Shown here one piece after another: positions 1 through 64,000 of a stretch of 64,000 nucleotides of DNA. The notes under the pieces were generated by a model. That model worked only from the letters and a program-made list of their open reading frames with translations, searched no databases and had not been told where the DNA came from. Position 1 is the first letter of the stretch. Every line of letters starts with the position of its first letter. Source of the DNA: Roseospira goensis (GTDB taxonomy: Bacteria; Pseudomonadota; Alphaproteobacteria; Rhodospirillales; Rhodospirillaceae); the NCBI RefSeq assembly GCF_014197795.1, contig NZ_JACIGI010000012.1, positions 1 through 64,000 of the forward strand, given 5' to 3'. A program made the translations under genes and the position numbers.

Positions 1-84
1 CATCGCGCCTTGAACGGCCTGACCCCGCTCGCGTACCTTCAAAACGCTCTCAAGGAGCCTTCTCCAGAGTCTCAGGCAGCCTGA
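1..84 (+). pseudogene. C-terminal end of an IS3-type transposase (integrase core), cut by the window edge
   Basis: The first frame is open from base 1 and gives 27 residues beginning HRALNGLTPLAYLQ before a TGA at 82-84. The pattern R-x-L-N-G-L-T-P-x-x-Y-L is the usual C-terminal signature of the rve integrase core in IS3-family OrfB transposases. The start lies outside the window, so it is unknown whether the upstream part is intact. I see no obvious terminal inverted repeat in bases 85-198, which otherwise hold nothing recognisable. It could be a full insertion sequence or a remnant. Confidence 0.55.
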
Positions 85-198
85 ACCCATACACCCCGTC
101 TCCACCTGTCGCCGCGGTCGGCAAAGCCGGCTATGATGACGGCCTTGTGACTCTGCCAAGGCGCGGTCGCGGCATTCTTCTCGAGACCAGGGCGGACG

Positions 199-1992
199 GT
201 GACTCTGGATTCAGCGCACGACCAGGCCCCGCCGGGGCTCGGGCCGGGATCCGGAGGGGCGGCGGACCCTGCGGGGACAGAACCGGCGGCCGGGGTCGGG
301 CTCGACAGCCTGCTGGCCTACGACGGTCCGGCGGCCGTGGTGACGGCGGCGGGTGAGATCGTGGCCGGCAACGCCCTGGCCGCCTGCCTGGGGGCGGTGT
401 TGGCGTCCGGCGTGGCGAACGGCCTGCTGTCCGCGGTACGCAGCGTGCTCCAGACCCGCGTTCCCACCCAGCGGACCGTGACGGCGGACGCGACCGATGG
501 CGCTTCTGATTCGGGCGGGGTGCGCAGTCTGGCCGTCACCCTGCTGCCGGTCCAGGGGGCGGCGCGCGTCGCCCTCCTGGCCCAGGATACCTCCCTGGAG
601 ACCTCGTTGCGCGATGCCCTGGTGGAGAGCCGGGCGCGCTACAAGGACTTCGCCGAGTTGGCCTGTGATTTCGCGTGGGAGACGGCGGCGGACGGGCGGT
701 TCGTCTTCGTCTCGCCCGAAGGGGCGCTGGGCCGACCCGGGCGCGCCCTGATCGGCACCGATCCGCGCGCGCTTCTGGACCCGATCGAGGCCGACGCGGC
801 CGGCCGGGTCTTCGGCGCGCGTGTCCCGATCCGAGAGGCCGAGGTGTGGGCGCGTGATTCGGGCGGCCGCCCCGCCTGCCTTCTGGTTTCGGCGCTGCCG
901 GTGCTGGGGCCGGAGGGGGCCTGGCTGGGCGCGCGCGGCGTCTGCCGCGACGTCACCCGTCAACGCGCCGAGGATCTGGCGATGCGCCGCGCCCACACCC
1001 GGGATCGGGTGCGGGCGCACGTGATCCGTACTTTCCGCGATCAGCTCGACGTCGAGGTCATGCTGGCGGCGGCCGCCGAGGCGCTGGCCCATGGTGTGGG
1101 CGCGTCCGGATGCCGGGTGCTGCGGTGTCCGCGGGTCGGGGAGTCGGGGTGCGGCGACTGGCGACCCTGTGCCATGGGCGACCTGATCGTTGGCGGCGCC
1201 TTCGGACCCGAGGACGGCGGTCCGCCGGCGTCGGCGCTGCCCGAGACCGTGCCGGATCCGACCAGCCCCTGGCAGGCCGTGGACGACGGTCACCGGATCC
1301 TGGTGATGGGGACCGGGCACGATGGGTGCCTGAATGGGGCGGTGGTGGTCTGGCGGACGGCCCGCCGGGGGCCCTGGAGCGAGGACGAACACCTGTTGAT
1401 CCGCGACGTGGCCGGGCAGGTGGGCATCGCCAACGCCCAGATCGCCCGGTACGAGGCCATCATGGCGATGTCGCGGACGGACCCTCTGACCGGGGTGCTC
1501 AACCGCCGGGCTTTCCTGGAGGACCTGGAGCGGCGGGTGCGCCGGCTGACGCGCGCGGGGCGACGCGGCGCCCTGTTCTATCTGGACCTCGACAACTTCA
1601 AGAAGGTCAACGACCGCTTCGGGCATGCCCAGGGCGACGAAGTGCTGGTCACGGTGGCCGACATGCTGGGGCAGAGGACCCGGCCGACCGACCTCGTGGC
1701 CCGGTTCGGGGGGGACGAGTTCGCGGTCTGGCTGGAGGACAGCGATGCCGCGGTGGCCGAACGCAAGGCGCGCGAGTTCCTGGCGGCGTCGGCCATGCTG
1801 CACTCCCTGAGCGCCGATCCGGCGGCGCCGCTGGCGGTGTCGATCGGTGTGGCGGTGTATGATCCGGGCCGGCCCGAGGATCTGGGCGCGCTGACCGCGC
1901 GGGCCGACGCCGCCATGTATGCGGCCAAGCGGGCCGGCAAGGGCCGGTTCGAGTTGGCCGCGCCGGCCGCGCTGCCGGGCGGGCCACCATGA
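199..1992 (+). CDS. Diguanylate cyclase with N-terminal sensory region (PAS, GAF-like) and GGDEF domain
   Basis: Predicted cytoplasmic enzyme of 597 aa that makes cyclic di-GMP from two GTP. The C-terminal GGDEF domain (about residues 420-585) has an intact GGDEF active site at 504-508. An RPTD sequence ends five residues before it, in the position of the inhibitory RxxD I-site, so product feedback is expected. DPLTGVLNRR marks the domain start. Upstream, about residues 145-265 look like a PAS fold ending in GVCRDVTRQR, and residues 275-415 resemble a GAF domain. No transmembrane segment is seen. The start is a GTG with no strong ribosome site, so a later start is possible. The stop overlaps the DUF2336 gene by 4 bp (ATGA), implying co-translation. 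Confidence 0.88.
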   Translation: MTLDSAHDQAPPGLGPGSGGAADPAGTEPAAGVGLDSLLAYDGPAAVVTAAGEIVAGNALAACLGAVLASGVANGLLSAVRSVLQTRVPTQRTVTADATDGASDSGGVRSLAVTLLPVQGAARVALLAQDTSLETSLRDALVESRARYKDFAELACDFAWETAADGRFVFVSPEGALGRPGRALIGTDPRALLDPIEADAAGRVFGARVPIREAEVWARDSGGRPACLLVSALPVLGPEGAWLGARGVCRDVTRQRAEDLAMRRAHTRDRVRAHVIRTFRDQLDVEVMLAAAAEALAHGVGASGCRVLRCPRVGESGCGDWRPCAMGDLIVGGAFGPEDGGPPASALPETVPDPTSPWQAVDDGHRILVMGTGHDGCLNGAVVVWRTARRGPWSEDEHLLIRDVAGQVGIANAQIARYEAIMAMSRTDPLTGVLNRRAFLEDLERRVRRLTRAGRRGALFYLDLDNFKKVNDRFGHAQGDEVLVTVADMLGQRTRPTDLVARFGGDEFAVWLEDSDAAVAERKAREFLAASAMLHSLSADPAAPLAVSIGVAVYDPGRPEDLGALTARADAAMYAAKRAGKGRFELAAPAALPGGPP

Positions 1993-3320
1993 CGGAGTTG
2001 CTGCGCCGTCTGTTCGACGAGGCCGACGAACGCCCGCTGTCGTACGAGGAATCGCGGTCCCTGGCCGCGCACGCGGACGTGACCGTGCGCCGAACCCTGG
2101 CGCGGCGCACGGACGTTCGGCCCGAGGTGCTGTACTACCTGGCCGAGGACGCCGACGCCGGCGTGCGGCGCAACATCGCGGACAACGTGGCGGCGCCGCT
2201 CAAGGCCTACCTCCTGCTGACCGAGGACAGCGATCCGGACGTGCGCCTGACCCTGGTGCAGCGCATCACGGCCCTGGCCCCGGGCCTGTCGGAGGACGAG
2301 AAGGACCGGGTGCGCCAGCACGTGCACACCGCCCTGGGCCGCCTGGCCCGCGATCAGATCCCCAAGGTCAGGGCGCTGCTGTCGGAGGCCGTCAAGGACC
2401 TCGCCGCGGCACCGCCGGAGGTCATCAAACGCCTGGCCCGCGACGCCGAGGTGGCGGTGGCGGCGCCGGTGCTGACGTTCAGTCCGGTGCTGTCGGATGG
2501 TGACCTGCTGGACATCATCCATGATGGCCCGACGAGCGGCCATCTGTCCGCCATCGCGCGCCGCAGCGCCGGCCTGGCGGCGCCGGTCTCCGATGCCCTG
2601 GTCGCCACCGACGACACCGCCGCCATCGCCGATCTGCTGGCCAACCGTGGCGCCCAGATCCGGGAGGAAACGCTGGACGCCCTGATCGACCGGGCCGCCA
2701 CGGTGCCGGAGTGGCACGCCCCGCTGGTGCATCGGCCCAGCCTGCCCGCCGATGCCGGGCGCCGGCTGGCCCTGTACGTCTCCGACACCCTGGTGCAGGC
2801 GCTGATGCTGCGCCGCGACCTGACCCCCGGGGACGCCCTCGCGGTGGCCGCCGAGGTGCGCCGCCGCCTGAGCAAGGGCTGGGACCCCGAGATGCTGATG
2901 GACTACGGTCCCGACTGGCGCGAGGCCCTGCGGGCCGCGCATGCGCGCGCGCGCCAGGACATCGCCGAGGGCGTGCCGGGCGAGGCGCTGCTGCACGCGG
3001 CCATGGCCAGCAACGAACGTACCGAGGCGATCGCGGCCCTCGCCGCCATGGCCGGCATTGACCCGCTGGCGGCGGCGGCGACGGTGCGCGCCGCCAGTCC
3101 GAAGGGGATCATCTCCGTTGCGTGGAAGGCGGGCGTGTCGGCCGCGGTGGCGGCCGAGTTGCAGCGCTGGCTGGGAGCCATCCCACCGCAGGAGGTTCTG
3201 GGTCCCGATCCCGAGGGCGGTGGCTATCCGCTGGCGGAGGCCGAGATGGACTGGCAGGTGACCATGTTCTGCGACACCGAAGCGGAGTCCGGTGCGGTCG
3301 ACCAGGAAACCGGCGCCTAG
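1989..3320 (+). CDS. DUF2336 domain protein (alpha-helical, HEAT-like repeats)
   Basis: A 443-aa protein with repeated helical units, for example SLAAHADVTVRRTLARRTDV and YYLAEDADAGVRRNIADNVA in the first 80 residues. This is the pattern of DUF2336 proteins common in Rhodospirillales and other alphaproteobacteria. No catalytic motif, signal peptide or membrane segment is visible. The biochemical role of the family is not established, although members occur near two-component and c-di-GMP genes. The 4-bp overlap with the diguanylate cyclase gene suggests the two act together. That link is inference from context. Confidence 0.75.
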   Translation: MTELLRRLFDEADERPLSYEESRSLAAHADVTVRRTLARRTDVRPEVLYYLAEDADAGVRRNIADNVAAPLKAYLLLTEDSDPDVRLTLVQRITALAPGLSEDEKDRVRQHVHTALGRLARDQIPKVRALLSEAVKDLAAAPPEVIKRLARDAEVAVAAPVLTFSPVLSDGDLLDIIHDGPTSGHLSAIARRSAGLAAPVSDALVATDDTAAIADLLANRGAQIREETLDALIDRAATVPEWHAPLVHRPSLPADAGRRLALYVSDTLVQALMLRRDLTPGDALAVAAEVRRRLSKGWDPEMLMDYGPDWREALRAAHARARQDIAEGVPGEALLHAAMASNERTEAIAALAAMAGIDPLAAAATVRAASPKGIISVAWKAGVSAAVAAELQRWLGAIPPQEVLGPDPEGGGYPLAEAEMDWQVTMFCDTEAESGAVDQETGA

Positions 3321-3328
3321 CCCGGATC

Positions 3329-3367
3329 GCGATCAATCGGAACCATGTCGGGGTTCCGATTGATCGC
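3329..3367. repeat. Perfect 16-bp inverted repeat just after the DUF2336 gene
   Basis: Arms 3329-3344 (GCGATCAATCGGAACC) and 3352-3367 are exact reverse complements with a 7-nt loop. It starts 9 bp after the stop of the DUF2336 gene. There is no T-run after it, so it is not a classical intrinsic terminator. A looser palindrome (CAGCCGAT ... ATCGGCTG) follows at about 3396-3463. The ATCGGA core is shared with palindromes near 36.5, 39.8 and 56.4 kb. Apart from these palindromes, bases 3368-3563 hold nothing I recognise. Confidence 0.8.
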
Positions 3368-3563
3368 ACGAATCCGCGCCAAATGTATGAGGCTCAGCCG
3401 ATAAGCGCCGATCGCTCGAAAACACCACGCGAGTCCGGTTTGTCGCCATCGGCTGGAAGGCGATCGACGCCCCCCGCCTGTCCGTGCCGTGTGACGAAGT
3501 TACAGTTCCGGCGCCGGCGCTGCGTTAGGCTCCGCCGTCAAGCCTCTCCGAACGGACACCCCG

Positions 3564-4886
3564 ATGACCGACACACCCTCCGACTCCCGCGCGCTGGCCG
3601 TGCCCGGCGGCCGCCTGACACGCCTCGCCCGCTTCAGCGGGCTGGCCTCGACCATCGCCGGGACGGCGGCGCTCAACGGCGCCCGCCAGATCGTCCAGGG
3701 CCGCCGCCCGCAGGCGCGCGACCTGCTGCTGACCCCGGCAAACGCCCGCACGGTGGCCGACCAACTCGCCCACCTGCGCGGTGCGGCCATGAAGGTGGGC
3801 CAGCTCATTTCCATGGACGCCGGCGACATGATGCCGCCCGAGCTGGCCGAGGTCCTGGCGCGGCTGCGCGCCGACGCGCATTTCATGCCGCACGGCCAGC
3901 TCAAGCGCGTCCTGGCCCGCACCTGGGGCGCCGACTGGCAGACCCGGTTCGCCACCTTCCAGCGGCGCCCCATCGCCGCGGCCTCCATCGGGCAGGTGCA
4001 CCGGGCGCGCACGACGGATGGACGCGACCTCGCGATCAAGGTGCAGTACCCGGGGGTGCGTCGCAGCATCGACAGCGACGTCTCCAACGTCGCCGCGCTG
4101 ATGCGCCTGTCCGGCGTGCTGCCGCGGGACCTCGACATCGCGCCGATGCTGGCGGAGGCCCGGCGGCAACTGCACGAGGAGGCCGACTATGCCCGCGAGG
4201 GCGACCACCTCAGCCGCTTCGCCGCGCTGCTGGCCGACGCGCCCGCGTTCGTGGTTCCGGGCCTGCATGCCGATCTGACCACGCCGGACGTGCTGGCGAT
4301 GGACTACGTCGAGGGTGTGCCCATCGACGCGCTGACAACGGCCCCCCAGGCGACGCGCGACCGTGTGATGACGCTGCTGATCGGGCTGCTGTTCCGTGAG
4401 CTGTTCGAGTTCCACCTGATGCAGACCGACCCGAACTTCGCGAACTACCGCTACCAGCCGGACACGGGCCGCGTGGTGCTGCTGGATTTCGGGGCGACGC
4501 GCGCGTTCCGCCCGGAGATGGCCGCGCAGTTCCGGCGCCTGATGGCGGCGGGCCTGGACGGCGACCGGGCGGCGGTGCGCCAGGCCATCCTCGACATCGG
4601 CTTTTTCGCGGAGGAGACGGCGCCGCACCACCAGGCCATGATGATCGACATGGTCGCCATGTCCATGGAGCCGCTGCGCCGGCCGGGTGCGTTCGACTTC
4701 GCCCACAACGACCTGGCGCTGCGGATGCGGGACACGGGCATGGCACTGGGGACCGACCGTAGCTTCTGGCACATCCCGCCGATGGACACGCTGTTCATGC
4801 AGCGCAAGTTCGCCGGCCTCTACATGCTCGCCACGCGGCTGAAGGCGCGCGTCGATCTGCGCGCCATCATCACCCCCTATCTTTGA
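3564..4886 (+). CDS. ABC1/COQ8-like atypical kinase (AarF/ADCK family)
   Basis: A 440-aa member of the ABC1 (UbiB/COQ8) atypical kinase family, related to proteins that support ubiquinone biosynthesis. Visible motifs are the KxGQ region (AAMKVGQLISMDAGDMMPPE, about residues 74-93), the alanine-rich nucleotide loop AAASIGQVHRA, the metal/catalytic region QTDPNFANY, and LLDFGATR as the DFG equivalent. The KxGQ and QTDPN patterns resemble the COQ8/ADCK3 branch more than UbiB. A separate UbiB is encoded at 13.0-14.6 kb, so this is a second paralogue. It stands alone, convergent with the fnr-type gene 27 bp downstream. The substrate is unknown. Confidence 0.85.
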   Translation: MTDTPSDSRALAVPGGRLTRLARFSGLASTIAGTAALNGARQIVQGRRPQARDLLLTPANARTVADQLAHLRGAAMKVGQLISMDAGDMMPPELAEVLARLRADAHFMPHGQLKRVLARTWGADWQTRFATFQRRPIAAASIGQVHRARTTDGRDLAIKVQYPGVRRSIDSDVSNVAALMRLSGVLPRDLDIAPMLAEARRQLHEEADYAREGDHLSRFAALLADAPAFVVPGLHADLTTPDVLAMDYVEGVPIDALTTAPQATRDRVMTLLIGLLFRELFEFHLMQTDPNFANYRYQPDTGRVVLLDFGATRAFRPEMAAQFRRLMAAGLDGDRAAVRQAILDIGFFAEETAPHHQAMMIDMVAMSMEPLRRPGAFDFAHNDLALRMRDTGMALGTDRSFWHIPPMDTLFMQRKFAGLYMLATRLKARVDLRAIITPYL

Positions 4887-4913
4887 TCTCCGACCCGGGG
4901 CGGCGCGCGCGGT

Positions 4914-5693
4914 CTATCCCGCGCCGTCCGCGATGGCACGCAGCGCCTCCGGCTGGCGGATGGCGACCTGACTCGGGCTCGGCAGATCCAGCAGCCCCTC
5001 GCGCTTGAACCAGGTCATGGCGCGGCTGACCGTCTCCACAGTCAGGCCGATGTGGTCGGCGATGTCGGCGCGGCCCATGGGCAGCGACAGCGGCGACGGC
5101 GGGTCGCCGCGCCGGCGCGCCCGGTCGGACAGGGTGAGCAGGAACGTCGCCACCCGCTCGCGCGCCGTCTTGCGCCCCAGCAGCAGCACGTGGTCGTGGA
5201 ACTGGGCCAGCTTCGCCGTCATGCGCAGGACGATCCGATACTGAATTTCCGGCGCGGTCTCGGCCAGTTCGCCGAGCCGCTGCATCGGCAGCCGGCACAC
5301 CCCGACCGGCGTGATGGCCTCGGCGGTGTAGGCGTAGGTGCCGTCCAGGCAGAACCCGAACATGTCGCCGCGAAAGAAGAACCCGGTGATCTGGCGGCGG
5401 CCGTCCGGCATCAGCTTGTAGACCTTCACCGCGCCCGACACGACGCTGTAGACGGCCAAGCCTTGATCCCCTTCGCGGAACAGGGTGTCGTGGGGCTCGA
5501 AGCGCAAGGTGCACTGCACCCGCGACAGGCTGGAGATGGTGCGGGCCGCGAAGCCGTCGCAGAACGCCAGCGTGCCGAGGTCGCATTGCCCGCAGGGGCC
5601 CTGGGACTCCGCCGGGGTCGCCGGGCCGACGCCGCCGGTGGTCCCGTCGCAGACCGGATCATGGCGTAGGGCCGTAACGGTGGAACGGGTCAT
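4914..5693 (-). CDS. fnrL: FNR-type oxygen-sensing transcriptional regulator (FnrL/FnrN class)
   Basis: A 259-aa Crp/Fnr-family regulator. An N-terminal cysteine cluster C34-x2-C37-x7-C45, with C133 (GVCRLPM) in the place of E. coli FNR C122, can hold an oxygen-labile [4Fe-4S] cluster. A cyclic-nucleotide-binding-type beta roll follows (about 55-170). The C-terminal helix-turn-helix contains ETVSR, matching the E-x-x-S-R recognition helix that reads TTGAT-N4-ATCAA. A perfect copy of that site lies at 5744-5757, just upstream of this gene, so it probably controls itself. Adjacent ccoH-ccoI-ccoS encode assembly factors for cbb3 oxidase, a classic FnrL target. The symbol is by class; fnrN or fixK-like naming is also possible. 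Confidence 0.87.
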   Translation of the reverse strand: MTRSTVTALRHDPVCDGTTGGVGPATPAESQGPCGQCDLGTLAFCDGFAARTISSLSRVQCTLRFEPHDTLFREGDQGLAVYSVVSGAVKVYKLMPDGRRQITGFFFRGDMFGFCLDGTYAYTAEAITPVGVCRLPMQRLGELAETAPEIQYRIVLRMTAKLAQFHDHVLLLGRKTARERVATFLLTLSDRARRRGDPPSPLSLPMGRADIADHIGLTVETVSRAMTWFKREGLLDLPSPSQVAIRQPEALRAIADGAG

Positions 5694-5743
5694 GACCGGA
5701 CCTCCCTGACGCCCCGTGGGCGTTCTCGCTCATCGGCCGTCTC

Positions 5744-5757
5744 TTGATCTGGATCAA
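5744..5757. promoter_or_regulatory. Perfect FNR box
   Basis: TTGATCTGGATCAA matches the FNR/FixK consensus TTGAT-N4-ATCAA exactly. It lies about 50 bp upstream of the fnr-type start at 5693 and between that gene and the end of ccoS, so it most simply serves autoregulation of fnr. No second perfect box was seen upstream of ccoH. Confidence 0.85.
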
Positions 5758-5830
5758 CGTATATCAAAAGACACTGATATGCCATAGGACTCTCTCGGAC
5801 GATGCGGCAGGATGGTGGCGACGGCGGCGC

Positions 5831-6007
5831 TCAGTCGCGCCGCGGACGCGGTCCCTTCCAGTCGTCTTCGTCGTCGTCGAACAGGATGCGGTGGGCGGCG
5901 CCGTCCATGTCATCGAACTGGCCGCTGCGCAGCGCCCACAGGAACGCGGCCAGCCCGCCCAGGCCGAGCAGAAGCGCCAGCGGAATGAGGAACAGCAGCG
6001 CGTTCAT
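5831..6007 (-). CDS. ccoS: CcoS, cbb3-type cytochrome oxidase assembly protein
   Basis: A 58-aa protein absent from a length-limited gene scan: one N-terminal membrane helix (LLFLIPLALLLGLGGLAAFLW region), then the family signature LRSGQFDDMDGAAHRILFDD and an acidic tail. CcoS is a small membrane factor needed for maturation of cbb3 oxidase (cofactor insertion into CcoN). Its ATG overlaps the ccoI stop (ATGA at 6007-6004), so it is co-translated with ccoI. Length and motif agree well with the family. Confidence 0.9.
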   Translation of the reverse strand: MNALLFLIPLALLLGLGGLAAFLWALRSGQFDDMDGAAHRILFDDDEDDWKGPRPRRD

Positions 6008-8556
6008 GCCGGTGCCTCCCGAGGGGCGGCCGGGGGCGTCGCAGCGGCGGCGGGGCGGGGCGGGGCGCCCCGGGTCAGGCGCAGGGCATTGGTGATGACC
6101 ACAAGAGACGAGGTGCTCATGGCGACGGCCGCGATCAAGGGGGTGACCAGTCCCGCCAGGGCCAGCGGGATGGTGACGGCATTGTAGGCGAAGGCCAGCG
6201 CGAAGTTCTGCTTCACCAGCCGATCGGCGCGGCGGGCAACGCCGAGCGCGGACAGCAGCGGCGCCAGCCGGTCCCCCTGGAACACCAGATCCGCGGCCGT
6301 CTGGCTCACGTCCACCGCGCTTGCGGGCGAGGCCGAGACATGGGCGGCGGCCAGCGCCGGGGCATCATTGAGGCCGTCGCCCACCATCAGCACGCGCCGG
6401 CCGCGGGCGGCCAGGGCCTGGATGTGCGCCACCTTGTCGGCGGGGCTGCGGCCGGCCTGCCAGGTTTCGATGCCGGCGGCGCGGGCCACGGTCTCGACGG
6501 TGGCCGGCCGGTCGCCCGACAGCAGTTCGACCGCCAGGCCCCGCGCCCGCAGCGCCGTGACCACGGCGGCGGCATCCGGCCGCAGTGGATCGCGGAACCG
6601 GAATCGCACCGGCCGCGCCGATCCGTGCCGCAGCCACAGCTCGGGACCCGCGGCCACGGTGTCCGCCGGCGCCTTGCAGAACGAGGCGGAGCCGAGCCGC
6701 ACGGTCTCCCCCGCTGGCCCGGCCCAGGACAGCCCCGCGCCGGGGTGTTCGCGCACGCCGACCAGAGCCGGGGTGCCCGGCCGGGCCGCGGCCAGCGCCC
6801 GCGCCAGCGGATGGCGGCTGCTCGCGGCCAGCGCGGCGCCCAGGCGCAGGTCATCGGGGGACCAGCCCCAGGGGTCGGCCGGGGCGTCCGGTCCCCCCGG
6901 TTGCACCGTGGGTGTCCCGAGGGTCAGCGTGCCGGTCTTGTCGAACACCACGGTATCGGCCTCGCGCAGCCGTTCCAGCGCGGTGGCCGTCTTCAGGAAG
7001 GTGCCCTCGCGCAGCAGCCGGCCGCTGGCGATGACCTGCACCACCGGCACCGCCAGGGCGAGCGCGCACGGGCAGGTGATGATGAGCACCGCGGCCGCGA
7101 TCAACAACGCCTCCTGCCACGGCAGCCCGCCCGCCAGCCACCAGCCCAGGAAGGCCGCCAGCGCCAGCGCGTGCACCACCGGGGCGTACAGACGCGACAC
7201 CCGGTCGGCCAGCGCCACGTAGCGGGCGCGGCCCTGCTCGGCGGCCTCCATCATGCGCACGATTTCGGCCAGCAGGGTCCCGTCGCCCACCGCGTCCACC
7301 CGCACCCGCAGCGGCGCCGACAGGTTCAGGGTGCCGGCGAACACCCGGTCGCCGGGGCCGGCGCGCGCCGGCACCGTCTCGCCGGTGATGAGGCTACCGT
7401 CCAGGTCGCTGATCCCCTGGGCCACCGTGCCGTCGACGCCGACGCGCTCGCCCACCGCGACCAGCACGGTGGCGCCCACCGGCACCGCCTCTGGTCGCAG
7501 GGTGCGGGTGCCGCCGCCGGCCTCGACCACCGTGACCGCGTGCCCGCCCAGGGCGAGGAGGTGCTCGGCGGCGGACCGCGCCCGGCCGCGCGCCCGGCTG
7601 TCCAGGTAGCGGCCAATGAGCAGGAAGAACAGCAGCATGACGGCGGCGTCGAAATAGGCGTGCGGGCCGCCGCGCGCGGTTTCCCACAGGCTCATGCCGG
7701 CGGCCAGCAGCACGGCCAGGGTGATCGGCACGTCCATGTTGGCGCGCCCGGCCCGCAGCGCGGTCACCGCCGAGCGTGCGAACGGCCGGATGCCATAGGC
7801 GATGGCCGGCACCGCGATCAGGGCCGACAGCCAGTGCATCAGGTCCCGCGTGGTGGGGCTCATGTCGGTGCCGAACCAGACCGACACCGAGAACAGCATG
7901 ATGTTGCCGGCCGCGAATCCGCTCACCGCCATGGCCCGCAACAGGGCGCGTTCGGTGCGGTCGGTGTCGCGGCCGAGCGCCGCCGGATCGAAGGGCACCA
8001 GGCGGTAGCCGACGCGCAGCACGGGGTCGAGGACCCGCCGCGCCCCCTGGTCGGGCGCCGCCGTGTCGCCCTGGTCGGCCTGGGGTATCCAGCGCACCGT
8101 CAGCCGCCGGGTGGTCATGTTGACGCGGGCGTGGTCGACACCCGGCTGCATCGCCAGCAGGCGCTCGATCAGCCACACGCAGGCGGCACAGTGCAGGCCT
8201 TCGACCAGCAGGGGCAGCGAGGCCGTGCCGTCCTCCATCGCCGTCACGTGCGGGGCGTAATCGGGGATGGCGTCGGCGTCGGTCTCGGGCTTGAGCGGCC
8301 GGGTTTCCGGGTCCAGGCAGCGGCGGGCGTAATAGCCGTCGAGGCCAAGGCCGTTGACCAGCCGGAAGGCGCCCTCGCAGCCGGCGCAGCAGAACCCGGG
8401 GTGCCCCGCGGCGCAGCAGTCGCCGGCGATGGCGTCGCCGCAGTGCCGGCAGTGCGTCCAGCCCTCCGGCGGCATCGGCGTGCCATCGAAGCTGGCGGTC
8501 GCGGGATCGGATCCGGCGCCAGATCCGGGGTCGGGGCGGGTGACGGCGGCCACCAC
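6004..8556 (-). CDS. ccoI: CcoI/FixI, copper-translocating P1B-type ATPase for cbb3 oxidase
   Basis: An 850-aa heavy-metal P-type ATPase. The N-terminus has a cysteine-rich region (CRHC, DCCAAGHPGFCCAGC, residues 36-60) as in CcoI, then an HMA domain with CAAC at 123-126. The membrane metal site CPC (TCPCALALAVP), phosphorylation loop DKTGTLT, the HP motif (SSRHPLARAL) and hinge GDGLNDAPAL are all intact. CcoI exports copper used to build the CuB centre of the cbb3 terminal oxidase. The gene begins with GTG, two bases after the ccoH stop, and its stop overlaps ccoS, giving a tight ccoH-ccoI-ccoS operon. The structural genes ccoNOQP and ccoG are not in the window. Confidence 0.93.
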   Translation of the reverse strand: MVAAVTRPDPGSGAGSDPATASFDGTPMPPEGWTHCRHCGDAIAGDCCAAGHPGFCCAGCEGAFRLVNGLGLDGYYARRCLDPETRPLKPETDADAIPDYAPHVTAMEDGTASLPLLVEGLHCAACVWLIERLLAMQPGVDHARVNMTTRRLTVRWIPQADQGDTAAPDQGARRVLDPVLRVGYRLVPFDPAALGRDTDRTERALLRAMAVSGFAAGNIMLFSVSVWFGTDMSPTTRDLMHWLSALIAVPAIAYGIRPFARSAVTALRAGRANMDVPITLAVLLAAGMSLWETARGGPHAYFDAAVMLLFFLLIGRYLDSRARGRARSAAEHLLALGGHAVTVVEAGGGTRTLRPEAVPVGATVLVAVGERVGVDGTVAQGISDLDGSLITGETVPARAGPGDRVFAGTLNLSAPLRVRVDAVGDGTLLAEIVRMMEAAEQGRARYVALADRVSRLYAPVVHALALAAFLGWWLAGGLPWQEALLIAAAVLIITCPCALALAVPVVQVIASGRLLREGTFLKTATALERLREADTVVFDKTGTLTLGTPTVQPGGPDAPADPWGWSPDDLRLGAALAASSRHPLARALAAARPGTPALVGVREHPGAGLSWAGPAGETVRLGSASFCKAPADTVAAGPELWLRHGSARPVRFRFRDPLRPDAAAVVTALRARGLAVELLSGDRPATVETVARAAGIETWQAGRSPADKVAHIQALAARGRRVLMVGDGLNDAPALAAAHVSASPASAVDVSQTAADLVFQGDRLAPLLSALGVARRADRLVKQNFALAFAYNAVTIPLALAGLVTPLIAAVAMSTSSLVVITNALRLTRGAPPRPAAAATPPAAPREAPA

Positions 8557-8557
8557 C

Positions 8558-9073
8558 TCAGTCCGTCCGCAGGCGTCGGCGCAGCTTGTAGGTGTCGTCG
8601 CCGCGCTGCGCCGTGAACATCACGTCCCACTGTCCGGGCTTGGGCAACAGGACGGTGACCTCGTAAGCGCCCGGGCCGACCGGCGCCAGCGCAACGCTTT
8701 GGTCCAGGCCCGGCTCGGTGGGGCGGCGGATGTCGGCGTGCAGGTCAAGACCGTCCAGCGGCGTTCCCGCCGCGTCCCGGGCCTCGGCGCGCACGGTCGC
8801 GCGCCGTCGCGGATCATCGGGGGCCACGGCACCGGTCGAGACCAGGTCGATGGACCAGATCCATCCGAGGGCCTCCTGGGCCTGCTCCTCGGCCACCTTG
8901 TCGTTGTAGGCCAGGCCCTCGACGTAGGCTTGACGGGTCGTGAGCCCGGAGAAGGTGGTGGTGGCGAAGTACAACAGAGTGCCGTTGGCCACCAGCACCA
9001 CACCGAAGGCGAGCACGAAGGTGTAGGGGATCCACCAGCCGCGCGGGCGGATTTTTCCGGGGTTGCCGCTCAT
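8558..9073 (-). CDS. ccoH: CcoH/FixH family cbb3 oxidase assembly protein
   Basis: A 171-aa protein with one N-terminal membrane anchor (IPYTFVLAFGVVLVANGTLLYFA, about residues 15-37), followed by SGLTTRQAYVEGLAYND, the FixH signature, and a periplasmic beta-rich domain ending in VMFTAQRGDDTYKLRRRLRTD. CcoH is needed for stable assembly of the cbb3 cytochrome oxidase. It is the first gene of the ccoH-ccoI-ccoS unit. In many relatives ccoG precedes it, but here the upstream sequence is the rpsT terminator region. Confidence 0.88.
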   Translation of the reverse strand: MSGNPGKIRPRGWWIPYTFVLAFGVVLVANGTLLYFATTTFSGLTTRQAYVEGLAYNDKVAEEQAQEALGWIWSIDLVSTGAVAPDDPRRRATVRAEARDAAGTPLDGLDLHADIRRPTEPGLDQSVALAPVGPGAYEVTVLLPKPGQWDVMFTAQRGDDTYKLRRRLRTD

Positions 9074-9280
9074 TGATCGACCGGCTCCTCACTGGTCCTT
9101 TGGGCTGGTCGGTCTCGACACGGCGCCCCATCGACCCGGACGCCGGCCCGCGGGCGCCCGACCAGGCCGGCGGTCCCGCTGTCGTGTTCCGGCCTTCATA
9201 CCGCGCCGCCGCCGTCGGGCCAAGAGGAACCGGGCCGGATCGTCTGCCAGGGGGGCGGGCGGCCCGGCGTCGGTCACGAC

Positions 9281-9320
9281 AAAAAGCCCGCCGCCCCGGC
9301 GTATGGGCCGGGGGACGGGC
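9281..9320 (-). terminator. Rho-independent terminator downstream of rpsT
   Basis: On the minus strand an imperfect GC-rich stem (9306-9320 with 9286-9300, GCCCG...CGGGC closing pairs) is followed directly by TTTTT (9285-9281). It lies about 50 bp after the rpsT stop. The rest of 9074-9368 contains no gene that I can support. Confidence 0.7.
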
Positions 9321-9368
9321 CGGATCGTGCCAGCACCGAGGCGGAGGGCCTATCGCCCCGGGGGCGCG

Positions 9369-9635
9369 TTACGCGTCCAGCGCCTTCACGCGTGCGGCCA
9401 GGCGGGAGATCTTGCGCGACGCGGTGTTGCGGTGCAGGACGCCCTTGGTCACGCCGCGGTGGATCTCCGGCTGGGCCGCGCGGAACGCCGACCGGGCCTG
9501 CTCGGCATCACCGGCGGCCAGGGCCGTCTCGACCTTCTTGATGAAGGTGCGGATGCGGCTGAGGCGCGAATGCTTGACCTCGAAACGCCGTGCGTTGCGG
9601 CGGATGCGCGTTTTCGCCGACTGATGGTTCGCCAT
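9369..9635 (-). CDS. rpsT: 30S ribosomal protein S20
   Basis: An 88-aa basic protein starting [17 protein letters not shown] and ending [10 protein letters not shown], the typical S20/bS20 sequence, which binds 16S rRNA early in 30S assembly. The start is fixed by the MANHxSA family beginning, so the longer upstream reading frame is not used. An intrinsic terminator follows. In many alphaproteobacteria rpsT is next to dnaA near the origin; here it is followed by ccoH instead. Confidence 0.96.
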
Positions 9636-9818
9636 GGACGCTTGTTTTCCCTCGGCTTGTGGCGGTGTGGAAACGGATGCAGGGGAGTGCGAAACCCCGC
9701 ACACCCCACCGCGGGCCACGGCCGCGCGGCCCGGTCTGAATTCGGAAAGAGCGGTGTATACGCGGGCCGGCGGGGCACGTCAACCGGGAACGCGCGCCGC
9801 CGGACCGGACACGGACCC

Positions 9819-10595
9819 CTAACGGTTCTTGAAATCGGGCTGACGCTTCTCGACGAAGGCGGCCATGCCTTCCTTCTGATCGGCGGTGGCGAAGGTGGCG
9901 TGGAACAGCCGGCGCTCGAACCGCACACCCTCGGTCAGCGTGGTCTCGTAGGCGCGGTTCACCGACTCCTTGGTCATCATGACCAGCGGCAGCGACAGGT
10001 CCGCGATCTTGGTGGCCGTCTTGATGGCCTCGTCCTTGAGGTCGTCCACCGGCACGACGCGGCTCACGAGCCCGGCGCGCTCGGCCTCGGCGGCGTCCAT
10101 CATGCGACCGGTCAGGCACATTTCCATGGCCTTGGACTTGCCGACGAAGCGGGTCAGGCGCTGGGTGCCGCCGGCGCCCGGCATGGTGCCGATGGTGATC
10201 TCCGGCTGACCGAACTTGGCGTTCTCGCCCGCCAGGATGAAGTCGCACATCATCGCCAGTTCGCAGCCGCCGCCCAGCGCGTAGCCCGACACCGCCGCGA
10301 TCACCGGCTTGCGGCAGGTGCTCACGCGCTCCCAGTCGACGGTGATGAAGTCCTCGCGGTAGACGTCCATGTAGGACTTGGTCGCCATCTCCTTGATATC
10401 GGCGCCGGCGGCGAACGCCTTCTCGCTCCCGGTCAGCACGATGGCGCCGATCTCCTCGTTGGCCTCGAAGGCGTCCAGCGCCTGCGCCAGTTCGCGCATC
10501 AGGGTCTTGGACAGGGCGTTGAGGGCCTTGGGGCGGTTGAGGATGATGACACCCACCTTGCCGTGGGTTTCCACCAGGATGGTTTCATAAGCCAT
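9819..10595 (-). CDS. Enoyl-CoA hydratase (crotonase family)
   Basis: A 258-aa enzyme very like the short-chain enoyl-CoA hydratase ECHS1. It contains the oxyanion/active-site stretch [15 protein letters not shown], with the first catalytic Glu, then [20 protein letters not shown] with the second Glu in QPE. It hydrates trans-2-enoyl-CoA to 3-hydroxyacyl-CoA in fatty-acid beta-oxidation or polyhydroxyalkanoate supply. The start MAYETILVE fits the family length and avoids an unneeded 23-residue extension. It lies between rpsT and mutM, an arrangement common in this group of bacteria. Confidence 0.93.
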
Positions 10596-10752
10596 GAGGT
10601 TCGCGCTCCGCTCTGGTCCCCGCCGCATGGCCGCGGCGGAAAAGGGCTCGGGACGAGACGTCAAAATGGGGGCGAATGCAAGAGGCAGACGGGGCAGGGA
10701 CGGGCGGGGGCCGGTGTCGGCCGGCGCCCCAACGGAGAGGGCGGCCCGCCGA

Positions 10753-11163
10753 TCAGCCCCCCGGCACGATCCGGAACCGTACCGTCAGGGGCTCCGCCCG
10801 GGAGGGGAATGACAGCGTAAGGATTTCACCTTCCCGGTGGAAGCGCAGATCGGGGCCGCCCGCGATCCGGCGCCACCCCAGTTGCGGGAGGGTCTGGCGA
10901 TAGAAGGCGCTCACCCGCTCGGCCGTCAGGTAGCCGACCGCATAGACCTCGACAATGCGGCCCTGCGCGGTTTCGAACACCACGCCCCGCTCCGCCACCT
11001 GCCGCAGACCGGCCATCAGGGGCAGATCCTCGGTGCCGGCCAGGAAGGCGCCCGCCTCGGTGCGGGTGTTCGCCGTCGTGTCGGCCGCGCCCGGGCCGGC
11101 GGACCCGAGTCCCAGGACGACCCCAACCAGCGCACCGGCCAGTATCTGGACCCCGTATCGCAT
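10753..11163 (-). CDS. Small exported protein of unknown function
   Basis: A 136-aa product starting [20 protein letters not shown], with a signal-peptide-like segment that probably ends near GPGAADT (residue 26). The mature part is about 110 aa and includes [26 protein letters not shown] and [14 protein letters not shown] similar pattern of an amphipathic helix followed by beta strands is seen in small periplasmic proteins. I do not recognise a named domain. It ends the mutM-side minus-strand group, with only 16 bp separating it from the mutM stop, so the two are probably co-transcribed. Confidence 0.6.
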
Positions 11164-11179
11164 GGCTCCGCACGCTACA

Positions 11180-12031
11180 TCAGCGCTGACGGCGGGCACA
11201 GAAAAATGTCGACCGCCCGGTCTGCACCACCCGGCGGATGCCGCCGGTGCGGGCGACGTCGCAGGTGCACCCGGGGCAGGGCCGGCCTTCCCTGTCATAA
11301 ACCGAGAAGGTGTGCTGGAAGTAGCCCAGGTCGCCGTTGGGCTGGCGGTGATCGCGCAGGGTCGAGCCCCCCGACTCCAGCGCGGCGCTCAGGACCCTCT
11401 TGATGGCCGCCGCGAGGCGCTGCGCCCGCTGTCCGCCGACGCTGCCGGCCAGCCGGCGCGGCGACAGGCCGGCGTGGAACAGGCTCTCGCAGACGTAGAT
11501 GTTGCCCAGACCGGCGACGACGCGCTGATCCAGCAGTGCTGCCTTGATCGTGCACCGCTTGCCGGCCAGACGGGCCGCCAGCGCCGGGCCGTCGAAGGCA
11601 TCGTCGAGGGGCTCGGGCCCCAGGTGGACCAGCAGCGGGTGATGGTCCACGTCCGTCCGGCTCGTCAGCAGCAGGGCGCCGAATCGGCGCGGGTCGTGGA
11701 AGGTCACCCGCACGCCCGCGTCGGTGTCGAACAGCACGTGGTCGTGCGGGTTCTGGGGCGGTGTCCCGGGTGTGCTGCCCGCGCGCACCGCCAGCGAGCC
11801 GGACATGCCGAGGTGGGCGATCACGACCCGGTCGTCGTCGAGCTGGATCAGCAGGTACTTGCCGCGTCGGCCCAGGGCAACCACACGCCGGCCGGTTACG
11901 GCGCGGACGAAGTCCGCCGGCACGGGCCAGCGCAGCAGGGGTTGGCGGACCATCACACGGACCAGGGTGCGACCCAGCAGGACCGGGCCCAGGCCGCGGC
12001 GGACGGTCTCCACCTCGGGCAGTTCGGGCAT
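11180..12031 (-). CDS. mutM: Formamidopyrimidine-DNA glycosylase with altered zinc finger
   Basis: A 283-aa bifunctional DNA glycosylase/AP lyase that removes 8-oxoguanine. The catalytic N-terminus PELPEVETVRRGL is intact (Pro after Met is the nucleophile, E3 and E6 present), as are HLGMSGSL, HDPRRFG, and the helix-two-turn-helix region with VAGLGNIYVCESLF. The C-terminal zinc finger is odd: C252-x2-C255 and C278 are present, but the last ligand position reads Arg (FFCARRQR), where the family has Cys (C-x-x-C-Q). An additional C257 may compensate. The gene is divergent from ubiE with 105 bp between starts. The MPELPEVE start is certain. Confidence 0.93.
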   Translation of the reverse strand: MPELPEVETVRRGLGPVLLGRTLVRVMVRQPLLRWPVPADFVRAVTGRRVVALGRRGKYLLIQLDDDRVVIAHLGMSGSLAVRAGSTPGTPPQNPHDHVLFDTDAGVRVTFHDPRRFGALLLTSRTDVDHHPLLVHLGPEPLDDAFDGPALAARLAGKRCTIKAALLDQRVVAGLGNIYVCESLFHAGLSPRRLAGSVGGQRAQRLAAAIKRVLSAALESGGSTLRDHRQPNGDLGYFQHTFSVYDREGRPCPGCTCDVARTGGIRRVVQTGRSTFFCARRQR

Positions 12032-12136
12032 AGGGGCCGGGGCCTCCGGAAGTGGCGGGAAACAGGGGGATATGGCACGCTCTCGCAGGCGCGACAATTC
12101 TGGCACGGCGCTGCGCGATCCGCTAAGGTGCCGGCC

Positions 12137-13018
12137 ATGATACAGCAAGACCCCGACGCCCCGGGGTCCGGATCCGCCGGTGCGGTCGATCCGGACACCA
12201 CCCATTTCGGATATCGGACCGTGCGTGCCGTCGAGAAGGCGGGCATGGTGCGCGGTGTGTTTGATTCCGTGGCCACGCGCTACGATCTGATGAACGATCT
12301 GATGAGCGGCGGCATCCATCGCCTGTGGAAGGATACGTTCGTCGATCAGGTCTCGCCGCGGCCCGGCATGACCTGCCTGGATGTGGGCGGCGGCACCGGC
12401 GACATCGCCTTCCGCCTGATCGAGCGCATGACGCGCCGCGCCGCCGGGCGCCAGCGCCGGGCGGTGCACGAGGCCGATGTGCCGGAGCCGGACGAGGCCC
12501 TGGCCCAGGCGCCCCCGGCCGGCGGCGGTCGGGTGCTGGTCTGCGACATCAATGAGAGCATGATTCGCGTCGGGCGCGACCGCGCCATGGACCGGGGGCT
12601 GGTCGCCGGCCTCGACTGGCTGGTGGGCGACGCCGAGCGGCTGCCGGTCGCCGACGCCAGCGTTGACGTCTACACCATCGCCTTCTGCCTGCGGAACGTC
12701 ACTCACATCGACGCGGCCCTCGCCGAGGCGCGCCGCGTTCTCAAGCCGGGCGGCCGGTTCTTCTGTCTGGAGTTCAGCAAGGTGGTGGTGCCGGGGCTGG
12801 ATCGCCTGTATGACCGGTACTCCTTCACGGTGTTGCCGACGCTGGGCCAGATGGTGGCGGGGGACCGGGAGTCCTACGCGTATCTGGCGGAAAGCATCCG
12901 GCGCTTTCCGCCCCAGGACGCGCTGTGTCGCCGTATGTCCGCCGCCGGCCTGCGCCGGGTCCGCTATCGTAACCTGTCGGCCGGAATCGCCGCGATCCAT
13001 TCGGGCTGGCGCCTTTAG
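12137..13018 (+). CDS. ubiE: UbiE, class I SAM-dependent C-methyltransferase of ubiquinone/menaquinone synthesis
   Basis: A 293-aa methyltransferase: the UbiE hallmark VFDSVATRYDLMNDLMSGGIHRLWKD, the SAM-binding loop LDVGGGTGDIAF, GDAERLPVADASVDVYTIAFCLRN, and the C-terminal ESIRRFPPQDALCRRMSAAG. It adds the C-methyl group to 2-polyprenyl-6-methoxy-1,4-benzoquinol. There is a hydrophilic insert of about 35 residues between the first two Rossmann strands (RRAAGRQRRAVHEADVPEPD region), seen in other alphaproteobacterial UbiE. ubiB follows 21 bp downstream, as a ubiE-ubiB operon. Confidence 0.95.
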   Translation: MIQQDPDAPGSGSAGAVDPDTTHFGYRTVRAVEKAGMVRGVFDSVATRYDLMNDLMSGGIHRLWKDTFVDQVSPRPGMTCLDVGGGTGDIAFRLIERMTRRAAGRQRRAVHEADVPEPDEALAQAPPAGGGRVLVCDINESMIRVGRDRAMDRGLVAGLDWLVGDAERLPVADASVDVYTIAFCLRNVTHIDAALAEARRVLKPGGRFFCLEFSKVVVPGLDRLYDRYSFTVLPTLGQMVAGDRESYAYLAESIRRFPPQDALCRRMSAAGLRRVRYRNLSAGIAAIHSGWRL

Positions 13019-13039
13019 GCGCGGCCCGGGACCCGTTCG

Positions 13040-14587
13040 ATGCTACGCCTCACCCGCAATCTGACTCGCCTGTGGGTCATCGCCCGCGTGATGGCGCGAC
13101 ACGACGCCCTGTTCCTCCTGGAGCGGCTGGGTGTCGCCGCGCCGGTGGTCACGGCCGCCCGCGTGTTCGCGCGGCGCAATGTCCCGGGGCGCCCGGGCCA
13201 GCGCCTGGCGGCAGCCCTGGCCGAGCTGGGGCCGACAGCCATCAAGTTCGGCCAGGCCCTGTCCATCCGCTCCGACCTGCTGGGCGAGGAGATCGCCCGC
13301 GATCTGGCCGAGTTGCAGGACCGCTTGCCGCCGTTCCCGTTCGCCCAGGTTCGGACCATCATCGAATCCGAACTGGACCGGCCGCTGGAGGACATTTTCG
13401 CCGAGTTCGACCCGGAGCCGGTGGCCGCCGCCTCCATCGCCCAGGTGCATTTCGCCATCACCCCGCCGACGCCCGAGTATCCGAGTGGGCGCCGGGTTGC
13501 GGTCAAGGTGCTGCGTCCCGGCCTGGCCGAGGTGTTCCGCCGCGACATCGCCCTGCTGTACTGGCTGGCCGAACTGGTGGAGTTCGCTCAGCCGGCGTTG
13601 CGCCGGCTGAAGCCGACCGAAACCATCCGCATGTTCGAAGACTCCGTGACCATGGAAATGGATCTGCGGTTCGAGGCGGCCGCGGCCAGCGAGATGGCGG
13701 AGAACTTCGAGTCCGATCCCACCTTCCGCGTGCCCGAGGTGGACTGGATGCGCACCGGTCAGCGGGTCATGACGCTGGAGCGTATCGTCGGCCTGCCTGT
13801 GGACGAGGTGGACCGCATTGTCGCCGCCGGTCTGGACCCGCTGGACACCATTCGCAACGCCGCCAATGCCTTTTTCAACATGGTGTTCCGCGACGGCTTC
13901 TTTCATGCCGACATGCACCCCGGGAACCTGTTCGTGGAGCCGGACGGCACCCTGGTGGCGGTCGACTTTGGCATCATGGGGCGGCTGGACCGCGCGACGC
14001 GGCGCTACCTGGGCGAGATGCTGCTGGGCTTCCTGAACGGCGACTACCGACGCGTGGCGGAGGCTCATTTCACGGCCGGCTGGGTGCCGGCCGACAAGTC
14101 CGTGGAGGGCTTCACCCAGGCCTGCCGGTCCATCGCCGAGCCGATCATGGGCAAGCCGCTGGCCGACATCTCCATCGCCCGCCTGCTGGGGCAGCTGTTC
14201 CAGGTCACCGAAACTTTCCAGATGGAGGCCCAGCCGCAGCTCCTGATGCTGCAGAAGAGCATGCTGGTGACCGAAGGCGTGGGACGCACGGTGGCGCCCA
14301 CCGTCAACATGTGGGAGCTGGCGCGGCCGATGATCGAGACCTGGATGGCCCAGAACCTGGGCCCCATGGGCCGGTTGCGCGACGGCATGGACACCGTGAC
14401 CAGTGCGGCCGAGCGGCTGCCGCGCATCCTGGAACATGCCGACCGCGCCGCCTCGCTGATGAGCGCCGACGGCCTGCGGCTGCATCCCGATACGCTGAAG
14501 GCCATGCGCCCGCGCCGCAATCCAGTGCTCCAGGTGCTGCCGTGGGCGCTGGTGGCGGTGCTGGCGACACTGCTGGTGGTGGACTGA
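13040..14587 (+). CDS. ubiB: UbiB, ABC1-family kinase-like protein for ubiquinone biosynthesis
   Basis: A 515-aa UbiB with the KxGQ-type motif [19 protein letters not shown], the alanine-rich loop [22 protein letters not shown], and VDFGIMGRL. The C-terminus ends in hydrophobic [22 protein letters not shown], the expected membrane anchor. UbiB is an ATPase-like membrane protein required for the hydroxylation steps of coenzyme Q synthesis. It sits directly after ubiE, the standard order. A second ABC1 protein (3564-4886) is a COQ8-like paralogue. Confidence 0.94.
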
Positions 14588-14711
14588 CCGTCGGTCCGCG
14601 GGACGGGCCCGCCCGTACCAGGAGACCTGTGGGAGCCGAGCCGGAATTTGCTCTAGGCCCGGCCCGGTGGCCCGCGCTATAAGGCCGCGTCGCAAGGATG
14701 GTGGGCGAGCG

Positions 14712-15941
14712 ATGACCAGTGCACTGAACACGTACCGCGCCGGTGCCGACGAGCGCGGGCATTTCGGCCTCTTCGGCGGCCGCTATGTCGCCGAGACGCT
14801 GATGCCGCTGATCCTGGAGGTCGAGCAGGCGTACCGCGCGGCGCGCGCCGACCCGGCCTTCCAGGCCGAACTGGACGGCTATCTGACGCATTACGTCGGC
14901 CGGCCGAGCCCGCTCTACCACGCGCGGCGCCTGACCGAGCACCTGGGCGGGGCCAAGATCTACTTCAAACGCGAGGATCTGAACCACACCGGCGCCCACA
15001 AGGTGAACTCCTGCATGGGCCAGATCCTGCTGGCCCAGCGCATGGGCAAGAGGCGCATCATCGCCGAGACCGGCGCCGGTCAGCACGGCGTGGCGACGGC
15101 GACGGTGTGCGCGCTGTTCGGGTTGCAGTGCGTGATCTACATGGGGCAGACCGACATCGAGCGGCAGGCCCCCAACGTGTTCCGGATGAAGCTTCTCGGT
15201 GCCGAGGTGAAGCCGGTGACCAGCGGCTCGGCGACCCTCAAGGACGCCATGAACGACGCCCTGCGGGACTGGGTCACGAACGTCGAGGACACCTACTATC
15301 TCATCGGCACGGTGGCGGGGCCGCACCCCTTCCCGACCATGGTGCGCGACTTTCAGAGCGTGATCGGCGAGGAGACGCGGACGCAGTGTCTGGCGCAGGA
15401 AGGCCGCCTGCCCGACAGCATCGTCGCCTGCATCGGCGGCGGCTCCAACGCCATGGGCATTTTCCATCCGTTCCTGGACGAGCCGGGCGTGCGCCTGATC
15501 GGCACCGAGGCCGCCGGCGACGGCGTCGACACGGATCGCCACGCGGCCTCCATGACCGGCGGCCGCCCGGGCGTGCTGCACGGCAACCGCACCTACCTGT
15601 TGCAGACCGAGGACGGCCAGATCACCGAGGCACACTCCATCTCCGCCGGCCTGGACTATCCCGGTGTGGGGCCGGAGCACGCCTGGCTCAAGGACAGCGG
15701 CCGGGTGCAGTACGTCCCGGTCACCGACCGCGCGGCGCTGGACGCGTTCCAGATGACGACCCGGCTGGAGGGTATCATCCCCGCCCTGGAGAGCGCGCAT
15801 GCCGTGGCCCACGCCATGGAGCTGGCGCCGACGCTGCCGGCCGATCACCTGATGGTCATCAACATGTCCGGGCGCGGCGACAAGGACGTCAACACCGTCG
15901 CCGAGGCGCTCGGGGCCGACATGGGGGAGACCCTGGTATGA
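14712..15941 (+). CDS. trpB: Tryptophan synthase beta chain
   Basis: A 409-aa PLP enzyme that condenses indole and serine to tryptophan. The PLP lysine is K97 in [10 protein letters not shown]. Other signatures are [24 protein letters not shown], the phosphate-binding [13 protein letters not shown] and the C-terminal NMSGRGDKD. The start MTSALNTYR is preferred over an in-frame start 45 bp upstream because it matches family length. The stop overlaps the trpA start (ATGA). The usual upstream partner trpF is absent here; ubiB lies upstream. Confidence 0.97.
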
Positions 15942-16825
15942 CCACCCCCGGAGCGCCCTCCGCAACGACCCCCGCCATGACCCCCGCTATGACGGCCGCC
16001 CCGACCGCGCCGCTGTCCGCCGGCACCACCCCGTCGACCGGCCGCCTCCAGGCGCGTTTCGCCGCGCTGCGCGCCGCCGGCCGCGCCGGCCTGGTGACCT
16101 ACCTGATGGCGGGGGACCCGGACCGCGAGACGGGCCAGGCGGTGCTCGACGGCCTGCCCGCGGCGGGCGCCGACATCATCGAGCTGGGTATGCCGTTCTC
16201 CGATCCCATGGCGGACGGGCCGACCATCCAGGCCGCCGGCCAGCGTGCGCTGAAGGCCGGGCAGACCCTGAAAGACACGCTCGCCATGCTGGCCCGCTTC
16301 CGCGAGACCGACACCGAGACGCCGGTGGTGCTGATGGGTTACTACAACCCCATCTACAGCTATGGGGCGGACCGCTTCGCGGCCGACGCCGCCGCCGCCG
16401 GGGCCGACGGGTGCATCATCGTCGACCTGCCCCCGGAAGAGGCGCCCGAGCTGACCGGACCGCTGGCGGAGCACGGGCTGCACCTCATCATGCTGACAGC
16501 GCCCACGACAGACGAGGCGCGATTGCCCGCCGTGCTGGCGCATGCGGGCGGCTTCCTGTATTACGCCTCCATCACCGGCATCACCGGGACGCGGGCGGCG
16601 GACGAGGCGCAGGTGGCCGCGGCGGTCACGCGGCTGCGTGCCCACACCAGCCTGCCGATCGCCGTTGGCTTCGGCATCCGGACGCCCGCGCAGGCGGCCG
16701 CCATCGCGCGCAACGCCGACGCCGCCGTGGTCGGCTCGGCCCTGGTCGACCGCATCGCCACCGGCGACGACCCGCTCGGGTTCGTGGCCGCGCTCGCCGA
16801 GGGGGTGCGTGGTGCCCGTCTCTGA
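15938..16825 (+). CDS. trpA: Tryptophan synthase alpha chain
   Basis: A 295-aa TIM-barrel enzyme that cleaves indole-3-glycerol phosphate. Catalytic Glu82 ([15 protein letters not shown]) and Asp93 are present, along with YYNPIYSYG and the phosphate loop [12 protein letters not shown] / [11 protein letters not shown]. The N-terminus has about 35 extra residues rich in Thr, Ala and Pro ([20 protein letters not shown]) before the conserved RLQARFAAL; this follows from the ATGA overlap with trpB, and an internal ATG could be the true start. Operon order is trpB-trpA-accD-folC. Confidence 0.96.
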
Positions 16826-16846
16826 TTCGTACCTGCGGGAGCATCC

Positions 16847-17935
16847 ATGAACTGGCTCTCCGACTACGTCCGCCCCAAGTTTCGCAGCCTGGTCGGCAGT
16901 CCCCGGGAGGTCCCGGACAACCTGTGGCACAAGTGCCCCGAATGCGGGCACATGATTTTCCACAAGGAGTTGGACAAGTCCCGCCGGGTCTGTGTGCAGT
17001 GCGGCCATCACATGCGGCTGCCGGTCAAGCACCGGCTGGCCATGATGTTCGATGACGGCGTCTACGATCGTCAGCCGCTGCCCAAGGTGGCGGTCGATCC
17101 GCTCAAGTTCCGCGACGTCAAGCGCTACACCGAGCGCCTCAAGGAGGCACAGGCCAAGAGCGGCGAGACCGACGCGCTGATCGTCGCCAAGGGTCCCATC
17201 GAGGGGCGCACGGCGGTGGTGGCGGCGTTCGACTTCGGCTTCATGGGCGGCTCGATGGGCATGGCCGTGGGCGAGGGGTTCGTGGCCGCCGCCGAACTGG
17301 CCGTGGCCGAGCGGGCGCCGCTGGTGGCCGTGCCGGCCTCGGGCGGCGCGCGCATGCAGGAAGGCATCCTGTCCCTGATGCAGATGGCGCGGGTGACCGT
17401 GGCCGTGGACATGGTCAAGGACGCCGGGCTGCCCTACATCGTGGTGCTGACCGACCCGACGACCGGCGGGGTGACGGCGTCGCTGGCCATGCTGGGCGAC
17501 ATCGCCATCGCCGAGCCGGGCTCCGTCATCGGGTTTGCCGGCGCGCGGGTGATCGAACAGACCATCCATGAGAAGCTGCCGAAGGGCTTTCAGCGGGCCG
17601 AGTACCTGCTGGAACACGGCATGGTCGACATGGTGGTGCCGCGCGACGAGCTGAAGGCGACGCTGGCCCGGGTGATCCGCCTGCTGACCGTGCCGGTCGC
17701 GCCGGTGGCCCATCCGAACCTGCCGGCGGTGTTCGACACCGACCACGCGGAAGGCCATCGCGAGACCGAGCCGACCGGGCCGGTCGACGACTCCGAGGAT
17801 CCGCATCCCGACGTCGAGGCCCTGCCGGCGCCCGAACCGGCCGAGAAGCGCAAGGGCGGCCGGACCAAGGCGGAGGCGGCCGACACCGCCGAGCCGGCGG
17901 CGTCCACCGCCGCCGACCAGCCGCCGGGACCGTGA
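16847..17935 (+). CDS. accD: Acetyl-CoA carboxylase carboxyltransferase subunit beta
   Basis: A 362-aa subunit that transfers CO2 from biotin to acetyl-CoA. The N-terminal zinc ribbon C-x2-C ... C-x2-C is intact (HKCPECGHM and CVQCGHHM, about residues 29-51). The crotonase-like core has [19 protein letters not shown] and [16 protein letters not shown]. The last 70 or so residues, after VFDTDHAEG, are an acidic, Pro/Glu/Ala-rich tail not present in shorter homologues and probably unstructured. It is 21 bp downstream of trpA, a linkage common in alphaproteobacteria. Confidence 0.95.
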
Positions 17936-17990
17936 GGACGGGCGCGCCGGCGATGCCGTGTGACCGGTCCCGTCCCTGCCGTCACCGCCG

Positions 17991-19307
17991 ATGATGACCG
18001 CGCCTCCGCTGCCGGCGATGCCGTCGGACCGCGTGCTGGCGCGGCTGATGGCGCTGCATCCGAAGGTCATCGACCTGGTGCTGGACCGGGTGTGGCGGCT
18101 GCTGGCGCGTCTGGACCATCCCGAACGGCGGCTGCCGCCGGTCGTGCACGTGGCCGGCACCAACGGCAAGGGCTCGGTGGTGGCGCTGCTGCGCGCCATG
18201 CTGGAGGCCGACGGGCGGCGGGTGCACGTCTACACCTCGCCCCACCTGGTGCGGTTCGCCGAGCGCATCCGGCTGGCCGGGCGGCTGATCGCGGAGGACC
18301 ACCTCACCGCGCTGCTGGAGGACTGCGAGCGCGTCAACGGTCCGGCGCCCATCACCTTCTTCGAGATCACGACGGTCGCCGCCCTGCTGGCCTTCGCCCG
18401 CACCCCGGCGGATGTGGTGCTGCTGGAGACCGGCCTGGGCGGGCGGCTGGATGCGACCAACGTCGTGGCGCGGCCGGTGCTGACGGCGATCACGCCGATT
18501 TCCATGGACCATGAACAGTACCTGGGCGATACGCTGGGGAAGATCGCGGCCGAGAAGGCCGGCATCCTGAAGCCGGGCGTGCCCTGCATCGCCGCCGCGC
18601 AGGCACCGGCAGCGGCGGCGGTGCTGGCGCGGCGGGCGCAGGAGGTGGGCGCGCCGCTGGACCTGGGGGGCCGGGACTGGACCTGGGCGCCGGCCCCGGG
18701 CGGCGGGCTGACGATGGACGGGACCGTGTGGCCGGACCCCGCGCTGCCGGGCGATCACCAGCGCGCCAACGCCGCCCAGGCGGTGCGGCTGGCGCGGGCG
18801 CTGCCGCCGGACCTGCGGCCGTCCGATCCGGCGATCCGGGCGGGCCTGGAGCGGATGGACTGGCCCGCGCGGCTCCAGCGTCTACCCGCCGGGCCGCTGG
18901 TGGCCCGCCTGCCAGCGGGGACCGAGGTCTGGCTGGACGGCGGCCACAACCCGGGGGCCGGCGCGGCGCTGGCGGCGGTGTTGGCGGACTGGCCGGCGCG
19001 GACGCTCGATCTGGTCGTGGGCATGCTGGACACCAAGGACACTGCGGGCTTCCTCGGGCCGCTTCTGGCCCGGGCGCGCGCCGTGCGGGTGGTGCCGGTG
19101 CCCGGATCCGCGGCGGCGCTGCCGGTGGACGTGCTGGCCGCGCGGGCGCAGGCGGCGGGTGCGGCCATTGTCACGACGCACGACTCGGTGGCGGCGGCCC
19201 TGGAGACGAGCGCGGAGGCGGATCCCGCGCCGGGGCGGGTGCTGATCTGCGGGTCGCTCTACCTGGCCGGGGCGGTGCTGGCGGAGAACGGCCCGCTGCC
19301 GTCGTGA
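17991..19307 (+). CDS. folC: Bifunctional folylpolyglutamate synthase/dihydrofolate synthase
   Basis: A 438-aa Mur-ligase-like enzyme that adds glutamate to dihydropteroate and folates. Visible features are the ATP-binding P-loop HVAGTNGKGSVVALL, YTSPHLVRFAERI, FFEITTVAALLAFA, ETGLGGRLDATN, ITPISMDHEQYLGDTL, EKAGILKPGVPC, and C-terminal WLDGGHNPGA and DTKD. Two tandem ATGs open the frame; either could be used. It ends the trpBA-accD-folC group and is convergent with the ABC-F gene. Confidence 0.93.
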   Translation: MMTAPPLPAMPSDRVLARLMALHPKVIDLVLDRVWRLLARLDHPERRLPPVVHVAGTNGKGSVVALLRAMLEADGRRVHVYTSPHLVRFAERIRLAGRLIAEDHLTALLEDCERVNGPAPITFFEITTVAALLAFARTPADVVLLETGLGGRLDATNVVARPVLTAITPISMDHEQYLGDTLGKIAAEKAGILKPGVPCIAAAQAPAAAAVLARRAQEVGAPLDLGGRDWTWAPAPGGGLTMDGTVWPDPALPGDHQRANAAQAVRLARALPPDLRPSDPAIRAGLERMDWPARLQRLPAGPLVARLPAGTEVWLDGGHNPGAGAALAAVLADWPARTLDLVVGMLDTKDTAGFLGPLLARARAVRVVPVPGSAAALPVDVLAARAQAAGAAIVTTHDSVAAALETSAEADPAPGRVLICGSLYLAGAVLAENGPLPS

Positions 19308-19334
19308 GGCCCGGCCGCGTCGCACCGGCCGGTC

Positions 19335-21197
19335 TCAACCCGGTCGGCCGGCCGCCTCCAGCTCCTCCCGCAGGATCTCCAACTCCAGGTATTCGTCCTC
19401 GGCGCTGGCCAACGCGGCGCGGGCCGCCTCCAGGCGGTCGGTGCGGGCCTGGAAGCCCGCCGGGTCGCGGGAGAACAGGGTGGCGTCGGCCAGTTCGCCC
19501 TCCAGGCGGGCCACCTCGCCCTGCAGGGTCTCGATCCGGCCCGGCAACTGGTCCAAAGCCCGGCTCTGCTTGTAGGACAGCTTGCCCGGCTTGGGGGCCG
19601 CCGGTGCCGCCGGTTTGGCCTTGGGCTTGCCGGCGGCGGGCGCCGTCTCGCCCTGCGGCGAGGCGCCCAGCATGCCCGGGAACAGCGCCGCCAGAGAACC
19701 GCCGGCCTGGGCCAGGGCATCCGAGAACCCGCCGGCGTACTCGACCGCGCGGCCGTCGCCGGGCAGCACGATCGTCGCGGTCACCACCCGGTCCAGAAAA
19801 TCGCGGTCGTGGCTGACCAGCAGCAGGGTGCCGTCGTAGTCCGCCAGCATCTCTTCCAGCAGGTCCAGCGTCTCCATGTCCAGGTCGTTGGTCGGTTCGT
19901 CCAGAATCAGCAGGTTGGTCGGCCGGGCCAGCGCCTTGGCCAGCACCAGCCGGTTGCGCTCGCCGCCGGACAGGCTGCGGATGGGGCTGCGGGCCTGGCG
20001 GTCGTCGAACAGGAAGTCGCGCAGGTAGCTGACCACGTGCCGCGAGGTGCCGCGCACGTTGATGCGATCGGCGCCGGTGTCGGCCAGCAGGTCCCAGACC
20101 GTCGTGTCGCCGTCCAGCATGGAGCGGTGCTGGTCCAGCGTCGTGGGGGTCAGGTTGGTGCCCAGGCGCACCCGGCCGGCGTCGGGCGCCAGCGCGCCGG
20201 TCAGCAGCTTCAGCAGGGTGGTCTTGCCGGCGCCGTTGGGGCCGACGACGCCGACCCGGTCGCCGCGCAGGATGCGGGTGGAGAAGGGCGCCAGCACCGT
20301 CCGACCGTCGTAGCTCTTGGTGATGGCCTCGGCCTCGATCACCAGCTTGCCGGAGGCCGATCCGGTCTCGGCCTCGATCTTGGCGCCGCCGGCGCGCTGG
20401 ATGCGCCGGGCGCGCTCCTCGCGCATCGCATAGAGGCTCCTCAGGCGGCCCTGGTTGCGCTTGCGCCGGGCCGTGATGCCCTGGCGCGACCACACCGTCT
20501 CCTGGGCGATGCGTTTGTCCTGCTTGGCCCATTCGGTTTCTTCCTGGGCGACGATGGCGTCGGCCCAGGCGTCGAAGGCGGCGAAGCCCTCCTCCAGCCG
20601 GCGCAGGCGGCCGCGGTCCAGCCACAGCGTCGCCTGGGTCAGCCGGCGCAGGAAGGCGCGGTCGTGGCTGATGGTGACGACGGCGCCGCGGAACGCCGCC
20701 AGCGTTTCCTCCAGCCAGGCGATGGTGGGCAGATCCAGGTGGTTGGTGGGCTCATCCAGCAGCAGGATGTCGGCCTCGGCCACCAGCGCCCGGGCCAGCG
20801 CCAGCCGGCGGGCCTCGCCGCCGGACAGGGTGGCGGGGTCGCGGTCGTAGGGCAGGCGCAGGGCGTCGAGCAGGATCTCGGCGCGGTGGACCTCGCCGGC
20901 GTGGCTGGGGGGCAGGGCGGCCGCCACGCTGTCGCGTGCGGTGGCGTAGCCGGACAGGTCGGGCTCCTGCGGCAGATAGGCCACGGCGACGTCGGGCTGC
21001 AGGGCGCGGGTGCCGGCGTCGGGCTCCACCAGCCCGGCGATCAGCTTGAGCAGGGTGGACTTGCCCGAGCCGTTGCGGCCCACCAGGCACAGTCGTTCGC
21101 CGCGGCCGATGGTCAGCGAGAGGCCGTCCAGCAGCGGCGGTCCCCCGAAGCCGAGGGTGATGTCCTGAAGCGTGAGCAGCGGCGGGGGTGGGGCCAT
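19335..21197 (-). CDS. uup: ABC-F family ATPase, Uup type
   Basis: A 620-aa cytosolic protein with two ABC cassettes and no membrane domain. First cassette: Walker [13 protein letters not shown], signature LSGGEARRLALARAL, Walker B LLLDEPTNHLD. Second: GPNGAGKTTLLK, LSGGERNRLVLAKAL, LILDEPTNDLD. A linker of about 70 residues joins them, and the C-terminal coiled coil (LEGELADATLFSRDPAGFQA onwards) is the Uup-type DNA/ribosome-binding extension. ABC-F proteins act on ribosomes; Uup is linked to suppression of transposon excision and to ribosome function. It is monocistronic here. Confidence 0.91.
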   Translation of the reverse strand: MAPPPPLLTLQDITLGFGGPPLLDGLSLTIGRGERLCLVGRNGSGKSTLLKLIAGLVEPDAGTRALQPDVAVAYLPQEPDLSGYATARDSVAAALPPSHAGEVHRAEILLDALRLPYDRDPATLSGGEARRLALARALVAEADILLLDEPTNHLDLPTIAWLEETLAAFRGAVVTISHDRAFLRRLTQATLWLDRGRLRRLEEGFAAFDAWADAIVAQEETEWAKQDKRIAQETVWSRQGITARRKRNQGRLRSLYAMREERARRIQRAGGAKIEAETGSASGKLVIEAEAITKSYDGRTVLAPFSTRILRGDRVGVVGPNGAGKTTLLKLLTGALAPDAGRVRLGTNLTPTTLDQHRSMLDGDTTVWDLLADTGADRINVRGTSRHVVSYLRDFLFDDRQARSPIRSLSGGERNRLVLAKALARPTNLLILDEPTNDLDMETLDLLEEMLADYDGTLLLVSHDRDFLDRVVTATIVLPGDGRAVEYAGGFSDALAQAGGSLAALFPGMLGASPQGETAPAAGKPKAKPAAPAAPKPGKLSYKQSRALDQLPGRIETLQGEVARLEGELADATLFSRDPAGFQARTDRLEAARAALASAEDEYLELEILREELEAAGRPG

Positions 21198-21284
21198 GGG
21201 CAGCGGGTCTCCGACGGAACGAGACCCCTGCTGTAGGCGGGGCGGCGCCGCCGGGTCAAGGCGGCGGTCCCGATAGGCGGCCGA

Positions 21285-21713
21285 TCAGCGCCGCGCCGGT
21301 AGCATCAGGGGATGGCCGTCCGGCGGATTGACGAGCCATCCGCCGCTGTCGAGGGCGCGCACGAACCAGCCGCGCCGCCCGGCCTCTGCGGCCAGATCGG
21401 CCGGCACGGGCGCCCGGAAGCCGTCGGGATGTTGGGGCAGGTCGCCCCCGTCCGCCCAGAAGCGGACCTCGGCGGACAGCGCGGCGTCGTCCAGCGCCCC
21501 AACGGTCCGCTGGCGCCAGACCTCGGCCAGGCGTTGCATGCCGGTGGCGCCGAGACGGCGGGTGAGCCCCACCGCCTCCAGGGCGTCGCGCAGCCTGGGC
21601 CAGCTCTCGGCGGTCTCCATCAGGCCCATCGCCTCACGGACCGCCTCCAGCATGGTGCGCTCGGCCGCCGCGTCATCCGGACCGGTCCGGCGCGGGGTCG
21701 TGTCTTCCGTCAT
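21285..21713 (-). CDS. Hypothetical protein, 142 aa
   Basis: No recognised domain. The sequence is mostly alpha-helical to about residue 85 (ERTMLEAVREAMGLMETAES, TGMQRLAEVWRQRTVGALDD), then has a short C-terminal part with GRRGWFVRALDSGGWLVNPPDG. No signal peptide or membrane segment is seen. Codon bias and third-position GC are like the neighbours, supporting a real gene. It lies alone between uup and the universal stress protein gene. Confidence 0.55.
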   Translation of the reverse strand: MTEDTTPRRTGPDDAAAERTMLEAVREAMGLMETAESWPRLRDALEAVGLTRRLGATGMQRLAEVWRQRTVGALDDAALSAEVRFWADGGDLPQHPDGFRAPVPADLAAEAGRRGWFVRALDSGGWLVNPPDGHPLMLPARR

Positions 21714-21734
21714 GGGTGGGCCGCCTCCTGTCGT

Positions 21735-21772
21735 CCTGTTGGCGATGGGCTGGCGATGGGCTGGCGATGGGG
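21735..21772. repeat. Short tandem repeat, about 11-bp unit
   Basis: Three near-identical copies of TGGCGATGGGC in tandem, upstream of the 142-aa hypothetical gene start and after the universal stress gene. This is probably slippage-prone sequence. No regulatory meaning can be read from it. Confidence 0.7.
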
Positions 21773-21805
21773 TCTCCGGGGGCCGGCTCGGGCGTGGCGG
21801 GCGCG

Positions 21806-22675
21806 TCAGTGCGACAGCAGCACCGGAAGGGTGGCGTGGTCCAGCACGTGACGGGTCACGCCGCCCAGGATGAGTTGGCGCAGTCGGCTGTGGGTGTAGG
21901 CCCCCATGACCAGCAGGTCAGCGGCGCGGTGGTCGCAATGGGTCAGCAGGGTCTTGCCGACGTCGTCCCCGTGATGCCCGCGGACGTCGAGGATCGTGGT
22001 TTCCACGCCGTGCCACGCCAGGTACTGCGCCAACTCGTCGGCACCGCAGGGGGCATCGGACTCCGCGGCGGCCAGGATGGTGACGGTATCGGCGCGCTCC
22101 AGGAAGGTCATCGCCGCCTGCACCGCGCGCGCCGCCTCCGGCGAGCCGTTCCAGGCGATGGCAACGGAACTGCCCACGGTCGGTACCGGCGTCGGCGGCG
22201 CCACCAGAACCGGCCGGCCGGCTTCCATCAGGGCGGCGTTCAGGGTGATGAGGGAGGGCAGCTCGCGGTCCGGCATCGGGCGCCCGGCCACGATCAGGTC
22301 GGACACCCGCCCGAGCGCCGCCACCTCCTCCGGCTCGCCGCCGTCGCGCAGCAGCCAGCCCGCCGACAGCGTGTCCAGCGGCGGCGGTCCCTCGCGCAGG
22401 GGGGCATCGCGCGCGGCCACCAGGGCGTCGAAGGCGCTCTTGGTGGCGTCGGCGCGGGCCTGGGCGTCGCGTTCGGCGGCCGCCATCATCTCCTCGACCA
22501 GGGCGCCGGCCATGGCCTCGCCGACATAGGGCACGGCCGAGGCCGGGTCCGGCCGGACGTGCAGCACCGTCACGTGGGCACCCAGGGTGGCGCCGACCGT
22601 GAAGGCCGTCTCCATGGCCGACTGGCCACTTTCGACGCTGCTGGCGATGGCGAGGATGGTCTTGATGCCGGGCAT
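21806..22675 (-). CDS. Universal stress protein, tandem UspA type
   Basis: A 289-aa protein starting MPGIKTILAIASSVESGQSA. The N-terminal half is a degenerate Usp domain. The C-terminal half is a better one, with SVAIAWNGSPEAARAV and the nucleotide-binding signature GAYTHSRLRQLILGGVTRHV (G-x2-H-x8-9-G type), then LPVLLSH. Tandem Usp proteins bind ATP or AMP and help cells endure stress or energy limitation; the exact role is not defined. The start at 22675 is chosen because an upstream in-frame ATG would add 17 residues without family support. Confidence 0.88.
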   Translation of the reverse strand: MPGIKTILAIASSVESGQSAMETAFTVGATLGAHVTVLHVRPDPASAVPYVGEAMAGALVEEMMAAAERDAQARADATKSAFDALVAARDAPLREGPPPLDTLSAGWLLRDGGEPEEVAALGRVSDLIVAGRPMPDRELPSLITLNAALMEAGRPVLVAPPTPVPTVGSSVAIAWNGSPEAARAVQAAMTFLERADTVTILAAAESDAPCGADELAQYLAWHGVETTILDVRGHHGDDVGKTLLTHCDHRAADLLVMGAYTHSRLRQLILGGVTRHVLDHATLPVLLSH

Positions 22676-22865
22676 TGTACGCTCCTTCGTGGGGCCCCGC
22701 GGCGGCCACCGGAGCCGCCCGGCCACCGGCGGGACCGGATCTCACTCATGCCACTATGAATCTCCACGGCCGCGCGGAAAAGCGATTTTCCGTGGCAACG
22801 CGGCGCGGCGGTCCCATCTGAAGGCGGAAACCCCTTGTTGGACCACGGGTGATGAGGCCCATCAC

Positions 22866-23873
22866 GTGACAACCGTACTGACCATCGTGGTCGTCCTCGT
22901 GGCGGTCGCGCTGTTCCTGGATCTTGCGCTGCATCGGGCGTTGCGGGCGCCGCGCCTGCCCGGCACGACCGAGCCCGCCGACGTGGGGGTGCATGCCATC
23001 GCGGTGCGCCTGCTCACCGCCAACGACCGGCGCCTGTTCGCCTGGTACTGCCCGCCGCCGGCCGCGGACCGGCGGCGCCCGGCCCCGGCGCTGGCGGCCG
23101 TGCACGGCTGGGGCGGCACCGCGGACGGGCTGCTGCCGCTGGCCCGGGTGCTGCAAGCCGAGGGCTACGGCGTGCTGCTGATCGACACCCGCTGCCACGG
23201 CCGCAGCGAGGACGATACCTTCGCCTCGCTGCCGCGCTTCGCCGAGGATCTGTCGCATGGTGTCGACTGGCTGCGCGCCCGGCCCGAGATCGACGCCGGC
23301 CGCATCGCGGTGATGGGGCATTCGGTGGGCGCCGGCGCCGCCCTGCTGACGGGCAGCCGCCGCCGCGATCTGGTCGGCGTGGTCAGTCTGGCGGCGTTCG
23401 CCCATCCCGAAGAGGTGATGCGGGCGTTCGTGCGCACCTGGGGCGTGCCCTATCGGCCCATCGGATGGGCCATCAACCGCTATGTAGAGCGGGTGATCGG
23501 GCATCGCTTCCGTGACATCGCGCCGCTGTCCACGGTCGCCCGTCAGCACGCGCCGGTGCTGCTGCTGCACGGCGGCCGCGACCGGGTGGTGCCGGTGCGG
23601 GATATGGAGCGCCTGCGCGACGCCGCCCGGGCGGCGGGGTGCGCAGTGCAGGCCGTGACGGTGCCCGGGGTCGATCACGAGGGGGTCGATCCGGAGACCG
23701 GCACCTCGGTGATCGACCGCGGCGCGGACCACCTGCGCGCCTTCCTGGCCGGGGTAGCGCCGGTGCGGGCGATGACGGCGGCGCCGGACGATCTGGCCGC
23801 GCCGGCCGCTGCGCGTGCGGGCCGCGCCGGCCCGGTGATCGACGAACCCGGCCGCGCCCCGGTGCGGGCCTGA
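22866..23873 (+). CDS. Membrane-anchored alpha/beta hydrolase
   Basis: A 335-aa protein with an N-terminal membrane helix (TTVLTIVVVLVAVALFLDLAL) followed by an alpha/beta-hydrolase fold. The oxyanion region is AAVHGWGGTADGLLP, the nucleophile elbow is GHSVGAGAAL (Ser in G-H-S-V-G), the acid is in LLHGGRDRVVP, and the His is probably in GVDHEGVDP. A C-terminal Ala/Pro-rich tail follows. The GTG start at 22866 gives the family-like length; the frame extends further upstream but without a signature. The substrate is unknown: a serine esterase or peptidase-like enzyme facing the periplasm. Confidence 0.82.
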   Translation: MTTVLTIVVVLVAVALFLDLALHRALRAPRLPGTTEPADVGVHAIAVRLLTANDRRLFAWYCPPPAADRRRPAPALAAVHGWGGTADGLLPLARVLQAEGYGVLLIDTRCHGRSEDDTFASLPRFAEDLSHGVDWLRARPEIDAGRIAVMGHSVGAGAALLTGSRRRDLVGVVSLAAFAHPEEVMRAFVRTWGVPYRPIGWAINRYVERVIGHRFRDIAPLSTVARQHAPVLLLHGGRDRVVPVRDMERLRDAARAAGCAVQAVTVPGVDHEGVDPETGTSVIDRGADHLRAFLAGVAPVRAMTAAPDDLAAPAAARAGRAGPVIDEPGRAPVRA

Positions 23874-23891
23874 CAGGAGAGGACAGGGAGT

Positions 23892-24437
23892 GTGGGACCC
23901 GTGAGCGAGCAAGGCGATCCGGCCGTCCTGACCGTGCTGGAGGCCGGCGACCCGGAGCAAGGGCTGTGCCCTCCGCCGCGTTGGCGCCTCGTCACCGACG
24001 GCGTGATGGGCGGGCTGTCGCAGGGGCAGGTGGTGGCCGAGCCCGTGCGGGGGCGGTCCGCCCTGGTGCTGACGGGCACGGTCAGCCTGGAGAACAACGG
24101 CGGCTTCATCCAGATGGCTTGCGACCTGCGGCCGGATGGGGCGGTGGTCGACGCGCGCGGCTTTGCGGCAGTCGAACTGGACGTGTGCGGTGACGGCGAG
24201 ACTTATGGCCTGCACCTGCGCACCACGGACATCACCCGGCCGTGGCAGTCCTACCGGCTGGCGTTCGTGGCGCCGCCGGCCTGGACCACGGTGACGCTGC
24301 CGCTGGCCGAGGCGGTGGCGCACCGCACAGACGCGCCGTTCCGGCCGGAGCGGCTGCGACGGCTGGGCCTGGTGGCGATCGGGCGGGCGTTCCAGCCCTG
24401 GCTGGCGGTGGCGCGGATCGCCTTGCGCGGGCCGTGA
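23892..24437 (+). CDS. CIA30-domain protein (complex I intermediate-associated protein 30-like)
   Basis: A 181-aa protein of the NDUFAF1/CIA30 family. The signature WRLVTDGVMGGLSQGQV is at about residues 30-46, followed by SLENNGGFIQMACDL, GLHLRTTDITRPWQSYRLAF and a galactose-binding-like beta sandwich. In mitochondria CIA30 helps assemble respiratory complex I; in bacteria the role is not proven. Two GTG starts are possible, 23892 and 23901. The second has better spacing from the AGGGAG ribosome site. It lies 18 bp after the hydrolase gene and is probably co-transcribed. Confidence 0.78.
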   Translation: MGPVSEQGDPAVLTVLEAGDPEQGLCPPPRWRLVTDGVMGGLSQGQVVAEPVRGRSALVLTGTVSLENNGGFIQMACDLRPDGAVVDARGFAAVELDVCGDGETYGLHLRTTDITRPWQSYRLAFVAPPAWTTVTLPLAEAVAHRTDAPFRPERLRRLGLVAIGRAFQPWLAVARIALRGP

Positions 24438-24500
24438 CCCACACCGGCCGGACACGACGGGGCGCCGCGAGCGGGCACACGCGAGCCTTCAAGAAAAGAG

Positions 24501-24613
24501 GCTCAATTCGCTTTGGGTATACATATCCAGGATCAGCAATATGCTTCGCGAGATTGAATGCCCTGTGGTTTCAGCGCCTTACGCTGTTCCTGTATACCCA
24601 ATGCGATTTGAGC
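24501..24613. repeat. Long inverted repeat in a gene-free stretch
   Basis: Arms 24501-24523 and 24591-24613 are inverted copies matching at 21 of 23 positions (GCTCAATTCGCTTTGGGTAT at the left), with a 67-nt spacer of lower GC. The right arm ends exactly where the T-run of the minus-strand terminator at 24614 begins. It may be a small palindromic mobile element or a structured RNA end. The gap between genes is 24438-25076. Besides this repeat and the sRNA candidate, 24760-25076 holds only a short TGTTG/CAACA dyad at 24869-24886. Confidence 0.75.
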
Positions 24614-24660
24614 AAAAAAAAAGCGTCCCCGTGACGGGCCGATGGCCGGTGGGGGGACGC
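24614..24660 (-). terminator. Strong Rho-independent terminator (minus strand)
   Basis: A perfect 8-bp stem, 24660-24653 with 24630-24623 (GCGTCCCC/GGGGACGC), is followed on the minus strand by nine consecutive T. No protein gene on the minus strand lies upstream of it for several kilobases, which is the main reason to propose a small RNA here. Confidence 0.85.
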
Positions 24661-24757
24661 GGGACGAACGGGCTCTGGCCCTCGTCAAGGTCGGTGTCCG
24701 TGAGAGGAGTTCGGACCGCCGCGTCATCGGATACATCCGGCGGAGTTATCCGATGTC
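24614..24757 (-). ncRNA. Candidate trans-acting small RNA with anti-Shine-Dalgarno loop
   Basis: Read on the minus strand, a run of hairpins ends in a strong intrinsic terminator, with no open frame. Hairpin 1 (24755-24725) is a perfect 9-bp stem; hairpin 2 (24716-24696) has stem GUCCG/CGGAC with loop AACUCCUCUCA, complementary to purine-rich ribosome sites; hairpin 3 (24686-24663) has stem GACGA/UCGUC. The terminator is GCGTCCCC ... GGGGACGC followed by nine T. A TATACA at 24767-24762 would place the start near 24755; the -35 is weak. Length would be about 140 nt. It does not match 4.5S, 6S, tmRNA or RNase P RNA that I can recognise. Confidence 0.5.
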
Positions 24758-25076
24758 AGGTTGTATAGTAACTTACATAGAGCCCCGCGGCAAGACTCGC
24801 GTGGGCGACGATGGGGTCAGCAGACACCCCTCATGCCTTTCGCGTGCTGGTCTGTGCATCCCCAGGTGTGTTGTTTCGGTGCAACAGTGCGCGGCATTAT
24901 CGCGCCTCTTGTGAGGCGGCCGGCCCGGGTGCTAACGTCGCCCCCAGTTGGTTCCACCGAAAATCCTGGCGAGGCAAGGCGTTCGTCCGGACGGCCGACC
25001 GCGTGACGACAGCGAAGCGTGGAGTGCGAGATCCGGACCTCCTAGCCGCGCCGGGCAAGCCGTGACGGGGTGAGTC

Positions 25077-25466
25077 TTGCGCGCGAATGCCATCAAGCCG
25101 GGCGACCGCTTTAGAAAAGCCGACTCGGTGTACCCGACCGTCTGGGTCGTGACCCGGGTGATCCGGTCGCCGGGTGTGCCGACGCACTACATGCTCACGG
25201 ATACGGACGGCCGCAACGAAGTCCGGACCATCTCCGAGCCGACCCTTGTCGATACCGCCTACTACTTTCCCATCGACCCGCCGGCCGCGCCCGACCCGGT
25301 GCCGGCCGAGGGCGGCGGGCCGGCGCGGACCCAGTTCCAAGGGCGCGGGGAGACGTCGCGTACCGACACGGCCCGTGCCGACTGCGGCGACGGCGAGACG
25401 CGGGGGTGGCTGAACGATCTGGGGCTGGATGGGGCGCGCGCCCCGGGAGCCTCGCGAGCGCGCTGA
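25077..25466 (+). CDS. Hypothetical protein with conserved N-terminal half
   Basis: A 129-aa product, starting with TTG. The start is fixed because an in-frame stop precedes it at 25071. The N-terminal 65 residues look structured: IKPGDRFRKADSVYPTVWVV, then RVIRSPGVPTHYMLTDTDGR, a beta-rich pattern like a small SH3/KOW-type barrel. The last 60 are low-complexity and polar. No named domain is recognised. It comes 105 bp before the GH114-like gene; co-transcription is possible but not shown. Confidence 0.5.
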   Translation: MRANAIKPGDRFRKADSVYPTVWVVTRVIRSPGVPTHYMLTDTDGRNEVRTISEPTLVDTAYYFPIDPPAAPDPVPAEGGGPARTQFQGRGETSRTDTARADCGDGETRGWLNDLGLDGARAPGASRAR

Positions 25467-25570
25467 CCCGGCATGCCCCGTGCCGCGACCGGTGACCGGT
25501 GGGGTGTGCCGCGCGGGCCGGGACGGGATCCGCTCGGCGCCTGGGTGGGCTGACGAGGAGACAGCGACGG

Positions 25571-26962
25571 ATGATCGCGGATTACGGGGTCCCGGCCGAC
25601 TCCGGCCAGGACACGGCCCTGGCGTACGTCGCCAGCGCGGCGGCGGGCCGGGCCGACGTGTTGCGCGCCGTCGACCACTGGGTCTATGTGATCGGCGCCG
25701 AACTCGATGCCAGCCTGACCACGCGGATCGTGGACTCGGACCACGACATGGTGGTCATCGACGTCGTCACCACCGTGCGGGGCAGTGAGGGGTTCCCCCT
25801 GGCCTCGACCGTCCAGACCCTGAAACAGCGTCCCGGCAGCGCCGGGGATGCCGGCGCCGACGACAGGCTGGTGCTGGCCTACATCGACATCGGTCAGGCC
25901 GAGGACTATCGCACCTACTGGCAGGACGGCTGGGGGATCGGCAATCCGGACTGGATCACCGCGCTTGATCCCGACGGCTGGGAGGGCAACTTCCCGGTGG
26001 CGTACTGGACCGAGGCCTGGCAGGACATCTGGGTGCGTCCGGGCGGCTACCTCGACCGCATCGTCGACGCCGGCTTCGACGGTGTCTATCTGGACTGGGT
26101 CGAGGGCTACAGCGACGAGAACGTGGCGGCGGCGGCCGCCGCCGCCGGGGTCGATCCGGTGCAGGCCATGGTCGACTGGGTGGGCACGATCGGCGACCAC
26201 CTGCGGGCCCGCGACGACGACCTGCTGGTCATCGGCCAAAACGCGGCCGACCTGCTCGTGATGAGCGACTACCGCGCGGCCATCGACGGCATCGCCCAGG
26301 AGCACGTGTGGTACGACGGCGGCGCCGACAACGAGCCCCCCGGCGACTGTCCGCTGCCGCGCACCCATGCCGACGTTGACACACACGCCTATTTCAATGC
26401 GCTCTCGCCGGCGTGCCAGGCGGTCTACCTGGCCTATCCGTACGGTCCATTGCATGTCAGCAGCGAGTACTACCTGGAGCGGCTGGCGGTGGCCGACGCC
26501 CATGGTATTCCGGTGTTCACCATCGACTATGCCACCGAACCGGACACCATCCGCTGGATCGCCGACACGGCGCGGGCGTTGGGATACACGCCCTTCGTCA
26601 CCACCCGAAACGTGGACGTGTTCCAGGACGTGGTGGAGCGCAGCGACGCCGGCGATGGCAACACCCCGGGGTCGGACCTGGCCGATGTCCCGCTGCCGCC
26701 GCCGGGCGTCGATCCCCTGACCTGGGCCTTCGATGCGGCCTGGTACCTGGCAGCGGAACGCGACGTCGCCGCCGCCGGCGTCGACCCGTTCGGGCACTAC
26801 ATGGCCTACGGCTGGCGGGAGGGTCGGGATCCCGCCCCGTGGTTCGACAGCGACGCCTATCTGACCGCCTACCCGGACGTGGCCGCGGCCGGGCTCAACC
26901 CGTTCCTTCACTTCGTTCAGTGGGGCTACACCGAGGGGCGCGATCCCGCGCCCGATTTCTGA
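25571..26962 (+). CDS. GH114/TM1410-like glycoside hydrolase-type protein with C-terminal repeats
   Basis: A 463-aa protein. Residues 30-380 resemble the GH114/TM1410 (endo-alpha-1,4-polygalactosaminidase-like) barrel: HWVYVIGAELDASLTTRIVD near the start, LAYIDIGQAEDYR, WEGNFPVAYWTEAWQD, GFDGVYLDWVEGYSDENV with candidate catalytic acids, and FTIDYATEPDTIRWIADTAR. The C-terminus has two repeats of the pattern D-x-x-x-Y-L-x-x-x-P/R-D-V-A-A-A-G-x-x-P-F-x-H-Y/F-x-x-x-G-x-x-E-G-R-D-P-A-P, a module seen in secreted proteins of this group. There is no signal peptide, so non-classical secretion is possible. The start has a GAGGAG site. Substrate is inferred only from the fold. Confidence 0.72.
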   Translation: MIADYGVPADSGQDTALAYVASAAAGRADVLRAVDHWVYVIGAELDASLTTRIVDSDHDMVVIDVVTTVRGSEGFPLASTVQTLKQRPGSAGDAGADDRLVLAYIDIGQAEDYRTYWQDGWGIGNPDWITALDPDGWEGNFPVAYWTEAWQDIWVRPGGYLDRIVDAGFDGVYLDWVEGYSDENVAAAAAAAGVDPVQAMVDWVGTIGDHLRARDDDLLVIGQNAADLLVMSDYRAAIDGIAQEHVWYDGGADNEPPGDCPLPRTHADVDTHAYFNALSPACQAVYLAYPYGPLHVSSEYYLERLAVADAHGIPVFTIDYATEPDTIRWIADTARALGYTPFVTTRNVDVFQDVVERSDAGDGNTPGSDLADVPLPPPGVDPLTWAFDAAWYLAAERDVAAAGVDPFGHYMAYGWREGRDPAPWFDSDAYLTAYPDVAAAGLNPFLHFVQWGYTEGRDPAPDF

Positions 26963-27065
26963 GGCCGCACCGGCCCGTGCCGGATGCCGTCGTGCCGGAT
27001 GCCGCCCGCCCGGGCCGGGCGCCCAGCGGGGCCTCGCCGTGCCGCAGATCCATCGTGCCGGAGCC

Positions 27066-28604
27066 ATGATCCCCGACCAGCAACGCGATACCTTCGCTTT
27101 CCTCGCCCGTCCCGGCTCCCACGGATCCGATGTCGGCCGCGTGGATCAGGTGCATACCCACATCTCCGCCATCTTCCTGGCGGGAGACCGCGCCATCAAG
27201 CTGAAGCGGGCGGTGCGGCTGCCGTTCGTGGATTTCACCGACCCACAAATCCGCAAGCGCGCCTGCGAGGCCGAGGTGGCCCTCAACGGCCGCTGCGCGC
27301 CGGACCTCTATCTTGGCGTCGCCGCCGTCACCCGCGACCCGGAGGGCCGCCTGGCCCTCGACGGCGCCGGGGAGCCGGTGGACTGGGTGGTGCTGATGCG
27401 GCGCTTCGACGAGCAGAGCCTGTTCTCTCGCCTGCTGGGCCGTGGCGAGCTGACACGGGAGCGGGCCACGGCGCTGGCGCGGGCCATCGCGGACTATCAC
27501 GCCGGCGCGGAGGTCGTCCGGCGCGACGACAACGCCGCCCGCATGATCGCTGTCGCCCAGGGCAACCGGCGCAGCATGCTGGACTCCGTGCCCGAGGTGC
27601 TGACGCGGGAGGCGGTGGACACCCTGACCGCCCGCACCGTCGCCGCGCTCAACGCTCACGCCGACCTGATCGACCGGCGCGGGCGCGAGGGATGGGTGCG
27701 GCGCTGTCACGGCGACCTGCACCTGCGCAACATCTGCCTCTGGAACGACCGGCCGACGCTGTTCGACGCCATCGAGTTTAACGATACCTTCGCCGTCATC
27801 GACACCCTGTACGATCTCGCGTTCCTGCTCATGGACCTGGACCAGCGCGGTTTTCGGCGGCTGGCCTCGATCATCATGAACCACGTGATGGAGCACGAGC
27901 CGGACGTGGAGGGGCTGGCGCTGCTGCCGGTGTTCCTGTCGATGCGGGCCGCCATCCGGGCCCACATCAGCGCCACCATGGCCCTGGGCAGCGACGATCC
28001 GGCGCACGCCCAGGAGTTGCGCCGGCGCGCCCACGCCTACATGGACCGCGCGTTCGCCTATCTTGCGCCGCCGCCGCCTCGCCTCGTGGCGGTGGGCGGC
28101 CTCTCGGGCAGCGGCAAGTCCCGCATGGCGCGCGAGTTGGCCCCGCTGCTGGGGGCCTGCCCCGGGGCGCTGGTCAGTCGCTCGGACGTGCTGCGCAAAC
28201 GGCTCGCCGGCGTCGGACCCTACGAGACCCTCGGGGAGGGCGGCTATACGCCGGAGATGAGCCGGGCCACCTACCAGGCGCTGTGCGAGGAGACGGCGGC
28301 GGCGCTCCGCCAGGGGCACGCGGCCGTGGCCGATGCCGTGTTTGCCCGGCCAGAGGAGCGTGCCGCCATCGAGGCGGTCGCGCGCGAGGTCGGCGTGCCG
28401 TTCCACGGCCTGTGGCTGGAGGCCGATCCCGATGTGGCGGCGCGCCGCATTGGCACCCGCCGCCACAACGCGTCGGAAGCCACGGTGGCGGTGCTGGAGC
28501 GCCAACGCACCTACGACCTGGGTCCGATGACGTGGTCGCGGGTCGACAGCAGCGGGCCGCGGCGCACCACCCTGGCCGAGGGCCGGCGCCTCCTGGGGGT
28601 GTGA
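27066..28604 (+). CDS. Bifunctional protein: aminoglycoside phosphotransferase-like domain plus P-loop kinase domain
   Basis: A 512-aa fusion. Residues 1-330 are APH/choline-kinase-like (COG2187 type) with IKLKRAVRLPFVDFTD, LMRRFDEQSLFSRLL, and the catalytic loop RRCHGDLHLRNICLW followed by DAIEFN. Residues 340-512 are an AAA/zeta-toxin-like ATP-binding domain with Walker A GGLSGSGKSRMAREL and RSDVLRKRLAGVGP. The second half resembles gluconate- or adenylylsulfate-kinase-type P-loop enzymes. Such fusions are widespread in proteobacteria, but the substrate is not established, and resistance to aminoglycosides should not be assumed. The start at 27066 is chosen over an in-frame GTG 27 bp earlier. 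Confidence 0.82.
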   Translation: MIPDQQRDTFAFLARPGSHGSDVGRVDQVHTHISAIFLAGDRAIKLKRAVRLPFVDFTDPQIRKRACEAEVALNGRCAPDLYLGVAAVTRDPEGRLALDGAGEPVDWVVLMRRFDEQSLFSRLLGRGELTRERATALARAIADYHAGAEVVRRDDNAARMIAVAQGNRRSMLDSVPEVLTREAVDTLTARTVAALNAHADLIDRRGREGWVRRCHGDLHLRNICLWNDRPTLFDAIEFNDTFAVIDTLYDLAFLLMDLDQRGFRRLASIIMNHVMEHEPDVEGLALLPVFLSMRAAIRAHISATMALGSDDPAHAQELRRRAHAYMDRAFAYLAPPPPRLVAVGGLSGSGKSRMARELAPLLGACPGALVSRSDVLRKRLAGVGPYETLGEGGYTPEMSRATYQALCEETAAALRQGHAAVADAVFARPEERAAIEAVAREVGVPFHGLWLEADPDVAARRIGTRRHNASEATVAVLERQRTYDLGPMTWSRVDSSGPRRTTLAEGRRLLGV

Positions 28605-28611
28605 CCCAGGC

Positions 28612-29316
28612 TCACCGCCGCGGGATGTGGCGCCACCACCGGTCGCCCGAGAGCGAGTACACCGGCCGGTAGTGCCGGATGCGGTCGTGCCGCACAAGCT
28701 GGTTGCGGGCCTGATTGTCGAGGATATAGGTCGTACCGTCGAGCGTGGCGGCAAGGACCATGTGGCCGATCTGGAGGTTCAGGTCCTGGACGTAGACGAT
28801 GCGCAGGTCCGACAGCGACCAGCCCAGATGCCGCAGGGTGGCGTACTTGGAGATGGCGAAATCCTCGCAGTCTCCGTTCCGGCTGATGAACTGCCCGGGT
28901 GTGGCCCAGTAGTCGTTCTGCCCCCAATTGGGCATGTCCTCGATGTAGCGCAGCCGGTCGAAGTACCGTGCCACCTCTTGAAGCTGCGAAAGCTTGTCGA
29001 GCCGGGACGTGCGCTCGATGAACCCCACCCAGTCGGGGTATGGACAGGCGTCGTAACCCCGGCCGCGGCACGGCGGCGGGACCACGGTCTGCTCCGTACC
29101 GTAGCGGTCTAGGACGCCGTCCCACTTGCGGAAGGTGGCGAGAGCGCCGGTGCGCTCGACCTCGCGGCTGCCGAACAGGCCGGCGCGCGCGTCCGGCGCC
29201 ATCGGCCCTGCCAGCAGGAAGAGACAGAGCAGCGCCAGGAGCGCCAGGACATGGCGGGTGTGGATCGGCCAACCCGGGGAGGCCGCCGCGCGGAACTGAA
29301 CCGACAGGCGTGACAT
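28612..29316 (-). CDS. LapG-like periplasmic transglutaminase-type cysteine protease (BTLCP family)
   Basis: A 234-aa protein with an uncleaved-type N-terminal hydrophobic segment (VLALLALLCLFLLAGPM) followed by the bacterial transglutaminase-like cysteine protease fold. The triad is Cys150 (NGDCEDFAISKYATL), His185 (QIGHMVLAAT) and Asp200 (YILDNQ). D149 and E151 flank the cysteine as in the calcium site of LapG. LapG enzymes cut large surface adhesins near the N-terminus and are held in check by the c-di-GMP receptor LapD. Neither a LapD gene nor a giant adhesin gene is in the window. It is convergent with the kinase fusion gene, with stops 8 bp apart. Confidence 0.85.
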   Translation of the reverse strand: MSRLSVQFRAAASPGWPIHTRHVLALLALLCLFLLAGPMAPDARAGLFGSREVERTGALATFRKWDGVLDRYGTEQTVVPPPCRGRGYDACPYPDWVGFIERTSRLDKLSQLQEVARYFDRLRYIEDMPNWGQNDYWATPGQFISRNGDCEDFAISKYATLRHLGWSLSDLRIVYVQDLNLQIGHMVLAATLDGTTYILDNQARNQLVRHDRIRHYRPVYSLSGDRWWRHIPRR

Positions 29317-29586
29317 GGGCGGTTGCGACTCCGTGACCTGAGCCCGAGGGCTGTGGTTGCGCCGTGATGCCCCGCCCCTGTGATCCCGACCCTCATATGA
29401 TACGCGAGCGCGAGCCGCTGTGCATCCCGACCGAATGATATAAGAGACGGGGACGGGGACGGAGGACGCCAGCCCGGGCCGGGCGCTGTCGGCTTGCGGC
29501 GCCGCGGGGATCGCGGCACGGTGGGCGAGGGCGCCGCAGCAAGGCCGGCGGCCCGGTCGAAGCCGGTTCGGGAGGAGAAGCCGCCC

Positions 29587-30834
29587 ATGAACGCCGACAG
29601 CCGCGGATACAGGTCCGCCCCGCTGCCCAGCGACGAGCGCGAGCGGCTGCAATCGCTGCATCGCTACGCCCTGCTGGACAGCGAGCCCGAACCCGCCCTG
29701 GATCGGCTGGCGATGCTGACGGCCCGCCTGCTGGGTGTGCCGATCGCCCTGGTGTCGCTGGTGGACGCGGAGCGTCAGGTCCTGATGGCGCGCTGCGGCC
29801 TGGAGACCCGCGAGACCAGCCGCGACGTGGCGTTCTGCGCCCACGCCATCCACAGCGACGACATCCTGGAGATCCCCGACACCCACGCCGACCCCCGATT
29901 CGCCGGTAATCCGCTGGTCGTCGGCCCGCCGTTCATCCGCTCCTACGCCGGCAAGCCCCTGGTCGACCGCCACGGCCACCGGTTGGGGACGCTGTGCGCG
30001 ATCGACTGCGTGGCGCGGCCGCCGCTGGACGCCGGTGCGCGGGCGACCCTCACCGATCTGGCGGCCACGGTGATGGACCTGATCGAGATGCGGGCCGCAG
30101 CCCTGGACGCAGAGACCGAGCGCCAGCGGGCCCAGCGCATGGCGGAACTCAAGGACGACTACCTGTCGGCGATGGCGCATGAACTGCGTACGCCGGTGAC
30201 GGCGTTGACGGGGTTCGGGCAACTGCTGAAGGCCAGCGGTGCGGCCGCCACGCTGACCGAGACCCAGCGCGGGTATCTGGAAACCATCGTGGAATCCGCG
30301 GAGTACCTGGGCCTGCTGGTGCGTGAGACGCTGGACACGCAGGCCGAGGCCGCACACGCCGGAGGGCCGAGCGCCGAGGTGGTCGACCTGGGGGCCGCCA
30401 TGACGGCGGTCGGGGAGCTGATCGCGCCCCTGGCGGCCCGGCAGTCCCTGACGGTTGCGGTGCGGCCGCCCCCCGCGGAGGTGCGGGTCTGGGGCGATGC
30501 CCTGCGGCTGCGACAGGTGCTCGTCAACCTGATGTCCAACGCCGTCAAGTACAACCGGCCCGAGGGGTCTGTCCGGCTGTCCGCCAGTGTGGAGGCGGAC
30601 GCGGTCCACATCGTGTGTGCCGATACCGGCTGTGGTATCCCGGCGGAGGAACTGCCGCGTCTGTTCCGGCGCTATCACCGAGTGGCCGCCACCAGCGACG
30701 GCATCGAGGGCAGCGGCCTGGGCCTGCGTATCACGCGGCGCCTGGTGCAGATGATGGGCGGACGGATCGTGGTGGAGAGCCAGGAGGGCGAGGGCACGAC
30801 CTTCACGGTAACGCTGCTGCGGGCCTCGTGTTGA
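29587..30834 (+). CDS. Soluble sensor histidine kinase with GAF domain
   Basis: A 415-aa protein. It has an N-terminal GAF domain (about residues 20-165: ERLQSLHRYALLDSEPEPAL, RDVAFCAHAIHSDDILEIPD, YAGKPLVDRHGHRLGTLCAID). Next come a short coiled coil, HisKA with phospho-acceptor His198 in MAHELRTPVTAL, and HATPase_c with N box NLMSNAVKYN, G1 DTGCGIP and G2 GSGLGLRI. No membrane segment is seen, so it senses a cytoplasmic signal. No response regulator gene is adjacent. The ATG at 29587 is preceded by GGGAGGAG at good spacing, which decides the start. Confidence 0.9.
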   Translation: MNADSRGYRSAPLPSDERERLQSLHRYALLDSEPEPALDRLAMLTARLLGVPIALVSLVDAERQVLMARCGLETRETSRDVAFCAHAIHSDDILEIPDTHADPRFAGNPLVVGPPFIRSYAGKPLVDRHGHRLGTLCAIDCVARPPLDAGARATLTDLAATVMDLIEMRAAALDAETERQRAQRMAELKDDYLSAMAHELRTPVTALTGFGQLLKASGAAATLTETQRGYLETIVESAEYLGLLVRETLDTQAEAAHAGGPSAEVVDLGAAMTAVGELIAPLAARQSLTVAVRPPPAEVRVWGDALRLRQVLVNLMSNAVKYNRPEGSVRLSASVEADAVHIVCADTGCGIPAEELPRLFRRYHRVAATSDGIEGSGLGLRITRRLVQMMGGRIVVESQEGEGTTFTVTLLRASC

Positions 30835-31531
30835 GGGCGGCGGTCTCGACGGGGAAGACGATCCGCACCGCTCGCGGTCCGGACCCAAACGTGCGCCCTG
30901 TCCGGAGACCACCGAGTCCTGGAACAGCCGGGGCCCGAAACGACAGAGGGGACCGAAACGACACAGGGGACCGAAACGACACAGGGGCCAGCCACGCCTG
31001 GCTCGCCCCCGTCTCGACAGGGCCCGATCACGACTGTGATGGCCCGCTGCCCGGTGTCTTTCCTTCCGGTCTTGCCCCGCCCCTTCTGTTCGGTGGCGAC
31101 CAGATTATTGACTTGATCCCCGTGGATTGTTTTTTGGGATTGTTTTTTGTCCGAGGATCAAACCCCGTTGGTCGGGGCGTCCTCCCTAAACCTGGGCCGG
31201 GTGCGGCGCAATGGCCGTCTCCCGATGCTCAAAGTATCAGGGAATGTACGGAAATCAGGATCTTGAGTCACGCCTTTTTTTGGTCACGAGGGCGCCCAGT
31301 TTTTGTTCAATGGCGGGCCAATGGGGCCATGGTCGCCCAAATTGCGGGCGATTGCCGGAGGGCGCGCAAACAGAGCGTGCCTTGCCCGGGGTCTAAACAG
31401 CCCAGACGGGCAGCCCTCGCGGGTCGGCGCAACACAATGGCCCGGTCCGGTCGACCGGTCTCAAGTTGTCAGGAGGAGGGTGGCGCGGTGTTGTCTGCAA
31501 GCGACTTGGGTCCGTGCGCGGGAGGCGGATC
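30835..31531. other. Gene-free stretch of about 700 bp with lower GC and T-tracts
   Basis: No frame here has coding character. Contents are: an 18-bp direct repeat at 30937-30989; a TTTTTT-rich segment at about 31129-31148 with a doubled GATTGTTTTTTG; a CCCCG/CGGGG hairpin near 31162-31176; and an AT-richer part around 31210-31320 containing TTTTTTT at 31275-31281. It may include 3' ends of the histidine kinase transcript and the promoter of the next gene, but no specific promoter stands out. Confidence 0.5.
30937..30989. repeat. Three tandem copies of an 18-bp unit
   Basis: Units 30937-30954, 30955-30972 and 30973-30989 follow GAAACGACAGAGGGGACC, with one base change between the first and second. 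They lie about 100 bp after the histidine kinase stop. The third unit is one base short. Confidence 0.8.
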
Positions 31532-32152
31532 ATGACGCCGGCACGATGTTCGTTGGGAGCGGGAGAGCGCAAATGGTGCTCTTGGCTGAGTCGCTCTCGG
31601 TTTTGTGGCGTGCGTCCGCGTCGGAGGGCGGCCGCGCGCGGCCTGCTGGTGGCGGCCCTCGCGGCGGCGGTTATGCCGGCGGCCGTGTCCCGGGCGGCCG
31701 AGACAGGTCAGGCGGGACCGGCCGTCGTGGACATCGACGCCGAGACCTGCCGCCGCCTGGTGCGCCATGTCCCGGATCCGGACGTCACCTATCGGCCCGG
31801 CGTGGATGTGCGCGGCCGGCCCGTGCCTTCGGCCGACCTGCACGACTATTCGGCGTTCGAGGCCCTGGTGCCCGACACCGTCACGTTCCACGTGGTCCTC
31901 GACCCCTTCGAGGCGACCGACGCGGTGCCCCCCCGTGGCATTGAGAGCCCGGGCATGGTTCTCGGCACGGTCAGCTACGACATCAGCCGCGACGCCTTCA
32001 CCGTGAACGGTCGGCCGGTCACCAGCGGGGAAGAGGCGACGCTGCGGTCCGCCTGTCGGCGCGGGCTGCGGGGGCAGGTCGCGCCCGGTGCCGTGGTCTA
32101 CCCGGAGGGCTACGACGGACCGCGGTTGCCAGGACGGAAGCCGGTGCCCTAA
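31532..32152 (+). CDS. Exported protein of unknown function
   Basis: A 206-aa product with an arginine-rich N-region (RPRRRAAARG) and hydrophobic stretch LLVAALAAAVMPAAVSRA, giving a predicted signal peptide cleaved near SRA/AET (about residue 62 from this start). The long n-region suggests a later start may be used. The mature part (about 145 aa) includes CRRLVRHVPDPDVTYRPGVD and DTVTFHVVLDPFEATD, with two cysteines that could form a disulfide. I recognise no domain. It lies 42 bp upstream of proS. Confidence 0.6.
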   Translation: MTPARCSLGAGERKWCSWLSRSRFCGVRPRRRAAARGLLVAALAAAVMPAAVSRAAETGQAGPAVVDIDAETCRRLVRHVPDPDVTYRPGVDVRGRPVPSADLHDYSAFEALVPDTVTFHVVLDPFEATDAVPPRGIESPGMVLGTVSYDISRDAFTVNGRPVTSGEEATLRSACRRGLRGQVAPGAVVYPEGYDGPRLPGRKPVP

Positions 32153-32194
32153 AGTCCGCGCCATCGCGGACAATCCCACCGACCGAGGGCTCCC

Positions 32195-33499
32195 ATGCGT
32201 CTGTCGCGCTACTTCCTGCCCACCCTCAAGGAAACGCCCGCCGAGGCGCAGATCGTCTCCCACCGGCTGATGCTGCGCGCCGGCCTGATGCGCCAGCACG
32301 CGGCCGGCATCTACACGTGGCTGCCGCTCGGCTTCGCGGTGCTCAAGCGCATCGAGCAGATCGTGCGCGAGGAACAGAACCGCGCCGGCGCCCAGGAGCT
32401 GCTGATGTCGACCATCCAGTCGGCGGACCTGTGGCGGGAAAGCGGCCGCTACGACGATTACGGCAAGGAGATGCTGCGCATCCGGGACCGGCACGAGCGC
32501 GATCTGCTCTACGGCCCGACCAACGAGGAGGTCATCACCGACGTCTTCCGCGGCTGCGTGCGCAGCTACAAGGACCTGCCGCTGAACCTCTACCATATCC
32601 AGTGGAAGTTCCGCGACGAGGTGCGGCCGCGCTTCGGCGTCATGCGCGGGCGCGAGTTCCTGATGAAGGACGCCTACTCCTTCGACCTGGATCTGGACAG
32701 CGCCCGCCACTCCTATAACCAGATGTTCGTGGCCTATCTGCGCACCTTCGCGCGCCTGGGCCTGAAGGCGATTCCGCTGCGCGCCGAGACCGGCCCCATC
32801 GGCGGCGACCTGAGCCACGAGTTCATCGTCCTGGCCGACACCGGCGAGAGCGAGGTGGAATGCCACGGCGCGCTGCTGGAGAAGGCGGTGCCCGAGGGCG
32901 TGGACTACGACGGCGACCTGCAACCGGTCGTGGACGCCTGGACCGGGCTGTACGCCGCCGCCGATGAGATGCGCGATGCGGCGGCGGCGGACGCGCTCGG
33001 CGACACCCTGGTGCGGGCGCGCGGCATCGAGGTCGGCCATATCTTCCATCTCGGCAAGAAATACTCCGAGGCCATGGGCGCCACCGTCACCGGGCCGGAC
33101 GGCGAGCCGGTCACGGTGACCATGGGCTGCTATGGCATCGGGGTCTCGCGGCTGGTCGGTGCCATCATCGAGGCCAGCCATGACGAGCACGGCATCATCT
33201 GGCCGGCGTCCGTGGCGCCGTTCCATGTCGGGCTCATCAACCTGAAGACCGGCGACGCCGCCACCGACGCGGCCTGTGCCACGCTGTACGAGCGCCTGGG
33301 GCCGGACCGGGTGCTGTACGACGACCGCGACGAGCGTGCCGGGGCCAAGTTCGCCGACATGGACCTGATCGGGTTGCCGTGGCAGGTGATCGTGGGTCCT
33401 AAGGGCCTCGCCAAGGGCGTGGTCGAGCTGAAGGACCGCGCCAGCGGGGCGCGCGAGGAGGTCTCGACCGAAAGCGCGCTGGCCCGGCTGGTGGGGTAG
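32195..33499 (+). CDS. proS: Prolyl-tRNA synthetase (short form without editing insertion)
   Basis: A 434-aa class II aminoacyl-tRNA synthetase. Motif 1 is in [20 protein letters not shown], motif 2 is in [25 protein letters not shown], and motif 3 is in [16 protein letters not shown]. The C-terminal anticodon-binding domain has [21 protein letters not shown]. It lacks the YbaK-like editing insertion found between motifs 2 and 3 in E. coli ProRS, which is normal for alphaproteobacteria. It charges tRNA-Pro, one of which is encoded at 47.9 kb. Confidence 0.96.
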
Positions 33500-33655
33500 G
33501 GCCGGTGCCCGCGGCCGACTCTCGTCCCGGCGCGGGGGGCGGCGCCCTGTGCCCGGGATGGCGCCGGCGCCGGGCCGAATTCCGCCATCTTCCGGTGATG
33601 GCCTGACGCGCGCCTCGCCGCGCGTCCCGTCACCGCCACCCGGAAAGACCCGCCG

Positions 33656-34903
33656 ATGTTCAATGCCTTCGAGCGCATGATGGCGCTCCGCTACCTGCGC
33701 GCCCGCCGCAAGGAGGGCTTCGTCTCCGTGATCGCCGGCTTCTCGCTGGCCGGCATCGCGCTGGGCGTGGCCACGCTCATCATCGTCATGGCGGTGATGA
33801 ACGGCTTCCGACAGGACCTGATGGGCCGGATTCTGGGCTTCAACGGTCACCTCTACGTCTACGGGGCGGAGGAGACCCTGGCCGACTACCGGGACCTGGC
33901 CGGGCAGGTCCGCGCCGTCGACGGCGTGGTCTCGGTGTTGCCGACCATCGAGGGTCAGGTGATGGTGACCGCCGGCGGCGAGAGCCGGGGCGCCATGGTG
34001 CGGGGCGTGCCGGCGGACCGCCTGGCCGAGCGCCCCATGCTGGCCGGCAGCATCGTGCAAGGGTCGCTGCCCGACCTGACCGGGCGCGACCGGGCGATGA
34101 TCGGCGCCCGACTGGCCGAGCGGCTGGGGCTGCGCCTGGGCGACGACCTTACGCTGATCTCGCCCAAGGGCAAGGTGACCGCCTTCGGTTCGGTGCCGCG
34201 CATCAAGACCTACGAGATCGCGGCGATCTACGAGGTCGGCATGTTCGAGTTCGACTCGGCCTTCGTGTTTCTGCCGCTGGAGGCGGCCCAGGTCTACTTC
34301 CAGATGCCGGAGCAGGTCAGCCACCTGGACGTGACGGTCCAGAACCCGGACGCCGTGCGCGCGGTCACCGGCAACATCGCCGCCGCGCCCCTGAACCAGG
34401 GGGTGCGGCTGCGCGACTGGAGGCACACCAACGCCACCTTCTTCAACGCGCTCCAGGTGGAGCGCAACGTGATGTTCCTGATCCTCACCCTCATCATCCT
34501 GGTGGCGGCGTTCAACATCATCTCCGGCCTCATCATGCTGGTGAAGGACAAGGGCCGCGACATCGCCATCCTGCGCACCATGGGGGCGACGCGCGGCGCC
34601 GTCATGCGGGTGTTCTTCCTGGCCGGGGCCAGCGTCGGTGTGGTGGGGACCACGGTCGGGGTGGTCCTGGGGGTGGTGTTCTGCTGGAACATCGAGAGCA
34701 TCCGCCAGGCGCTCCAGACGCTGACCGGGACCGAGCTGTTTTCGCCCGAGATCTACTTCCTGTCGCAGATGCCGGCGGAGATGGACCCGGCCGAGGTGGT
34801 CTCGGTGGCGCTGATGGCGCTGGGGCTCAGCCTGGCCGCCACCCTGTACCCGTCGTGGCGGGCGGCGCGCACCGACCCGGTGGAGGCGCTGCGCTATGAG
34901 TAA
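33656..34903 (+). CDS. lolC: Lipoprotein-releasing ABC transporter permease LolC/LolE
   Basis: A 415-aa inner-membrane permease of the Lol system that extracts outer-membrane lipoproteins. It has an N-terminal membrane helix after [20 protein letters not shown], a large periplasmic domain (about residues 50-265), and three C-terminal helices of the FtsX fold ([57 protein letters not shown]). It ends in PVEALRYE. Alphaproteobacteria often have a single LolC/E-type permease as here. The last 8 bp overlap lolD. Confidence 0.94.
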
Positions 34904-35621
34904 GGCGACGACCAGGGGCAACGGCGTGGCTGACGGGACCGAGGCGCTCACCCTGCGCGGCATCCGGCGGGCGTTCAAACAGGCCGACGCGCCGCCGCTG
35001 ACGGTTCTGGACGGCGCCGACCTGGAGGTTCGCGCCGGCGAGATCGTGGCCCTGGTGGGGCCGTCCGGGTCCGGCAAGTCGACGCTGTTGCAGATCGCCG
35101 GCCTGCTGGAACGGCCCGACGCGGGCGAGGTGCTGCTGGCGGGCGAGCCCGCCTCCGGCCTGGGCGACGGCGGCCGCACCCTGATGCGGCGCAAGTATCT
35201 GGGGTTCGTCTACCAGTACCACCACCTGCTGCCGGAGTTCTCGGCCGAGGAGAACATCGTCGTGCCGCAGATGGTGGCGGGCGTGCGCAAGGGTGCCGCG
35301 CGGGTCCGGGCGCGGACGCTGCTGGAGCGCATGGGGCTGGCGCGGCGCGGACACCACCGCCCGGGGCAGCTCTCCGGCGGCGAGCAGCAGCGCGTCGCCA
35401 TCGCCCGCGCGCTGGCGAACGGACCCCGGGTGCTGCTGGCCGACGAGCCCACCGGCAACCTGGACCCGCACACGGCGGACGGCGTGTTCGCGGAGCTGCT
35501 GCGGCTGGTGCGGGAGGAGGGGCTGGCCGCCCTCATCGCCACCCACAACCCGGACCTCGCGGCCCGCATGGACCGGGTGGTCACCCTGCGGGAGGGGAAG
35601 GTGGCAGCGGTGGCGCGATAG
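34896..35621 (+). CDS. lolD: Lipoprotein-releasing ABC transporter ATP-binding protein LolD
   Basis: A 241-aa ABC ATPase. Walker [13 protein letters not shown]-loop region [16 protein letters not shown] (characteristic of LolD), signature [15 protein letters not shown] and Walker [12 protein letters not shown] are intact; the switch His is in IATHNPDLA. It powers lipoprotein release by LolC. The start overlaps lolC by 8 bp, implying translational coupling. Confidence 0.95.
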
Positions 35622-35632
35622 GCGGCGTCCGC

Positions 35633-36364
35633 TCAGCCCCGCGTCAGGCGCACCAGGGTTTCGGCGGCGATCAGGTCGCGGCGCACCGCCTCGCGCGCCC
35701 TGAGGGCCTCGCGGTCCGCGCCCCACTGTTCCATCTGCCAGGTCTCGTCGAGGCGGGAGAGGGCGAATCCGGTCTCGCCGTCCACGCGGCCGTGCGCCAA
35801 CGCCAGCGCCAGCACCAGCGATCCCGACGCCGCCGCCGCGCTCTGCGCGGCCGTCAGCGCCCAGTCGTCCAGGGCGTCGAACGCCGCGTCGAGGGCCGCC
35901 GCCGCCTCGGTGGTCTGGCGCAGCGGCATCACGCCGGCGGTCACCGCCAGCCGGGCCGACAGCGCGGATTCGGCCCAGTCCAGCAGCGGCTGCCACTGGG
36001 CCGCCTGGCGCGCCGCCAGTTCCGCCGGGCTGTCGGCGCGGTAGCACAGCAGATCGGCGTCCACGTAGCGCAGCAACTCCGCCCGCAGGCCGGCGCGGTC
36101 CGGTGCCACCCGCTCCAGGGTCGTGTTGGCGAGCTGGGTCAGCGGCATGGCGTGCGGGTTGATGGTGTCATCCTGGGCCTGCCATTCGTCCGCCACCGCC
36201 GCCGCCAGCGCGGCCGTGGGCAGGCAGAGAACCGCCCGTGATGGGGTGCGCACCGGCCGTCCGTCCAGGAACACGCCATGGCCGCCGTCGACCGGGCCGG
36301 GCGCGGCGCTGGCATAGAACCGGTGCGGGCCGGCGGCGGGTGCGGGGGCGGCTGTCTGGGTCAT
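35633..36364 (-). CDS. ATP12-family F1-ATPase assembly chaperone
   Basis: A 243-aa protein of the ATP12 family, found in mitochondria and alphaproteobacteria. It helps assemble the F1 sector by protecting the alpha subunit. Family landmarks are RFYASAAPGPVDGGHGVFLD, GRPVRTPSRAVLCLPT, EWQAQDDTINPHAMPLTQLA, and DADLLCYRADSPAELAARQA followed by WQPLLDW. It is convergent with lolD, with 11 bp between stops. The upstream region (36365-36446) would hold its promoter, though none is obvious. Confidence 0.88.
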   Translation of the reverse strand: MTQTAAPAPAAGPHRFYASAAPGPVDGGHGVFLDGRPVRTPSRAVLCLPTAALAAAVADEWQAQDDTINPHAMPLTQLANTTLERVAPDRAGLRAELLRYVDADLLCYRADSPAELAARQAAQWQPLLDWAESALSARLAVTAGVMPLRQTTEAAAALDAAFDALDDWALTAAQSAAAASGSLVLALALAHGRVDGETGFALSRLDETWQMEQWGADREALRAREAVRRDLIAAETLVRLTRG

Positions 36365-36446
36365 GGCACGGTTGGATCACTGTAGAATGGGGGCCGGGGG
36401 TCGCTTAGCATACGGCCCGGGGCCGGGGCCAGACGTGCGGCCGGCC

Positions 36447-36510
36447 TACAGCCGATTGCGACAAACCGGAATCGCGGCACGACGTCGGTTTGCCGCGATA
36501 ATCGGCTGTA
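36447..36510. repeat. Extragenic palindrome next to the asmA 3' end
   Basis: Outer arms TACAGCCGATT (36447-36457) and AATCGGCTGTA (36500-36510) are perfect inverted copies. Inner arms 36458-36468 and 36486-36496 also pair with one mismatch (GCGACAAACCG), giving a stem of over 20 bp with a small bulge. It carries the AGCCGATT end found in the neighbouring 73-bp element. Confidence 0.8.
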
Positions 36511-36511
36511 A

Positions 36512-36585
36512 AATCAATAATATAGAGCCGATTTACGTTCGAAATCGGACCGCATCTGCGGTTCCGATTTCGAACAATCGGCCCT
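36512..36585. repeat. 73-bp palindromic element, copy 1
   Basis: Nearly the same sequence as 39796-39868, in the same orientation. It begins AATCAATAAT, then has nested inverted repeats: GCCGATT ... AATCGGC, GTTCGAAATCGGA ... TCCGATTTCGAAC, and CCGCA/TGCGG at the tip. It ends exactly on the TAG stop of the asmA gene (minus strand), so it forms the first 73 bases of its 3' UTR. Confidence 0.85.
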
Positions 36586-39508
36586 AGTTCCCCAGCAGGC
36601 CGCCCAGCCCTTCGCGGATGGCGTCCCCGATCGCCTCCTCGGGCGTGGCCGGCTGCTGCGGCTGTGGCTCGGACGGCGCCGGCTGCTGCGAGCCGTCGGG
36701 CTGTACCACGGTCCGGCTCTCGGTGGGCGGGGCCGGTTGCTCCGGCTGCGCCGGCTGCTCGGGCTCAGGCGCCGTCTGGGGCGCGGCCGCCGGTGCCGTG
36801 GCGGCGCCGCCGCTGTCACCGCCGCCGCCGCCCAGCACGCCTTGCAGCGCGCCGCCCAGGGCCTCGTTCAAGCGGTCGCCGGTGCCCTCGGGCAACCCCT
36901 CGGTCAGCCCTTCGGTGACGCCCCGGATCTGCTGCTGGATCTGCTCCTCGACGGCCTCGGCCGGGGCGGCGGTTCCGGGCGCGGCCGACTCGGCGGGGGC
37001 GGCACCGATCTCGCCGGGGTCCTTTTGGCCCAGTGCCACCAGGCAGGGCTCCATCTCGCCGTCCGTGCTGCTGCCCAGCAGGCTGCCGGCCAGGTTCTCG
37101 CCCAGCAGGGACAGTCCGCCGGTCGCCACCGCGCCGGCCGCACTGGCGGCCGTCTTCAGGCCGGTTTCGACCGCCTTCTGCGCGTCCAGCTCCAGCGCCG
37201 GGCTGGCGAACGGTCCGGTGACGGCGAACAGCTCGACGATCTTGCCGAACCCGGTCTCCAGGCCGATGCCCGGCCGCGGTCGGGGCGCGATCTTCACGTT
37301 CAGGCGCTCGGCGCCCAGGTCGAAGGCGCCGCCGCCGCCGACCACCATCTTGTCGGTCTCCAGCGCGATGCCGTGGTCGTTCGACAGGACGCCCTGGGTC
37401 GCGGTCATGTTGAACACCAGGCACTGGATCGGGGTCGTCGGCTCGCGCTGGCCGAACGGGTTGATGAGTTCGCCGAGCTGGGTGAAGACGTCGCCGCCGG
37501 CCCAGTTGACGGCGCCGTTGTTCATGCGGGCATCCACGGTGTGCACCAGCACGGCGCCGGTGAGCGTGCCCGCGATCTGGTGCGGCGTCGCCCCCTGGCC
37601 CGAGAGCGAGACCGTCAGGGTCGTCGGGCCGCCCTCCAGGGCGTCGGTGCCGCCGAAGGTGCGGGCCAGGGTGCCGAGCGCGACCCGCTCGCCGGTGAGG
37701 TCGACGCTGGCGCGGGCGCCGCCGCCTTCGGTGGGGGTCAGGGCCACGGTGCCGGCGATCTGACCGCCGGCGATGCCGGCCTGCACCGGATCGAGGGCCA
37801 GGGCGCCGCCGGCCAGCGTCAGGCCCAGGGTGACGTTGGCCATCTCGGCGCCGCCGGGCAGCACCGCGCGATCGGCGGTCAGGGTCAGCGTGGCGTCGGC
37901 GGCGCGCAGCGCGTCTAGGGGCAGCGGCGTGTCCGGGATCATCGGTCCGCCGCTGGCGCCGCCGCCGCTGCCGTCCGCGGGGGCGGCCGGGGCCGGGGCC
38001 GCGCCGGCGGGGCCGCCCGCCAGTTCGTTCAGGTCCAGCAGCGGGGCGTTGATCCGGCCCGCAACGGCCGGCCGGGGGCCGTCCAGCACGGCGTCGATGG
38101 CGCCGGACAGGGTGCTGCGGCCCACGGTGGCCTGGATGTCCCGGAGCCGATAGCCGCCGGTGATGTCGGAGAGGCTGGCGCGGGCGTTCAGGGGCACCGG
38201 CACCGGGGCGCCGAGGTCGGCCAGCACGGCCGGGTCCGGTGCGTCCACACCGACGGTCAGGTCGAGGCCGGATTGCGCCAGGGCATCGGCAATGGCGCCC
38301 GTGGCGGTGGCGCGGAAGCGGCCGGCCTCGCCCACGGCGGCGTCGAGGCCGGAGACGGCCAGGGCGTCCGGCGATCCGGTGACGGTGGCGGTGACGGCGA
38401 AGGGGCCGAGCGCCGGGACGTCCACCGGCTGTCCGACCTGCGCGGCCAGATCGGCCAGGGCGCCCACCTCGGCGCCCTCGGCGCTGATGGCGAGGTCGAG
38501 ACCCTGGACGGCGGTGACGTTTTCCACCGCGCCGGTGGCCGTCACCTTCAGTCGCGGCATCGCGCCCAGGCTGGCGTCGAGCCCGGACAGCGCCAGCGCG
38601 TCGGCGTCGCCCTGCACCCGGGCCGCGACGCGATACGGGCCGAGGGCCGGGACGGGTTGGGTCTGGCCGAGCGCCGCCAGCAGCGCCCCCAGATCCCCGA
38701 GCTGCGCGCCTTCGGCGGAGACCGCGAGGTCGAGGCCCCGGGCCTTGGCCGGGACGGCGATGTCGCCGGCGACGGTGACGGTGGCGCCGCCGGCGGTGGC
38801 CGTGACGTCCAGCGGCCACGGCGCCGCGGACGAGGCGGTCAGGCCGGCCAGCGGTCCCAGTGTGCCGGCGAGCGTGAAGGCGGCGTCGTTGTAGGCGCCG
38901 GCGATATCGACCTCGAGGGGGGCATCCAGGCCCGCGCCGGTCAGCGAGACCCGCTCCAGGGTAACCCGCATCGTCTGGCCGCTGACGCCGTCGCGATAGG
39001 TCAGGGCGCCGTCGCGCAGGCGCACCTCCTGGATTTCGAGCTGGGCCGCGCCGCCGCCGGCCTCCCCGTCGGCGCCGGCCGGGGCCGTCTCGCCGGCGGG
39101 CGCAGCCGCGTCGGGGGTGCCGAAGGTCCAGTTGCCGGTGCCCTCGGCGTTGGTCTCCAGCGACACCACCGGTTCGACCAGGATCAACCGGTTGACGCGG
39201 ATCTGGCCGGACAGCAGGGGCAGAACCTCCACCTGCGCCTCCAGGCGTTGCACCGAGACCATGGTGGGATCGCTGGCCCAGTCGGTGTTGCCGATGCTGA
39301 CACCCTCGACCACCAGGGCCGGCGACAGTCCGATGGCGAGGTCCATCTCGCCGTCGATGGCGACGCGGCGACCGGTGGCGTCTTCGATCGCCCCGGCGAT
39401 CTGACCGCGATACTGGCTGACGTCGAGCGTGGCGATGAACACGCCGACGCCGATGATCAGCAGCACGAGCAGGCCCCCGATCACCTTGAGGATGGTCGAC
39501 AGTCGCAT
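36584..39508 (-). CDS. AsmA family outer-membrane biogenesis protein
   Basis: A 974-aa protein with an N-terminal membrane anchor (ILKVIGGLLVLLIIGVGVFI) and the AsmA N-terminal domain (RGQIAGAIEDATGRRVAIDG, LSPALVVEGVSIGNTDWASD). Next is a long repetitive beta-rich periplasmic region with internal duplications (for example VTGSPDALAVSGLDA, VQGDADALALSGLDASLG). The AsmA_2 C-terminal domain has LTGAVLVHTVDARMNNGAVN and LSNDHGIALETDKMVVGGGG. The last 170 residues are Gly/Pro/Gln-rich. AsmA-like proteins are thought to move or organise lipids between membranes. Its 3' end abuts a palindromic element also found upstream of the gene. Confidence 0.88.
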   Translation of the reverse strand: MRLSTILKVIGGLLVLLIIGVGVFIATLDVSQYRGQIAGAIEDATGRRVAIDGEMDLAIGLSPALVVEGVSIGNTDWASDPTMVSVQRLEAQVEVLPLLSGQIRVNRLILVEPVVSLETNAEGTGNWTFGTPDAAAPAGETAPAGADGEAGGGAAQLEIQEVRLRDGALTYRDGVSGQTMRVTLERVSLTGAGLDAPLEVDIAGAYNDAAFTLAGTLGPLAGLTASSAAPWPLDVTATAGGATVTVAGDIAVPAKARGLDLAVSAEGAQLGDLGALLAALGQTQPVPALGPYRVAARVQGDADALALSGLDASLGAMPRLKVTATGAVENVTAVQGLDLAISAEGAEVGALADLAAQVGQPVDVPALGPFAVTATVTGSPDALAVSGLDAAVGEAGRFRATATGAIADALAQSGLDLTVGVDAPDPAVLADLGAPVPVPLNARASLSDITGGYRLRDIQATVGRSTLSGAIDAVLDGPRPAVAGRINAPLLDLNELAGGPAGAAPAPAAPADGSGGGASGGPMIPDTPLPLDALRAADATLTLTADRAVLPGGAEMANVTLGLTLAGGALALDPVQAGIAGGQIAGTVALTPTEGGGARASVDLTGERVALGTLARTFGGTDALEGGPTTLTVSLSGQGATPHQIAGTLTGAVLVHTVDARMNNGAVNWAGGDVFTQLGELINPFGQREPTTPIQCLVFNMTATQGVLSNDHGIALETDKMVVGGGGAFDLGAERLNVKIAPRPRPGIGLETGFGKIVELFAVTGPFASPALELDAQKAVETGLKTAASAAGAVATGGLSLLGENLAGSLLGSSTDGEMEPCLVALGQKDPGEIGAAPAESAAPGTAAPAEAVEEQIQQQIRGVTEGLTEGLPEGTGDRLNEALGGALQGVLGGGGGDSGGAATAPAAAPQTAPEPEQPAQPEQPAPPTESRTVVQPDGSQQPAPSEPQPQQPATPEEAIGDAIREGLGGLLGN

Positions 39509-39525
39509 GGCAACAGTTCCCTATG

Positions 39526-39594
39526 TCGTCCGCCCTTGGGTCGTCCGCCCCTGAATCGTCCGCCCCTGGGTCATCCGCCCCCGGGTCGTCCGCT
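39526..39594. repeat. Tandem 15-bp repeat upstream of asmA
   Basis: Four copies of TCGTCCGCCCCTGGG with small changes (39526-39585) and a partial fifth. They lie immediately before the asmA ATG at 39508, in its 5' leader. Copy number could vary by slippage and alter the leader length. Confidence 0.8.
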
Positions 39595-39795
39595 GGAGTG
39601 GTTGGAGCCGGGGCCGCCCCGCCACGGTCCCGGCCGGGCGCCGCGTGGTGGTCCCCGATCCCCCACCACAGGACGGAATTGTGGCCGTCCTTGGGCGCAG
39701 CGGCTTGGCGGCGGCGCCCGACCGCGTGCCGAGAGCAGATCGCGCCAAAACGGACTCGCGCCGCGGTCCCATTTCGGCGCGTGAATCTGGCCTAG

Positions 39796-39868
39796 AATCA
39801 ATAATTTCGAGCCGATTCACGTTCGAAATCGGACCGCATGTGCGGTTGCGATTTCGACCAATCGGCTC
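39796..39868. repeat. 73-bp palindromic element, copy 2
   Basis: Same element as 36512-36585 with only a few substitutions: AATCAATAAT, then GAGCCGATTCACGTTCGAAA and the matching right half. It lies six bases beyond the T-run of the first sRNA terminator (39875), so on the minus strand it again comes directly after a transcript end. The two copies bracket the asmA gene. Confidence 0.85.
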
Positions 39869-39874
39869 GAGGTC

Positions 39875-39908
39875 AAAAAAAACCCCGGAAAGCGAGCGCT
39901 TTCCGGGG
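39875..39908 (-). terminator. Rho-independent terminator of sRNA candidate A
   Basis: A perfect inverted repeat CCCCGGAAAGCG/CGCTTTCCGGGG (39883-39894, 39897-39908) with eight T on the minus strand (39882-39875). There is no poly-T on the plus strand, so it works in one direction. Confidence 0.85.
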
Positions 39909-40000
39909 CAAGTGGAACAGGGAGGTTTCACGTCTGGGAGACGTCGGGAACCTGTCAGAGACAGGACCCGCACCGGGCGACACACCCGATGTTCCGTCGC
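39875..40000 (-). ncRNA. Candidate small RNA A with exposed CCUCCC segment
   Basis: On the minus strand, hairpins (CCTGTC/GACAGG at 39965-39951; ACGTCT/AGACGT at 39944-39930) are followed by the unpaired AAACCUCCCUGUUCC and then a perfect 12-bp terminator stem (39908-39897 with 39894-39883) and eight T. The segment 39905-39928 is identical in 23 of 24 bases to 40213-40236 in candidate B. CCUCCC is complementary to Shine-Dalgarno sequences, as in alphaproteobacterial cuckoo/CcsR-type sRNAs. The 5' end is a guess; no clear promoter was found. Confidence 0.5.
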
Positions 40001-40177
40001 CTCGCCGACCCGCACGGCATCGGATGTCGCCGGGGCGGTGAGGCAAACCGCATGTGACCAACGTCACGGCCAGGAACTTAGGGCCCGGCGCCGACGGCCA
40101 CCATCTCCATTTCCGAAAAGTTGGTATGCGGAAGGGTCATGACTGGCGTTGCGTCGGCCGCGTGGACAACGCGGGGA

Positions 40178-40216
40178 CAAAAAGAAGACCCCCGGAAGGC
40201 CGACGCCGTCCGGGGG
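40178..40216 (-). terminator. Rho-independent terminator of sRNA candidate B
   Basis: Stem CCCCCGGA (40189-40196) with TCCGGGGG (40209-40216), followed on the minus strand by TCTTCTTTTTGT. It is somewhat weaker than terminator A because the T-run is interrupted. Confidence 0.7.
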
Positions 40217-40345
40217 CAAGGGGAACAGGGAGGTTTACATCACGAGGAGACGTCCGATGCGGACGATGAACTCCGCTGCGGAGGCATGCCGTCCCGGCGC
40301 GTCTTTGTCTGAACCACCGCAATGCGGGTCCCGGTCAGACAAAAC
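40178..40345 (-). ncRNA. Candidate small RNA B, homologous to A
   Basis: Minus strand: a long hairpin (TTGTCTGA at 40342-40335 with TCAGACAA at 40312-40305, a nested CCGC/GCGG stem inside), hairpins CTCCG/CGGAG (40283-40271) and CGTCC/GGACG (40265-40251), then AAACCUCCCUGUUCC and a terminator. The shared 24-base block with candidate A includes the anti-Shine-Dalgarno CCUCCC. It lies downstream of the gamma-glutamylcyclotransferase gene on the same strand, but with its own structure. The 5' limit is uncertain. Bases 40346-40491 show no further feature. Confidence 0.48.
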
Positions 40346-40491
40346 CGCTCCGGGCGTGCCGGGCGCGGACACGTGGTCCACACCGTCACCGTGCCTTGAC
40401 ACTACGGGGATACCACCGCCAACACTATGGTTTTATTCACAATTGAGCCCTGAGGGGGGTGCATGGCTGGACGCGGGCGGCGGGTGGTGGC

Positions 40492-40920
40492 TCAGGGCGC
40501 CCGCTCGGCGCCGGGATCCGCGAGCGCGGCGGCGAGCACCGCCGGGTCATGGCCCCAGTCCGCATAGCCGCGGGCGATGTGCGCATAGTAGGCCTCGGTC
40601 GGTGGTCCGCGGCGGGCGTCCACCTTGATGTAGGTCAGGACCGCGCGCGACCGTCCCTTGGCGTCGGCGACCGTCAGGTGCGCCCGGCGGTAGCGTCCCT
40701 CGGCGACCCCCTCGACCGCGTCGAGGGTGCGCTCGCATGCGGGCGTCAGGCGGTAGAGCGCGGCGGGCACGGTCCCGCCCGGCGCCGGCTGGATGGTCGC
40801 CACCCGCTCGAAGCACAGCCGCCAGTCCGGCAGGATCACGGGATCGAGCGGCGTCGCCCGCGGGCACCGCTCGGCCATGCGCGAACGGCTGAGGTTCGAT
40901 CCATAGGCCAGGTACAGCAT
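40492..40920 (-). CDS. Gamma-glutamylcyclotransferase family protein
   Basis: A 142-aa protein beginning MLYLAYGSNLSRSRMAERCP, the YGSN substrate-binding signature of the gamma-glutamylcyclotransferase (GGCT/AIG2) fold. The general acid Glu is expected in DAVEGVAEGRYRR. These enzymes act on gamma-glutamyl amines or peptides and release pyroglutamate. The exact substrate is not clear. The start is set by the MxYxAYGSN family beginning; the longer frame upstream overlaps the divergent DUF192 gene. Confidence 0.83.
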   Translation of the reverse strand: MLYLAYGSNLSRSRMAERCPRATPLDPVILPDWRLCFERVATIQPAPGGTVPAALYRLTPACERTLDAVEGVAEGRYRRAHLTVADAKGRSRAVLTYIKVDARRGPPTEAYYAHIARGYADWGHDPAVLAAALADPGAERAP

Positions 40921-41061
40921 CGCTCTCCATGGGGTGGCTGGGGGGCGGTGGGAGGTCGGTGGCGCGGGGGCGTGCGGCGCCGCGGTCGTGTCGCGTCTGG
41001 TCTCGCGACCGCGCCGCAGTATAGTGGCCGCCGTCCGCCCCGTGAACGCCCGGAGGTCTCC

Positions 41062-41610
41062 ATGACAGCCGTTCCGCCGTCCCGCTTCCCGGCCGCGCTG
41101 ACCCGGCGCCGGCTTGTCGCCGGCCTGCTGGCCGCTCCCGCGGTGGTCCGGTTCGGCCCGGCCGCAACGCCGGCCGCCGCCGCCGCGCCGGCGGTCACCT
41201 TCGCGCGCAGCGCCGTCGCCGTCGTGACCCATGACGGCCGCCGTTACACATTCTCTGTCGAGGTCGCGCGCACGCCGGCCCAGCGCGCCCGCGGCCTGAT
41301 GTACCGGCGGCGGCTGGCGCCGGATCACGGCATGCTGTTCGACTTCGGCGGCACCGGCCCGCGCGCGATGTGGATGAAGAACACCTATGTCGCGCTCGAT
41401 ATCCTGTTCCTGGAGGCGGACGGGCGCATCTGGAAAATCGCCGCCGATACCACGCCGCTGTCGGAGGCCACCATCGTCGCCGAGGGGCCGATCCGGGCTG
41501 CCCTGGAGCTGCGCGCCGGCACCAGCCGGCTGCTCGGGATCGAGGTCGGCGACGACGTGCGCCATCCGATGTTCGGGGACCCGCCCGTGCGGGTGCAGGG
41601 CGCCGAGTGA
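41062..41610 (+). CDS. DUF192 family exported protein
   Basis: A 182-aa protein with a twin-arginine-like N-terminus (LTRRRLVAGLLAAPAVV) and an Ala-rich stretch ending near AAAAAP (about residue 43), so probably exported. The DUF192 domain follows: FSVEVARTPAQRARGLMYRR, MLFDFGGTGPRAMWMKNTYV, LDILFLEADGRIWKIAADTT, and LELRAGTSRLLGIEVGD. The function of DUF192 is unknown. It is divergent from the gamma-glutamylcyclotransferase gene. Confidence 0.85.
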   Translation: MTAVPPSRFPAALTRRRLVAGLLAAPAVVRFGPAATPAAAAAPAVTFARSAVAVVTHDGRRYTFSVEVARTPAQRARGLMYRRRLAPDHGMLFDFGGTGPRAMWMKNTYVALDILFLEADGRIWKIAADTTPLSEATIVAEGPIRAALELRAGTSRLLGIEVGDDVRHPMFGDPPVRVQGAE

Positions 41611-41678
41611 GCCCGCGGCCCGCCGGCCGCGTGGCGGTCGTCCTTGACTTGGCGCAATGCCTCTGACTCACTGGCGCC

Positions 41679-42032
41679 ATGGCCAGTCTTCCCGCCCTGC
41701 GTCGCCGCTTCGGCCCCGTCCTCCCGCCCGTGCTCGGGCTGGGGGCCCTGGTCTATTTCGGCTACCACGCGGTGAACGGCGACCGCGGCCTGCTGGCCTG
41801 GTGGCAGTTGCGCCAGGACATTCGCGTCGCGACCCAGGAGCGCGCGGCGCTGGCCGAGGAACGCCGGCTGCTGGAGCACCGGGTGCGGCTGTTGCGGCGC
41901 GATCAGTTGCATCCCGACATGCTCGACGAGCGCGCCCGGGCCATGCTGAACCTGGTGGGGCCGGACGAGATCGTGATCGTCCCGCCGCGGCCCGCCTCGG
42001 GGCGCGATCCGGGAGCGTTCTCAACCGATTAA
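41679..42032 (+). CDS. ftsB: FtsB/DivIC-type septum formation initiator
   Basis: A 117-aa protein: a short cytoplasmic N-terminus, one membrane helix (VLPPVLGLGALVYFGYHAVNG), a periplasmic coiled coil (LRQDIRVATQERAALAEERR onwards), then HPDMLDERARAMLNLVGPDE, the alphaproteobacterial FtsB signature. FtsB joins FtsL and FtsQ in the divisome. It lies just upstream of pdhA, its usual neighbour in alphaproteobacteria. Confidence 0.85.
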   Translation: MASLPALRRRFGPVLPPVLGLGALVYFGYHAVNGDRGLLAWWQLRQDIRVATQERAALAEERRLLEHRVRLLRRDQLHPDMLDERARAMLNLVGPDEIVIVPPRPASGRDPGAFSTD

Positions 42033-42083
42033 CCGCATTCTGGTTAATCGCCTTTTGTGCGTTGCCACACAAAGACTTAGCAG
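42026..42083 (+). promoter_or_regulatory. Dyads and possible promoter ahead of the pdh operon
   Basis: CGATTAACC/GGTTAATCG (42026-42034, 42042-42050) forms a 9-bp stem over the ftsB stop, followed by CCTTTTG, a weak terminator. Next is a dyad TTTGTG/CACAAA (42054-42059, 42068-42073), overlapping a possible promoter TTGTGC (42055-42060), 17-bp spacer, TAGCAG (42078-42083). The dyad over the -35 could be an operator. Assignment is tentative. Confidence 0.35.
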
Positions 42084-42217
42084 CCTTTTCCCTTGAATTC
42101 CGGCGCCGAACGGTTACCTCTGGGGCGTTCCAGCCGGGGGCGTCCCGGCGACGGGGGTTTGGTGACCTGTCGCGCGGCGTCGGTCCGGCCGTCCGCAGTC
42201 CGAGGGGAGATCAAGGC

Positions 42218-43255
42218 ATGGCGGCGACACGGCGTTCGCGCGCATCGTCCGGGTCCGGCAAGGGGGCGGCCGACGCCGCCCAGACCCGGGGGTTCGAGCC
42301 CGACCAACTCGAGCACCTGTACCGCTCGATGCTGGTGATCCGTCGGTTCGAGGAAAAGGCCGGCCAACTCTACGGCATGGGTCTGATCGGCGGCTTCTGT
42401 CACTTGTACATCGGCCAGGAGGCGGTGGTCGTCGGCCTGCAATGCCTGGCCCGGCCGGGCGACTCCATCATCACCAGCTACCGCGACCACGGCCACATGC
42501 TCGCGACCGGCATGGATCCCAAGGGGGTGATGGCCGAGCTGACGGGGCGTGCCACCGGGTACTCCAAGGGCAAGGGTGGCTCGATGCACATGTTCAGCCG
42601 CGAGAAGGGATTCTTCGGCGGCCACGGCATCGTCGGCGCCCAGGTGCCGCTGGGGACCGGCCTGGGGTTCGCCCACAAGTACACCGAGGACGGCGGCATC
42701 TGCTTCTGCTACCTGGGCGACGGAGCGGTCAACCAGGGCCAGGTCTACGAGAGCTTCAACATGGCCGCGCTGTGGTCGCTGCCGGTCGTCTATGTGATCG
42801 AGAACAACAAGTACGGCATGGGCACGTCGGTGGAGCGTGCCTCCGCCCCCGGCGACCTGTCGCAGAGGGGCGCGTCCTACGGCATCCCGGGCAAGGCCAT
42901 CAACGGCATGAACGTGCTGGAGGTGATCGAGGGCGCCGGCGAGGCCGTCGAGCACGTCCGCGCCGGCAACGGGCCGTACCTGCTGGATCTCAAGACCTAC
43001 CGCTACCGCGGTCATTCGATGTCCGACCCGGCCAAGTACCGCACCAAGGAGGAGGTCTCCAAGATCCGCTCGGAGAGCGATCCGATCGACCAGCTCAAGA
43101 AGCGGTTGCTCGACGACGGGGTGTTCGACGAGGACCACCTCAAGGAGATCGACAAGCAGGTCAAGGGGATCATCGGCGAGGCCGCCGAGTTCGCCCAGAA
43201 CAGCCCCGAGCCCGATCCCGCCGAGCTGTGGACCGACGTGTTGGTGGATGCCTGA
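42218..43255 (+). CDS. pdhA: Pyruvate dehydrogenase E1 component, alpha subunit
   Basis: A 345-aa ThDP enzyme subunit that decarboxylates pyruvate. Landmarks are MLVIRRFEEKAGQLYGMGLI, GFCHLYIGQEAVVVG, SYRDHGHMLATGMDP, the ThDP motif GDGAVNQGQVYESFNMAALW ... ENNKYGMGTS, and YRYRGHSMSDPAKYR with the phosphorylation-loop region. The start at 42218 follows GAGGGGAGA; the frame is open much further up but without homology. First gene of pdhA-pdhB-pdhC. Confidence 0.96.
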   Translation: MAATRRSRASSGSGKGAADAAQTRGFEPDQLEHLYRSMLVIRRFEEKAGQLYGMGLIGGFCHLYIGQEAVVVGLQCLARPGDSIITSYRDHGHMLATGMDPKGVMAELTGRATGYSKGKGGSMHMFSREKGFFGGHGIVGAQVPLGTGLGFAHKYTEDGGICFCYLGDGAVNQGQVYESFNMAALWSLPVVYVIENNKYGMGTSVERASAPGDLSQRGASYGIPGKAINGMNVLEVIEGAGEAVEHVRAGNGPYLLDLKTYRYRGHSMSDPAKYRTKEEVSKIRSESDPIDQLKKRLLDDGVFDEDHLKEIDKQVKGIIGEAAEFAQNSPEPDPAELWTDVLVDA

Positions 43256-43273
43256 GGCCGGGAGACGGACGCG

Positions 43274-44731
43274 ATGACAACCCAGATTCTTATGCCCGCC
43301 CTGTCGCCGACGATGGAGGAGGGCACCCTGGCCCGCTGGCTCAAGCAGGAGGGCGATACGGTGGCCGCCGGCGATGTGCTCGCCGAGATCGAGACCGACA
43401 AGGCCACCATGGAGTTCGAGGCCGTCGACGAGGGCACGCTGGGCAAGATCCTGGTGGCCGCCGGTACCGAGGGCGTGAAGGTCAACCAGCCCATCGGCAT
43501 CCTGCTCGACGAGGGCGAGGACGAGAGCGCGCTGGACGCCGCGGTCCAGGAGGCCGAGACCGCGTCCGGCAGCGGTGGCGGCGGCGGCGGCGGTAACGGC
43601 TCCGGTCCGGCGGCGGCGTCCGACTCCGGGACGGCGGCTCCCGCTTCGGCCGCCACTCCGGCCCCGAGGGCGCCCGACAAGAGTCGCGAGGGGGCCCCCG
43701 AGGACGCCCCCGAAGACGCCCCCGAGGAGGTCTACGACTCCACCAAGCGCCAGACCGTGCGCGAGGCACTGCGCGATGCCATGGCCGAGGAGATGCGCGC
43801 AGACCCGGCGGTGTTCGTCATGGGCGAGGAGGTGGCCCAGTACGAGGGCGCCTATAAGATCACCCAGGGTCTGCTGGCCGAGTTTGGCGACAAGCGGGTG
43901 GTGGACACGCCGATCACCGAGATGGGGTTCGCCGGCCTGGGTGTGGGCGCGGCCTTCGCGCGCCTGAAGCCGATCGTCGAGTTCATGACCTTTAACTTCT
44001 CGATGCAGGCCATCGACCAGATCATCAACTCGGCCGCCAAGACGCTGTACATGGCCGGCGGTCAGATGGGCTGCCCGATCGTGTTCCGGGGGCCGAACGG
44101 CGCGGCCGCCCGCGTCGCCGCCCAGCACAGTCAGTGCTACGCCTCGTGGTATGCCCATGTGCCGGGCCTGAAGGTGATCGCGCCGTGGTCGGCCGCCGAC
44201 GCCAAGGGCCTGCTCAAGGCCGCCATCCGCGATCCCAACCCGGTGGTGTTCCTGGAGCACGAGATCCTCTACGGCCAGACCTTCGATGTGCCGGACGTGG
44301 AGGACTTCGTGCTGCCCATCGGCAAGGCCAAGGTCGAGCGGCGCGGCACCGACGTGACCCTGGTCGCGTTCTCGCGCATGGTGAGCCACTGCCTGGAGGC
44401 GGCCGAGACCCTGGCCGGCGAGGGCATCGAGGCCGAGGTCATCAACCTGCGCACCCTGCGGCCGCTCGATACCGCCACCATCCTGGCGTCGGTGCGCAGG
44501 ACCAACCGCGTGGTGACGGTCGAGGAGGGCTGGCCCTTCGCCGGCATCGGCGCCGAGATCGGGCAGCTCTGCATGGAAGAGGCGTTCGACTGGCTCGACG
44601 CGCCGGTCACCCGCGTGACCGGCAAGGACGTGCCGATGCCCTATGCCGCCAACCTGGAGAAGCTGGCACTGCCCCAACCCGATCAGGTGGTCGAGGCGGT
44701 GCGCGGCGTGTGCTACCGGTCGCAGGCGTAA
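43274..44731 (+). CDS. pdhB: Pyruvate dehydrogenase E1 component, beta subunit with N-terminal lipoyl domain
   Basis: A 485-aa protein. Residues 1-80 are a biotinyl/lipoyl domain ([20 protein letters not shown]; lipoyl Lys in [17 protein letters not shown]). A Gly/Ala/Pro-rich hinge spans about 95-155. The transketolase-like E1 beta core follows from [20 protein letters not shown], with [36 protein letters not shown] and a C-terminal HVPMPYA-type end ([18 protein letters not shown]). A lipoyl domain on E1 beta is typical of alphaproteobacteria. Gap to pdhA is 18 bp. Confidence 0.96.
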
Positions 44732-44745
44732 GGGGGGCGTGGACC

Positions 44746-46143
44746 ATGCCGACACAGATCCTGATGCCCGCCCTGTCGCCCACCATGGAGGAGGGCACGC
44801 TGGCGCGCTGGCTGAAGAAGGAAGGCGATCCGATCGCGGCCGGGGACGTCATCGCCGAGATCGAGACCGACAAGGCGACGATGGACTTCGAGGCCGTGGA
44901 CGAGGGCCGGCTGGGCAAGATCCTGGTCGGCGACGGCACCGACGGGGTCAAGGTCAACCAGCCCATTGCGATCCTGCTGGGCGAGGACGAGGACGACAGC
45001 GCCCTCGACGCCGCGGTCAAGGAGGCCGAAGGCGGCCCGGAGGCTGCCCCGGGCGCGGGGAACGGGGGCGGCGGCAACGGGGCCGCGCCGGCCGGCGCCG
45101 GGGCGCCCGCGCCGCGCCCTGCGGAGCGGTCCGCGGCGGCGCCCTCCGGCCCGGTACAGCCGGCCCCGCCGGCGCCCAAGGACGCCGAGGGCGCGCGCAT
45201 CTTCGCCAGCCCACTGGCCCGGCGCCTGGCGGCGGAGGCCGGCCTGGACCTGAGCGCGGTCAAGGGGACCGGCCCGCACGGCCGCATCGTCCGCGCCGAC
45301 GTGGAGGAGGCCCAGGCGGCGGGCACGGCGGCCCCGGCCAAGGCGGAGGAACCCGCGCCGGCCGCCGCGACCCCGGACGCCGCGCAGGCCCCGGCGGCGC
45401 CGGCCGCGCCGGCGGCCCCGGCCCGGGCGGTCAAGGCGCAGCTCCAGCCCTGGCAGACCTACACCGAGGTCCCGAACTCGCAGATGCGCAAGGTCATCGG
45501 CCGCCGCCTGGTGGAGGCCAAGCAGACCATTCCGCATTTCTACCTGACCATCGACTGCGCCCTGGATCCGCTGCTGGACCTGCGCACGCAACTGAACGCC
45601 CGGGCCGCCGAGGGCGGCGTCAAGCTGTCGGTCAACGACCTGCTCATCAAGGCGGCGGCGGCGGCCCTGCGGCGCGTGCCGGCGGCCAACGCGGTGTGGA
45701 CCGACGAGGCCATCCTGCGGCTGGAGACGGTCGACATCTCCGTGGCCGTCGCCACCGACCGCGGGCTCATCACGCCGGTGATCCGTGACGTCGACACCAA
45801 GGGGCTGGCCGCCATCGCCACCGAGATGAAGGACCTGGCGGCGCGCGCCCGGGACGGCAAGCTCAAGCCGGAGGAGTACCAGGGCGGCGGCTTCTCCATC
45901 TCCAACCTGGGCATGTATGGCATCCGCGAGTTCTCCGCCATCATCAACCCGCCGCAGAGCTGCATCCTGGCGGTGGGGCAGGGCGAACAGCGCCCGGTGG
46001 TGAAGGCCGGCGCCCTGACGGTGGCGACCATGATGAGTTGCACCCTGTCGGTCGACCATCGCTCGGTGGATGGTGCCGTGGGGGCGGACTACCTGGCGGC
46101 GTTCAAGGCGATCGTCGAGGACCCGTTGACGCTGCTGCTGTAG
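44746..46143 (+). CDS. pdhC: Dihydrolipoamide acetyltransferase (E2) of pyruvate dehydrogenase
   Basis: A 465-aa E2. It has a lipoyl domain at 1-80 (Lys in [17 protein letters not shown]), an Ala/Pro hinge, and a peripheral-subunit-binding domain at about 148-188 ([32 protein letters not shown]). After a second hinge comes the catalytic domain from about 235 ([20 protein letters not shown]), with the active-site [11 protein letters not shown] near the C-terminus. It transfers acetyl groups to CoA. The lpd (E3) gene that often follows is not here; a Nudix gene does. Confidence 0.96.
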
Positions 46144-46159
46144 GGAGCGGGAAAGACCC

Positions 46160-46642
46160 ATGCCGGCGCCCGCCTGTGCGCCCGACCGCCCCGTGCCCGC
46201 CACCATCGCCGCCCTGGTGCACGACGGGCGGGTGCTTCTGGTGCGCCGTGCCAACCCGCCGGACGCCGGGCGCTGGGGCTTCCCGGGCGGCAAGATCGAC
46301 CACGGCGAGACCATCGCCGCGGCGGCGGTCCGGGAGTTGCACGAGGAAACCGGTGTCGTCGGCGCCGCGGGCGACGTGTTCACCGCGGTCGACGTCATCG
46401 ACCGCGACGGCGCCGGGGTGGTGCACCATCATTACATCCTGGTGGCGGTGCTGTGCCGCTGGGTCGCGGGGGATCCGGTTGCCGGTGACGACGCGCTGGA
46501 GGCGCGCTGGTTCACGCCGGAGGAGCTGGAGCGTGCGGCCGTGGCCCTGAGCTTCGGCGTCGCCGACGTCGCCCGACAGGCCGTGGCGCGACAGGCCGTG
46601 GCGCTGGCGGCGGCGGCCGAGGGGCCGCCTGAAAAGGCGTGA
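46160..46642 (+). CDS. Nudix hydrolase
   Basis: A 160-aa protein with a complete Nudix box GKIDHGETIAAAAVRELHEE followed by TGV (G-x5-E-x7-R-E-U-x-E-E-x-G-U). It hydrolyses a nucleoside diphosphate linked to another group. Flanking RRANPPDAGRWGFPGG and VVHHHYILVAVLCRW are like ADP-ribose or NADH pyrophosphatases, but the substrate cannot be fixed. It is 16 bp downstream of pdhC and may be read through from the pdh operon. Confidence 0.88.
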   Translation: MPAPACAPDRPVPATIAALVHDGRVLLVRRANPPDAGRWGFPGGKIDHGETIAAAAVRELHEETGVVGAAGDVFTAVDVIDRDGAGVVHHHYILVAVLCRWVAGDPVAGDDALEARWFTPEELERAAVALSFGVADVARQAVARQAVALAAAAEGPPEKA

Positions 46643-46694
46643 CCGGGTCGCCACTCTTCAACCAAAGGCGTCTTTGTGGCTGGCGATCTCCGCA

Positions 46695-46723
46695 TTGTGT
46701 GCCGATGCGGTCTGGACTATCCT
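46695..46723 (+). promoter_or_regulatory. Predicted sigma-70-type promoter for the caspase-like gene
   Basis: TTGTGT (46695-46700), 17-bp spacer, TATCCT (46718-46723). It lies in the 180-bp gap after the Nudix gene, about 100 bp ahead of the next start. Transcription would begin near 46730. Confidence 0.45.
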
Positions 46724-46822
46724 GATCCCTGCGTGTCGTGTCGCCCCGTGCGATGGCCCTCCGCCAGAGTCCGGGGCGGAGCGATGCGGGCTCTGTGGGC
46801 TCTGTGGGAACGGGGGCCAGCC

Positions 46823-47479
46823 ATGTACACGATCACCGAGCTGACGGCCGCGACGGCGCCGAAACGCCAAGACAAGACCAAATACGTCTTCTTCGCGCTG
46901 TACTATACGGTCGCCGACAATGCCTTTCAATACGCGGCCCGGACCTGGCTGGATGCGGTCAAGACTCAGCGGAGCTTCAAGGCGGGCACCGACGTTGAGG
47001 TCATGACCGCCTTCAAGACCGAGAAGGACTTCAAACAGGGCTGGGAGCAGGTCGACAAGACGTGCAAGACCGCCGCCGCCACGGTGGCCGCCGGCGCGGT
47101 GTTCTCCCACGCGTCCAAGCAGGAGGGTGGGGGCGATGGCCTGGAGTTCATTCCCGAGGGTTCGGACGGCACCCTGATCAAGACCGAGATCGCCGTTCTG
47201 CCCAAGCTGTCCTGGGCGGACGGGGCCTACCTCCTGCTGGCGAGCTGCAACTCCGGCCTGTCGGGCCAGCGCGGCTGGTCGCTGTCGAACCAGTTCGCCA
47301 AGCGGCAGGGTGTCGTCACCCTGGGACAGACGGGCTACGCCTATTTCTCGAAGAAGTGGGCCTCCTACGAAGAGAAGGGGACGAGCGACACCAAGATTGC
47401 CCTATGGGCCTATGCGCGCGGCAAGAACAGCCCCCTGGGGGGCGGCGGCCGCATGCTGGCGCAGGTCTCCAAGCCATGA
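46823..47479 (+). CDS. Caspase/CHAT-like (clan CD type) protein with putative His-Cys dyad
   Basis: A 218-aa soluble protein, not assigned to a named family by eye. The order of elements fits a caspase-like fold: strand KYVFFALYYTV, a helix with the KTEKDFKQGWEQVDKT region, strand AGAVFSHASK with candidate His96, then LSWADGAYLLLASCNSGLSG with candidate Cys142 in the typical L-L-x-A/S-C-x-S-G pattern. WSLSNQFAKRQGVVTLGQTG follows, like the CHAT/caspase segment after the cysteine. The start at 46823 is preceded by GGGGG at good spacing; an in-frame ATG at 46784 is possible. GC is lower than in the pdh genes. It overlaps the next gene by 4 bp. Confidence 0.55.
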   Translation: MYTITELTAATAPKRQDKTKYVFFALYYTVADNAFQYAARTWLDAVKTQRSFKAGTDVEVMTAFKTEKDFKQGWEQVDKTCKTAAATVAAGAVFSHASKQEGGGDGLEFIPEGSDGTLIKTEIAVLPKLSWADGAYLLLASCNSGLSGQRGWSLSNQFAKRQGVVTLGQTGYAYFSKKWASYEEKGTSDTKIALWAYARGKNSPLGGGGRMLAQVSKP

Positions 47480-47826
47480 CGGCCGTCCGCCTCGGGGCGG
47501 GGCTGTTGTGGCTGGCGGTGCTCGCCCTGGCGGCGGCGGAGCTGCTGCTGCTGGCCTGGTTCGGCTATCGCCTGGCGAGCTATCCCGAGAACCATCTCGG
47601 GTTCAGCCCGTACCTCGGCCTGGGGCTGGCCCTGCCCGGACTCGGTGCCGGTCTCCTCGGCCTGTTCGGTGCCCGCCTGGGCGCGCCGCGGTTGCGCCGC
47701 GTGGGGGCGGGCCTCGTGATCCTGTCCTTGGGTCTGGTGGCGGTGCTGGCTGCGTTCGACCGCTTCAACATCCTCATCGACTACGAAACCTGGCTTCAGC
47801 GTGGGATGCCGCCGCGGCCCTTCTGA
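47476..47826 (+). CDS. Small integral membrane protein paired with the caspase-like gene
   Basis: A 116-aa protein with three predicted membrane helices: about residues 7-29 (LGAGLLWLAVLALAAAELLL), 46-66 (YLGLGLALPGLGAGLLGLFG) and 76-96 (VGAGLVILSLGLVAVLAAFD). A short C-terminus follows (NILIDYETWLQRGMPPRPF). No family is recognised. Its ATG overlaps the stop of the caspase-like gene (ATGA), so the two are translationally coupled and probably act together at the membrane. The role is unknown. Confidence 0.6.
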   Translation: MTAVRLGAGLLWLAVLALAAAELLLLAWFGYRLASYPENHLGFSPYLGLGLALPGLGAGLLGLFGARLGAPRLRRVGAGLVILSLGLVAVLAAFDRFNILIDYETWLQRGMPPRPF

Positions 47827-47926
47827 GCGACCGGGCGGCGGGTCGCGGCCCCTCTTGGGCTTGCCGAGCGGCATGCAAGAGGCTAGGTAGGTCGGGGTCC
47901 ACCATTGAGGCCCGTGACGGCCACGC

Positions 47927-48003
47927 CGGGGCGTAGCTCAGCCTGGTAGAGCGCTAGCTTTGGGAGCTAGATGCCGGAGGTTCGAATCCTCTCGCCCCGA
48001 CCA
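47927..48003 (+). tRNA. tRNA-Pro (anticodon TGG)
   Basis: A complete cloverleaf of 77 nt including encoded CCA: acceptor CGGGGCG/CGCCCCG, D-arm with TAGCTCAGCCTGGTAGAGCG, anticodon arm CTAGC-TTTGGGA-GCTAG giving TGG, T-arm with GGTTCGAATCC. The tRNA reads CCA (and with wobble other Pro codons). Confidence 0.97.
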
Positions 48004-48060
48004 GTCGGCCCGCGCCGCCCTGACGGCGGGCCGGTGCCGCGCGCAGGATCGAGGCAGACC

Positions 48061-48360
48061 ATGAGCAAGACCGTCCGTATCTTTCAGCCGGCCAAGTCCG
48101 CGATGCAGTCCGGGCGCGGCACCAGCCGCCAGTGGGTCCTGGAGTTCGAGCCCGACCAGCCGCAACGCAACGATGCCCTCATGGGCTGGGTCGGGCGCGG
48201 GGATACCGTCAATCAGCTTCGGCTGTACTTCCCGACCAAGCGCGAGGCCATCGCCCATGCCCAGCGCAACGGCTGGGCGGTGCGGGTGCACGAGCCGGCG
48301 AAACGGCGCTGGCGGCCGAAGAGCTACGCCGAGAACTTCGCCTACAACAAGGTGACCTGA
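48061..48360 (+). CDS. NDUFS4-like accessory subunit of respiratory complex I
   Basis: A 99-aa protein of the ETC complex I subunit conserved-region family (NDUFS4/18-kDa type), present in mitochondria and alphaproteobacteria. Family landmarks are VRIFQPAKSAMQSGRGTSRQ, WVLEFEPDQP, LMGWVGRGDTVNQLRLYFPT, and C-terminal RWRPKSYAENFAYNK. It would bind the peripheral arm of NADH dehydrogenase. It lies 57 bp after the tRNA gene. Confidence 0.92.
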   Translation: MSKTVRIFQPAKSAMQSGRGTSRQWVLEFEPDQPQRNDALMGWVGRGDTVNQLRLYFPTKREAIAHAQRNGWAVRVHEPAKRRWRPKSYAENFAYNKVT

Positions 48361-48436
48361 ACCGCGTTGGCGCGGACGCCGGGAGCGCGCGCCTGCGGCA
48401 CCCGCGCGAACGCGCCGGGCGTCGGCCCGGGCCGGG

Positions 48437-49504
48437 TCACGACCAGATCATCTTGCCCGACATGTACTTGATGGTCTTCTCCTTCTTCAGGAGAAGCTCC
48501 TGCGGCGGCTTGCGACGGCCCGGATCCTGCAAGCGCGTCATCATGACCCATTCGTCGACCGGCATGTAGCGCGGGGCCAGGAACCGGTAGGTCTCACCCA
48601 TGAGGTCCTCGGTCGGGCGGCCGGGTTTCATCGGGTGGTTCATCCACTTCATCAGCAGGTCGTCCCAGGCCACCAGCCGCACCCGCAGTTCGTTGCGGTG
48701 TTCGCGCACGTACGCCTTGACGGTGTCCAGGTTCTTCAGTGCCGACATCACCTCGCCGGTCTGGGCGTCCACGGTCTCGAACTGCCCGCTGAAGTCCTCC
48801 ACGGCCAGATTGACCAGCCGGTTCAGCGAGTTTCCGGTCTCCAGCAGGGAGTGTTCGTTGGCGTACAGGCGGGGCAGGATCTGGACCTTGCGCTGCATGC
48901 GCTTGATCATGCCGAACTCGTCCCGCAGCGCCTCGATGTACGCCAACTCCTTCGACAGGTCCTGGATCAGGCCGGTGACCTCGTCCTTGCTGGCGAGGTG
49001 CAGGTTGCGCGCCGCCTCCGAGAAGGCGTCGTTGACCTGCCGGCGGAAGGTGGGATCGCCGGCCACCTGCATCAGTTCGTCCGGGTTGGTGATGACGTGC
49101 TCGTCGCCGGACAGCCATCCCAGGAGCTGGATGGCGAGTCGGTGGTAGGCGATCTGCCGGTGCTTTTCCTTCGGGGTCCAGGAGGCATCCCCCGTCAGCA
49201 CCTCCTTGGGCACCGGATCGCCGGGCCGCAGCGCCTTGACGAACTTCAGCCCCTTGGACAGCAGCCCCAGCATCACGCCGTCCGGGCTGTCCGGTTCGAT
49301 CTCGAATTCGCGCCGGATGCCGGGGAAGGGCAGGCTGATATCCTCGTCCCCCAGGCGGACGACCGCGAGGGGTTGCTTGGTGGCCGGGTCGAGCCGGAAG
49401 TGGATGTCGTCCACCTTGTTGAAGAAATAATGCTCGAACGCCACCGTGTCCGGGAGGCGGGCGCCGGCTGCGGGCGCGGGCGGGGCGGAGGGCGGCTCCG
49501 TCAT
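48437..49504 (-). CDS. Conserved hypothetical protein, 355 aa
   Basis: I recognise no named domain. The sequence is rich in helices, with heptad-like segments around residues 165-260 (DEVTGLIQDLSKELAYIEAL, KRMQRKVQILPRLYANEHSL) suggesting coiled coil. An N-terminal beta-rich part has FEHYFFNKVDDIHFRLDPAT and RREFEIEPDSPDGVMLGLLS. No signal peptide or membrane segment is seen. The even codon use and lack of low-complexity ends argue for a real gene. It is monocistronic. The 220 bp between its start and the next gene hold nothing else that I can name. Confidence 0.6.
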   Translation of the reverse strand: MTEPPSAPPAPAAGARLPDTVAFEHYFFNKVDDIHFRLDPATKQPLAVVRLGDEDISLPFPGIRREFEIEPDSPDGVMLGLLSKGLKFVKALRPGDPVPKEVLTGDASWTPKEKHRQIAYHRLAIQLLGWLSGDEHVITNPDELMQVAGDPTFRRQVNDAFSEAARNLHLASKDEVTGLIQDLSKELAYIEALRDEFGMIKRMQRKVQILPRLYANEHSLLETGNSLNRLVNLAVEDFSGQFETVDAQTGEVMSALKNLDTVKAYVREHRNELRVRLVAWDDLLMKWMNHPMKPGRPTEDLMGETYRFLAPRYMPVDEWVMMTRLQDPGRRKPPQELLLKKEKTIKYMSGKMIWS

Positions 49505-49725
49505 GGCGCTGATCCTGCGATCCGGATGTGGGGGGCGACCGCGAGGCCGCGTCCCTTCGCCAGCCGCGACAGACCCTGCGGGCGCAGCGTCTCCGGCGCG
49601 GCGGCGCGCGGATACGGGTCATCCCGTCCGCCTCGGTGGGACGGCGGCCGACCCCGGGAGACGAGGCGCCATAATGCCACAGCGGTCCGGCACCGCAACC
49701 GGCCGTTCGGCATGTCCGGTCGGCG

Positions 49726-49947
49726 TTAGCCCGCCGCCGCCGCGTCCCCACGGTGTGTCGCCGGATCCCGCGCCAACGCGAGGGCGCGGTCAAGTACCGC
49801 GGGATCGCCGATATGGTTGGCCAGCAGCAGAATGAGGCGTGCGTTCACGACCGCGCTCTGGTCGGCATCGAGGCCGCGATGCAGCGCCACCAGGCGTTCG
49901 TAGAACCCGTCCGGGTCGGGAAGGTTGGGCTGGACGTTCAGGGTCAT
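49726..49947 (-). CDS. DUF2783 family small protein
   Basis: A 73-aa protein starting MTLNVQPNLPDPDGFYERLV and ALHRGLDADQSAVVNARLIL, the DUF2783 pattern. Members are found next to FAD-dependent aromatic monooxygenases, as here, 62 bp downstream of one on the same strand. The function is unknown; a partner or regulatory subunit is possible. An in-frame ATG 21 bp upstream (49968) would add seven residues. Confidence 0.8.
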   Translation of the reverse strand: MTLNVQPNLPDPDGFYERLVALHRGLDADQSAVVNARLILLLANHIGDPAVLDRALALARDPATHRGDAAAAG

Positions 49948-50009
49948 GGTCAGGGGTGTTCCTGTCATTCGCGAGGGGGAGGCGGGGGGCGCCGGGGCGG
50001 GGGCTCGGC

Positions 50010-51653
50010 TCAGGTCCGCGCCACCGCCCGGTCGCGGGCCGCCGCGATGCGGGCCGGATCGAAGGTCCGCCAGCGCGCGGCCACGTACTGGTCGGGCCGG
50101 ATCAGGTAGGTGGTCCCGGCGGCCGCGTCGTAACGCGCGTGGGCCAGCCCCTCCGCGTCGACCAGATCGCCGCCGCGCCGTCCCACCGTGACCGTCGTCA
50201 CCGGGATGTCGGCGTCGGCGAGCCCGTCGGAGGCCGGCGCCGCGCCGTCGTCGCCGAGGAAGTGCAACGCGACGAACCGGTCCCCGAGGGCGTCGAGCAG
50301 CCAACCGGCGGTGCCGTCGCGGGTCACCGGGGCGTCGGCGCAGTTGGTGCCCGGCGCCATGGCATCGGCGAACGCGTCGGCGTCGGCATCGGGTGTGTTG
50401 AGCGGCGAGTCCCGGTACGGGGTCGGGCGCGACAGCCGGCCGGAGTTGACCAGGGTGCGTGCGAACGGCAGGTGCTCGGCCAGATCCAGGGTGGCGTCGC
50501 GGAACGCCCGAGAGGCGGCCGTCTTGGGGGTGATGAAGTCGGTCGAGCGGGTCGAGGTGCGCAGGTTGTCGCGGGCGGCGGCCACCCGCTCCGTGCTGTA
50601 GCTGTCGAGCAGGGCGTCGGGGGCATGGCCGTCCAGCACCAGCTTCAGCTTCCAGACCAGATTGTCGGTGTCCTGCACGCCGCTGTTGGCGCCACGGGCG
50701 CCGAAGGGCGACACCTGATGGGCGGCGTCGCCGGCGAACAGCACGCGGCCATGGCGGAAGTCGTCGAGCTGGCGGCAGGCGAACTGGTAGACCGAGACCC
50801 ATTCCAGATCGAACGGCGTGTCCGCGCCCAGCATGCGCTTCAGCCGCGGGATCACACGCTCCGGCGTCTTCTCCTCCTCCGGGTCGGCGTCCCAGCCAAG
50901 CTGGAAGTCGATGCGCCAGACGTTATCGGCCTGCATGTGCAGCAGGACGGACTGGTTGCGGTGGAACGGGGGGTCGAACCAGAACCACCGCTCGGCCGGG
51001 AAGTCGGCCTGCATGACCACGTCCGCGATCAGGAACCGGTCCTGGAACGCCTGGCCCTCGAACGGCAGCCCGAGGGCCTCGCGCAGGCCGGAGCGGGCGC
51101 CGTCGCAGGCGATCACCCAGTCCGCCTCGATCGGGAACACGCCGTCCGGGGTCTCGACCTCAAGCAGCACATGATCCGCCGCGGGGGCGATGCCGACGAC
51201 CCGGTGCTTCCAGCGCAGGTCGATCCGGTTGCCCAGGGCGGCGGCGCGGCCGATCAGCGTCTCTTCCAGGTGGTATTGCTGGAGGTTGATGAAGGCCGGC
51301 CTCTTGTGGCCGGGCTCCGGCAGCAGGTCGAACTGATAGACCAGGCGCTCATCCCGGAACACCTTGCCGATCTTCCACACCACCCCCTTGTCGACCATCG
51401 GGCCGGCGCAACCCAGGCGGTCCCAGATCTCCAGCGCCCGCTTGGCATAGCACACGGCGCGGGAGCCGACCGAGACGGTGTCGTTGTCGTCGAGGACCAC
51501 GACGGGGAGGCCATGGTGGGCGCAGTCCAGGGCCGCGGTCAGGCCGACCGGCCCGGCGCCGACGACGATCACCGGCTTGCGCACCCTCTGTCCGGTCCGC
51601 TGCTCCTCCGACTGCACATAGGGAAACGTGGGGAACTGGTAGGTGTTGAGCAT
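50010..51653 (-). CDS. FAD-dependent aromatic monooxygenase (PheA/TfdB/MhpA type)
   Basis: A 547-aa flavoprotein of the FAD_binding_3 family. It has the Rossmann GxGxxG in PVIVVGAGPVGLTAALDCA, the FAD/NADPH DG region CDGARSGLREALGLPFEG, and the GD motif VLFAGDAAHQVSPFGARGAN. The C-terminal thioredoxin-like domain ends IRPDQYVAARWRTFDP. These enzymes hydroxylate phenolic rings using NAD(P)H and O2. The substrate is not identifiable; a 3-hydroxybenzoate or hydroxyphenylpropionate type is plausible. It forms an operon with DUF2783. Two tandem operator-like dyads lie just upstream at 51712-51740, so expression is probably controlled by a substrate-sensing repressor or activator. Confidence 0.85.
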   Translation of the reverse strand: MLNTYQFPTFPYVQSEEQRTGQRVRKPVIVVGAGPVGLTAALDCAHHGLPVVVLDDNDTVSVGSRAVCYAKRALEIWDRLGCAGPMVDKGVVWKIGKVFRDERLVYQFDLLPEPGHKRPAFINLQQYHLEETLIGRAAALGNRIDLRWKHRVVGIAPAADHVLLEVETPDGVFPIEADWVIACDGARSGLREALGLPFEGQAFQDRFLIADVVMQADFPAERWFWFDPPFHRNQSVLLHMQADNVWRIDFQLGWDADPEEEKTPERVIPRLKRMLGADTPFDLEWVSVYQFACRQLDDFRHGRVLFAGDAAHQVSPFGARGANSGVQDTDNLVWKLKLVLDGHAPDALLDSYSTERVAAARDNLRTSTRSTDFITPKTAASRAFRDATLDLAEHLPFARTLVNSGRLSRPTPYRDSPLNTPDADADAFADAMAPGTNCADAPVTRDGTAGWLLDALGDRFVALHFLGDDGAAPASDGLADADIPVTTVTVGRRGGDLVDAEGLAHARYDAAAGTTYLIRPDQYVAARWRTFDPARIAAARDRAVART

Positions 51654-51711
51654 GGCGGACGGCCCTCCCCGGCGCGGGTGCCCGGGGCGGCCCCGGTCCC
51701 GACGGCAATTA

Positions 51712-51740
51712 GTTTCAAATGATACTGTTTCATCTGATAC
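51712..51740. promoter_or_regulatory. Double-dyad operator upstream of the FAD monooxygenase
   Basis: Two 14-bp dyads, GTTTCAAATGATAC (51712-51725) and GTTTCATCTGATAC (51727-51740), each of the form GTTTCA-N2-TGATAC (a palindrome with one mismatch). Centres are 15 bp apart, so they fall on nearly the same side of the helix only after a 1.5-turn shift. They begin 59 bp upstream of the ATG. The layout suggests a dimeric regulator such as an IclR, MarR or GntR-type protein; its gene is not in the window. Confidence 0.6.
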
Positions 51741-51741
51741 T

Positions 51742-51801
51742 ATTTTGCCGCCGGTCCGGCAAGGCCGGACCATTTTGCCGCCGGTCCGGCAAGGCCGGAC
51801 C
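51742..51801. repeat. Perfect tandem duplication of a 30-bp hairpin unit
   Basis: Units 51742-51771 and 51772-51801 are identical. Each holds ATTTTGCC, then an 8-bp stem GGTCCGGC/GCCGGACC with a short loop. On the plus strand each stem is followed by ATTTT, a weak terminator shape. The repeat lies directly next to the operator dyads. Confidence 0.85.
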
Positions 51802-51919
51802 ATGACCGTCCGCGCGGTCCAGCCCCGCGGTCCAGCATGGCACGCGGGCGCGGGTGTCGGGGTGGGCGGAAGGGCGGGCGGAAGGGCGGCTGTCGGGGCG
51901 GTCGGACGGGTGCGGCGGC

Positions 51920-52408
51920 TCAGTAGCTGCCGACGCGGGCCTCGATCGCCAGGCGGAGCTGTTCGTAGGCCTCGCGGAGCTGTCCGGCGGCTTCGGCCAC
52001 CTCGGGCTCGTGGTAGGCGTCGGTCAGGGCAAGCTGATCGAGAACCTCGCCGAGCCAGGGCGACTCCAGCTCGAACAGCACGGTTTCGAGCAGGTCGGGC
52101 GGGGGCGCCAGCGTGGGGCGCTGACCGGGCCGGAACCGGATGCCGAGTTCGACCCCGGCGGACCGGATGATGTCGGCTTCGAGCTTCTCGCCGTCGCCGA
52201 AGGCCAGCGACAGCGAGCCGGCGAGCTGCGTCACATCGGGCAGCTTGATGCGCGCCCCGGTCGCGGAGATGTCCTTGACGATGCAGTCGACGGAGGACAG
52301 GCCGCCGCCGAGGATCAATCGCGCCCCCTTGAACACCTTCTTGCGCCGGGCCTTGCGGCGTTTGGGAGGCACGTTCGCCGGGCCGCCGGCGTCTTCCGTC
52401 TCGCTCAT
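51920..52408 (-). CDS. PilZ-domain c-di-GMP receptor protein
   Basis: A 162-aa protein with an N-terminal PilZ domain: basic R-rich RxxxR region (RRKARRKKVFKGARLILGGG) and the D-x-S-x-x-G motif in CIVKDISATGARIKL, both needed for cyclic di-GMP binding. A helical C-terminal part of about 60 residues follows (AEAAGQLREAYEQLRLAIEA). It probably links c-di-GMP to an unknown output. Its start overlaps the ruvX stop (ATGA). Confidence 0.82.
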   Translation of the reverse strand: MSETEDAGGPANVPPKRRKARRKKVFKGARLILGGGLSSVDCIVKDISATGARIKLPDVTQLAGSLSLAFGDGEKLEADIIRSAGVELGIRFRPGQRPTLAPPPDLLETVLFELESPWLGEVLDQLALTDAYHEPEVAEAAGQLREAYEQLRLAIEARVGSY

Positions 52409-52896
52409 CGGTCGCTCCCTCCGGCTGGCCCCTGGCGGGCCAGCGCATCCAGCGCCCCTTGCAGGATGTACGCGGCGGCGGCCGCATCCACACGGGCCGC
52501 GCGCTTCTGCCGGCTCATGTCGAACTCGCGCACCATCATGCGCTCCACCGCACTGGTGGACAAGCGTTCATCCCACAACAGTAGGGGAACGTCTCGGCTT
52601 TTCAACAAATTGTTGGCGAAACTTCGGGTCGCCTGGCAACGCCGCCCTTCGGTGCCGTCCATTTCGCGCGGCCAGCCCAGGACGAGCCCGACGGCGGCGC
52701 GCGCGTCCATGAGCGCGAACAGGTCGGCGGCGTCGCGGGTGAACTTGGTCCGCGTCAGTGTCTGTAGCGGCGAGGCGATGTGCCAGCCCGGGTCGCAGAC
52801 CGCGATCCCCAGCGTCTTGGTGCCCAGGTCGAGCCCGAACAGCGCCCCGCGCGCGGGCAGGGCCGCCGCCATCGCGCCGGCGTCGCGCAGGATCAT
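52405..52896 (-). CDS. ruvX: RuvX/YqgF, putative pre-16S rRNA nuclease (Holliday junction resolvase fold)
   Basis: A 163-aa RNase H-fold protein: FGLDLGTKTLGIAVCD, VGLVLGWPREMDGTEGRRCQ, LLLWDERLSTSAVERMM, and DAAAAAYILQGALD give the acidic active-site residues. YqgF processes the 5' end of pre-16S rRNA. The start at 52896 is tentative because MALPARGALFG-like starts a few codons later are possible. It is divergent from gatC and overlaps the PilZ gene by 4 bp. Confidence 0.9.
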   Translation of the reverse strand: MILRDAGAMAAALPARGALFGLDLGTKTLGIAVCDPGWHIASPLQTLTRTKFTRDAADLFALMDARAAVGLVLGWPREMDGTEGRRCQATRSFANNLLKSRDVPLLLWDERLSTSAVERMMVREFDMSRQKRAARVDAAAAAYILQGALDALARQGPAGGSDR

Positions 52897-53003
52897 GGCG
52901 ATCCGCGCCCCGCCGGCGGGCCGGTGCCGGTTGCCAACCCGCGAGCCTTCCGAGTACACATGAGCCGCCCGACCGATGGTCCGAAAGCGGAGAGATCTAC
53001 TCC

Positions 53004-53291
53004 ATGTCCCTGGACAAAGAAACCGTCCACCGCATCGCCTTCCTGGCCCGCGTCGCCGTGCCGGACGATCAACTCGATCCGCTGTCGCGCGAGCTGTCCG
53101 GAATCCTGCACTGGATCGAGCAACTCGGGGAGGTGGACACCACCAGCGTGGAGCCCATGACCAGCGTCGCCGAGATGACGCTGCCGTGGCGCGACGACGT
53201 GGTGACCGACGGCGGCTATCCGGAGCGGGTGACCGCGAACGCACCGGAGAGCCAGGACGGATTCTATCTGGTGCCCAAGGTGGTGGAGTAG
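53004..53291 (+). CDS. gatC: Asp-tRNA(Asn)/Glu-tRNA(Gln) amidotransferase subunit C
   Basis: A 95-aa subunit that stabilises GatA-GatB. It has the typical start [40 protein letters not shown], and C-terminal [14 protein letters not shown]. First of gatC-gatA-gatB; gap to gatA is 11 bp. The longer frame upstream overlaps ruvX and has no homology. Confidence 0.95.
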
Positions 53292-53302
53292 GAGCCCGCG
53301 CG

Positions 53303-54793
<1,491 letters not shown>

Positions 54794-54797
54794 GACC

Positions 54798-56273
54798 ATG
54801 GACGCAACGCCCGAAACGAGCTATCGCCTGCGCGGCGAGACCGGCGACTGGGAGGTGGTGATCGGCCTGGAGGTGCACGCCCAGGTGATTTCCACGGCCA
54901 AGCTGTTCTCCGGTGCCTCCACCACCTTCGGCGCCGCGCCCAACAGCCAGGTCTCGCTGGTCGATGCCGCCATGCCGGGCATGCTGCCGGTGATCAACCG
55001 CGCCTGCGTCGAGCAGGCGGTGCGCACCGGCCTGGGCCTGCGCGCGCACATCAACACGACCAGCGTGTTCGCGCGCAAGAACTACTTCTACGCCGACCTG
55101 CCGCAGGGCTACCAGATCAGCCAGTACGAACAGCCGATCGTCGGCGAGGGCTCGCTGGTGCTGGACATGCCGGACGGCGCGTCGCGCACCGTCGGCATCG
55201 AGCGCCTGCACCTGGAGCAGGACGCCGGCAAGTCGCTGCACGACCAGCACCCGAGCCGGTCGTTCATCGACCTCAACCGCTCCGGCGTCGCGCTGATGGA
55301 GATCGTCTCCAAGCCCGACATGCGCAGCCCGGAGGAGGCCGGCGCCTACCTGCGCAAGCTGCGCTCCATCCTGCGCTACCTGGGGACCTGCGACGGCAAC
55401 ATGGAGGAGGGCTCCATGCGCGCCGACGTCAACGTGTCGGTGCGCAAGGTGGGCGAGCCCGGCCTGCGCACGCGCTGCGAGGTCAAGAACGTCAACTCGG
55501 TGCGCTTCGTCATGCAGGCCATCGAGGTCGAGGCGATGCGCCATATCGAAATCTGGGAATCGGGCGCCGAGGTGGAACAGGAGACTCGCCTGTTCGACCC
55601 GGCGCGGGGCGAGACCCGGTCCATGCGCAGCAAGGAGGAGGCGCACGACTACCGCTACTTCCCGGACCCGGACCTGCTGCCGCTGACCTTCGACGACGCT
55701 TTCGTCGATCGCATCCGCGCCACCCTGCCCGAACTGCCGGACGACAAGAAGGCGCGGTTCATCGCGGATTATGGCCTCACCCCCTACGACGCCTCGGTGC
55801 TGGTGGTGGACCGCAAGGAGGCCGATTTCTTCGAGGCGGTGGCCAAGGGAAGGGACGGCAAGGCGGCGGCCAACTGGGTCATCTCCACCCTGTTCGGCAC
55901 CCTGAACAAGAGGGGCGTGGGCATCGAAGACAGCCCGGTCTCGGCGGAGAACCTGGGGAAACTGATCGACCTGATCGCGGACGACACCATCTCCGGGCGC
56001 ATCGCCAAGGAGGTCTACGAGATCATGGTGGAGACCGGCGGTGCCCCCGATGCCATCGTGGAGGAGCGCGGCCTCAAGCAGGTCACCGACACCGGCGCCA
56101 TCGAGGCAGCGATTGATCAGGTGATGGCCGCCAACCCGGACAAGGTCGAGCAGGTCAAGGGCGGCAAGGAAAAACTCCTCGGCTGGTTCACCGGCCAGGT
56201 CATGAAAGCCACCCAGGGCAAAGCCAACCCGGGCATGGTGAATGAGTTGTTGAAGAAGAAGATACTGGGCTGA
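54798..56273 (+). CDS. gatB: Asp-tRNA(Asn)/Glu-tRNA(Gln) amidotransferase subunit B
   Basis: A 491-aa subunit that binds the misacylated tRNA and activates the acyl group. It contains [71 protein letters not shown], the EVKNVNS stretch, and the YqeY-like tail domain with [14 protein letters not shown] and [17 protein letters not shown]. It ends the gatCAB operon and is convergent with cobF, 169 bp apart. Confidence 0.97.
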
Positions 56274-56384
56274 CCAGGGGGTCCCAGGTTCGAGACCTCC
56301 AGGTTCAAGACCTGGGGGGCTCTTGGCCATCCGGCGCCGATGCCCCCCCGCTGCGGGCGCGCTGCGCCGATGGTCGGCCCTCCG

Positions 56385-56445
56385 GCCGAGTCACGCTCGA
56401 AATCGGCCTCACCCCGGTGGGTCCGATTTCGAGCGATCGGCGCTA
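56385..56445. repeat. Palindromic element ending at the cobF stop
   Basis: Nested arms: GCCGA/TCGGC (56385-56389, 56437-56441), GCTCGAAATCGG/CCGATTTCGAGC (56395-56406, 56423-56434) and CACC/GGTG at the tip. It shares the TCGAAATCGG core with the 73-bp element near asmA, but the tip hairpin differs in sequence while still pairing. It ends on the TAG stop of cobF. The rest of the gatB-cobF gap has a CCAGGT/ACCTGG dyad at 56299-56315. Confidence 0.82.
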
Positions 56446-57225
56446 GTCCCGATCCCGCGGTCGCGTCCGCCGCCGCAGGATATAGGTGTCCATGACCCAG
56501 CCCTTGCGGGCGCGCTGGGCCTTGATGGTCTCCGCGATCCGGTCGGCGGTGGCGTCAAGTGGGCCGGACAACAGCACCTCGTCCGGGCTGCCCACATCGC
56601 CGCCCCAGTAGATGTCCAAATCCGTCTGGTCCCGCAGCCGCATGTAGGCATCGCGCGAATCCAGCATCACGACGCTGTTGCGGACCGCCGCCGGGTCGCC
56701 GGTCTCGATCTGGCGGCCGGTGGTGATGACGATGTCCTCGCCCACACGATTCAGGGGCAGGCGGTGCCGGGCGGTCAGCGCCTGAATGCAGGTGATGCCG
56801 GGAATCACTGTGAACGCGATGTCCTCGCGGCCCTCCGCGATCAGGTCGTGCAGGTTCTGCATGGTGCCGTCGTACAGGGCCGGGTCGCCCCACAGCAGGA
56901 ACGCCCCGGTCTCGCCGTCGTCCATGTTGGCGTCGATCAGGTCGGCGATCACCTGCGTGCGGCGGCGGCGCCAGTCCTCGACCGCGCCCCGATAGTCGGC
57001 CGAGGCCCGGTCCCGCTTCGGGCTGGCGCCGGTGGCGATGCGGTAGGGGCGATCGGTGGCGTGCTCGGCGAGGATGTCGTGGCGGAACCGGATCAGGGAG
57101 TCCTTGCCCTCGCCCTCCTTCTCCAGGAAGAAGAACACATCGGTGCGCCGGATCGCCTTGACGGCGGCCAGGGTCAGGGCGTCCGGATCGCCCGGCCCGA
57201 TGCCGATGAGCAGGATGGTCTTCAT
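56443..57225 (-). CDS. cobF: Precorrin-6A synthase (deacetylating)
   Basis: A 260-aa SAM methyltransferase of the tetrapyrrole methylase fold: [60 protein letters not shown], and [11 protein letters not shown]. CobF methylates C1 of precorrin-5 and removes acetate in the oxygen-dependent cobalamin route. Its start overlaps the cobL stop (ATGA), so cobL-cobF form one unit. Confidence 0.93.
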
Positions 57226-58463
57226 GGCGTGGGGGCCTCTTCAGTCTCGGTGGACGGTTTGCGCAGCGCGAGCAGGGTCACCGGCATGGCCGGGCGCCAG
57301 CCGTGGAACCCGCCCAGCGGTGCCGCATGCGCCACGGACAGGCGGGTCAACGCGCCGCCCAGCCGTGCTTGGAGGGCCGTCAGCATCGCCTCGCCTTCCA
57401 GGGTCACGGCGTTGGCGACCAAGCGGCCGCCCGGCTTCAAGGCCGTCCAACAGGCGTCGAATACGCCATCGGCGGTCACCCCGCCGCCGATGAACACGGC
57501 GTCGGGTGGCTCCAGGCCCTCCAGTGCGGCCGGAGCCTCGCCGGGGACGATGACCAGCCCGGGCACGCCCAACGCCTCGCGATTGCGGGCGATGTGGTCG
57601 CGGCGGTCGGCTCGGGGTTCGACGGCGATGGCCCGGCACGCCGGGTGCGTGCGCATCCATTCGATCCCGATCGAACCGCAGCCGGCGCCCACGTCCCACA
57701 CCAGCTCGCCCGGGCGCGGTGCCAGCCGGGCCAGGGTGACGGCGCGCTGATCGCGCTTGGTGATCTGGCCGTCGTGGTCGAAGGCGTCGTCCGGCAGGCC
57801 CGCCAGCCGCGACAGGCCGCCGGCGGTGCCGCCGTCGGCCGCGCAGGTCACCGCGATCACCGCCAGATCCGCGCCGGGCGGGTGTGGCCACCCGGCGGCG
57901 CGGCCCTCGAAGCGGCGTTCGCGCAGGCCGCCCAGGTGCTCCAGGACGGTCACGGCGCTGCCCCCGAAGCCGCGCGCCGTCAGCAGGGCCGCGACCCGCG
58001 CCGGGGTGTCGCGGTTTTCCGCCAGCAGCAGCAGGCGGGCGCCGTCGTGCAGCAGCGGATGCAGGGCCGCCAGCGGGCGGCCGTGCAAGGGCAGGGTGGC
58101 CGTCTCGTGCAGCGCCCAGCCTAGCCGCGCCGCCGCCAGCGAGACGCAGGAAGGGGCCGGGAAGACGCGCATCTCGGCGGCGGGGAGGCGCCGCGCCAGG
58201 CTGGCCCCCAGCCCGAAGAACATCGGATCGCCGCTGGCCAGGACGCACAGCGGCGAGCCCCGCCGCGCCATCACTCGGTCGTACCCGTCGGCGAACGGCG
58301 ACGGCCAGGTCTCACGGGCCTGCCCGGGAATCTCCGGCAGCAGGGCCAGATGACGCGCCCCGCCCATCACCGCCGGCGCCTCCCGCACCGCCCGGCGGGC
58401 CGCCGCGCCCAGGCCGTCCCATCCATCCTCGCCGATACCGACGACCGTCAGCCAGGGGTCCAT
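57222..58463 (-). CDS. cobL: Precorrin-6Y C5,15-methyltransferase (decarboxylating)
   Basis: A 413-aa fusion of two methyltransferases. The N-terminal CbiE-like half has [40 protein letters not shown] and [14 protein letters not shown]. The C-terminal CbiT-like half (from about 220) has [20 protein letters not shown] and [16 protein letters not shown]. It methylates C5 and C15 and decarboxylates C12. The start is set by the MDPWLTVVG family beginning, with GAGAGG ahead of it. It is divergent from cobH across 214 bp that hold no gene. Confidence 0.94.
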
Positions 58464-58677
58464 CCGTCCTCTCGTCCGTTCTCTGGGAAAACGAGCGTGG
58501 TGATACGCCCCGGGGCCGGGCCGTGACAAGCGGTCCCGCAGCCGGGCCATGGGCGCCGGTTTCCGGTTTCCCGCCGCCAAGGCACGGTGTAGATAACCCC
58601 ATCTGAGATCGGACTATCGGATGCCCCGCGCCCGTCCCGCGGGGTCGCAAGACCCCCTGAATCCTCCGGAGCCTGCC

Positions 58678-59310
58678 ATGACCGCCTACAGCCGCGATGC
58701 GCACGACATCTACCGGCAGTCCTTCGCCATCATCCGCTCCGAGGCGGACCTGAGCCGCATCCCCGCCGACCTGGAGGCGGTGGCGGTGCGGGTGGCCCAT
58801 GCCTGCGGCATGCCGAACGTGGTCGACGACCTGGCCTTCTCGGAGGGGGCCGGCCGCGCCGGTCGGACCGCCCTGATCGACGGCGCGCCCATCCTGTGCG
58901 ATTGCCGCATGGTGGCGGAAGGGATCACCCGGGCGCGACTGCCGGCCGACAACGCGGTGGTCTGCACGCTGAACGAACCAGAGGTCACGCCGATGGCGCG
59001 GGACCTGGAGACGACCCGGTCGGCGGCCGCCGTCGAGCTGTGGCGCCCCCATCTCGCCGGGTCCGTGGTCGCCATCGGCAATGCGCCGACGGCGCTGTTC
59101 CACCTCCTGGCCCTGCTCGACGACCCCGCAACGCCGCGCCCGGCACTGATTCTGGGGTTCCCCGTGGGCTATGTCGGCGCGGCCGAGTCGAAGGACGACC
59201 TGATCGCCGACAGCCGCGGCGTGCCGTTCGTTGCCCTGCGCGGCCGACGCGGCGGCAGCGCCATGGCCGCCGCCGCCGTCAACGCCCTGGGGCGGGAGAC
59301 GCACGGCTGA
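58678..59310 (+). CDS. cobH: Precorrin-8X methylmutase
   Basis: A 210-aa mutase that moves the C11 methyl to C12, giving hydrogenobyrinic acid. The catalytic His is H41 in [38 protein letters not shown] and [18 protein letters not shown] are family landmarks, and [17 protein letters not shown] is near the C-terminus. The ATG at 58678 follows GGAG at 7 bp; an in-frame ATG 57 bp upstream lacks support. First of cobH-cobI-cobJ. Confidence 0.95.
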
Positions 59311-59311
59311 C

Positions 59312-60055
59312 ATGGTGGACCAGAAAGGACGCCTGTTCGGTCTCGGTGTCGGTCCCGGGGATCCCGAACTCATCACGGTCAAGGCCCTGAACCGCTTGCG
59401 GGCGGTGCCGGTGGTGGCCTTCCCCAGCGCGCAGGGCCGCAAGGGGCATGCGCTGACCATCACGGAGGGCTACCTGCGGCCGGACCAGATCCGACTGCCC
59501 ATGGTCTTTCCGGTGACCATCGAGACGCCGTCGACCTCGCCGGAGTACGAGCGCCTGGTCCAGGGCTTCTATGACCGATGCGCGGGCGAGATCGCCGCGC
59601 ATCTGGACGCCGGACGCGACGTGGCCGTGCTGTGCGAGGGTGATCCGTTCTTCTACGGCTCCTACATGTACCTGCACGACCGGCTCGCGGGCCGCTATGA
59701 GACCGAGGTGGTGCCGGGCGTCTGCTCCATCCTGGCCGGGGCCTCGCAACTGGGCACGCCCCTGGTGTATCGGGATCAGGTCCTGGCCGTGCTCTCCGGG
59801 GTCATGACGGAGGCCGATCTGCGCCGGCGGCTCGCCGACGCGGATGCGGCGGTCGTGATGAAGCTGGGCAAGACCTTCGCCAAGGTCCGCCGGGTGATCG
59901 AGGACCTCGGTCTGATGGACCGCGCGCGGTACGTGGAGCGCGCCACCATGGCCAGCCAGCGGATGCTGCCCCTGGCCGAGGTCGCGCCGGAGACCGTGCC
60001 CTATTTCTCCCTGATCCTGATTCCGGGGCGGACCTGGCCGGGGGCGGCGCCATGA
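59312..60055 (+). CDS. cobI: Precorrin-2 C20-methyltransferase
   Basis: A 247-aa SAM methyltransferase: [59 protein letters not shown], and [20 protein letters not shown]. It makes precorrin-3A. The start follows the cobH stop by one base, and the stop overlaps the next gene by 4 bp. Confidence 0.95.
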
Positions 60056-61818
60056 CCAATGGCGCAGATCCGGCCGTCGCCATCGTCGTCCTGGGGCAGC
60101 GGAGCCTGGAGACCGCGCGCCGGATCCAGGGCGCGTTGCCCGCCGGATCGCGTGTGTTCGGCCTGTCGGGGCGGGTCGACGGCGCGGACGTGACCTATGA
60201 CGCCTTCGGGGACACGCTGCGCGGGCTGCATCGGGACGGCGTGCCCATCGTGGCCCTGTGCGCCAGCGGCATCGTCATCCGCGCCCTGGCCCCGCTGTTG
60301 CAGGACAAGCGGATGGAGCCGCCGGTTCTGGCGGTGGCGGAGGACGGCAGCGCCGTGGTGCCGTTGCTGGGCGGCTTGCACGGGGTCAACGGGTTGGCGC
60401 GCCGCATCGCCGACGTCCTGCGCGTCGCGCCGGCGATCACCACGACCGGTGATGTCCGCTTCGCGGTGACCCTGGAGGCACCGCCGACTGGCTATGTCGC
60501 GCGCGATCCCGGGGCGTCGAAGGCGTTCATGTCGGACCTGCTGGGCGGCGCGTCGGTGCGACTGGAGGGGCACGCGCCGTGGCTCGCGGAGAGCCGTTTG
60601 CCGGTCGCCCCGGAAGGGGAGCGGTGCATCCGCGTCACCCCGGACGACCGCCCGCCGGAGGACGGCGCGCTGGTGTTCCATCCGAAGACCGTGGTGGTCG
60701 GGGTGACCGGCGGCGGTGAAGAGCTGCCGGAGCGGGTGACGGCGGCCCTGGCAACGGCGGGACTGGCGCGGGCGGCGGTCGCGGTCGTGCTCGCGCGGGA
60801 GGCGGACGGCGCCCGTGGCGAGATCCAGCGCGTGGCGGACACCCTGGACTGCCCGGTGCGCCTGGTCCCGAATGGGGGCGATGCGGCCGCGCTGGCCGCC
60901 GCCGCCGTGCCGGAGGCGGATCGGGATCGGCCGGTCTGGACCACGGGGCCGATCGCGCTGGCGGTCGCCCGCGCGCCCGAGGCGGTGCGCCCCGTGGGGC
61001 ATCCGCGCGGGCATCTGGCGGTGGTCGGCCTGGGGCCGGGCGGCGCCGATCTGCTCGCCCCGGCGGCGCGCGCCGCGCTGCGCCGCGCCGATCACTGGAT
61101 CGGCTACGAGACCTACATCCGCATGGCCGAGCGTCTGGCCGGCGTGTCGCGTCCGGGGCAGGCGCTCCATGCGACCGACAATCGCGAGGAACTGGACCGC
61201 GCCCGCCATGCCCTGACGCTGGCGGCGGCGGGCGCCAGGGTGGCGGTGATCTCCTCCGGCGATCCGGGCGTCTTCGCCATGGCGGCGGCGGTGATGGAGA
61301 CCCTGCACGAGGCCGCGGACCCTTCCTGGCAGGGGGTCGACCTGGAGATGGTGCCCGGGATCACCGCGGCCCAGGCGGCGGCGGCCCGGGTGGGCGCGCC
61401 GCTGGGGCATGACTTCTGCGTGCTGTCGCTGTCGGACAACCTGAAGCCGTTCGCGGTCATCCTGGAGCGGCTGGACCATGCCGCCCGTGCCGATCTGGCG
61501 TTGGCGCTTTACAACCCGATCTCGCGGGCGCGGCCCTGGCAACTGGGGCAGGCGCTGGAGCGCCTGCGCGCGATCCGGGGGCCGGAAACGCCGGTGGTGC
61601 TGGCCCGCGACGTGGCCCGCCGCGGTGAGACCGTCCGGGTCACCACCCTGGGGACCGTGCGGCCGGAGGACGCCGACATGCGCACGGTGATCCTGGTCGG
61701 CTCGTCGGCCACACAGACGTTTTCCCGTCCGCTGGACGGCGGCGCGTGGGTCTACTCCCCAAGGTGGTACGCTAAGGCAGGTCGTGATCAATCTGACTCA
61801 CGCCGTGTTCCGGATTGA
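60052..61818 (+). CDS. cobJ: Fusion of CbiG/CobE-like domain with precorrin-3B C17-methyltransferase (CobJ)
   Basis: A 588-aa two-part protein. Residues 1-320 resemble CbiG: the N-terminal part has [20 protein letters not shown] and [19 protein letters not shown], and the CobE-like part has [20 protein letters not shown]. Residues 325-575 are CobJ/Cbi[60 protein letters not shown], and [20 protein letters not shown]. CobJ contracts the corrin ring with C17 methylation. CbiG is the lactone-opening enzyme of the oxygen-independent route, so its presence beside CobF is notable. The 3' end runs through a GATCAATC/GATTGATC dyad. Confidence 0.92.
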
Positions 61819-61820
61819 TC
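61786..61820. repeat. Inverted repeat over the cobJ stop codon
   Basis: GATCAATC (61786-61793) and GATTGATC (61813-61820) are perfect 8-bp arms with a 19-nt loop. The same GATCAATC arm occurs in the 3329-3367 palindrome. It overlaps the cobJ TGA at 61816-61818. Confidence 0.6.
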
Positions 61821-61861
61821 CCGTGACTCTGCCCTGAAACAAAGAGTTAGGGGGGATTCAC

Positions 61862-61900
61862 GCACGGCATTGGAGCCCGGGCGCGGGTCCAATGCCGTGC
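61862..61900. repeat. Perfect 13-bp inverted repeat between convergent cobJ and cobK
   Basis: Arms GCACGGCATTGGA (61862-61874) and TCCAATGCCGTGC (61888-61900), GC-rich loop. It lies eight bases past the cobK stop on the minus strand and could end transcription from both sides, although neither side has a T-run. Confidence 0.8.
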
Positions 61901-61908
61901 GATCCGCC

Positions 61909-62676
61909 CTAAAGGCTGAGCCCGTCCAGCCACTCCGCCGCCGCGACCACGGTCGGCACGGTGGCGGTCTCCGGTCGGCGCGGGCGGTCGCGCATGACCA
62001 CCCGGACGCCCAGGGCGCGGGCCGCCGTCAGCTTGGCGTCGGTGGCGCCGCCGCTGTTCTTGCAGACGATGGTGTCGATGGCGCGGTCGCGCAGCAGGGC
62101 GGTTTCGTCCGCCAGGCTGAACGGTCCCCGCGCCAGCCGCACCTCGGCCCGGGCGAAGGGCGGCATGGGCTCGGGGGCCTGGACCGAGCGGATCAGCATC
62201 CAGACGTCGGAGAGGACCGCGAACGGCGCTACTTCCTGACGGCCCACCGCCAGCAGTACCCGGCGCGCCCCCGTCTCGCGCAGGGCCTCGACGGCGCCGT
62301 CCCAGTCCCCGACCAGGGTCCAGGCGTCCCCGGGTCCGGGCTGCCATTTCGGCCGCTCCAGTCGCAGCAGCGGGACCCCCGAGTCGGCACAGGCGGTGGC
62401 GGCGTTCCAGCCCATGCGGCTGGCGAAAGGGTGGGTGGCGTCGATCACCGCCGCGATGCCCTCGTCGATCAACCAGCGGGTCAGTCCCTCCGGACCGCCG
62501 AAGCCGCCGACGCGCATGGCCCCGGCGGGCGGACGCGGGTTCGCCGTGCGGCCGGCCAGGGAAGAGACCGGCGCCCAGCGCCCGCCCGCGGCCAGGGTCT
62601 CGGCCAGGGCATACCCTTCCGTGGTGCCGCCCAGAATGAGCACGCGGGGCCGGTCAGGGGTCTTGGGGGCGGGCAT
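61909..62676 (-). CDS. cobK: Precorrin-6A reductase
   Basis: A 255-aa NADPH-dependent reductase: RVLILGGTTEGYALAETLAA at the start, IDATHPFASRMGWNAATAC, VLLAVGRQEVAPFA, and CKNSGGATDAKLTAARALGV (the K-N-S-G-G motif). It reduces precorrin-6A to 6B. The ATG at 62676 lies inside the end of the upstream tcuB-like gene (23-bp overlap), indicating translational coupling. Confidence 0.94.
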   Translation of the reverse strand: MPAPKTPDRPRVLILGGTTEGYALAETLAAGGRWAPVSSLAGRTANPRPPAGAMRVGGFGGPEGLTRWLIDEGIAAVIDATHPFASRMGWNAATACADSGVPLLRLERPKWQPGPGDAWTLVGDWDGAVEALRETGARRVLLAVGRQEVAPFAVLSDVWMLIRSVQAPEPMPPFARAEVRLARGPFSLADETALLRDRAIDTIVCKNSGGATDAKLTAARALGVRVVMRDRPRRPETATVPTVVAAAEWLDGLSL

Positions 62677-63766
62677 GGGGGCGGGCGGTCTCCTGGCGGT
62701 CGATGGCGGCGCGCAGCAGGGCCAGCGCGCGGAACGGCGCATGCATCATCTTGCCGAACGGCAGGGTGACGAAGAAGGCCAGCACGGTGCCGAGGTGCAG
62801 GGCGAGCAGCATCCCCATCGCGGCCGTCTCGCGCAAGACCAGCAGGGCCAGGCCGCTGGCGGCAGCGGCCCCCAGCACGGCCAGCAGGGTCCATTCGGCG
62901 GTGCGGGTTTCGGGAGCCTCCGGGGCCGGATCGGCGCGGTGCTTGATCCAGGCCAGCGCCGCCACCCCGGCCAGCAGGGCGACCCCGCCGGTGGTGCCCA
63001 GCAGCACCGGCGCGCTGATCCAGGGATAGGGTGCCCGCATCCCCAGCAGGTGGTGGGCCCCGGCCGCCGCCAGCGTCGCGGCGACCGTCAGCAGAAAGCC
63101 CCAGAGCACCAGATGATGCGCCCGGCGCCGCGCGCCGGAGGCCGCGTCATCACGGTCGTTGCAGCCCGCGCCGCCGCCGGACAGGTTGCGCAGGGTGACA
63201 ATGTCGCGCAGCGCCAGCGGCACGGCGGCGGCCACCTGGGGCCCTGAGGTGTCGGCGCCGATGGCGCGCCAGAAGCGGACCATCGCCACCGCGACCCATC
63301 CCACCGGTCCCAGAATGGCCAGGGCCGCGCCCCAGACCATCGCGTCGCGCGGGATCACGGCATGGAAGGCACCCGGTCCCCGGTGTGTCGCGAACAGCGT
63401 CTCGGCGGGCACCAGCAGCACCGCCAGCAGCGGCACCAGCAGGGTTGCGGCCAGGGCGAGTCCCGCCAGTCCGCCCGGCGACGGCCGCAGCCCCACGAAC
63501 CGCCGCCACGACAGCACCCGGACGCGCGCCAGAGCCGCCGGCAGCGCCACGGCGAAGGCATGCGGGGGCCGATACTGGCAGGCATACCAGCAGTTCCGGC
63601 AGTGGTGGCAGAGGTTGGCGAGAAACAACAGGTCGGCGTCGGACAGAGCCGGCCGTCTGTCGGCCGCCCGGAAGACGTCGCAATAGCCGTTACAGTACTT
63701 GCAGACGACACATACCGTCATCTGCCGTCGCGCCTCATCCAGGATCATCGTGTCAGGCGTGGGCAT
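62654..63766 (-). CDS. TcuB/CobZ C-terminal-like Fe-S membrane protein
   Basis: A 370-aa protein. N-terminal cysteines CVVCKYCNGYCDVF and CHHCRNCWYACQY can hold two [4Fe-4S] clusters. The rest has about six membrane helices (LALAATLLVPLLAVLLVPAE, LVLWGFLLTVAATLAAAGAH, GMLLALHLGTVLAFFVTLPF) with histidines placed for heme. This is the TcuB (CitB) type that passes electrons from a TcuA-like flavoprotein. In Rhodobacter capsulatus CobZ these two parts are one protein that does the CobG step of B12 synthesis. The position inside a cob operon with no cobG favours that role here. Confidence 0.85.
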   Translation of the reverse strand: MPTPDTMILDEARRQMTVCVVCKYCNGYCDVFRAADRRPALSDADLLFLANLCHHCRNCWYACQYRPPHAFAVALPAALARVRVLSWRRFVGLRPSPGGLAGLALAATLLVPLLAVLLVPAETLFATHRGPGAFHAVIPRDAMVWGAALAILGPVGWVAVAMVRFWRAIGADTSGPQVAAAVPLALRDIVTLRNLSGGGAGCNDRDDAASGARRRAHHLVLWGFLLTVAATLAAAGAHHLLGMRAPYPWISAPVLLGTTGGVALLAGVAALAWIKHRADPAPEAPETRTAEWTLLAVLGAAAASGLALLVLRETAAMGMLLALHLGTVLAFFVTLPFGKMMHAPFRALALLRAAIDRQETARPHARPQDP

Positions 63767-64000
63767 GGCGTGCCGCCGCCTCCCCGGCCCGCCGGCCAAA
63801 CACCGCGCAGACCGTCAGGGCGGTTCCCGACAGATATCGGCCGCCGAGCACGGCCGGGGCCATGATCATGCCGGCGGCAAACAGACCCGGCACAGGGGCG
63901 CCGCACCGGTCAAGCACCCGCCCGTCGGGGTCCACCCGCACGCCGAGCCCGGTGAAGGTGATCCCGGGGCGGATGGACAGCACATGCCAGGGCGGCCCGC
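63753..64000 (-). CDS. TcuA/CobZ N-terminal-like FAD protein (partial, 3' end only)
   Basis: Open to the window edge: 82 residues of the C-terminal part, including HVLSIRPGITFTGLGVRVDP, VPGLFAAGMIMAPAVLGGRY and LSGTALTVCAVFGRRAGEAA. This matches the C-terminal end of FAD-binding-2 proteins such as tricarballylate dehydrogenase TcuA. A GTG at 63983 is not the true start because the homology continues upstream (GPPWH). It overlaps the tcuB-like gene by 14 bp. With TcuB it probably forms a two-subunit CobZ. Confidence 0.85.
   Translation of the reverse strand, partial: GPPWHVLSIRPGITFTGLGVRVDPDGRVLDRCGAPVPGLFAAGMIMAPAVLGGRYLSGTALTVCAVFGRRAGEAAARHAHA

Follow-up and report, generated by a model that had tools for sequence, protein, structure and literature searches.

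A coupled CHAT-like protease and membrane protein gene pair in Roseospira goensis as a putative mobile type VI effector-immunity cassette

Two overlapping genes of Roseospira goensis, located in the 64,000-nucleotide stretch of DNA analysed here (contig NZ_JACIGI010000012.1, positions 1 to 64,000; hereafter the window), are a real coupled pair, and on balance we lean towards reading them, in main lines, as a mobile type VI effector-immunity cassette composed of a CHAT-type cysteine protease and a membrane immunity protein. Gene 1 (46823-47479, forward strand) encodes a 218-aa CHAT/caspase-type putative cysteine protease and putative cargo effector of the type VI secretion system (T6SS). Its ORF carries, as a preliminary description of this DNA had claimed, the motifs FSHAS and LLLASCNSG, which contain the putative catalytic His96 (codon 47108-47110, forward strand) and the putative nucleophile Cys142 (codon 47246-47248, forward strand), while the intervening DGTLIKTEI (residues 115-123; 47165-47191, forward strand) fits the CHAT motif DGxL..E[IV]. 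The protein contains no stretch of membrane strength (hydropathy maximum 1.14 over 19 residues) and no hydrophobic leader. Gene 2 (47476-47826, forward strand) begins inside the gene-1 stop, the two genes overlapping by ATGA (47476-47479, forward strand), and encodes a 116-aa three-helix membrane protein, a putative immunity protein, whose three hydropathy peaks (residues 8-26, 47-65 and 76-94) agree with the helices described before. The pair can be taken as going beyond chance, since both relatives adjoin each other in an Acidobacteria MAG contig and His96 and Cys142 are invariant in all four members of the gene-1 family found. Two other features of the preliminary description held only in part. 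Indeed, the GC content of gene 1 (0.645) is below that of the pdh genes (pdhB 0.70, pdhC 0.74) and of the window (0.716), but that of gene 2 (0.712) is not below both pdh values; third-position GC is 0.89 in each gene of the pair. As for a promoter of its own, the string TTGTGT-N17-TATCCT does occur as a single exact match in the window (46695-46723, forward strand), but its hexamers agree with the sigma-70 consensus at only 3/6 and 4/6 bases and a promoter scan did not have it among its predictions, leaving it weak and unsupported as a promoter.

The proposal that gene 1 has a caspase/CHAT-type fold is supported by a sub-threshold Pfam match, by a profile comparison and by a structure model. 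In particular, the gene-1 relative of the Acidobacteria MAG matches Pfam CHAT (PF12770) with 14.8 bits, which is below the cut-off of 24, and no CHAT match was reported for the other three members. Alignment of the gene-1 family profile with a CHAT profile (hhalign) gave a score of 43.6 over a match of only 31 columns, a value reached by none of 200 shuffles (maximum 25.5). The CHAT set used for this comparison comprised 25 of 30 loci, the others being dropped for an internal stop (one), a partial sequence (one), no usable frame (one) or absence of the C[NED][TS][AG] pattern (two); this last filter favours the Cys match, but it has no bearing on the shuffles or on DGxL..E[IV], a motif found in 22 of the 25 CHAT domains. 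The distance between His and Cys is 45-62 in 18 of these domains and 82 in the other seven. The comparison between profiles supports a distant relation to CHAT, not membership by the curated Pfam cut-off. The structure model, of low-to-medium confidence, places His96 directly after a strand (residues 86-95) and Cys142 after another (131-141), and among the PDB matches listed for it 45 of 50 are caspases, metacaspases or MALT1. Overall, it is very likely that the fold of gene 1 is caspase-type. Gene 1 and CHAT proteins (PF12770, clan CD) have in common an ATHG/SHA-type His, the DGxL..E[IV] motif and an LSACNTG-type Cys, in the same order and with similar spacing, whereas the gene-1 family stays below the Pfam cut-off and is devoid of TPR or other extra domains. 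Direct searches were less informative. The only Pfam matches of gene 1, to OprB (0.023) and to Arnt_C (0.12), fell under the cut-off and were treated as noise; gene 1 and gene 2 had no match in NCBIfam, and a match there for the Acidobacteria relative of gene 1 (0.047) was far below the cut-off and was not used. No match was found in the PDB by sequence or by profile, and PHROGs gave weak matches only for the four gene-1 members (best E 0.18).

The gene-1 family is rare, with four members found, the window copy included. The three relatives came one each from genome contigs, plasmids and viral contigs; a search of phage records found no gene-1 relative, and further queries of viral contigs and plasmids returned no additional member. 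In the alignment of the four proteins, which amount to about three independent sequences because the two Acinetobacter-type copies are close, His96 and Cys142 are among 55 invariant columns, and the conservation anticipated for the two residues is thus seen in every member. The anticipated linkage to a membrane gene is equally kept, as a membrane ORF resembling gene 2 lies after gene 1 in 4/4 loci. None of these checks on fold, residues and linkage, which the preliminary description had named, refuted it. One relative of the pair is plasmid-borne, another belongs to a prophage fragment and the third comes from a distant bacterial phylum. On the Acidobacteria MAG contig (L002), the gene-1 relative shows 47% identity over 216 residues, and its end is overlapped by the gene for a 110-aa membrane protein that shares 36% identity with gene 2 across 89 residues (E 3e-11 in a single pairwise comparison); this pair is located between nuoF-like and nuoG-like genes, as read from the ORFs. 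On plasmid p2_010062 of Acinetobacter wuhouensis (L004), gene 1 is 37% identical over residues 20-215, an annotated PAAR gene upstream overlaps it by 4 bases, and the 103-aa membrane ORF that follows is absent from the incomplete gene table. The third relative is carried by a 4.4-kb IMG/VR contig (L007), an Acinetobacter-like prophage fragment in which PAAR, gene 1 and gene 2 (169, 235 and 104 aa) have a terminase-like gene on one side and head-tail-joining/portal genes on the other. Portions of the flanking sequence match phage terminase, head-tail-joining or portal genes (64-69% identity among the matches listed), the portal gene being a TIGR01539 match. For the final 127 bases of the contig, the matches are to transposase genes of IS type from Acinetobacter phage records. 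With its order PAAR, protease, membrane protein (1298-2809 of the fragment), the cassette amid phage genes looks like phage-borne T6SS cargo.

A PAAR gene (PF05488, above cut-off) is directly upstream of the pair in two of the four loci, those of the plasmid and of the prophage fragment, while no PAAR gene adjoins the pair in the window or in the Acidobacteria locus. The host genomes of these last two copies encode T6SS genes, each with two matches to the sheath protein TssC. In the window's genome, the single PAAR match falls on contig C30, where Pfam also identifies PP2C, ImpA_N (TssA), VipA (TssB), VipB (TssC), gp25 (TssE) and TssF; the Acidobacteria MAG has no PAAR match. For comparison, TssC is found in 18 of 199 genomes of the window's order, four of them in its genus, its own genome included. 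The T6SS cluster of contig C30 has two TssC-type genes side by side (19523-22697; 4523-7697 of locus L014), and adjoining TssC matches, two each, are also present in three congeners (G002, G003 and G005). Further along the same contig (36448-37678; 6448-7678 of locus L015) are two small ORFs, the second with a lipase-like SFRGTDD string but no Pfam match, possibly representing a broken effector gene. Beyond the PAAR motif, the PAAR proteins of the prophage fragment (1298-1804) and of the plasmid locus (3661-4158) have about 90 extra residues, which may form a cargo-binding domain. The prophage PAAR protein had no match in the PDB by sequence, and the impression of a transthyretin-like C-terminal part, as in VgrG, came from sequence alone and is not claimed. 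A survey with this PAAR protein gave matches in 4 of 378 genomes, and no search named a gene-1 relative in the downstream ORF lists.

The distribution of charges in gene 2 bears on the side of the membrane that its conserved parts would face. The segments on the cytoplasmic side (N-terminus and loop 2) have net charges of +5, +3, +8 and +7 in the four copies, and those on the periplasmic side (loop 1 and tail) have 0, +1, +2 and +1; this pattern favours an N-in/C-out topology in 4/4 copies, despite the tail being itself basic (3-4 basic residues). In all gene-2 proteins, the first loop contains an NH pair and the sequence towards the C-terminus fits FN[IV]....Y..W..R..P; with this topology, both conserved parts would be periplasmic. 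No Pfam family matched gene 2, and the matches for the membrane partners of the Acidobacteria and prophage loci were below cut-off (best DUF5336 at 0.012 and a viral NSm model at 0.096) and were not used.

In the mechanism that we propose, gene 1 would be a minimal cysteine protease of the CHAT type (clan CD, caspase fold), with His96 and Cys142 as its dyad. It would travel as a T6SS cargo effector, in some hosts with a dedicated PAAR protein, and be injected into an adjacent cell, with the periplasm as the probable destination. Gene 2 would be the cognate immunity protein, a three-helix protein of the inner membrane; its conserved parts, the first loop and the C-terminal tail, would be exposed to the periplasm and would bind the effector. 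Proteolysis by gene 1, its injection, its periplasmic action and its neutralisation by gene 2 are all putative steps. An injected periplasmic toxin matched by an inner-membrane immunity protein is suggested by the lack of a visible leader in gene 1, by the PAAR gene and by the conserved periplasmic faces of the partner. Taken separately, the assignment of gene 1 as T6SS cargo is likely, that of gene 2 as an immunity protein is probable, though with less assurance, and for periplasmic action of gene 1 the chances appear even. In a published T6SS screen, a periplasm-facing membrane immunity protein was similarly argued to mean a periplasmic effector (PMC11148199).

The preliminary description had instead proposed a cell-death or defence module with a membrane effector. 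In such a module, the protease would act in its own cell and convert the membrane protein, by cleavage, into a pore or membrane disruptor. Membrane-active partners are known for CHAT/caspase-like proteases, and a caspase-type fold together with a translationally overlapping membrane partner is compatible with this reading. However, no PADLOC model fits either protein (0 families in the 2023 database, at E up to 10), gene 2 matches no Pfam family, the recurring neighbours are PAAR genes (2/4 loci) and not defence genes, the Acidobacteria and window copies are found amid ordinary metabolic genes as read, and the predicted location of the conserved gene-2 parts is the periplasm, beyond the reach of a cytoplasmic protease. 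The PAAR neighbour, these periplasmic parts and the leaderless gene 1 fit an injected effector with its immunity protein better than an own-cell pore, making the module proposed before unlikely. The closest parallel on that side is found in bacterial gasdermin operons, which carry caspase-like/CHAT proteases and, like the pair, place a caspase-type protease gene beside a gene for a membrane-acting or membrane protein. Unlike in those operons, gene 2 is an integral membrane protein of three helices and the genes that recur are for PAAR; a gasdermin partner, looked for by Pfam, was not found in gene 2, and the weak matches of two relatives were to other families.

The roles could also be exchanged, with gene 2 as the toxin, i.e. 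a small peptide-like effector that inserts into membranes, and with gene 1 serving as its processing protease, chaperone or PAAR-spike adaptor, a reading that we hold to be quite improbable. A three-helix layout and the last gene position are usual for immunity genes, and gene 2 has both; gene 1 is, moreover, the better conserved of the two (47% versus 36% for gene 2, with the Acidobacteria locus). The gene order PAAR, protease, membrane protein would suit the exchanged roles as well, as would the description of caspase-like domains as toxin-releasing peptidases (PMC3482391).

The effector-immunity cassette would be mobile. Whole-genome searches of 99 relatives, six congeners included, and of 385 genomes of the window's class and 398 of its phylum (overlapping samples) matched only the window's genome, and among 199 genomes of the Acidobacteria MAG's phylum only the MAG itself matched. 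In the window, the pair directly precedes tRNA-Pro. This tRNA-Pro(TGG) and the next gene (window 47927-48360) adjoin in 7/7 genomes of the genus, and on the 5' side of the tRNA the five congeners read had no match to the pair, to the NUDIX gene, to pdhB or to pdhC; the sixth is outside this count, as its contig ends at the tRNA. The 5' side of 47927-48360, being unlike that of the congeners, marks a rearrangement-prone spot. In an empty-site check, NUDIX relatives were present in two of the six congeners, and neither 1.5-kb flank has the pair or a tRNA. The gene after the tRNA (48061-48360), which had no match in NCBIfam, is presumably a complex I subunit, and a complex I neighbourhood would thus be common to the window (48061-48360) and to the Acidobacteria contig (1-5101), which may be a coincidence. 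The differing 5' sides of tRNA-Pro in congeners, together with the plasmid and prophage copies, indicate that the pair has moved horizontally. A protease pair with a regulatory or housekeeping role and no toxicity, its PAAR linkage in the Acinetobacter copies being accidental, would agree with the two of four loci that lie amid metabolic genes without PAAR. However, the spread across the genomes searched is very patchy, and the plasmid and prophage-fragment copies keep the three-gene order; such a pair is thus very improbable.

Proteases are already represented among T6SS effectors, and VgrG2b is reportedly a metalloprotease of this kind. Papain-like protease effectors, namely Cpe1, TsaP and EvpQ, have been described as well (PMC12136450). 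They resemble the pair in joining a small cysteine-protease effector to a cognate immunity gene (Cpi1), but they have a papain fold and the cytoplasmic substrates GyrB and ParE (PMC12136450), whereas gene 1 has a predicted caspase-type fold and an integral membrane protein as partner. Tox-Caspase domains have been predicted as toxins or releasing peptidases, with the T6SS among their routes and Imm36 as the immunity protein (Zhang et al. 2012, PMC3482391). The caspase-like His/Cys domain, the predicted function and the T6SS among export routes are points of likeness with gene 1. However, Tox-Caspase is a domain in larger toxins with the soluble, BH3703-like Imm36 (PMC3482391), whereas gene 1 stands alone, with a separate PAAR gene in two loci, and the partner, with its three predicted membrane helices and no Pfam match, is not a soluble Imm36-like protein. 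In Bacteroides fragilis, CHAT proteins near T6SS effectors were taken as possible immunity proteins (PMC11854122). Neither "caspase" nor "CHAT" occurs in the main text of the structural screen of T6SS pairs (PMC11148199) or of a T6SS review, and no CHAT-type T6SS effector of this kind was described in the literature searched, a scope that left out most subscription papers.

Collectively, these data raise the possibility, which we put forward as tentative and short of even odds, of a T6SS effector family in which a stand-alone caspase/CHAT protease acts in the periplasm of rivals and is countered by a three-helix membrane immunity protein, the cassette passing from one phylum to another, in some hosts together with a PAAR loader of its own and elsewhere as the two genes alone. 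For the annotation of defence islands, the pair warns against assuming a self-killing module wherever a caspase-like gene adjoins a membrane gene. If the proposed reading is true, such a caspase-type weapon would tie the protease fold of cell death to bacterial competition, and it would raise the question of which periplasmic substrate a caspase-type protease may have.
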